Positions 1-31,657 of a DNA stretch of 31,657 bases are shown here, in pieces. Origin of the DNA: a bacterium. GTDB lineage: Bacteria; DRYD01. The stretch is taken from assembly GCA_030549815.1 (NCBI GenBank), contig JAUQQQ010000011.1, positions 1 through 31,657 on the forward strand, given 5' to 3'. Position 1 is the first letter of the stretch. Every line of letters starts with the position of its first letter. The notes below the pieces were generated by a model. That model saw only the letters and a list, made by a program, of their open reading frames with translations. It did no database searches and was not told where the DNA came from. Position numbers and translations under genes: made by a program.

Positions 1-206
1 ATGCTTACAAAGATGCAAACATTAATGCTGATATAAAATTTATGTCTATAGCAAAACCAGAGGATAAGATATATCTGCTAAAAGAAAAAATATACGAAAT
101 AAAAGTAAATCAAAATGTTTTAAATTTTATAAGAAAACTAAGGGATGAGGCCCATAGGTTTGCTAATTCAAGAAGAATAAAATATTCTAAGGGGGTGTTA
201 ATATGA
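1..206 (+). CDS. uvrC: UvrC, C-terminal end (5' truncated by window)
   Basis: This is the last part of excinuclease subunit C, which makes the incisions on both sides of a DNA lesion in nucleotide excision repair. The frame is open from position 3 to the TGA at 204-206 and encodes 67 visible residues. The decisive motif is LRDEAHRFAN near the end, which matches the DEAHRFA block that closes the RNase H-like endonuclease domain of UvrC. The stretch SIAKPEDKIYLL before it fits the strand preceding that block. In most UvrC proteins helix-hairpin-helix motifs follow the nuclease domain, but here the protein stops about 15 residues after DEAHRFA, so it seems to lack the HhH tail. The stop overlaps the ATG of the next gene as ATGA, which implies translational coupling. 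Confidence 0.85.
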   Translation, partial: AYKDANINADIKFMSIAKPEDKIYLLKEKIYEIKVNQNVLNFIRKLRDEAHRFANSRRIKYSKGVLI

Positions 207-1378
207 AAAGGTTAGTCTCATTAATTCTATTTTTTATACTACTACCACTATTTTATTCTTCCTCGCTTGCCGATGAAAATTTAGAAAAAATAGGAAAATA
301 TAAAAAGATAATTAAACAGATTAATTATAATTTGCCTGCTGTTGTATTTGTTAGAAATGAACTATATGGCCAGGTTTATACTTTTAAACCCGTTTTAAAC
401 AAATCTGCTTTGGAAAAACTCAAAAATGATGTAATCGGTATGTATAGTGTTATTTTGCCTAAAAAATTCCTTTTATCCGAGGAATTTAAAAAAATATTAT
501 ACCAATATTCTATTATCTCTATCTTTAACAATCCAAAAACATATATTTATAATACGAATGAAAAGGTAGAGACATATGTTAGTATGTCTTCTTTTGGTAG
601 TGGAATTATAATTAATCCTGATGGTTACATATTAACTACTACAAATATAATAAACCCCAAGGATGAAGATGTAAAAAATGCAATAGTGAAGGATGTTCTA
701 AGAAAAGAATTTGCTGATGAAATAACCAATGATTTTGAAGAATTTTGGAAAGTAAGTTTATCTGAAGATGAAAAACTTGCTTTCCAAGTAATAGTTGCAC
801 AATATCTATATTCATCAAGCATAAACTTGAACTTGAAAAAACAAATAAAAGTAAGGTTGGTAAATGAAGATAGAATGGGATACTTAGTTAAACAATCTGA
901 TAATCTTTCTTTAATTAAAGTTAATGAAGCTAAATTACCATCTTCTATATTAGGTAACCAGAGGATCGATGGGGACAGTGAAATTTTTGTTTTAGGTTTT
1001 GGTATCTCCGGAATGATTGAAACAAAATTGCTTCTTCAGTTGATGGAGATTTACTCGGCTAAGCCAACTGTTCATTTTGCTGGTAAATTTAACGAATGCC
1101 AAAATTCACTTGCCGATGGCTCCCCTATTTTTAATCCTCAAGGTGAATTAATATCAATCATAAAAAATAAATTACCCGTAAATTCTTCTGAAATACTAAG
1201 TTTTCTGGGAAATGTGAAAAATTATCAAGATGAAACGAACTTAATTTATAAAAAAGCTATCGATTACTATTTTGACGGTGATTATAATCGAGCACTTACA
1301 GAATTTGAAAATCTAAAGAAAAATTCACCTTTCTATAATGTTGACATGTTTATTAAAAATTGTTATGAAAAATTATAA
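203..1378 (+). CDS. Secreted HtrA-like trypsin-fold protein, catalytic triad apparently lost, C-terminal TPR-like segment
   Basis: A 391-residue exported protein. Residues 1-23 form a signal peptide (KR, then a long hydrophobic core, then SSSLADE). Residues 129-150 read SSFGSGIIINPDGYILTTTN, which is the N-terminal beta-barrel signature of HtrA/DegP proteases. Where active members have the catalytic His (TNxHVV) this protein has Asn148. The DLALLKV block is NLSLIKV, so the Asp position is Asn234, although Asp233 is adjacent. The GNSGGPL block is LADGSPIF, which puts Asp305 at the Ser position. Residues 348-391 look like one TPR-type repeat (KKAIDYYFDGDYNRALTEFE). I infer a non-proteolytic binding or scaffold protein of the envelope. 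No PDZ domain is visible. The ribosome binding site is AAGGGGGTG. The fold assignment is good; the lost activity rests on alignment by eye. Confidence 0.7.
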   Translation: MKRLVSLILFFILLPLFYSSSLADENLEKIGKYKKIIKQINYNLPAVVFVRNELYGQVYTFKPVLNKSALEKLKNDVIGMYSVILPKKFLLSEEFKKILYQYSIISIFNNPKTYIYNTNEKVETYVSMSSFGSGIIINPDGYILTTTNIINPKDEDVKNAIVKDVLRKEFADEITNDFEEFWKVSLSEDEKLAFQVIVAQYLYSSSINLNLKKQIKVRLVNEDRMGYLVKQSDNLSLIKVNEAKLPSSILGNQRIDGDSEIFVLGFGISGMIETKLLLQLMEIYSAKPTVHFAGKFNECQNSLADGSPIFNPQGELISIIKNKLPVNSSEILSFLGNVKNYQDETNLIYKKAIDYYFDGDYNRALTEFENLKKNSPFYNVDMFIKNCYEKL

Positions 1379-1430
1379 TTAAAGGTTAGTAGTTTTTTTG
1401 TGTAGAATAAAATTTGTAGGGGATAATTTT

Positions 1431-1691
1431 ATGAGAGAAACAGAAGAAATTATAGACAAAATAAAGGATAAAGCAGAGGAGATAGCAAGAGATTTGGATT
1501 TGTTTTTACATGATATAAAAATGTTTAAACGTAATAAAAACTGGGTTCTAAGATTTACTATATCACGAGAAGGTGGAACATCTATTAAAGATTGTGAAAT
1601 GTTTAGTAGGAGAATAGAGCAACATTTGGATCAATTAGATTTAATAAAGGAAAGATACTTTTTAGAAGTCCAATCAAAAGGAATAAAATAA
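1431..1691 (+). CDS. rimP: Ribosome maturation factor RimP, N-terminal domain only
   Basis: This 86-residue protein matches the N-terminal domain of RimP, which assists assembly of the 30S ribosomal subunit. The matching stretch is the end of the domain: GGTSIKDCEMFSRRIEQHLD followed by YFLEVQSKG, equivalent to the family pattern of a CxxxSRxL helix and then YxLEVSSPG. Usual RimP proteins are about 150 residues and continue with a C-terminal SH3-like domain after SPGLDRPL. Here a stop follows at once, and nusA begins 16 nt later, so there is no room for the missing half. The start at 1431 is chosen because TAGGGGA lies 8 nt upstream; an in-frame upstream TTG would add 11 residues without a good site. 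The rimP-nusA order is the classical one and supports the identification. Confidence 0.75.
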   Translation: MRETEEIIDKIKDKAEEIARDLDLFLHDIKMFKRNKNWVLRFTISREGGTSIKDCEMFSRRIEQHLDQLDLIKERYFLEVQSKGIK

Positions 1692-1707
1692 AAGGGGGAA
1701 TTGCGTA

Positions 1708-2862
1708 ATGCAAACCAGAGCTTTATTAAGTGCAATGAGACAACTTGCTTACGAAAAAGGGATTCCCCTTGAAAAATTAATAGAAATACTTTCTGACTCC
1801 ATCTCTAAATCCTTTAAGAAAAAATACAAAGTAACACCTAATGTAAAAATAGAAATAGAAAAGGACGACCTAAAAATATTGATTGAAAAAGAAGTTGTTA
1901 AAACTATTATTGATGGGAATCCTTTACAAATATCCCTACGGGAAGCTCATAAAAAATATGGAAAGGAAGTAAAGGAAGGAGAAAAAATATTCGTAGAAGC
2001 GAATGATAAAGATTTTTCGAGATCCGAAGCATTGGCCGCTAAACAATTATTAGCTCAAAAAATTAAAGAACTCGAATACCATGCAGCTTACCAAGAAATT
2101 AGTCAAAATCTTAAATCTGTATATACCGGAACCATAAGAAAAAGAGATGAAAAGGGTAATGTATGGGTAGAATTTGAAAAAGCTATTGGTGTTCTCCCTC
2201 TTGCTTACCAAGTAAAAAATGAACCTTATTATGTGAATAAGAAAATGAGCTTCTTTATTATGGCTTATAAAGAAGATACTTCCAAGACCAACATAATAGC
2301 TATTTTGAATAGAAAAAGCCCAATGCTTGTTAGAAAATTACTTGAGAAAGAGTATAATGAAATAAAAGAGGGAACGATAGAAATAGTTGATTTAGTAAGA
2401 CAACCCGGATACAGAACAAAAGTAGCTGTTAGAAGTAAAGTGCCTTATATCGATCCTGTGTCAACAATATTAGGACCTAAAAACTTTAGAATTCAAAACA
2501 TCGTTAATGAGCTAAGTGGTGAAAGAATTGATGTTATTCAATATACTGACGACCCCAAAATATTTATCCAGCGAGCACTGGGCAACGTTAAAATACTCTC
2601 TATTGATATGGACTTTAATAATAAAATAGCAAGAATAGTTGTCCCTGATGAACAATTATCCATAGCAATAGGTAAGGAAGGATATAACGCAAAGTTAACA
2701 GCAACAATAACAAAATGGAAAATAGATATAAAAAGTGAATCTAACGTTAAAAGAAAAGTCGATGAAAAACAGGAAACTGTATTCGAAGCTGTTAACTTAA
2801 CTGAAGATTACAATGTTGATGAAATAGATATAAAAAATATTCCTTCCAATTTTAGAAAGTAA
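1708..2862 (+). CDS. nusA: Transcription termination/antitermination factor NusA
   Basis: A 384-residue NusA, which binds RNA polymerase and nascent RNA to control pausing, termination and antitermination. In order: the N-terminal polymerase-binding domain (about 1-125, RALLSAMRQLAYEKGIPLEKL), an S1 domain (about 136-190), KH1 (about 225-290) and KH2 (about 295-345, with IGKEG at 321-325). The linker PGYRTKVAVRS and the block DPVSTILGP are typical. KH1 has GPKN at 256-259 where NusA normally has GPRG, so its GxxG loop is altered; KH2 is intact. There are no C-terminal acidic repeats of the gammaproteobacterial kind, which is usual outside that class. It follows the short rimP by 16 nt with the strong site AAGGGGG. 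The usual downstream partners (ylxR, infB) are absent and clpC follows instead. Confidence 0.95.
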   Translation: MQTRALLSAMRQLAYEKGIPLEKLIEILSDSISKSFKKKYKVTPNVKIEIEKDDLKILIEKEVVKTIIDGNPLQISLREAHKKYGKEVKEGEKIFVEANDKDFSRSEALAAKQLLAQKIKELEYHAAYQEISQNLKSVYTGTIRKRDEKGNVWVEFEKAIGVLPLAYQVKNEPYYVNKKMSFFIMAYKEDTSKTNIIAILNRKSPMLVRKLLEKEYNEIKEGTIEIVDLVRQPGYRTKVAVRSKVPYIDPVSTILGPKNFRIQNIVNELSGERIDVIQYTDDPKIFIQRALGNVKILSIDMDFNNKIARIVVPDEQLSIAIGKEGYNAKLTATITKWKIDIKSESNVKRKVDEKQETVFEAVNLTEDYNVDEIDIKNIPSNFRK

Positions 2863-2898
2863 ATAAAAAATTCTCCTTAATAAAAGGTGGTGAAAATA

Positions 2899-5385
2899 AT
2901 GTGGGAAACGTTTACTGAAAGAGCAAAGAAGGTTATAATCTACGCACAAGAAGAAGCAAAAAACTTGGGATCAACTCATGTCGGAACAGAACACCTATTG
3001 TTAGGAATAGTCGTTGAAGGAGAAAGTATTGCCGCTAAAATACTTAACAAATATGATGTTACTTATCAAAAATTAAAAAAAGAAATAGAAAGTTTCTTGG
3101 GTAAATCTCAGGGATTATCTTCTAAGACTGATTTAGAATTTTCTCCTCGTGCAAAGAAGGCAATCGAGAATGCTTTTGATGAAGCAAGAAATATGAACCA
3201 TGGATACATCGGACCTGAACATATATTATTGGGAATTCTATCTGAAACAGGAGGTGTGGGATATAGAATACTTCAAAAAATAAACATTAATATAAATGCT
3301 TTAAGAGAAGAATTAATCAGAATAATGGGCTTTGATTTTGTTAGAAAACCAAGAGAGCATGAAATTAAAACACCTACCCTTGATATGTATGGTAGGGATT
3401 TGACAAAATTAGCAAAAGAAGGAAAATTAGATCCTGTCATTGGAAGAACTAAAGAGATTCAGAGAGTTATACAAATCCTTTCAAGAAGGACAAAAAATAA
3501 TCCTGTTTTAATAGGTGAACCAGGGGTTGGTAAGACTGCTATCGTTGAAGGATTAGCTCAAAAGATAGTTAAGAATGAAGTACCTGATTTGTTAAGAAAT
3601 AAAAGAGTAATAGCAATGGATTTGGCTGGTTTGGTTGCTGGAACCAAATACAGAGGAGAATTTGAAGAAAGAATGAAAAGAGTCATGGAAGAGATACGTG
3701 AAGCTGCAGGTAGTATTATACTTTTTATCGATGAACTTCATACGATCATAGGAGCAGGAGCAGCAGAAGGTGCTATAGATGCTTCTAACATACTTAAACC
3801 AGCTTTAGCACGAGGCGAAATACAAACAATTGGTGCAACTACTATCCAAGAATATAGAAAACATATAGAAAAAGATGCGGCTTTGGAAAGAAGATTCCAA
3901 GCTGTTATGGTTGAAGAACCATCCATAGAGGAAGCCATAACAATATTAAAAGGACTAAGGGATAGGTATGAAGCACATCACAAAGTTAAAATATCTGATG
4001 AAGCTATAGAAGCTGCAGTAAAACTATCCTATAGGTATATAACTGACAGGTACTTGCCTGATAAAGCTATAGATTTAATAGATGAAGCAGCAGCTAAATT
4101 AAGATTAAAAATATACCAATATCCTCCAGAATTACTCGAAATAGAAAAAAGATTAAAGGAAATTCAAAGAGAAAAAGAATATTACTCCCATTCTGAAGAA
4201 TTCGAACAAGCAAGAAGATTAAAAAGAGAAGAAGAACAGTTGAAATCAAAAAAAGAAGAACTTGAGTTGCAGTGGAGAATGAAAATAGCAAACCCTGATA
4301 ATGATGAAAGTGTTGTTAAAGCTGATGATGTTGCTGAAATAGTTTCTGCTTGGACAGGAATACCTGTAACCAGGCTTACCCAAAGTGAAACTGAAAAACT
4401 TGTTAATATGGAAAAATATTTGAAAGAAAGAATAGTTGGACAAGATGAAGTTATAAGCAAAATTTCTAAAGCAGTAAGAAGGGCAAGAGCTGGTTTGAAA
4501 GACCCGAAGAGACCTGTTGGTGTCTTTATGTTCCTTGGGCCTACTGGTGTCGGTAAAACTGAAACTGCTAAGGCTTTAGCAGAATTCTTGTTTGGTACTG
4601 AAGACGCTTTAATAAGGATAGATATGTCAGAATATATGGAAAAATTTGCTGTTACAAGATTAATTGGTGCTCCTCCTGGTTATGTTGGTTATGAAGAAGG
4701 TGGACAATTAACTGAACGAGTTAGAAGAAGACCTTTCTCTGTTGTCCTTTTTGATGAAATAGAAAAAGCACATCCCGATGTTTTCAACATATTGCTACAA
4801 ATCTTTGAGGATGGTAGATTAACCGATAGCCAAGGAAGGACAGTGGATTTTAAAAACACAATTATAATAATGACTTCTAATGTAGGAACTCATGAAACTG
4901 TGGCAACAAGAGAATTGGGATTAAGGTCTGAAAAGAAAGAAGAAGACCCTGAAAAAGTTTATAATAGAATGAAGAATAAAGTAATGGAAGAAATCAAAAA
5001 ATTATTTAGGCCAGAATTAATTAACAGGATAGATGATATACTTGTTTTCAGACCACTTAGTATAGAGGAGCTAAAAGGTATAGTCGATATCTTGTTAAAA
5101 CCACTTTATAAAGAACTTGAATCACGAAATATAAAACTGAATATTGATGATAAAGTCAAAGAATTGATAGTTAAACACGGTTATAATCCAAGCTTTGGAG
5201 CAAGACCGTTGAGAAGAAGTATTACCACTCTTCTTGAAGAAACTTTGGCTGAAGAAATGTTGAAAAATAACATCTTTGAAAATGCTATCATAGATGCTTA
5301 TGTAGAAAATGGAGAAATAAGATATGCTTTTATACAAAGTAATGCTGTTAAATTGAAAGTTGTTGAGATGAATAATGACCAATGA
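2899..5385 (+). CDS. clpC: ATP-dependent Clp protease ATP-binding subunit ClpC
   Basis: An 828-residue HSP100 unfoldase that feeds substrates to ClpP. Two Clp N repeats occupy residues 1-145 ([22 protein letters not shown]; then [21 protein letters not shown]). The first AAA+ module has Walker A GEPGVGKT near 206 and Walker [14 protein letters not shown]-type coiled-coil segment ([17 protein letters not shown], about 430-450) separates it from the second module, which has GPTGVGKTE near 547 and [13 protein letters not shown]. The UVR linker marks it as ClpC rather than ClpB. A tripeptide LGL lies after MTSNVG where ClpC proteins carry their VGF loop for ClpP docking, so partnership with ClpP is plausible. 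The start is the ATG at 2899, 7 nt after AGGTGG. The stop overlaps the next gene as ATGA. The ctsR and mcsAB genes are not adjacent. Confidence 0.95.
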
Positions 5386-6149
5386 GTTTTTGGCAATATT
5401 TTCCTCTTAATCTGAAAAATCTATGGATTTATAGAACAAGTGAGAAGTTTAGCAACGAAAGTATATTAACAAGAGTGGTTATAAACGAAAAAATCCCATT
5501 TAGCGATAAAATAATTTATATTTTTTCTTATTACCTTGATGATGAAGAAATAAAGAAGGAATCCTATGTTTTGCAAAGAGATGGGATATTTTTATATGCA
5601 AGAAAAGTTGAAAATAATCTTGTTGTTTTTGAGCCGCTTGTCCCCTTTTTACCCTATAATTTTATGGATATCGATTGGTGGTCGTGGGAAGGAAAAGTGG
5701 GATTCTTGCAAACGAAAATAGTATTTAAGAATCAAAAAATAGTCGAAGAAAATACATATAAGATAGTATATACTGAAGAAAATAAATTTGGTAAATCGGA
5801 ATATACTGTTTTTATAAAAAAAAATGTTGGAATAGTTAAAGAAGAGGCAGAAACTCCTTTTGTTGGATATGTCTCAGAATTGGAGGATTATAATGTTTCT
5901 TTTGATGATTTCTCCTTTATTGAATTTAAATATGATGAACCTGAATATCAACAAGAAGAGGAATATTTTGTTGATGAAATAGAAGAGTTTCTTGATGAGG
6001 AAGTGTATGAAAATAGTTATTCGGACGATATTTATTCGGAGGAAGATTATGGGAATGAAAATGATGATTTATCAACAAATTTATTAGAGGATGATCAAAT
6101 TTTGGAAGAAAACGAAGAAGGAGAGAATGGCGATGAGGATAGATGGTAG
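5382..6149 (+). CDS. Unknown protein with acidic C-terminal tail
   Basis: A 255-residue protein I do not recognise. It has no signal peptide or membrane segment. The N-terminus (YFPLNLKNLWIYR) and the later KNVGIVKEE resemble a loose pattern seen in many bacterial hypothetical proteins: an FPLxxxNxWxY start, a beta-rich body and a closing VGIVK strand. From about residue 180 on the chain is strongly acidic, rich in Glu, Asp, Tyr and Asn, and probably disordered. The ATG overlaps the clpC stop (ATGA), and the 3' end overlaps the rph start by 17 nt, so it appears translationally coupled to both. The coding DNA of the acidic tail also supplies the rph ribosome binding site. A run of nine A at 5816-5824 is a potential slippage site. 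No function is proposed. Confidence 0.75.
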   Translation: MSFWQYFPLNLKNLWIYRTSEKFSNESILTRVVINEKIPFSDKIIYIFSYYLDDEEIKKESYVLQRDGIFLYARKVENNLVVFEPLVPFLPYNFMDIDWWSWEGKVGFLQTKIVFKNQKIVEENTYKIVYTEENKFGKSEYTVFIKKNVGIVKEEAETPFVGYVSELEDYNVSFDDFSFIEFKYDEPEYQQEEEYFVDEIEEFLDEEVYENSYSDDIYSEEDYGNENDDLSTNLLEDDQILEENEEGENGDEDRW

Positions 6150-6867
6150 AGAAAATTTGGAGTTTAGGAAGATGGAGTTTAAGGTCAATTATTTAAAATA
6201 TCCATTGTCTTCGGTTTTAGGTATTTTGGGAGATACTATTGTTTTGGTTAGCGTAAGTTTATCTGAAAATTTACCTGATTTTTGTAAAGCTTTTGGACAT
6301 GGATGGATAAGTGCTGAATATAGATTATTACCAGCTTCTACTCATACAAGAAATAGTAATATAATTAATTCCAGGGCACAAGAGATAAAAAGGATGATAG
6401 GAAGGTCTTTAAGGAGTGCTTTTGATGTATATAAGTTCCCAAAGGTGTATCTAATCGTTGATTGTGAAATTTTACAGGCGGATGGAGGCACAAGAGTTAC
6501 GTGTATTAATGCAGGATTTGTCGCCCTTGTTCTCGCTTTTGATAAATTACTAAAATCTAATATTATTGAACAGAATCCTTTAAAATCCCAGATCGCTGCT
6601 ATGAGTTTTTCTGTTGAAAAAGGAAGCATAATATTGGATCCAAACTATTTAGAAGATAGTAATGCCGATATTGATTTAAATATTGTTGTTAATCGTGATA
6701 AAAAAATAAATGAATTACAATTTTCTGCTGAAAAAGATCCTATTTCAAAGGAATTGCTGGATAGTATAATCGATATAAGTTTTCAAAAAGCAAAATTTAT
6801 TATGGATTTGCAGGATAAAGCTATAGGACAAGGGGGTGTGGAATTTGTTAAACTCTCAAATCAATAG
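6133..6867 (+). CDS. rph: Ribonuclease PH
   Basis: A 244-residue phosphorolytic 3'-5' exoribonuclease that trims tRNA 3' ends. Family landmarks are present in order: [12 protein letters not shown] at the start, [10 protein letters not shown], the block [17 protein letters not shown], then [15 protein letters not shown] and [20 protein letters not shown]. Length is normal for bacterial RNase PH. The start at ATG 6133 fits the canonical MRxDGR N-terminus and lies 9 nt after AAGGAGA; an in-frame ATG at 6127 is too close to that site. The gene begins inside the preceding reading frame (17 nt overlap) and its 3' end overlaps glyA by 23 nt. Confidence 0.93.
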
Positions 6868-8107
6868 ATTAATTAATTCTTCTCTTTCTGAAATTGATCC
6901 TGAAATTTTTGATTTGATAAATAAGGAGGTTGCAAGGCAGTCTGAAGGAGTCAATTTAATAGCTTCTGAAAATTATGCTTTTAAAGCAGTTCTGGATGCT
7001 ATGGGTACTGCTCTTTCTAATAAGTATGCTGAAGGTTATCCAAGTAAAAGATATTATTCTGGTTGTCAATTTATAGATATGATTGAAAATTTGGCTATAG
7101 AGAGATTGAAAAAATTATATAACGCTGAGTACGCTAATGTTCAGCCTCATTCTGGAGCACAGGCTAACATGGCAGTATATTTTGCTTTTCTCAAACCTGG
7201 GGATACTATTTTGACAATGAGTTTAAATTGTGGGGGGCACTTAACTCATGGCAGTCCCGTTAATTTTTCTGGCCAATTTTATAATGTTGTTCATTATGGA
7301 GTTTCCAGAAACAATGAAATGATAGATTATGATGAAGTTAGAGAATTAGCACTAAAATACAAGCCTAAGATGATTGTGGCTGGTGCCTCAAGTTATCCAA
7401 GAATTATTGATAGTAAAATATTTTCTGAGATAGCAAAAGAAGTTGGGGCTTTCTTTATGTTTGACATGGCTCACTATGCTGGATTAATCGCTGCTGGCAT
7501 TTATCCTTCTCCCATCACTTTTGCAGATTTTGTTACTTCAACTACTCACAAAACATTAAGAGGTCCAAAGGGAGGAATAATAATAGCAAAAGGACATTAT
7601 TCCAAAGATATAGATAAATCTGTCTTCCCAGGTGTTCAAGGTGGACCTTTGATGCATGTCATTGCTGCAAAAGCTGTCGCCTTTAAATTAGCAACAACAC
7701 AAGAGTTTAAGGAATATCAGAGAAAGGTTGTGAACAATGCTAAAATTTTCGCTCAAACACTAAAAGAGGAAGGTTTTAGAATAGTTAGCGATGGAACTGA
7801 TTGCCATATGTTCCTGGTAGATCTCAAGAATACTGGGCTTACTGGTAAAGATGCTGAGGAAATTTTAAACAGTGTCGGAATATATGTAAATAAAAATGTT
7901 ATACCATTTGATCCTCAGCCTCCAAGAATAACAAGTGGAATAAGGATAGGAACACCTGCTATTACAACAAGAGGATTTGAAGAAGAACATGTTAAGGAGC
8001 TTGCTAAACTCGTTTCTTTGGTTTTGAAAGATAAAAGTAAGGTGGATTACGTAAGACAAAAAGTTAAGGAACTTTCAATACTTTTTCCTGTTTATAATAT
8101 TTCTTAA
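6845..8107 (+). CDS. glyA: Serine hydroxymethyltransferase
   Basis: A 420-residue PLP enzyme that interconverts serine and glycine while loading a one-carbon unit on tetrahydrofolate. Landmarks are [18 protein letters not shown] near the N-terminus, [32 protein letters not shown], and the PLP-lysine block [12 protein letters not shown], with the lysine at about residue 236. The C-terminus has [15 protein letters not shown], as in the family. The start is set at TTG 6845 because AGGGGGTG at 6831-6838 lies 6 nt upstream; the in-frame GTG at 6836 overlaps that site. The gene overlaps the end of rph. Its stop runs straight into a strong hairpin. Confidence 0.95.
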
Positions 8108-8129
8108 TACCGCTTGCTGGAAGCGGTAT
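8107..8129 (+). terminator. Hairpin at the glyA stop codon
   Basis: ATACCGCTT (8107-8115) and AAGCGGTAT (8121-8129) form a perfect 9-bp stem around a 5-nt loop, starting on the last base of the glyA stop codon. No T-run follows, so it is not a textbook intrinsic terminator. It could instead protect the glyA mRNA end or act as an attenuator for the downstream gene. Confidence 0.5.
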
Positions 8130-8143
8130 ATAAGTACCCCAGC

Positions 8144-8161
8144 CAAAACCTTAAGGTTTTG
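8144..8161 (+). repeat. Perfect 18-bp palindrome (possible hairpin)
   Basis: CAAAACCTTAAGGTTTTG is exactly self-complementary. As RNA it folds to a 7-bp stem with a UUAA loop, and TTATATAA follows. It sits 15 nt after the glyA hairpin and just upstream of the small KH-like gene. It could be a second weak terminator stem or a dimeric protein binding site. Confidence 0.45.
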
Positions 8162-8176
8162 TTATATAAGGCAAAA

Positions 8177-8446
8177 ATGTCAAATATTGAACAACAAAAA
8201 GAAATAACTGGAGCAGAGAAGTCCAAAAATATCCTAAATTACTTGCTTTCTAATATCTTTAATAATTTTAGCATTGTTTCTAAAGAAGATCAAAAAAATA
8301 TATATCTTAAAGTTTTAACTAGCAAAAATGATTATAGCTTTATAACCAAGAATAAGGTTTTATTGACTTCTGTTAAAGCTATCGTTATGGCTTATGGTGC
8401 CAAAATAAATAAGAAAATACATGTTGATTTTGTCCTGAAAAAATAG
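8177..8446 (+). CDS. Small KH-domain-like protein (KhpA-like), GxxG loop missing
   Basis: An 89-residue protein. Residues 18-89 follow the layout of the KhpA/YlqC family of single-KH RNA-binding proteins: a leading helix (NILNYLLSNIFNN), two strands (KNIYLKVLTSKND), the helix-loop-helix region (YSFITKNKVLLTSVKAIVMAYGAKI) and a final strand (KKIHVDFVLKK). In KhpA the loop reads IGKxGxxxxAIR; here it is ITKNKVLLTSVKA, so both glycines of the GxxG RNA-gripping loop are absent. The family call is tentative. The ATG at 8177 follows a weak AAGG; an in-frame TTG at 8114 would place the start inside the glyA hairpin and I reject it. It is followed by an AT-rich gap of 172 bp. Confidence 0.5.
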   Translation: MSNIEQQKEITGAEKSKNILNYLLSNIFNNFSIVSKEDQKNIYLKVLTSKNDYSFITKNKVLLTSVKAIVMAYGAKINKKIHVDFVLKK

Positions 8447-8618
8447 AAAGAGAGTTTTAAGAAAGTCTTTTATTCTATACTATCGTTTTTTTATGTCCTT
8501 AAATTTTTTTATTTATTGTGGTTTTTTAAAAATTAACATTTTTTTTACAATTTAAAACTATTTTTTCCTACTTTTATTTGAAAATTTTCACTAACTAAAA
8601 GAGTAGGGGTGAAAGAAG

Positions 8619-10445
8619 ATGAATATAAATTTTGTTAATAATTTTAATTTACAGAACGCTACTTTGAATGCAAATACTAAGGGTGTTAATAATGAAGAGA
8701 ATAGAATAGAAAATGAGAAGGAGTGGACTGTATTTTTGTATGTCAATACAGAGGATGAAGCATCTGTCAAAAATTTAATGTTAAATTTGAAAATGTTGGA
8801 AATGGTAGGATCTGATAAGAATATGAATATTGTTGTCCAAGCTTATATGCCTACTTGGAAAAAAGTTAAAAGATTCTATATTGAACAAAAGGAAAAGTGG
8901 GATACATCCAAGTTAATTAAAATGATTTTATCTTCGCTTTTGCCGTGGAAGAAATTTGAACTTGAAAATAAACCGGTTGAAGAATTTGAGAATGTCAATT
9001 TAAACGATCCCAAAGTTTTTGAAGAATCTCTGAAGTGGGTTATTAAAAATTATCCCTCCAAGAAATTAATGGTTATGACGATTGGTGATAATGAGGGGTT
9101 GAAAAAATCATCTTCTCAACTCAATCTCAAGGATTTTGCAAAAGGTTTAGAAAATGTTTATAATGAAACCAAAGTTAGGCCTGATATTCTTGTTATGGAA
9201 GGATCTGCTGTTGCATCTTTGGAAACTGTCACTGAATTGAAGGATAAAGCTAAATATTTGGTAGGGACCAGTGGTTTTGCTTCAAAATTAAATACTCCAT
9301 TTGCTATGTTCCTTAATGAAATGAAAAATTTGATAGATGGGGGACCAAATGATGTGGATAGTGTTTTAAAATCTTATTTCCTTATTCATAATCTCGCAGG
9401 AGCAAGTAATCAAACTTCTGTTGTTGATTTATCAAATGATTTGATTGACGATGCTGTAAAAGCTTGGGACGATATGGCTGTGGAATTATTAAAATTAGAT
9501 GATCAAACACTTGTCGATAAAGTTTTACCTTTAATGTATAAAGCCGAAGATTTAGCTAATACTCCTGATAGAAAGCCTTATCTTGAGATGAGAGATGCAA
9601 TTAGCTTTGCCAAACTACTTTCTCAGACACAGGGTTTACCAGAAAGTTTGAGAAATGCTGCCTCTAATGCTATTGAAAAAGTTAATAAAATCATATATAT
9701 GGAAAATGATCTTTACAAAAAAGAATTAGATCCTGATTCTAATGGTGTTTCTGTTTTTATGCCTCATAATCTGGGTAATTTCAAATCTGAAAAATTCCCT
9801 ATTCCTAAGGACTTTAAAAAAGATTATGGGTATTCTCAATTAGATTTCTCAAAATTGACACATTGGGACGATTTTCTATTTAAAATAAGCCAGAAAGATT
9901 TGATGGAGAAATTCCTTTTGAAATTAGGGTTTTCTCAAGAGTTAATCGATAAAATGTATGCTTTAAAAAATCAGAGTGTTGGTTTTTATGAGAAGAATAT
10001 TTCTGGATGGGCAAGTTTAATGGCTTGGTTTAATGCAGTAAATAGAATAAGCAGCAATAAACCTGTTGGTTTATTCTTTATTCCACCTGCTATTACTTTA
10101 CCTTTGGGTATAATAAGCTCGGTTGAACAGATATATAAAAACGTAAAGGCTGCCAAATACGTTTATGAAAATATACCTGAGAAAGATATTTTGGGTAGTA
10201 TAGGTTTAGATGCTTTGCAAGGTGTTGCTAAGCTTGTTGCTAACGTATCTTATTTATTGCCGTTTTTGGCTCCTGTGGCACCTGCAGCTGGTTTGTTCAC
10301 TTTCTTATTACCCTGGATTAAAGATTTTTACAATGTTTATGTAAATTACAAAAATAACAAAGAAAAATTTGTCTATAGTGATGTATCATTTACTGATACC
10401 GCAAAAATGTATTTTCTTAATAAACTATCAAATGCTTTAACATAG
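8619..10445 (+). CDS. Clostripain-fold (peptidase C11-like) protein lacking catalytic residues
   Basis: A 608-residue protein whose residues 35-290 follow the C11/clostripain pattern: EWTVFLYVNTEDE (in place of WTVxVYMxADN), a strand SKKLMVMTIGDNEG where active members have an (L/W)xHG block, and PDILVMEGSAVASLETVTELKDKAKYLVGTS matching the CLMA block before the YELKDYADYLVAS stretch. At the His position there is only GDNEG, and Ser196 stands at the Cys position. The whole protein contains no cysteine. The C-terminal third has hydrophobic stretches (about 490-515 and 535-580, rich in Pro, Ala, Leu and Phe), suggesting membrane contact. No signal peptide is visible. The ribosome binding site AGGGGTGA is strong. 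I infer a non-peptidase derivative. The fold call is moderate and no function is known. Confidence 0.6.
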   Translation: MNINFVNNFNLQNATLNANTKGVNNEENRIENEKEWTVFLYVNTEDEASVKNLMLNLKMLEMVGSDKNMNIVVQAYMPTWKKVKRFYIEQKEKWDTSKLIKMILSSLLPWKKFELENKPVEEFENVNLNDPKVFEESLKWVIKNYPSKKLMVMTIGDNEGLKKSSSQLNLKDFAKGLENVYNETKVRPDILVMEGSAVASLETVTELKDKAKYLVGTSGFASKLNTPFAMFLNEMKNLIDGGPNDVDSVLKSYFLIHNLAGASNQTSVVDLSNDLIDDAVKAWDDMAVELLKLDDQTLVDKVLPLMYKAEDLANTPDRKPYLEMRDAISFAKLLSQTQGLPESLRNAASNAIEKVNKIIYMENDLYKKELDPDSNGVSVFMPHNLGNFKSEKFPIPKDFKKDYGYSQLDFSKLTHWDDFLFKISQKDLMEKFLLKLGFSQELIDKMYALKNQSVGFYEKNISGWASLMAWFNAVNRISSNKPVGLFFIPPAITLPLGIISSVEQIYKNVKAAKYVYENIPEKDILGSIGLDALQGVAKLVANVSYLLPFLAPVAPAAGLFTFLLPWIKDFYNVYVNYKNNKEKFVYSDVSFTDTAKMYFLNKLSNALT

Positions 10446-10488
10446 TAGGAATTAATAAAGTTAAAGCAAAGTATAATAGAGAAAAGCG

Positions 10489-10511
10489 AAAAATTCTTGC
10501 AGAAGTTTTTT
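10489..10511 (+). terminator. Possible weak intrinsic terminator
   Basis: AAAAATTCT and AGAAGTTTT pair with one mismatch around a TGC loop, and the 3' side runs into six T. The stem is AT-rich and so weak. Its place, 44 nt after the clostripain-like gene and before the transporter gene, fits a terminator. Confidence 0.35.
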
Positions 10512-10530
10512 GGATAAATTGAGGTATTAA

Positions 10531-11223
10531 ATGTTTAGGTTGTATGATTTTTTGTTGGGATTTTTTGTCGGTTTCCTCATTGTTTCCAATATTATTACAA
10601 TTAAGGTTTTTGAGTTAAATATATTTGGTTTTAAACTTGTATTTGATGGTGGTGCTTTGATATTTCCATTAACCTACATTTTTGCTGATATATTTACTGA
10701 AGTATACGGATACAAAAAAACAAGGAAAATAATATGGACGGGTTTTATTATATTATTAATCTTTAATGTTTTACTTTATATTACAATTTTATTACCTCCT
10801 GAGAAAAGTTGGGATTTAACAATAGGACAGGAGAATTTTAAAAAAGTATTGGGTATTAGCCCACAGATTGCCATAGCAGGAATAGTTGGATATTTCTGGG
10901 GAGAATTTACTAATTCTTTTGTTTTAGCGAAAATGAAAATTAAAAGTCAGGGTAAAAATTTATGGAATAGGATTGTTTTATCTACAGTATTTGGACAACT
11001 TGTTGATACAACTTTGTTCTGTACTATTGCTTTTTTCAATGTCCTTGATTTTAAATCGATGATAAATTATATCATAACAGGATATTTATATAAAGTTTTA
11101 GTAGAAATTATTTTTAGCCCTATAACAATGATTGTTATTGCAAAGATAAAAAAAATAGAGAAAATGGATTATTATGATTATAATACTAACTTTAATCCTT
11201 TTGCTGTAAAAATTTACGATTAA
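10531..11223 (+). CDS. Queuosine precursor transporter, YhhQ/VUT family
   Basis: A 230-residue inner-membrane protein with about six hydrophobic segments. It resembles the YhhQ (DUF165/VUT) family that imports the queuosine precursors preQ0 or preQ1. Supporting stretches are FLIVSNIITIKVFE at the N-terminus, DGGALIFPLTYIFADIFTEVYGYKKTRKIIW, the central GIVGYFWGEFTNSFVLAKMK, and STVFGQLVDTTLFCTIAFF near the end. The DIxTEVYGY block with a following basic stretch is the family hallmark. GAGGT lies 6 nt before the ATG. No preQ1 riboswitch fold was recognised in the 85-nt upstream gap, and no queuosine biosynthesis gene is in the window. The substrate is inferred from the family. Confidence 0.85.
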   Translation: MFRLYDFLLGFFVGFLIVSNIITIKVFELNIFGFKLVFDGGALIFPLTYIFADIFTEVYGYKKTRKIIWTGFIILLIFNVLLYITILLPPEKSWDLTIGQENFKKVLGISPQIAIAGIVGYFWGEFTNSFVLAKMKIKSQGKNLWNRIVLSTVFGQLVDTTLFCTIAFFNVLDFKSMINYIITGYLYKVLVEIIFSPITMIVIAKIKKIEKMDYYDYNTNFNPFAVKIYD

Positions 11224-11238
11224 TTGGGAGGGGAGAAG

Positions 11239-11952
11239 ATGAGGGAATTATTTCATTCAAATAACAATAAATTTTTAATAATAAATGATGGAGGAAAAGA
11301 GAACTTGAATTCTTTGTTAAGTCAAGCAAAAGAGATTAATGTTGATGGAGTTATCTTTATTGATAGAATTGATGGAGATTTAGTTTATTATGATCTTTTT
11401 AATATTGATGGAAGTAGAGCTGAAGTTTCGGGTAATGGCTTAGGATGTCTCTCTCTTTTCTTGTCTTTAGTTACAAATAAAAAAGAATTTAGGCTTGTCA
11501 ATTCTTACTTTAATTCTGAGTTTTTTTCAAAGGTCCAAGAAAATGGAGTTTGGGTAGGATTTGATTTGAAATCTATTGATTGTGAAAAAGAAGAAGTTTT
11601 AGGAATAGTGGGCTATAAATTGTTTGTTCCTAATCCTCATTTTGTTATACCAGATAAAAATTTTGAAAATGAATCGGAAAAAATTGAATTTTTAGAGAAA
11701 GTGTTCAATTTTTTGAAAGGTAATTTCAACGTCCATTTGTTTTTTTATATCAAAATGTTTATGTATAGTTTTGAGAGGGGGGTGGGATTTACAGAATCTT
11801 GTGGAAGTGGTACTGTCGCTTGCTCTTTTATCTATAAAAATTATATAAACCCTAATGTTCAGAATTTAACTATAGCTTCAAAAGGAGGTAAAATTGATGT
11901 AAGAATTGAAGGGAATATCTATTGGATTCTTACGAAACCTCAAAGATTATAA
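11239..11952 (+). CDS. Diaminopimelate epimerase-like protein with first catalytic Cys replaced
   Basis: A 237-residue protein of the DapF fold, shorter than the usual ~275. True DapF interconverts LL- and meso-diaminopimelate for lysine and peptidoglycan synthesis using two cysteines. The landmarks are present: DLFNIDGSRAEVSGNGLGC (equivalent to FNxDGSxxxxCGNGxRC), NPHFVIPD, and FERGVGFTESCGSGTVAC. The second catalytic Cys is intact in ESCGSG, but the first (CGNG) is Ser64 (SGNG). Either it acts on another substrate by a one-cysteine mechanism, as happens in relatives such as hydroxyproline dehydratases, or it is inactive. The start is ATG 11239, preceded by GGGAGGGGAG; the upstream in-frame TTG overlaps that site. 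No other lysine gene is nearby. Confidence 0.75.
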   Translation: MRELFHSNNNKFLIINDGGKENLNSLLSQAKEINVDGVIFIDRIDGDLVYYDLFNIDGSRAEVSGNGLGCLSLFLSLVTNKKEFRLVNSYFNSEFFSKVQENGVWVGFDLKSIDCEKEEVLGIVGYKLFVPNPHFVIPDKNFENESEKIEFLEKVFNFLKGNFNVHLFFYIKMFMYSFERGVGFTESCGSGTVACSFIYKNYINPNVQNLTIASKGGKIDVRIEGNIYWILTKPQRL

Positions 11953-12021
11953 GAAGGATGTTTTTTAGAAAAAATAGAAATAAAATATAGATAATTATTT
12001 TTAGGTTAGGAGGTAAAAATT

Positions 12022-12246
12022 ATGGCGAAAACTAAAAAAGCAAAAGTAAAATTAAAAACAAAAAGGTCCTTGGTTAAAAGGTTTAAAATAACAGGAGGTG
12101 GGAAAATACTACATAAACAAACTAACACTGGTTGCGGACATTTAAGAAGAAAGAAAAGTAAAGCAACAAAAAGAAGACAAAAACTTTATAAAGAAATCCC
12201 AAATTACGCTTATAAAAATCTACGAAATATTTTGCCAAAAGTTTAG
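12022..12246 (+). CDS. rpmI: 50S ribosomal protein L35
   Basis: A 74-residue basic protein of the large ribosomal subunit. It begins MAKTKKAKVKLKTKRSLVKR and has KITGGGKILHKQTNTGCGHL followed by a Lys/Arg-rich run, the L35 pattern (TKxxxxKRFKxTxxGKxxxxxxxxxH). It is a little longer than the usual ~65 residues. AGGAGG lies 7 nt before the ATG. In most bacteria rpmI sits between infC and rplT. Here neither is adjacent; the neighbours are the DapF-like gene and cutA. Confidence 0.9.
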   Translation: MAKTKKAKVKLKTKRSLVKRFKITGGGKILHKQTNTGCGHLRRKKSKATKRRQKLYKEIPNYAYKNLRNILPKV

Positions 12247-12290
12247 AGAACTTCGTTTTTAGAGAACTTTGTTTAAAAGAACTTCGTTAA
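12247..12290 (+). repeat. Three direct AGAACTTCGTT repeats between rpmI and cutA
   Basis: AACTTCGTT occurs at 12249-12257 and 12280-12288, with the variant AACTTTGTT at 12265-12273; each copy is preceded by AG, at 15-16 nt spacing. The same 9-mer returns twice just after cutA (12699-12707 and 12714-12722). The repeats start directly after the rpmI stop codon. Confidence 0.6.
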
Positions 12291-12332
12291 AAAAATCTAA
12301 AGTGATTAATTTGATTAAGAAGGGGGTAAGTT

Positions 12333-12674
12333 ATGAAGAATTTGGATAACACTTATTTCAGGGTCCTCTATATTACTTGTCCTAATATGAATGATGCTGA
12401 AAATATTGCAAGAATTCTTGTTGATAACCGAATAGCCGCTTGTATTAACATTGTCCCTAATATAAAATCCATATATACTTGGCAAGATAAAGTTGAGGAA
12501 TCAAATGAAGTTTTGTTAATAATTAAAACAGTTGAAGATAATTTGGAAAAATTGGAGGAAGTTGTAAAAAAATATCATCCTTATACTGTCCCTGAAATAA
12601 TCTCATGGAATATAAAATCTGGAAACATTGAATATTTAAAATGGATGACAGAGGTTACTAATGTTTCTGTCTAA
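12333..12674 (+). CDS. cutA: CutA1 divalent-cation tolerance protein
   Basis: A 113-residue cytosolic protein of the CutA1 family, small stable trimers related in fold to PII proteins and linked to copper and other divalent-metal tolerance. Landmarks are VLYITCPNMNDAENIARILV, RIAACINIVPNIKSIYTWQDKVEE, EVLLIIKTVEDNLEKLEE and YHPYTVPEIISW, then EYLKWM at the end. All are in order and the length is normal. AAGGGGG lies 6 nt before the ATG. Its end overlaps the start of the next gene by 14 nt and runs into the AACTTCGTT repeat cluster. Confidence 0.93.
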   Translation: MKNLDNTYFRVLYITCPNMNDAENIARILVDNRIAACINIVPNIKSIYTWQDKVEESNEVLLIIKTVEDNLEKLEEVVKKYHPYTVPEIISWNIKSGNIEYLKWMTEVTNVSV

Positions 12675-13302
12675 TAAAGTAACTCTGCTTAACAAAGTAA
12701 CTTCGTTTGAAATAACTTCGTTCAACAAAGTAATAAAAAAAATATCTGTGTTTTTGCTTATTTTATGTTCATTAGTCTTTATTAATGCTTTCCCTAATAT
12801 AGAGCAGGAGTATTATAAAATCTATAAAAGTTTGCAATACGATAAAGGTGTTTATGGTAATACACAGAAATATGTGGATTTAACCTATGAGTATGAAGGT
12901 GTCGTTAATAATTTTAGGTTGTATATTGACAATAGTAGTGAAGATAAAGAACTTGTACTTTGGAATCTTGATGAAAGTTGGGGGAATAATAGGATCAAAG
13001 TTAATAAAAAAGTCCAGGAATTTTGGGGATATGTTAATAATTATGGTATATTCATAATTTACAAAAGGTCTAATGATATATTTTGGAAGATATACAAAAC
13101 GAATAGTGGAGAACAAATCACAGGTGGTTTTCTTACTTCTGAGGACGTGTTAAAACTTTCTCTTAAAGATACTTATTTTGCAACCTACAAAAAAGGAGCT
13201 TTTACTTCTCTCGTTTTTTACGATAATTTAGGTAATCAGAAGTATTTTATTTACTATTTAGATATTTGGGGAAGACATGACTTGATAACTAAAAAAGAAT
13301 AG
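12661..13302 (+). CDS. Unknown exported protein
   Basis: A 213-residue protein I do not recognise. The ATG at 12661 lies inside cutA, with AGAGG 6 nt upstream. The first ~24 residues (LSNKVTLLNKVTSFEITSFNKV) are encoded by the AACAAAGTAACTTCGTT repeat cluster and look like low-complexity sequence. They precede a hydrophobic segment (KKISVFLLILCSLVFINAFP) that acts as a signal peptide or membrane anchor. The true start could therefore be the GTG near 12748, directly before the hydrophobic core, but no good binding site is seen there. The mature part is beta-rich and aromatic (WNLDESWGNNR, QEFWGYVNNYGIFIIYKRSNDIFWKIYK) with no known motif. It ends 6 nt before the cyclic-nucleotide-fold gene, so the two may be co-transcribed. 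Confidence 0.65.
   Translation: MFLSNKVTLLNKVTSFEITSFNKVIKKISVFLLILCSLVFINAFPNIEQEYYKIYKSLQYDKGVYGNTQKYVDLTYEYEGVVNNFRLYIDNSSEDKELVLWNLDESWGNNRIKVNKKVQEFWGYVNNYGIFIIYKRSNDIFWKIYKTNSGEQITGGFLTSEDVLKLSLKDTYFATYKKGAFTSLVFYDNLGNQKYFIYYLDIWGRHDLITKKE
12673..12733 (+). repeat. AAYAAAGTAACT / AACTTCGTT repeat cluster
   Basis: AATAAAGTAACT (12673-12684), AACAAAGTAACT (12691-12702) and AACAAAGTAA (12724-12733) alternate with AACTTCGTT (12699-12707, 12714-12722). The two motifs are nearly reverse complements of each other. The cluster begins over the cutA stop codon and encodes the N-terminus of the following exported protein. Confidence 0.55.
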
Positions 13303-13308
13303 ATTAAT

Positions 13309-13746
13309 ATGGTTGATAGTTATATAAAAAATCATTCTTTTTTTCATGGTTGGGATGATAAATATTTGCAAAATATTATAGATATTTCTCATTTACGAAC
13401 TTTCCCAAAGGATTACAGGATAATTGAGGAGGGATTTTATGCGGATAAATTCTTCATTATTGTTTCTGGTTTGGTTGAGGTTAAATCGATGGATATAGTA
13501 TTGCAAATTTTGGGGGCAGGGGAGGTTGTAGGATGGTCCTGGCTTATACCACCATACACCTGGAATTTCTCTGTTGATACAATCAAAGAAACTATTTGTA
13601 TTGTGATAGATATCGAAAAATTAAAAGAAATATTTAAAAAAGAAAAGGAAATTGAATTGTTGATTTATAAAAGTATGTTTTTTGTTGTAAGTAATAGATT
13701 AAAAGGAGCAAGACAAAAAATAGTTGAACTATGCTTGAAACGATAA
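13309..13746 (+). CDS. Cyclic-nucleotide-binding-fold protein without DNA-binding domain
   Basis: A 145-residue protein consisting only of a CRP/FNR-type sensor domain. The pattern is FFHGWDDKYLQNII (leading helix), FPKDYRIIEEGFYADKFFIIVSGLVEV (beta-roll with the EGxxADxxxxIxxG signature), then GAGEVVGWSWLIPPYTWNFSVDTI in the place of the phosphate-binding cassette, and a closing helix (LKEIFKKEKEIELLIYKSM). The cassette lacks the Arg that contacts cAMP and has the GWSWLxPPxxW variant known from CRP/FNR relatives, so classical cAMP binding is unlikely. There is no helix-turn-helix. The gene overlaps the hemerythrin-like gene by 16 nt, which suggests a sensor partner. The ribosome binding site is weak. 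Confidence 0.8.
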   Translation: MVDSYIKNHSFFHGWDDKYLQNIIDISHLRTFPKDYRIIEEGFYADKFFIIVSGLVEVKSMDIVLQILGAGEVVGWSWLIPPYTWNFSVDTIKETICIVIDIEKLKEIFKKEKEIELLIYKSMFFVVSNRLKGARQKIVELCLKR

Positions 13747-14495
13747 AAAAAATATCTACGATAATAGATTTATTGGGAAAAAAACAACATTCATTTGCAT
13801 TTTTTGAATTAAAAAAACTTATCTATACTGAGCTTTCTAATCTCTTTGAAGAACCAAATGATTTGGTCTTTCTTAATAATATAGTTGATTCCTATGAAAA
13901 GAAAGCTTTGGGGCAATCCTATGATTTTAAATCTCTTATTTTTTCTTTGCAAAAAATAAAAGAGAAAATAATTTCTAGAATAAATATTGAACAACTAAGG
14001 TTAGTAGATGATACGATTAATCTTGCAGATCTCAATGAAATCATACATCATTTTATTTTTAAAAATTTCTATCAGCATTTTTCTTCTCTTTTTGATTCAA
14101 ACTTTGATTTATCTTTCAAACAATGGGAAAAAATGAGATTTTATATAGATAGACATGCTTATATCGAGGATACTGTTTTCGAACCTATCTATATCTCTTT
14201 ATCTTCAAAAATAGGAACTCCTAAGGGAGGGGATTATAATCAGTTTATATACGAACATAAGATCCTTAAGAAATTAATCGAAGATATTGAAAAAAATTTT
14301 GAAAAAATGTCTACAAAAGAAATTTACGTCGTTGATAACTTGGATAATTATTTTTACTTTAAAAATTTTTGGATCCATCACGGTTTGAGAGAAAAAAATA
14401 TATTTTATAAATTTTTAGAGGAGAATTTGGATGATGGTTTTAAGCAGGATTTGAGAAAGGAATTAGTAAAAAGTATTAAGGAGTGGGAGTTTTGA
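13731..14495 (+). CDS. Hemerythrin-like domain protein
   Basis: A 254-residue, largely helical protein. Its C-terminal part has the spacing of a hemerythrin HHE domain: H142 and E146 in RHAYIEDTVFEPIY, E175-H176 in YEHKILKKLIEDIE, and H216-H217 with E221 in WIHHGLREKNIFYKFLEE. These can supply the His and carboxylate ligands of a di-iron site that binds oxygen or senses redox state or NO. H107-H108 and H115 in EIIHHFIFKNFYQH may also contribute. The N-terminal ~100 residues are helical and unassigned. No signal peptide or membrane segment is seen. The start overlaps the preceding cyclic-nucleotide-fold gene, and the end overlaps the TauE-like gene, forming a three-gene unit. The iron site is inferred from spacing only. 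Confidence 0.6.
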   Translation: MLETIKKISTIIDLLGKKQHSFAFFELKKLIYTELSNLFEEPNDLVFLNNIVDSYEKKALGQSYDFKSLIFSLQKIKEKIISRINIEQLRLVDDTINLADLNEIIHHFIFKNFYQHFSSLFDSNFDLSFKQWEKMRFYIDRHAYIEDTVFEPIYISLSSKIGTPKGGDYNQFIYEHKILKKLIEDIEKNFEKMSTKEIYVVDNLDNYFYFKNFWIHHGLREKNIFYKFLEENLDDGFKQDLRKELVKSIKEWEF

Positions 14496-14848
14496 TTATT
14501 TTGGTTTTATTTATTGGTTTGGTGGCAGGGTTGTTAAGTGGTATGTTGGGGATAGGTGGTGCTACTGTCGTTATTCCTGCTCTCGTTTATTTGTTGGGGG
14601 TGGATCAAAAAACTGCTCAAGGAACTTCTTTGGCTTTACTTATGATACCTGTTGTTTTTACAGCTTTTATAAACTACTATAAAAGTGGATATTTTCATAA
14701 ACAATACGCTTTGTTATTGATCTTTTCCTTCCCTGTTGGTGCTTATCTGGGTTCTTTAATAGCTTTATCTATGGATTCTGTATTATTAAGAAGAATCTTT
14801 GGGATTTTTCTAATTTTTGTAGCTTTAAAAATGATATTTGGTAAATAG
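14492..14848 (+). CDS. Half-size TauE/SafE (TSUP) membrane transporter
   Basis: A 118-residue membrane protein with four hydrophobic segments. It matches one repeat of the TauE/SafE family, exporters or importers of sulfonates, sulfite and other organic anions. The hallmark is GLVAGLLSGMLGIGGATVVIPAL at the N-terminus, followed by GTSLALLMIPVVFTAFINYYKSG and a GAYLGSLIAL helix. Full-length TSUP proteins have two such halves (~250 residues); single-half forms are known and are thought to pair. No second half lies next to it. TTG 14492 is the preferred start because AAGGAG at 14478-14483 ends 8 nt before it; an in-frame GTG at 14483 overlaps that site. It overlaps the hemerythrin-like gene by 4 nt. 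Confidence 0.82.
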   Translation: MIILVLFIGLVAGLLSGMLGIGGATVVIPALVYLLGVDQKTAQGTSLALLMIPVVFTAFINYYKSGYFHKQYALLLIFSFPVGAYLGSLIALSMDSVLLRRIFGIFLIFVALKMIFGK

Positions 14849-14862
14849 TGGAGGTTAAATTT

Positions 14863-15795
14863 ATGGGATTGATAAATAAAATAAAAGAAGGATTAAAGAA
14901 AACAAGAGATATACTATTTACTGATGTAAGAGATTTAATAAAAGGTAAAAATATTGAAAATATATCTCCTGATTTTTGGGAAAGATTGGAAGAAAAATTA
15001 TTAGTATCTGATGTGGGTGTTAATATTACTCGTCATATAATTTCTACTCTTCAAAATGCTGTTAAAAAGAAGGATCCGAAATTAATATGGAATGAAGTGG
15101 AAAGAGAACTTGTTTCTTTACTGAGTATTCCTTATTCTTATGATGAAAAGTTTTTTCCTCTTAAAAATGATGTCAAGGATTTTCCTCTTGTGGTTATGGT
15201 TGTGGGTGTTAATGGTACGGGTAAAACATCGTTCATAGCTAAATTAGCAAATTATTACAAGGAAAAGAATTTAAGTGTTATTTTGGGTGCTGGGGATACA
15301 TACAGGGCGGCTGCAATAGAGCAATTAACTTACTGGGCTGAAAAATTATCTATACCTATCGTTAAGCAAAATATGGGCTCTGATAGTGCTGCGGTTGCCT
15401 TTGACACAATAAATAGTGCAATTAGCAAAAAAATAGATGTTGCTATAATTGATACAGCTGGAAGAATGCATAATAAGAATAATCTTATCCAAGAATTACA
15501 AAAAGTAGAAAAGGTTATTAAAAAGCATCATATTGAATTACCTCAAGAAAAAATCTTAATATTGGATGCTACTTATGGGCAAAATAGTATTCAACAGACG
15601 AAAATATTTACGGAGGCTATAAATATAACAGGTGTGGCGGTAACTAAAATGGATACCACTTTTAAGGCTGGTTTTGTATTTTCAATAACATCAAGCTTAG
15701 GAATACCCATAAAATTTATGACCTTTGGAGAGAATATCGATGATATTCAACCTTTTGAACCAAAAGAATTCGTAAAGAATTTATTAGAAGATTAA
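14863..15795 (+). CDS. ftsY: Signal recognition particle receptor FtsY
   Basis: A 310-residue SRP receptor GTPase that docks ribosome-SRP complexes at the inner membrane. It has the NG core without an acidic A domain: a helical N domain (1-85), G1 GVNGTGKT near 115, the GAGDTYRAAAIEQL block (usually GDTFRAAA), G3 DTAGRMHNKNNL, LDATYGQN (usually LDATTGQN) and G4 TKMD, then GIPIKFMTFGENIDDIQPF. After TKMD the usual GTAKGG closing loop reads TTFKAG, so it has lost one glycine. The start is ATG 14863, 7 nt after GGAGG; the in-frame GTG at 14848 overlaps the preceding stop. The M16 peptidase gene begins 1 nt after its stop. Ffh is not in the window. Confidence 0.93.
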   Translation: MGLINKIKEGLKKTRDILFTDVRDLIKGKNIENISPDFWERLEEKLLVSDVGVNITRHIISTLQNAVKKKDPKLIWNEVERELVSLLSIPYSYDEKFFPLKNDVKDFPLVVMVVGVNGTGKTSFIAKLANYYKEKNLSVILGAGDTYRAAAIEQLTYWAEKLSIPIVKQNMGSDSAAVAFDTINSAISKKIDVAIIDTAGRMHNKNNLIQELQKVEKVIKKHHIELPQEKILILDATYGQNSIQQTKIFTEAINITGVAVTKMDTTFKAGFVFSITSSLGIPIKFMTFGENIDDIQPFEPKEFVKNLLED

Positions 15796-15796
15796 A

Positions 15797-17083
15797 ATGA
15801 ACAGAAAAAGAATTATAAAAGAGTTTATAGAAAATCAGGATAAGAAAACGAAGGTTTTGGATTATCCTTTTAAAGTCATATATAAGAAAGTTGATAATCC
15901 AATTAGTTTCGTGGCTTTTTTCACAAAAGTAGGATCAATATATGAAAAAGATGATTATAAAGGTATTGCTCATTTGATAGAGCACTGTATTTTTAGAGGT
16001 TCTCAAAAATATTCTCAAGATATTTCGAAGATGATAAATAGTTTAGGGGGATATACTAACGCTTATACCTCCTATGATCAAACTGCCTATTACATCAATC
16101 TTCCTTCTTCTTCATTGTTCCAAGCAATGGACATTCTGTGGGATATGGTATTTAATCCTCTATTTAGAAAAGAAGATGTTGAATCTGAGAGGAATATAAT
16201 TTTTCATGAGATAAAGATGAGAGATGATGATCCTTTTGTTGTTCTTTTTGAAGAAACTTTGAAGAGTATGTATAGTGTTAATCCTATTAGGCATCCAATA
16301 ATAGGGTATGAGGAAACTCTAAAAAATATTGATTTAGAAATTATATCTGAATTTTATTCTTACTATAGAAATCCCGAGAATTCTTTTTTCGTTATTGTTA
16401 CTGATTATGATGAAAAGGATATAAGAAAAAAATTGGATGATTTATTTAAGGCTTGTAAAATTGATAATAAAAGAATTGAGGTTGATTTTACAGAGGAGAA
16501 TGTAAAATATGATAAATTGGAATTAAAAGGAAGTGTTAGTAAAACTTATTTAATGATTTCATATAAAGCTCCTAAGTTATCCGAAAAATATAAGGATATA
16601 GAAAAATCATATTATTTTTCTTTAATAAGTTATATTCTTGCTGGTTCTTCTTATGGGTTATTTAATAGAATTTTGAAGAATGAAAAAAAATTAGTAGATA
16701 CTGTCAGTTTCGATATGTATTCAACAAATGAGTTACCAGGCATAATTTATTTTGCTGCCGTCTGTGAATACAAAAACATTAATAAAATTATTGATGAATA
16801 CAAAAAAATTATATCTGGTCTTAAATCATTGATAGAATTTGATTTCTTTGATGTGGTAAAAGAGAACTTTTATAGTTCTGCTTTTTGGAGTTTTGAGACT
16901 TCTTCTAATCAGGGTATGCTTATCGGGTCTAATGAGCTTTTTAAAACCTATAAAGAGGCGTATAATTATCTCTATAAGATAGAGAATATAAAGCTTAATG
17001 ATGTTTTGGATTTATTTTATGATTATGTAAGAACTGATGATTTTATGATATCGATTTATGATAAGGAAAGCCCGCCTTCTTGA
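15797..17083 (+). CDS. M16 family zinc metallopeptidase
   Basis: A 428-residue peptidase of the pitrilysin/processing-peptidase family. The inverted zinc motif HxxEH is intact as HLIEH in GIAHLIEHCIFRGSQKY, and the downstream third ligand Glu lies in ERNIIFHEIKMRDDDP. The blocks INSLGGYTNAYTSYDQTAYYI and NPIRHPIIGYEETLKNI are typical. Length and domain pair fit a single M16 subunit with two related halves. No signal peptide is seen, so it is likely cytoplasmic. It starts 1 nt after ftsY, with only a weak purine stretch upstream, so coupled translation is likely. Natural substrates in this organism cannot be told from sequence. Confidence 0.9.
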   Translation: MNRKRIIKEFIENQDKKTKVLDYPFKVIYKKVDNPISFVAFFTKVGSIYEKDDYKGIAHLIEHCIFRGSQKYSQDISKMINSLGGYTNAYTSYDQTAYYINLPSSSLFQAMDILWDMVFNPLFRKEDVESERNIIFHEIKMRDDDPFVVLFEETLKSMYSVNPIRHPIIGYEETLKNIDLEIISEFYSYYRNPENSFFVIVTDYDEKDIRKKLDDLFKACKIDNKRIEVDFTEENVKYDKLELKGSVSKTYLMISYKAPKLSEKYKDIEKSYYFSLISYILAGSSYGLFNRILKNEKKLVDTVSFDMYSTNELPGIIYFAAVCEYKNINKIIDEYKKIISGLKSLIEFDFFDVVKENFYSSAFWSFETSSNQGMLIGSNELFKTYKEAYNYLYKIENIKLNDVLDLFYDYVRTDDFMISIYDKESPPS

Positions 17084-17107
17084 GTGGCGGAATATAAATA
17101 ACTCAAG
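17072..17107 (+). promoter_or_regulatory. Two interlocking stems between the M16 peptidase gene and frr
   Basis: CCGCC (17072-17076) can pair with GGCGG (17086-17090), and CTTGAGT (17079-17085) can pair with ACTCAAG (17101-17107). The second left arm lies in the loop of the first stem, so the two compete or form a pseudoknot. They span the peptidase stop codon and end 22 nt before the frr start. A regulatory role is a guess. Confidence 0.3.
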
Positions 17108-17129
17108 GTAATGAAGGGAGAAAGATATT

Positions 17130-17699
17130 ATGGATAACGACCCAAAACAAATAATTAATGCAATGAAAAAACAAATGGATGACGCTATCAATTATTTTTT
17201 AAAAGAATTAAGATCAATGAGGACAGGAAGGGCTTCCCCTTCTTTAGTCGAAGATTTAAAAGTTGAGTATCATGGAAGTATTGTCCCATTAAAATCATTA
17301 GCTTCTATATCAGTGCCTGATCCCAGGATGATTGTTATCCAACCTTTTGATAAGGGAGCTATATCTGCAATAGAAAAAGCTATTCAAAAATCTAATCTCT
17401 CTCTTAATCCGCAAATCGAAGGAAATTTAATAAGAATATTAATACCAAGATTAACTGAGGAAAATAGAAAACAATTAACAAAATTTGTTAGTCAAAAAGC
17501 TGAAGAAATTAAACAATCGATAAGGAATGCGCGTAGAGATGCTGTCGAAAAAATTAAGGACCTATCAAAAAAACAAAAAGTTATATCTGAAGATGAATCA
17601 ACGAGATTCCAAAAAGAAATAGAGAAAATTACCAAAGAATACCTCGATAAAGTAGAAAAATATACTGAAGAGAAAAATAAAGAAATACTGACAGTTTAA
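17130..17699 (+). CDS. frr: Ribosome recycling factor
   Basis: A 189-residue protein that, with EF-G, splits the post-termination ribosome. The whole length matches RRF: MKKQMDDAINYFLKELRSMRTGRASPSLVEDLKVEYHGS at the N-terminus (the RTGRASP block), then SISVPDPRMIVIQPFDKGAISAIEKAI, NLIRILIPRLTEENRKQL and RNARRDAVEKIKDLSKK. The size is normal. AGGGAG lies 9 nt before the ATG. In many bacteria frr follows pyrH and tsf, but here it stands between the M16 peptidase and an unknown membrane protein. Confidence 0.96.
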   Translation: MDNDPKQIINAMKKQMDDAINYFLKELRSMRTGRASPSLVEDLKVEYHGSIVPLKSLASISVPDPRMIVIQPFDKGAISAIEKAIQKSNLSLNPQIEGNLIRILIPRLTEENRKQLTKFVSQKAEEIKQSIRNARRDAVEKIKDLSKKQKVISEDESTRFQKEIEKITKEYLDKVEKYTEEKNKEILTV

Positions 17700-17711
17700 A
17701 AAGGAAAGGAA

Positions 17712-18185
17712 GTGGATAGAGATTTATTACAAGATTTCAAAGACTTATTTGAACCCAAAATTTGGGTTTCTAAAGTTAACGTTCTTTTGAAGATAATTAT
17801 GAGTGTACTTGTTATTATAGGAATATTGTTAATAGTTACTGGTTTTTTAAAGAGGAGTGAATTGGATGAGTTTTTTGTAATTCCTATTATTTTGGGTATA
17901 GTTGATTTTATTGCAGCCTACATTTTATTTATTAAGAATGTGGGGTACAAAATATATTTTACTGGTAGAGATATTATAGTTTCAAAATGGGCTAAGGAAA
18001 TTGCAAGAATAAACATGCAGAGAGCAGATATTATTTATAAAAAGAGATTTTTATATGATATTTTAGAATTTTATGTTGATAAAAATAATGTATTTAGTTG
18101 TCCTTCTTATTGGTTTAAAAAGAACGAGTTTGAGAATTTAAAAGATTTTTTATTTAAGATAAGAAAATATTATAAATCTTTATAA
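17712..18185 (+). CDS. Small membrane protein with two TM helices and a possible PH-like domain
   Basis: A 157-residue protein. After a short N-terminal segment come two hydrophobic helices (about 24-46, LLKIIMSVLVIIGILLIVTG, and 53-74, FVIPIILGIVDFIAAYILF). A soluble tail of ~80 residues follows with KIYFTGRDIIVSKWAKEIARINMQRADIIYKK, a strand pattern like that of bacterial pleckstrin-homology proteins (YxxTxxxIxxxxG). The family call is tentative. It starts with GTG, 7 nt after AAGG, and ends 3 nt before the ABC ATPase gene, so co-transcription with it is likely. Function unknown. Confidence 0.65.
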   Translation: MDRDLLQDFKDLFEPKIWVSKVNVLLKIIMSVLVIIGILLIVTGFLKRSELDEFFVIPIILGIVDFIAAYILFIKNVGYKIYFTGRDIIVSKWAKEIARINMQRADIIYKKRFLYDILEFYVDKNNVFSCPSYWFKKNEFENLKDFLFKIRKYYKSL

Positions 18186-18188
18186 AAA

Positions 18189-19232
18189 ATGCTAAGGGTA
18201 GAAAATTTGAACAAATTTTTCAATAGAAACCAAGTTTTATTTGATATAAATTTTGAGATAAATAAGGGTGTTTTTTTGAGTATTTTGGGGCCTTCAGGAT
18301 GTGGAAAAACCACTCTACTTAGATGTATCGCAGGATTGGAAGAAGTCCAAAGCGGAAAGATTTTTATAAATGGCAGAGATGTTACTAATTTTCATCCGTC
18401 CAACAGAAACATAGCTATGGTTTTCCAAACTTATGCTCTTTATCCACATATGACAGTTAAAGATAACATTACTATTGGCTTGAGAATAAAAAAGGTCCCT
18501 AAAAATGAGATAGAACAAAAATTATCTAAGGTTGTTGATTTTTTGAAGATAGGAGATATTTTAAATAAGTATCCAAGTCAGATTTCAGGTGGGCAAAGAC
18601 AAAGAGTTGCTATTGCACGAGCACTCGTTAAAGAACCTGATATTTTTCTTTTCGATGAACCTTTGAGTAATTTAGATGCTTTGCTGCGAGAAAAAGCGAG
18701 AGAAGAAATAAAGAAAATATTGATAGAGTTGAATGCTACAGCTGTTTTTGTTACTCACGACCAAGTTGAGGCTATGACCCTCTCCGATTTTATAATCGTT
18801 ATGGATAGAGGTAGGATAATGCAATTTGGAACACCAGAAGAGATTTATAATAATCCTCAGAATTTCTTTACTGCATCTTTTGTTGGTAGCCCGCAAATAA
18901 ACTATTATAATTGCAAAGTTCTTGATCAAAAAATAATTATCGAGAATGATTTGGAAATACAAAAGATAGATAATTTAAGGGAAGGTAATTATATACTTGC
19001 AATAAGGCCTGAAAAAATACTGTTGGAAGAAACTAAAGATAGTATTAAAATCACAGGAAAAACACTATTTTATGATAATTTGGGATCTTATTTCTTAATT
19101 AATGTTTTAGTTAATAATGTTATTTTCAAAGTGATTAACAAGGAGAAAATAGAAAGAAATCAGGAACTAAACCTGTATTTACCTATAAAAGATATTTTTG
19201 TATTTACTGAGGATGGCAAAAGGGTTAAGTAA
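18189..19232 (+). CDS. ABC transporter ATP-binding protein, MalK/UgpC type
   Basis: A 347-residue ATPase subunit of an importer, most like those energising sugar or oligosaccharide uptake (MalK, UgpC, MsmX). Motifs in order: Walker A GPSGCGKTT (about 36-44), Q-loop FQTYALYPHMTV, signature ISGGQRQRVAIARALVKEP, Walker B FLFDEPLSNLDA, and the H-loop VTHDQVEAMTLSD. A C-terminal regulatory TOBE-type domain follows from about 235 (ILAIRPEKI). No permease or binding protein is adjacent, so it may serve several systems in trans, as MsmX-type ATPases do. The ATG at 18189 has a poor ribosome binding site, and translation may be coupled to the preceding gene. Confidence 0.92.
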   Translation: MLRVENLNKFFNRNQVLFDINFEINKGVFLSILGPSGCGKTTLLRCIAGLEEVQSGKIFINGRDVTNFHPSNRNIAMVFQTYALYPHMTVKDNITIGLRIKKVPKNEIEQKLSKVVDFLKIGDILNKYPSQISGGQRQRVAIARALVKEPDIFLFDEPLSNLDALLREKAREEIKKILIELNATAVFVTHDQVEAMTLSDFIIVMDRGRIMQFGTPEEIYNNPQNFFTASFVGSPQINYYNCKVLDQKIIIENDLEIQKIDNLREGNYILAIRPEKILLEETKDSIKITGKTLFYDNLGSYFLINVLVNNVIFKVINKEKIERNQELNLYLPIKDIFVFTEDGKRVK

Positions 19233-19246
19233 AGGAGGAAGAAAAA

Positions 19247-20788
19247 ATGATAGAAAAAATAAGAAATAAAGCAAAAAAGGTTTTTGATAATCTATCTGTT
19301 GCCCAGTTGTATGAACATACGATAATAAAGAATTTGGGAATTATTTCTTCTTCTGGTGCTTTGGTTGTTAATACTTCTCCTTATACGGGAAGATCTCCCA
19401 AGGATAAGTTTGTTGTGTTGGATGAGTATACTGAAAATTTGATTTGGTGGGGTGATGTAAATCACCCTATAGAAAGAGAAAAATTTGATAGGATAAAAGA
19501 GAAAGCTCTTGGATATGTTGAAGGGAAAGAATTTTATACGTGGAGTGGTTATGCAGGTGCTAACCCTAATTATACTGTCGAAATTTCTCTAATCACTGAA
19601 AGCCCATATCATTGTATCTTTGCTAATAATTTGTTCATAAGAAAGAATGAATTGAAACCTAATAGGATTGTGGAGAAAATAGGGATAGTTCATTTACCTT
19701 TTTTAAAATTGGAGGGGCCAAAGGATGGTGTTAGAAGCGAGGTCGCCGTTATCTTGGATATTTCCGAACCTCTTATTTTTATTGCAGGGACTCTGTATTG
19801 TGGAGAAATAAAAAAAGCAGTTTTTACTTTCCTTAATTATCTCTATTTAGAGAAATTTGATATTTTACCTATGCATTGCGGGGCAAATAGAGATTTGAAT
19901 TCGATGAGTACAGCTTTGTTTTTTGGTTTATCAGGCACAGGAAAAACAACTTTATCAACGGACCCATCAAGAAGATTAATTGGTGATGATGAGCATGGAT
20001 GGACTGAAAATGATATATTTAATTTCGAAGGCGGATCTTATGCAAAAATAATTAATCTTGATTTTTATAAAGAAAGGGAAATATATTTGGCTACAAATAG
20101 GTTTGGGACGATAATCGAGAATGCTGTTTGTGACTTGAAAACACGGGAAATAGATTTTTCGGATAATTCTATAACTGAAAATACTCGTTCTGCTTACCCT
20201 AATAAATACATTGAAATAATGGAGCAGAGTTTAATGGGTGAGGTTCCTGATACAATTTTCTTTTTATCTGCTGATGCTACGGGTTCTTTGCCGCCAATAG
20301 CAATTTTGGAAGGTAATCAAATATTGGAATATTTTTTATTGGGTTATACATCCAAGTTAGCAGGTACTGAAAGGGGAGTTAAAGATCCTGAGCCAACATT
20401 TTCTGAAGCTTTTGCCAAACCATTTTTACCACTTAATCCCATAAAATATGCACAAAAACTTTTCGAAAATGTCAAAAAATATAAAACAAACGTGTATTTG
20501 ATTAATACGGGATGGATTGGCAATAGGTATCCAGTTGCTAAAAGAATAGATCTTTCTTATACAAGAAGTATTGTAAAGGCTGCACTTGAAAAGAAAATAG
20601 ACAAAAATAATTCTTATGTTCATCCGGTTTTTGGTTTCAAAGTTCCGTTTGTTCCTAACTTACCTTCTGAATTATTTAGACCTCATAATTTGTGGCAAGA
20701 TGAAAATGAATATTATAAACAGGCTAACTCTCTGAAAAAACTTTTTGAGGAAAAATTGGAAAAATATAGAAATCTTATTAATAAATAG
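19247..20788 (+). CDS. pckA: Phosphoenolpyruvate carboxykinase (ATP)
   Basis: A 513-residue enzyme converting oxaloacetate and ATP to phosphoenolpyruvate, CO2 and ADP, a first step of gluconeogenesis or, in reverse, an anaplerotic and energy-conserving step. Hallmarks are YTGRSPKDKFVV near residue 45, the P-loop GLSGTGKTTLSTDP around 225-240, LIGDDEHGW just after it, FNFEGGSYAKIINL, FLSADATGSLPPIA, and the ATP-type RSAYPNKYI block. The length fits the ATP-dependent family and not the GTP-dependent one. AAAGGAGG lies 8 nt before the ATG. apgM lies about 4.6 kb downstream, so the window holds two enzymes around phosphoenolpyruvate, though not in one operon. Confidence 0.96.
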   Translation: MIEKIRNKAKKVFDNLSVAQLYEHTIIKNLGIISSSGALVVNTSPYTGRSPKDKFVVLDEYTENLIWWGDVNHPIEREKFDRIKEKALGYVEGKEFYTWSGYAGANPNYTVEISLITESPYHCIFANNLFIRKNELKPNRIVEKIGIVHLPFLKLEGPKDGVRSEVAVILDISEPLIFIAGTLYCGEIKKAVFTFLNYLYLEKFDILPMHCGANRDLNSMSTALFFGLSGTGKTTLSTDPSRRLIGDDEHGWTENDIFNFEGGSYAKIINLDFYKEREIYLATNRFGTIIENAVCDLKTREIDFSDNSITENTRSAYPNKYIEIMEQSLMGEVPDTIFFLSADATGSLPPIAILEGNQILEYFLLGYTSKLAGTERGVKDPEPTFSEAFAKPFLPLNPIKYAQKLFENVKKYKTNVYLINTGWIGNRYPVAKRIDLSYTRSIVKAALEKKIDKNNSYVHPVFGFKVPFVPNLPSELFRPHNLWQDENEYYKQANSLKKLFEEKLEKYRNLINK

Positions 20789-20807
20789 ATATAAGAGGGT
20801 TTAGAAG

Positions 20808-22097
20808 ATGGAAAAAAAAGATTTGAAAGGAAAGTTTTCTAAAAAAGAAGTAAAAAAAGAAGAATTATTAGAAAAAGAAGAAATAGTTGATTTAGTTAAA
20901 CAAACTGTTCAAAGTAAAAAATTATCAAAAAAGCAAAAGCAGGAATTAGAAACTTTATCTGATAAAAAGGTTGCTTTTGCGGGGAAAATACAGCTTAAGG
21001 AATTAGCGATGTTTACTAATCAATGGGCTACGATGATGGAAGCAGGATTGGATCTTAAAAAATCAATGTTTATACTTTTTAATCAAGCTGAAAACCCGAA
21101 ACTGAAAAAGATAATTAATGATGTTTATGTTGAGGTTTCAAAAGGATCCACTATAACTAAAGCTTTATCAAAGTATGAAAAGGATTTGGGACCTTATTTT
21201 TTGGGTATGGTTGAGGCAGGAGAAAAATCAGGACTTCTTGATAGAAACCTAAAGCAATTAGCAAATAGTTTGGAAAGGATGGCAAAGATACAAGCAAAAG
21301 TTAAATCTTCTTTAACTTATCCTATTTTAATAATCGTGTTTGCTTTTGTTATTGCTTTCGTTGTATTCCAATTCGTTTTGCCTCAGATATTTGCGGTTAT
21401 AAAAGATATGAATGTAAAATTACCTTTTATTACGCAGGTTTTGATAGCAATAACTGATTTTATGAGAACCCCTGCGTTTTATATTATATTTTTCGGTGCT
21501 ATAATAGGAGGGTTTGTTTTTTATAATAATTTTTCAAAAACTAAGAAAGGAAGACAGATACTTGATATAGTAAAAATAAGAATTCCTGTTTTTGGTAATA
21601 TAATTAAATCTTACTTAGTTGTTTCATTTTTTTCTACTATTTCTTCTTTGGTTGCTACAGGAACTCCTATGATAAAAGCATTGGAGATTACTAAAAAAGT
21701 CCTCAGTAATTATGTTTTTGATAAGATCATAGATTATGCTATTATAAAGATAAGTGAAGGAAAAACTTTAAGTGATATATTCTTTAAGTTTATAAAAGGA
21801 CAATATAATCCCAATACTGATGTTTTGACAGAAGACGATAAAGTAGTTTTAGCTATTATCAGAGATATTTTTGATCCTATGGCAAGACAGATGGTTAGTA
21901 TAGGAGATGAGACAGGAAAAATTGATGAAGTATTAAAAAAATATGCTGATTTCCAAGAAGAACAACTTAATAGAACGATTGAATCAATTTCGACCATAAT
22001 TGAACCATTATTAATCGTGTTTGTCGGTATTTTTGTTGGTATAATTTTGTTAGCTGTTATGATACCACTTTATTCATTGATAACTGCTGGAGATTAA
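20808..22097 (+). CDS. Type II secretion/type IV pilus inner-membrane platform protein (GspF/PilC)
   Basis: A 429-residue membrane protein of the GspF/PilC family, the platform on which a secretion or pilus assembly ATPase acts. The N-terminal ~55 residues are Lys/Glu-rich and probably disordered. Two T2SSF domains follow. The first (about 65-185) has FTNQWATMMEAGLDLKKSM and FLGMVEAGEKSGLLD; the second (about 265-390) has FFSTISSLVATGTPMIKALE and MVSIGDETGKIDEVL. Hydrophobic helices occur near 167-192, 220-240 and 400-425, the last being IIEPLLIVFVGIFVGIILLAVMIPLY. No pilin, GspE/PilB or secretin gene is next to it, so it is either an orphan or the rest is elsewhere. AGAGGG lies upstream of the ATG. 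Confidence 0.92.
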   Translation: MEKKDLKGKFSKKEVKKEELLEKEEIVDLVKQTVQSKKLSKKQKQELETLSDKKVAFAGKIQLKELAMFTNQWATMMEAGLDLKKSMFILFNQAENPKLKKIINDVYVEVSKGSTITKALSKYEKDLGPYFLGMVEAGEKSGLLDRNLKQLANSLERMAKIQAKVKSSLTYPILIIVFAFVIAFVVFQFVLPQIFAVIKDMNVKLPFITQVLIAITDFMRTPAFYIIFFGAIIGGFVFYNNFSKTKKGRQILDIVKIRIPVFGNIIKSYLVVSFFSTISSLVATGTPMIKALEITKKVLSNYVFDKIIDYAIIKISEGKTLSDIFFKFIKGQYNPNTDVLTEDDKVVLAIIRDIFDPMARQMVSIGDETGKIDEVLKKYADFQEEQLNRTIESISTIIEPLLIVFVGIFVGIILLAVMIPLYSLITAGD

Positions 22098-22100
22098 AGA

Positions 22101-22945
22101 ATGAGAGCTACGGTTGCCATACCAACTTATAATAGAATAGAAATATTCTTTAAAACCTTACCTTATTGGGAAAACCAAACTGTCAAAGATTTCGAGATAA
22201 TTGTTATTGATGATAATTCAACCGATGGAACTTATGAAATAATAAAGAATTATCGGGGTAATCTCAAGATAAATGTTATAAAGAACAATGTTAATAAAGG
22301 ATCTGCTGATGGTAGGAATAAAGGAGCTTTGTTTGCTAACTCTGATGTTATAATATATACTGATGATGATACATTCCCTACACCTGAATTTATCGAAATT
22401 CATTTGCAATACCATGAGAAATATAGGAATGCTATAGTTAGGGGACCAATAATTAACTTTAATGATTTAAAATTTTTGGATTTTTTTTTTCTGAAGATAG
22501 TATTTTAAAGAAAATAAGGAAAAATTGGGTTTTATACACTAAAGGATATTCGGGAAATTTTTTCTGCACTGCTAACGTTTCGGTAAGAAGAGACTTAGTG
22601 TTGAAGGCGGGTTTGTTTAATCTTGAATTCGAAAGGTGGCAGGATACTGAATTTGGATATAGATTAAGGAAACTTGGTGTCATTAGATTTTTTGATTTTA
22701 GAGCATGGGTACTGCATTATAAACAAGAATTCACTGATAAAGAAAAAATTATAAAACATTTTTATAAGGAAGGGAAATATGCTGCTAAGTTATTAAAATA
22801 TCATCCTCTTTTTAGTGTAAAATTAAGGACTGGGTTTTTCCCATTTTTCCCCTTGTGGAAAATTTTGTATAAGCATCAACTTAATTCTTCAAAAGGTGCC
22901 TATATAAAAGGATTTCTGGATGAGTATTTTAGTAAAGTGAAATAA
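22101..22945 (+). CDS. Family 2 glycosyltransferase, split by a frameshift at a T10 run
   Basis: The two halves are 22101-22508 (135 residues) and an open frame from about 22490 to 22945. The first half has ATVAIPTYNRIEIFFKTLPY, FEIIVIDDNSTDGTYE, NKGSADGRNKGA and the metal-binding TDDD in DVIIYTDDDTFP, a clear GT-A fold. The second continues SEDSILKKIRKNWVLYTKGYSGNFF, then VSVRRDLVLKAGLFN and FERWQDTEFGYRLRKLG, the acceptor-side block with the ED-like motif, ending in a His-bearing VLHYKQ. Together they make a normal enzyme of about 281 residues. The shift needs 11 or 8 T instead of 10, or a -1 slip. It may be a true pseudogene, phase-variable, rescued by transcriptional slippage, or a sequencing error. 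The start lies 4 nt after the GspF stop. Confidence 0.8.
22481..22490 (+). other. Homopolymer of ten T at the glycosyltransferase frameshift
   Basis: Codons read GAT TTT TTT TTT CTG in the upstream frame and TCT GAA GAT in the downstream one. One added T (or loss of two) would join the two halves. Such runs are prone to polymerase slippage in replication and transcription and to sequencing error. Confidence 0.75.
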
Positions 22946-22982
22946 CAAGGTTTTGTTTTCCTTTTGAAGAATTATTTTTTAT

Positions 22983-25412
22983 ATGAAAACACAGAAATTA
23001 AAATTAAAGGTAGATGATATATTTCAAAATTATAAAGAAACTTTTATAAAAAAGGTGGTTGATAAATACTACAAAACTAAGGATAAAGAAAAGAGAATAG
23101 AATTTGTAGGGCAAGACAGAGCTATAGATACATTGAAATTTGCTATTTCAATAAAGAAGGATAAATATAATGTTTATGCTGCAGGATCGTTTGGATTAGG
23201 CAAAAGAACTATCATTCAGAAAATACTTAGTGAAACAGAAAATGGCTCTTTACCCGATGATTGGATATATATCTATAATTTCGATAATCCTGATGAGCCA
23301 GTCTCTGTAAGATTACCTAATTCCTTAGGCAGAGTTTTTAAAGAAAAATTTGAAGACACAATCAAGAATTTAAGGCAAAACCTCAAAAAAACTTTTGAAG
23401 ATGACAAACATATACAGGCAAAAGAACAATTAATTAGAGAGTATTCCAGAAAAAAAGAAAAAATAATAATGGAGATGCAACAGGAGGCTAATTCTCTTGG
23501 TTTCCTGTTGCAACCAACCAGTAGTGGGTTTTTCATTTCCCCACTTATTGGTGGAAAACCTGTCTCTAATGAAGAAATCCAAAACTTGGAAGAACCCATA
23601 AGAGAAGAGATAAGAAAAAAAGAAGAGATATTGGAAGAAAAAATAGAGCAAAAAATTAGAGAATTAAGAAACCTTGATAAAGAATTATTTGAAAAATTGA
23701 AACAGCTTGACAAAGAATTAGCTGACAAATGGATAAAATTTTACATAGAAGAATTTAAAAAAGAGATATTTAATCATGAGTTATCAAGCAAGTTATATGA
23801 AGAAAGTAAAAGAAAAATACTTAATTATCTTGATGATGTTTGTAAGGACATAAATGATAATTTGGAATTGTTTTTAAAGTTTAAATCTAATGAAGATGGT
23901 ATTCCTTCTCGATACAAGGTTAATCTGATAGTTGATAATAGTAAATTAAAGGGATTACCTGTTGTTTTTGAGGAGTTTCCTACACTTGAGAATTTAGTTG
24001 GGAAAATAGATAAAGAAGTAATCCAAGGGGTATTGGTTACCGATTTTACGATGATAAACGCTGGGGCTTTCCATAAGGCTAACGGTGGATATTTAATCCT
24101 CAACATAATGGATGTCTTAAGAGAATATTTTGCCTATGATGCACTTAAGAGAACTATAAAAAACAGGAAGATAATCATTGAAGATATCCATAGCAGGATT
24201 GGGATCTCTACTAAAATTCTAAAGCCTGAACCTATACCATTTGAAGGAAAAATCATCCTTATTGGACCTTCTATTATATACCATCTACTCTATGAATATG
24301 ATGAGGATTTTAGAGAATATTTCCATGTTGTCTCTTATTTTGAAGAATATCTTGATTTCAATCAGATCAAATTTTTTGAATCAAAGATTGATCTTAAAGA
24401 AATTGTTGAGAAGTATATTTTTGGAATATTGTATATTTTGGAGATGAATTGTAAGAAAAGGATGGATTACAAAGCTGTTTGTTTTCTTTTATATTATCTG
24501 CATCGTCTTGCTGATAGTGTAAAAAGGCTTCCACTTAGAATGTCTGAAATTGAAAATATCTTGATAGAAGCTTCGAATATTTCTTCTTCTGATATTATAA
24601 CAGAAGGTGACTTGAAGAAAGCTATTGAAATGTGGGAATACAGGAATTCTTTTTACAGGGAAAAAGTCCATAAGTTTATTTTGGAAAACACGATTCACAT
24701 AGAAACTACGGGTGAAAGGGTTGGTGTTGTTAACGGATTGGCTGTTTTAAATATAGGACAGTTTTCTTTTGGAAAGCCATCTAAAATTACTGCTACTGTT
24801 GGTTTGGGAAAAGAGGGTGTTATTTCTATTGAAAAAGAGGTAGGTTTCTCGGGACAAATACATAACAAAGCTGTAATGATAATTACAGGGTATTTAATAG
24901 AAAAATATTCTCAGGATTTTCCTCTTACTTTACAAGCGAGGATAACTTTTGAACAGAATTATGGAATGATGGAAGGGGATAGTGCCTCTTGTGCCGAAGT
25001 TTTGGCCATTATTTCTCAGTTATCTAATGTGCCAGTTAAACAGTCTATTGCTATAACTGGTTCAATGAATCAAAAAGGTATGGTTCAGCCAGTTGGTGGA
25101 ATAAAGGAAAAAGTAGAAGGATTTTTCGATATTTGCAAACATAGAAATCATTTAGGTAAGGATACTGGGGTTATTATTCCTAAGCAAAACATCGATGATT
25201 TGGTCCTTAAACCTGAAGTAATAGATGCTATCAAAAAAGGAATATTTAATATATATGCAGTTGAAAATATAGATGAAGTTATAGAAGTAGCTACTTCAAA
25301 GAAAGCTGAAGTTGTCCATAAGTTGGCTTATAATAAACTTAAAGAATATTTTCTAAAAGTTAAAGAATTGTCAAGTGAAAAAATAAAAAGTAGAAAAACA
25401 AGGAAGAAATGA
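22983..25412 (+). CDS. AAA_32-type Lon family protease
   Basis: An 809-residue ATP-dependent serine protease of the Lon superfamily branch with an AAA_32 domain. The N-terminal region has a P-loop AAGSFGLGKRT (68-75), the variant of this branch with Arg after the Lys. A long coiled-coil insert runs from about 125 to 260. Then come the second ATPase half (FTMINAGAFHKANGGYLILNIMDVLRE) and the S16 proteolytic domain from about 575. The Ser-Lys dyad is intact: Ser667 in EGDSAS and Lys710 in GGIKEK, 43 residues apart as in Lon. No substrate-binding LAN domain is present. The ATG at 22983 follows a 37-nt gap and lacks a strong binding site. It likely acts in cytoplasmic protein quality control. Confidence 0.92.
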   Translation: MKTQKLKLKVDDIFQNYKETFIKKVVDKYYKTKDKEKRIEFVGQDRAIDTLKFAISIKKDKYNVYAAGSFGLGKRTIIQKILSETENGSLPDDWIYIYNFDNPDEPVSVRLPNSLGRVFKEKFEDTIKNLRQNLKKTFEDDKHIQAKEQLIREYSRKKEKIIMEMQQEANSLGFLLQPTSSGFFISPLIGGKPVSNEEIQNLEEPIREEIRKKEEILEEKIEQKIRELRNLDKELFEKLKQLDKELADKWIKFYIEEFKKEIFNHELSSKLYEESKRKILNYLDDVCKDINDNLELFLKFKSNEDGIPSRYKVNLIVDNSKLKGLPVVFEEFPTLENLVGKIDKEVIQGVLVTDFTMINAGAFHKANGGYLILNIMDVLREYFAYDALKRTIKNRKIIIEDIHSRIGISTKILKPEPIPFEGKIILIGPSIIYHLLYEYDEDFREYFHVVSYFEEYLDFNQIKFFESKIDLKEIVEKYIFGILYILEMNCKKRMDYKAVCFLLYYLHRLADSVKRLPLRMSEIENILIEASNISSSDIITEGDLKKAIEMWEYRNSFYREKVHKFILENTIHIETTGERVGVVNGLAVLNIGQFSFGKPSKITATVGLGKEGVISIEKEVGFSGQIHNKAVMIITGYLIEKYSQDFPLTLQARITFEQNYGMMEGDSASCAEVLAIISQLSNVPVKQSIAITGSMNQKGMVQPVGGIKEKVEGFFDICKHRNHLGKDTGVIIPKQNIDDLVLKPEVIDAIKKGIFNIYAVENIDEVIEVATSKKAEVVHKLAYNKLKEYFLKVKELSSEKIKSRKTRKK

Positions 25413-25437
25413 GATATTTTATCAAGAGGTGGTAAAA

Positions 25438-26649
25438 TTGTTAGAAATATTAAATGATATAGTTGTTGAGAATAATACGCGTTTGGTTTTGTTTGTTTTA
25501 GATGGTTTGGGAGATTTGCCTCATCCTGATTATGGCTACAAAACTCCTTTGGAGGTTGCTAAAAAAGAGAATATATTGAAGTTGTTAAGGAAGTCGGCTT
25601 TAGGGATGGCTTATCCCGTTGGTTTGGGTATAACTGTTGGAAGTGGTCCTGGACACACTGCACTCTTTGGATTCGATCCTATTAAATATCAAATAAAACG
25701 AGGAATATTGGAAGTTATTGGAATGGATATGGAGGTTCAGAAGAATTCAATCGCGATAAGAGGAAATTGGGCAACTGTTAAAAGAGAAGGTAACAAATTT
25801 ATTGTTCTTGATAGAAGAGCGGGAAGATTACCTACTGAGGAAAACAAAAAAAATCTTAGTAAAATTCAAAGTATATTGAAAGATATCGAAGATAAGTTTA
25901 ATGTTATTATTCAAATAAAAAGTGGGATGGAGCATAGGTTGGCATTAACAATAACTCCGAAAGATGAAAATGAAAAGCTCATTGTTGACGTTTTTACTAA
26001 TGACCCACAGAAAGAGGGTAAAGAAGTTATTAATTTTCCTCCATCTTCTGCAATAGGCTCTATTTTGGAGGAAATAAATAGTAGGGTTTTTGAGTTATTG
26101 AAAAATGAAAGAGCAAATTACATTTTATTTAGGGGAATAACTGATGTTCCTCATTTACCTAATTTCGAGCAAGTATACAAAGTTAAACCTTTGGCTTTAG
26201 CACAATATCCAATGTATTTAGGAATAGCAAAATTATTTGGATTCAATACTTTTAAGATTGACAACTATGAGAATATAACTGATTATTTTGCAAACTATGA
26301 TTTCATTTTTATTCATTACAAATATACCGATATGGCTGGAGAAGATGGAAATTTTGAGAGTAAGGTTGAGCACATAGAAAAAGCTGATAAAATAGTTGAA
26401 AAAATAATGAAATCTGATCCTGATGTCCTTGTTATTACGGGAGATCACAGTACTCCTTGTATCTATAAGTCACACGGATTTCAACCAACACCTTATATGA
26501 TTTATAGCAAGAGGGGTGACGTTTTCGGGATTAATAACGATTTTAATGAAAGAGAATGTTTTAAAGGAGAGTTGGGAATATTTCCTCTTGTTAATAATAT
26601 TCAGTTAATGTTGGCATATGGTAGGAGATTACAAAAATTTGGTGCTTGA
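25438..26649 (+). CDS. apgM: 2,3-bisphosphoglycerate-independent phosphoglycerate mutase, archaeal type
   Basis: A 403-residue enzyme of the alkaline phosphatase superfamily that interconverts 3- and 2-phosphoglycerate. Hallmarks are LVLFVLDGLGDLPHP at the N-terminus (metal-binding Asp), TVGSGPGHTALFGFDP with the active-site Ser, RGNWATV and DRRAGR, and, at the C-terminus, FIHYKYTDMAGEDGNF and VLVITGDHSTPC with the second metal cluster (Asp, His). The shape matches ApgM and not the larger GpmI. TTG 25438 is the likely start, 5 nt after AAGAGGTGG; an in-frame GTG at 25429 overlaps that site. A 6-bp stem (TTGATT/AATCAA, 26646-26661) overlaps the stop codon. Confidence 0.92.
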   Translation: MLEILNDIVVENNTRLVLFVLDGLGDLPHPDYGYKTPLEVAKKENILKLLRKSALGMAYPVGLGITVGSGPGHTALFGFDPIKYQIKRGILEVIGMDMEVQKNSIAIRGNWATVKREGNKFIVLDRRAGRLPTEENKKNLSKIQSILKDIEDKFNVIIQIKSGMEHRLALTITPKDENEKLIVDVFTNDPQKEGKEVINFPPSSAIGSILEEINSRVFELLKNERANYILFRGITDVPHLPNFEQVYKVKPLALAQYPMYLGIAKLFGFNTFKIDNYENITDYFANYDFIFIHYKYTDMAGEDGNFESKVEHIEKADKIVEKIMKSDPDVLVITGDHSTPCIYKSHGFQPTPYMIYSKRGDVFGINNDFNERECFKGELGIFPLVNNIQLMLAYGRRLQKFGA

Positions 26650-26683
26650 TTGACTAATCAAAGTATATTTAAAGCTTTAGATA

Positions 26684-28039
26684 ATGGAGAAGAAAATTTT
26701 TTTACTTGCCTTAGATAACAGGCCTTGTTCCTACAAATATTTTAACTACTTATCGAAAGCTTATGATTTAAAAAGTTCAGCTATTTTTAATTCAAAAGAT
26801 TTGTTTTCCAAAGGTGAAGGTATTTTTATTATTTCTGTTGATAATTTTTTTTTTGATGGTATAGTTAATTCCAGGAAGGTTGAGTACTTTTTAAATTTAG
26901 AAGAAAGATACAGACTGCTTCTTGAATTTTTACAAAATAAAAAACATAGTGATTTTTATCTTTATGTTTCTGTCCCCCGATTACTCTTAAATTTTGGTAA
27001 TATAGATTACATAATTGAAATAAATCGCAAACTAATGAATAAATTAAAAAATTCGGATGATATTTTAAAAGATTATGAGAATTATGGAAATTTTGATAGT
27101 AAAGAAGAAGAATATATTTTAACAGTAAGAAGAGAAAAATTAAAACTAATAAAAAAAATATTGGAAGGTATTAAAGATTTAAAAAATGTCAAAGAGTTTT
27201 TGGTGGTTATTGATGATTCACAAATAAAAGGGCTTAATTTTATAGAAATTTCTTATTTAGAAAGATTAGCAAAATCTATTTTTGAACACACAAAATTTTA
27301 CAAATTGGTAGGTCTTGATGAAATTCATCTTCTTATTTTTGCTAAAATTGTTAATAGGGAGAGGAAAAGAGTTATAAAGTTTTCTTCTAACAACGATATA
27401 ACTTACAAAAAATCGATATACGAAGGGATATCTTTAAAGACGTTGATAAAACAATATGAAAAATACTTGGATATTTCTCTATTTAGGAATGATTTTAGTA
27501 AATACTACTGGAATTTATTTGATGGCAAGTTTCAGAAGGAGAGTTTTATTCAGGTGAAGGATTTTGAGGATTTTCAGGATTTTTTGGAATATTTTTCTAA
27601 ATTATCTTATGGTGTTGATAGGGTTTTTTCTGATTTTGCTGATTTGTCATTTGCAAATGGAGCTTCTTTGGGTGTTTTGAAATATTTTTTGGAAAATTAT
27701 GAAAAACTTGTAGATTTGAATTCTTTTTGGGCTTGGAATACTTTAGCTAATACATTAGGTTCAAGTCTGGCTCAGTACATTATTTCTGTAAATTTGATTC
27801 CTAAAAACGATATGTTTATTAAGAAATTAGTTGTGGAGAATTTTTTGGAATCTTTGTATCAAACAATAATTCGTCCTTTTGCGAAAAAGGGGTTGTGGAA
27901 TGCTGAGGAAATAAAGCAGGCTTTTCTATTTTTATTTAAAAAATTTGATTTTAGTAATTTTTGTATTGACCGTATTTCTTTGCCTTGGAATAGGTATTTT
28001 GAGGTCGATATTATTATAAAAGAGGTTAAAGGGGTATAG
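26684..28039 (+). CDS. DUF4127 family protein
   Basis: A 451-residue protein of the DUF4127 family, whose biochemical role is not established. Family blocks visible are FLLALDNRPCSYKYFNYL at the N-terminus (the LDxRPxN motif), FIISVDNFFFDGIVNSRK (family SxDxLxYGGLxxSR), and near the end FANGASLGVLKYFL with FWAWNTLANTLGSSLAQYI (family NGG and GWNTAGNTLG). The conserved Gly-Gly positions are partly changed, so this is a divergent member. The frame includes a run of ten T at 26845-26854 that stays in phase (DNFFFDG). No signal peptide. The binding site before the ATG is weak. The rhodanese-like gene follows 17 nt after the stop and may share its transcript. Confidence 0.8.
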   Translation: MEKKIFLLALDNRPCSYKYFNYLSKAYDLKSSAIFNSKDLFSKGEGIFIISVDNFFFDGIVNSRKVEYFLNLEERYRLLLEFLQNKKHSDFYLYVSVPRLLLNFGNIDYIIEINRKLMNKLKNSDDILKDYENYGNFDSKEEEYILTVRREKLKLIKKILEGIKDLKNVKEFLVVIDDSQIKGLNFIEISYLERLAKSIFEHTKFYKLVGLDEIHLLIFAKIVNRERKRVIKFSSNNDITYKKSIYEGISLKTLIKQYEKYLDISLFRNDFSKYYWNLFDGKFQKESFIQVKDFEDFQDFLEYFSKLSYGVDRVFSDFADLSFANGASLGVLKYFLENYEKLVDLNSFWAWNTLANTLGSSLAQYIISVNLIPKNDMFIKKLVVENFLESLYQTIIRPFAKKGLWNAEEIKQAFLFLFKKFDFSNFCIDRISLPWNRYFEVDIIIKEVKGV

Positions 28040-28056
28040 CATAGAATATTTATCTT

Positions 28057-28902
28057 ATGAAATATTTGGTTTTTGTTTTATTAGCTTTTTTCGTCTTGTT
28101 TTTTTCTTTAATATCGAAAAGTAATTCTATTAATATTTTGTATGATCAGCCTAAATTTTCTTTCATCAACTCCAAAGATTTTTATGAAACTTATTATAAT
28201 GATAGGAATACTGTTATTGTTGATTTAAGGGATTATCATAAATATAGGAAAAATCATGTTGATAAAGCAATTAGTTTTGATGTTAATAATTTATTTGAAA
28301 CTTACTTAGGGGTTCCTCGGAAGATTAAAAGAGTTGAGGGTTTAATTTATACTTTTCAGGATGCAGGCATAGGAACTTTTAACAATGTTGTTGTTTATTC
28401 TGATAAAGTTGAGGATTCTATGGTATTTGCTTCTTTACTTTTTATTTTTAAACCAAGAGGTATTTTTATAATAAAGGATGGTTATGAAGGTTGGGTAAAA
28501 AATGGGTTGCCTGTTTCTAAGAAAATTAGTTATGTAGAAAGAGGATATTTTTCTCCAAAAATTTCCAAGACTTTATACGATAGTGTAGTATGGGATCTTA
28601 ATAAGGTTTTGGAAAAAATGAATAACTACTTATTTGTTGGTGTCTCTACAGAAAAAATAAGCTTAATCCCTAAGAGTATTTTAATCAAACCTAAGTTTGA
28701 TTTTGATAGGTATGTTGTGGGAAGTTACTATAATTCGTTGGATATCAGTAGGGAGAAAAATATTATTCTTTATGGTGTTGATAATTACGAAGTTTTACAA
28801 GCTTACTTTGTCTTGAAGATTTATTTGAATTATCCTAATGTGGTTGTATTTAATGGTGGTTTGAACGAATGGGTGCTAAATAATTTACCTGTTAATCAAT
28901 GA
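28057..28902 (+). CDS. Exported tandem rhodanese-like protein without cysteine
   Basis: A 281-residue protein with an N-terminal signal or anchor (LVFVLLAFFVLFFSLIS, 4-20) and two rhodanese domains. The first has VIVDLRDYHKYRKNHVDKAISFDV and NNVVVYSDKVEDSMVFASLLFIF; the second has KNIILYGVDNYEVLQAYFVLKIYL followed by VVFNGGLNEWV. Active sulfurtransferases carry the catalytic Cys in a YCxxGxxA-type loop of the second domain; here it is YGVDNYE, and the whole protein has no cysteine. Sulfur transfer by the usual persulfide route is therefore excluded, and a binding role outside the cytoplasm is more likely. Stretch LGVPRKIKRVEGLIYTFQDAG fits the linker of tandem rhodaneses. No strong ribosome binding site is seen at the ATG. 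Confidence 0.75.
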   Translation: MKYLVFVLLAFFVLFFSLISKSNSINILYDQPKFSFINSKDFYETYYNDRNTVIVDLRDYHKYRKNHVDKAISFDVNNLFETYLGVPRKIKRVEGLIYTFQDAGIGTFNNVVVYSDKVEDSMVFASLLFIFKPRGIFIIKDGYEGWVKNGLPVSKKISYVERGYFSPKISKTLYDSVVWDLNKVLEKMNNYLFVGVSTEKISLIPKSILIKPKFDFDRYVVGSYYNSLDISREKNIILYGVDNYEVLQAYFVLKIYLNYPNVVVFNGGLNEWVLNNLPVNQ

Positions 28903-29170
28903 TTTATAAAATTTAACAGAGATTAGTAAGAAATTTTCTGGTGGGAGATGAAGGGCTTACCTATATAATCGTAAGTAAGGATTTGAGGAAGATCATATCT
29001 ATTAGTTTCTGTATTTGTTTGCTTTACTAGTGGTAGATTGAGAAACTTTATAGGTGCTATTGTGGTAAAAAGTCCCAGAAACAAGAAATTTTGAAATATA
29101 AAGATTGTAGGTTATATAAAAAAAGAGGTTTGTTGGATGAAGAAGTTACCTATTGGAATAAGTAGTTTTG

Positions 29171-29186
29171 TGGGGTAGGGGTCCCC
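29171..29186 (+). repeat. G4/C4 palindromic element, copy 1
   Basis: TGGGGTAGGGGTCCCC lies between two copies of TTTTG (29166-29170, 29187-29191), like a 5-bp target duplication. Element plus one TTTTG is 21 nt. The insert brings a TAG stop into frame after residue 11 of the decayed gene. Confidence 0.7.
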
Positions 29187-29231
29187 TTTTGCAGAGATAA
29201 GGACAGGAGGATATTACTATGTAGAAAATTG

Positions 29232-29247
29232 GGGGACCCCTACCCCA
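29232..29247 (-). repeat. G4/C4 palindromic element, copy 2 (inverted)
   Basis: GGGGACCCCTACCCCA is the exact reverse complement of copy 1, 45 nt away. The family pattern VEKT is interrupted between VE and KT by 21 nt, read in frame as NWGTPTP, so the frame is kept. No clear target duplication remains. Confidence 0.7.
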
Positions 29248-29370
29248 AAGACATATTTTGTAAAAAAATTAGTATATGAAGAAGAATATTATTTTTTATC
29301 TCGTCCTTGACGTTTATTAGGTGTTCCGCAGGGAAAAGCTGGTTTGTTGATACCTTGCGATGTGCATTTG

Positions 29371-29387
29371 TGGGGTCAGGGGACCCC
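29371..29387 (+). repeat. G4/C4 palindromic element, copy 3 (diverged)
   Basis: TGGGGTCAGGGGACCCC folds as GGGGTC/GACCCC around a 4-nt loop. It lies just upstream of the LFKGLY block, after the segment where the P-loop has been lost. Confidence 0.6.
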
Positions 29388-29695
29388 TTAACAGGAAAAA
29401 AAATTATTTAAAGGATTGTATTTAGAAAACAATTGGAATTGGGAAGAGAAGTATCCGGTAGTAAGAGTATCATTTGACACAACATTTTCAAAAAGAGAAG
29501 AATTAGAAGAATTTATTGTATCAATTCAGGAAAAATATGCAAAAGAGTTCGAAGTAAAGTTAAATTCTAAGCATGTTGGCTTAAGGAACATTAATTTAAT
29601 AGAAGGGATATACCAGAAAACAGGAAGAAAAGTAGTGTTATTAATAGATGAATATGATAAACCTATATTGGACAATATAGAGAAAAGAGAGATAG

Positions 29696-29719
29696 CAGGG
29701 GTGGGGGCCCCTTCCCCTG
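29696..29719 (+). repeat. G4/C4 palindromic element, copy 4 (in-frame coding insert)
   Basis: The imperfect palindrome runs from CAGGGG to CCCCTG. It adds 21 nt, read GVGAPSP, between IEKREIA and EEIREVLKGFY, which would be continuous in family members. The frame is intact across it. Confidence 0.7.
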
Positions 29720-30078
29720 AGGAGATAAGGGAAGTATTGAAGGGTTTTTACCAAACGATAAAAGGTTTAGATCAGTATTTACGTTTTGTATTTATAACAG
29801 GAATAAGTAAATTTGCCAAGGTGTCGTTGTTTTCAGGATTAAATCAGTTAAATGATATAAGTTTGAATAGGGAATAAGGGGATATATGTGGATATACAGA
29901 GGAAGAATTGTTGAAAGTATTTGGAGGTTTGATAAAGGGAGATAAGGAGTTAGAGGAGATAAGAGAATGGTATGATGGATATTGGTGGTTAGGAAGTAAG
30001 ATATATAATCCTTTTGATGTGTTGTTATATTTACAAAACAGGGAAAGTGAAAGTTATTGGTTTGAAACAGGTAATCCA

Positions 30079-30100
30079 GGGGAGGGGGGCCCCTACCCCA
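30079..30100 (+). repeat. G4/C4 palindromic element, copy 5 (frameshifting insert)
   Basis: Arms GGGGAGGGGG and CCCCTACCCC around one G, plus a final A: 22 nt between the codons of YWFETGNP and EFLVKLIRENN. The extra base moves the downstream nuclease domain to the next frame. One G fewer in the run of six would restore it. Confidence 0.75.
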
Positions 30101-30876
30101 GAGTTTTTAGTAAAGCTAATAAGGGAAAATAATTACTATATACCATTGGTGGAGGAGATTGTGTTAAGAAAGGAGATGTTAGATTGGTTTGATGTGGAAG
30201 ACATAATGATAGAGGTTTTAATGTATCAGACGGGATATTTAACAATAAAAAAAGTAGAGCAAAAAGGAGATATAAAAGAGGTAGTGTTGAGTTATCCAAA
30301 TAAAGAGGTAAGAACAGCATTAAATTTGTATATAAGCAGAAAGATAGAAAAGGGATCATATAGGTGGATAAAAGAAATAAGAGAAGTATTTGAAAGAGGA
30401 GAAATAGAGAAAATAGAGGAATTGATGAACAAAGTGCTGTTGTCTATACCATATGTATGGTATAAGGATACAAGTAGATATGAGAGTTTTTATTGTGCAT
30501 TGTTTTATGTATTGTTAGTGTCAAGCGGATTAGAAGTAATAGCAGAAGATGTGACAAGTATAGGGAGAATAGATTTAACGGTGATAAATAGGGGGAAAGT
30601 GTATATAATAGAGTTAAAGGTAGATAAGGAAGGAGCAATAGAACAAATAAAAGAGAAGAGATATTATGAGAAGTATTTGGATAGAGAAGAAATATATTTG
30701 GTAGGAATAGTAATGGATAGTAAAGAAAGGAAAGTGAAAAAAATAGACATAGAAAGATATAAGTAGAGGTTTATGTATGCCAAATAGAATTTGAACCAGA
30801 AATTTTGAGATATATGCAGGAAAAAATAAAAAAAAAGTAGAAAATAAAAAAGTAAGAGAAAAAGGGGATGGTAAAA

Positions 30877-31657
30877 ATGAGAAAAAATATATTGATTTTA
30901 TTATTAGTAATAGTAGTAGTGATGATATTAATGATATTAGGTAGTGGTGGAAGTGTTAATGGTGAGAGTGGTGGTGGGAGTGTTGTAGGAAAAGTATCAA
31001 ACACATTTGGAAGTTCATTGGGAAGAGATATAGATGGAGATGGTGATAACGACAGTGGTGTTATTCTAAGCAACATTGCTGGTGATGGGAATGATTATGG
31101 TAATTCAATAGCAATAGATGGAAGTGGAAGAATTTATGTTACGGGAAGTAGTCGGAATGTTAATGGTAATGATGATGCATATGTAATAAGGTTAAATAAA
31201 GATGGGAGTATAGATAGTAGTTTTGGAAGTGGAGGTAAAGTTATTCTAAAAGACATTGCGGGTGTTGGTGATGATTATGGTAATTCAATAGCGATAGATG
31301 GAAGTGGAAAAATTTATGTTACTGGACAGAGTGGTAAGGTTTATAACTATAATGCATATGTAATAAGGTTAAATGTAGATGGGAGTATAGATAGTGGTTT
31401 TGGAATTAGAGGTAAAATTATTCTAAGCAACATTGTTGGTGGTGGGAATGATTATGGTAATTCAATAGCAATAGATGGAAGTGGAAGAATTTATGTTACG
31501 GGAAGTAGTCGGAATGTTAATGGTAATGATGATGCATATGTAATAAGGTTAAATAAAGATGGTAGTATGGATAGTGGTTTTGGAAGTAATTTGGGAAGAG
31601 ATATAAATGGAGATGGGAATACTAATGATACTGGTGTTATTCTAAACAACATTGCTA
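30877..31657 (+). CDS. Secreted delta-60 repeat protein (3' end beyond window)
   Basis: An open frame of 260 visible residues without a stop. A hydrophobic N-terminus (NILILLLVIVVVMILMILG) is a signal peptide or anchor, without a lipobox Cys. Then come Gly/Ser-rich sequence and repeats of about 60 residues reading VILSNIAG, DYGNSIAIDGSGRIYVTG, NDDAYVIRLNKDGSIDSSFG. This is the delta-60 pattern, thought to build beta-propeller-like surface proteins. The segment GRDIDGDGDNDSG and its later copy GRDINGDGNTNDTG resemble Ca-binding DxDxDG loops. The start is ATG 30877, 9 nt after AAGGGG; an in-frame ATG at 30868 touches that site. A surface or adhesion role is inferred. It follows the decayed AAA-ATPase gene by 110 nt. 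Confidence 0.8.
   Translation, partial: MRKNILILLLVIVVVMILMILGSGGSVNGESGGGSVVGKVSNTFGSSLGRDIDGDGDNDSGVILSNIAGDGNDYGNSIAIDGSGRIYVTGSSRNVNGNDDAYVIRLNKDGSIDSSFGSGGKVILKDIAGVGDDYGNSIAIDGSGKIYVTGQSGKVYNYNAYVIRLNVDGSIDSGFGIRGKIILSNIVGGGNDYGNSIAIDGSGRIYVTGSSRNVNGNDDAYVIRLNKDGSMDSGFGSNLGRDINGDGNTNDTGVILNNIA
31060..31657 (+). repeat. Tandem delta-60 units with a higher-order period
   Basis: Units start at 31060, 31240, 31417 and 31636 (steps of 180, 177 and 219 nt). Bases 31086-31205 of unit 1 and 31443-31562 of unit 3 are identical over 120 nt, while unit 2 differs more. A DxDGDG-bearing segment precedes units 1 and 4, giving a 576-nt super-repeat. Confidence 0.85.

Follow-up and report, generated by a model that had tools for sequence, protein, structure and literature searches.

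The window, by which is meant the whole stretch of DNA analysed (31,657 nt, about 30% GC), belongs to a genome of 1.59 Mb in 23 contigs, designated G000, from a poorly known group of bacteria without cultured members, and its genes, named from their translations (nusA, clpC, glyA, ftsY), read as those of a bacterial chromosome. A glycosyltransferase-like gene at 22101-22945 apparently lies in two frames (135 + 115 aa). The feature of main concern here is a decayed gene, copy C19, with an AAA-ATPase_like domain (PF09820) and a PDDEXK_9 nuclease domain (PF08011), Pfam matches that confirm the AAA-ATPase/PD-(D/E)XK identity assigned to it in an earlier, sequence-only reading of this DNA; the architecture is known as DUF1703 (PMC1913061). 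The gene is interrupted as follows, the inserts being delimited by DNA alignment with insert-free paralogs:

29137..30766, plus strand, decayed DUF1703-type gene, copy C19 (Pfam matches on two open pieces; reading frames)
29171..29191, plus strand, insert 1, 21 nt, TGGGGTAGGGGTCCCC plus TTTTG
29226..29246, minus strand, insert 2, 21 nt, whose complement is GGGGTAGGGGTCCCC
29316..29329, plus strand, insert 8, 14 nt, ATTAGGTGTTCCGC
29370..29390, plus strand, insert 3, 21 nt, GTGGGGTCAGGGGACCCCTTA
29698..29718, plus strand, insert 4, 21 nt, GGGGTGGGGGCCCCTTCCCCT (alignment and fold)
30079..30100, plus strand, insert 5, 22 nt, GGGGAGGGGGGCCCCTACCCCA

Lipoprotein-like genes with repeated units of the form 'RDIDGDGDND ... 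GKIYVTG' are often found downstream of DUF1703 copies, both in G000 and in a genome of the sister genus (G004); one occupies 30771-31657 of the window, and others follow the paralogs L058, L325, and L195.

The five GC-rich near-palindromes all lie at the coordinates given for them by the sequence-only reading, and a regular-expression scan for GGGG...CCCC blocks returned these five and no others in the window, where that reading had noticed none elsewhere. Its reduction of the blocks to arms GGGGTAGGGG and CCCCTACCCC around one base was too simple, since a perfect GGGGTAGGGG-N-CCCCTACCCC is not seen in any of them. One of the four GC runs is lacking in each of blocks 1-3; blocks 4-5 have all four, with changes. 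Matches to GGGGTAGGGG with at most two mismatches number 16 in the window against 8.0 +/- 2.7 in shuffles, and the exact matches all fall inside the five blocks. The suggested size of about 7 codons agrees with the net insertion of 21 nt seen at blocks 1-4 when C19 is aligned with insert-free paralogs of the same genome; block 5 adds 22 nt in C19, and its extra G is a later frameshift, because the versions in paralogs C5k and C3b have 21 nt.

The individual inserts differ in detail. TTTTG flanks TGGGGTAGGGGTCCCC on both sides, so that insert 1 has the look of a 16-nt element plus a target duplication of 5 bp; its site is also filled in C3b, C12, C5m, C5k, and C5e, and the insert presents an in-frame TAG in three copies, including C19, and CAG in three paralogs. 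Insert 2 is the same element in the opposite orientation, placed within a YYYVDKT motif, at a site also filled in C3b, C5m, and C5k, while the site of insert 3 is also filled in C5k. Insert 4 has four GC runs and two nested stems, and insert 5, likewise with four GC runs, has CCAG at each end. Among the sites of G000, repeats resembling target duplications are clear only at site 1 (TTTTG) and site 5 (CCAG). Insert 8 is frame-shifting and not GC-palindromic, lies within the Walker A motif RPRRFGKS, and is common to four paralogs of different background; its relationship to the GC element is uncertain. The GC inserts of G000 are GC-rich palindromes within AT-rich DNA, and their single-strand folding is no better than that of shuffled sequence.

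Statements about whole genomes derive from pattern, family, and model searches. A PF09820 search of G000 gave 16 matches, corresponding to about 12 gene copies, several of them intact (507-553 codons), and the family makes up about 1.2% of the genome. DUF1703 proteins are amplified in several bacteria, and in Cardinium cCpun the paralogs recombine readily (PMC6387759); those of G000 are visibly mosaic. Of 12 copies that were aligned, seven carry GC inserts; the other five lack them at these sites. The claim that the blocks are confined to one decayed gene therefore holds for the window, where all five lie in C19, and fails for the genome, where six further paralogs on four other contigs carry inserts. 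Eight insertion sites (0-7) were recognized, each a precise insertion relative to insert-free paralogs and mostly of 21 nt: this is the net length at sites 1 to 6 (22 nt at site 5 in C19), with 19 nt at site 0 and 22 nt at site 7.

In G000 as a whole, 18 places carry GGGG(N)CCCC and none the reversed control pattern. A search for GGGGNAGGGGNCCCC with at most one mismatch gives 21 matches, distributed over 18 places, every one of them in a PF09820 copy, and a two-mismatch match at C3:94340 lies within a heavily decayed relic of a DUF1703 gene. The inserts occur in both orientations and in different frames. One paralog, C15a, holds its GC insert inside an intact frame of 525 aa and may be functional. 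The inserts also serve as recombination points: in another copy, at C5:108.8k, a deletion has brought sites 4 and 5 together, and an insert forms the junction. The sole related place outside the family is C6:84853, where three 21-nt tandem units (EGSPTPQ EEVPTPK EGAPTPE) stand at a gene end, the third sharing 17 of its 21 positions with insert 5 of C5k. That gene (L037:2335-3141) is membrane-protein-like, and a neighbouring paralog is without the repeat tail. Assembly error, which the sequence-only reading had named as a possible source of the blocks, was rejected, the same inserts recurring on five contigs with different flanks. CRISPR repeats were likewise rejected: there is no spacer pattern, and a tandem pair in the sister genus (G004 site i, below) is arranged head to tail.

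The genome of the sister genus, G004, carries an AT-rich element that is unrelated in sequence to the GC element and has the same double-hairpin shape, of the form CATATAAC-inner hairpin-TCGTTATA. It is inserted at six sites in several PF09820 copies, as 21 or 34-36 nt, with one site holding a 68-nt tandem. The outer stem TATAAC/GTTATA is nearly constant, and the inner stem varies by site and is still complementary: over six variants 98.3% of cells pair, there are 10 double changes, all four inner pairs have changed on both sides, and the covariation score was reached by none of 500 shuffles. Searching G004 with a covariance model gave 28 full-length matches and 10 short ones. Every one of them lies in a PF09820/PF08011 copy, four being at contig ends. 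In a further genome, G005, there are three matches, two in the DUF1703 family and one (C100:10977-11011; L287 near 1481) interrupting an HD-GYP-like gene, so named from its translation. Since this is the only copy of the AT element found outside the family, confinement to DUF1703 genes is strong and not absolute. Units in G004 and G005 measure 21-36 nt. Over the GC and AT elements together, the short repeats resembling target duplications comprise TTTTG, CCAG, and TATA.

Two side observations concern the arrangement of units in G004. At site i, six copies (L196-L202 range) have the head-to-tail pair (68 nt), whose two units differ in inner stem (CACA/TGTG and CGCA/TGCG), and L220 has a single unit. 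In the region of site iii, where the other copies have the 21-nt insert, L200 carries a different and longer insertion (about 57 nt), bounded by partial ATATAAC...TTCGTTATA sequences.

Searches farther afield gave little. The GC element was not found in six further genomes of the order, and GGGGNRGGGGNCCCC had no match in the same-genus relatives G001-G003, GGGG(N)CCCC occurring once each in G002 and G003, in other sequence. The GC 18-mer was not found in viral contigs, and a scan of these for the AT element gave, among the matches listed, unselective hits. The sequence-only reading had counted it against a mobile element should family members of unrelated species carry the same blocks at the same sites. 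This objection is not borne out: in the 79 best homologous loci of other organisms, a hairpin scan gave only three isolated weak palindromes. The negative is a weak one, since strict scoring left even the imperfect GC blocks of the window itself unflagged.

Comparison of inserts with their surroundings bears on how they spread. Among the G004 paralogs, inserts diverge by 0.6% and the flanks (60 nt on each side) by about 14%; at sites 1, 2, 3, and 6 of G000, inserts are 0-5% divergent as against 5-21% in the flanks. Judged by their flanks, the filled copies do not form a clade: often, and in several segments, a filled copy is closest to an empty one. C5e and C15a, for example, have an identical insert at site 6, where the surroundings of C5e are closer to those of the empty C14 than to those of C15a. 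The same site is thus filled in some homologs and empty in others, and inserts have spread independently of flank genealogy, as is typical of homing. Divergence within 6 nt of the insert is 0.051 among filled and 0.104 among empty copies, and at 12-24 nt it is 0.105 and 0.181, respectively; co-conversion of the flanks is weak. The sites fall in conserved motifs more often than in 20,000 random placements (p = 5e-5), the positions hit, marked here by a slash, being YV/DKT, RPRR/FGKS, SLF/SGLNQ, YNP/FDVL, and EW/YNGY, together with a position next to the EFK motif. This combination of motif preference and site sharing is what homing-like copying predicts and what random insertion into tolerant genes does not. 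The notion of a dispersed element caught in one gene, as in the sequence-only reading, is not supported in the face of near-complete confinement to one family, refilling of the same sites, and placement in conserved motifs, and with family confinement the question shifts from how the element jumps to why it does so only in the DUF1703 family.

What becomes of a filled gene can be gauged from reading frames, substitution ratios, and stop codons. Ten of 16 independent inserts are multiples of three (p = 0.016), and several frame-breaking ones also occur. In G004 the frames are open on both sides of frame-breaking inserts of 34 and 68 nt, dN/dS is 0.275 in filled and 0.228 in empty copies, and stops outside inserts are few. 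By a clock that takes the inserts to be unconstrained, an assumption rendered uncertain by the compensatory stems, the seven G004 copies have 2 such stops against 2.4 expected if dead since insertion, and G000, whose insert divergence is known only roughly, has 6 against 5.5 expected at 2% insert divergence, or 14 at 5%. Empty copies have hardly any. Because the stops match the prediction from insert divergence, recent arrival followed by death suffices for most copies, and most filled copies appear, on these counts, to have been dead since insertion. C19 and C5k, with five inserts in common, have a dN/dS of 0.078, a value that would fit more readily with a period in which inserts were tolerated.

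Taken together, these hairpins of 20-36 letters suggest a very small mobile element spreading between related genes. The reading we favour, at a probability somewhat below one half (about 0.45), is that of a non-autonomous micro-palindrome that may spread almost only within the DUF1703 family by homing-like copying. The element would be a double hairpin of 16-17 nt, joined where visible by a target duplication of 4-5 nt for a total of about 21 nt. A break or nick would arise in an insert-free paralog, at one of the conserved sites, the family's own putative PD-(D/E)XK nuclease being a candidate for making it; repair from a filled paralog would then copy the hairpin in with little co-conversion of flanks, new sites would be founded by rarer hairpin-mediated template switching, and most paralogs receiving the element would be inactivated. 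Weak flank co-conversion, the HD-GYP copy in G005, the unremarkable folding of the G000 inserts, and the low dN/dS between C19 and C5k count against homing-like copying, and heavy recombination among the paralogs can blur which copy received an insert. Searches for Y1 transposases (PF01797) and reverse transcriptases, in genomes 87-90% complete, gave no consistent candidate for a copying enzyme: for Y1 transposase there were two partial matches in G000 and none in G004 or G005, and a reverse transcriptase was seen in both G000 and G004 and was not found in G005.

A homing enzyme may not be required. Under insertion-biased gene conversion, the palindromic loop of a heteroduplex would fold into a hairpin and escape loop excision, allowing filled alleles to win, with new sites coming from rare hairpin-mediated template switching during paralog recombination. 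Such a process accounts for family confinement, same-site sharing, and palindromy without a transposase, and the mosaic G000 paralogs, the recombination published for Cardinium cCpun (PMC6387759), the somewhat lower near-flank divergence among filled than among empty copies, and the C5:108.8k deletion, with its junction insert joining sites 4 and 5, are all in its favour. It would have to operate through very short tracts, as flank divergence is back within tens of bases, and by itself it explains neither why conserved motifs are preferred nor why new sites, with repeats resembling target duplications, have been founded again and again; we consider it a close rival of homing-like copying, and rather unlikely. 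We judge improbable a reading in which some filled genes are functional, the inserts being homing micro-elements of 20-36 nt in conserved motifs that are removed from the mRNA like introns or skipped by the ribosome, with unrelated sequences taking the same role across genera. The compensatory inner stems of the AT double hairpin, the frames open around the 34- and 68-nt inserts, the similar dN/dS of filled (0.275) and empty (0.228) copies, and the 0.078 of C19 and C5k would suit it; yet filled copies gain stops outside their inserts at about the rate of dead genes, empty copies hardly do so, and the low dN/dS may date from the time before insertion.

Two further explanations look to more familiar kinds of repeat. 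Ordinary dispersed palindromic or MITE-like insertions might survive only where they are tolerated, and the DUF1703 family is redundant and partly decayed, the short repeats TTTTG, CCAG, and TATA fit a transposase, and one AT-element copy sits in an unrelated gene of G005. Genome-wide searches already disfavour this account, which we hold to be quite improbable: the eight GC sites of G000 and six AT sites of G004 all lie within 1-2% of the genome and none is intergenic, sites concentrate in conserved motifs, and paralogs have exact sites with near-identical inserts in common. That the GC element is instead an in-frame coding minisatellite (EGxPTPx), spread as peptide units and palindromic as a by-product of GGG/CCC codons, draws on the EGSPTPQ EEVPTPK EGAPTPE tail at C6:84853 (17/21 identity of unit 3 with insert 5 of C5k), the 21-nt length at six of the eight GC sites, and the intact 525-aa frame of C15a. 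It becomes highly improbable in view of the occurrence of both orientations and different frames and of the in-frame TAG of insert 1 in three copies, and it leaves the AT-rich element of the sister genus unaccounted for.

Homing elements are mobile introns and inteins. The inserts described here resemble them in that the same conserved sites are filled in homologs, the inserts are more alike than their flanks, and insertion occurs in conserved motifs; they differ in being far smaller and in encoding no endonuclease, and any removal of them from RNA or protein would be hypothetical. REPs are tied to Y1 transposases and are extragenic, whereas here all copies lie inside coding sequence, and no Y1 transposase was found in G004 or G005. 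Both are short palindromes present in many copies, of 20-40 bp in the case of REP/RAYT (PMC3733652). Rickettsia palindromic elements (RPEs) are also palindromic, multi-copy, and located inside reading frames, often in frame (PMC10969869). RPEs are about 150 bp long, occur in many unrelated genes, and have a conserved encoded peptide, whereas the present inserts occur in both orientations, and those of G000 (18 places) and G004 (38 matches) all fall in one family, with one exception in G005. The contrast in length noted in the sequence-only reading is borne out, at 21 nt in G000 and 21-36 nt per unit in G004 and G005 as against about 100-150 bp, and, unlike RPEs, the elements of the sister genera are unrelated in sequence.

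Two mitochondrial systems offer further parallels. The GC clusters of yeast, GC42 for example, are small GC-rich palindromes that lie between short direct repeats in AT-rich DNA, and they too have stems more conserved than synonymous sites and a mobility that is inferred, with the enzyme unproven (PMC4478555); they are mitochondrial and dispersed, and the present elements belong to a bacterial chromosome and keep to a single multigene family. The byps of Magnusiomyces capitatus mitochondria, at 81 positions, are similarly numerous short inserts that break the frames of otherwise open genes (reviewed in PMC5009743). Byps are bypassed in the translation of essential genes, whereas here only a single family is affected and ordinary stops accumulate in the filled copies. 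In its workings the element resembles the yeast mitochondrial GC clusters and, to a lesser degree, the RPEs.

Mobile palindromes inside genes are already known from Rickettsia and mitochondria. As judged from the sequences and against the open-access literature, what seems new is the way several traits come together: the elements are extremely short, they keep to one gene family, they prefer conserved motifs, and in sister genera two unrelated sequences share one architecture. One recombining family, with exact sites in common and two unrelated elements of one architecture, makes the mechanism testable, as homing, biased gene conversion, and RNA-level removal would each leave a different picture in strain polymorphism, flank haplotypes, and transcripts. 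Involvement of the family's own nuclease, if real, would also offer a first hint as to what DUF1703 proteins do.
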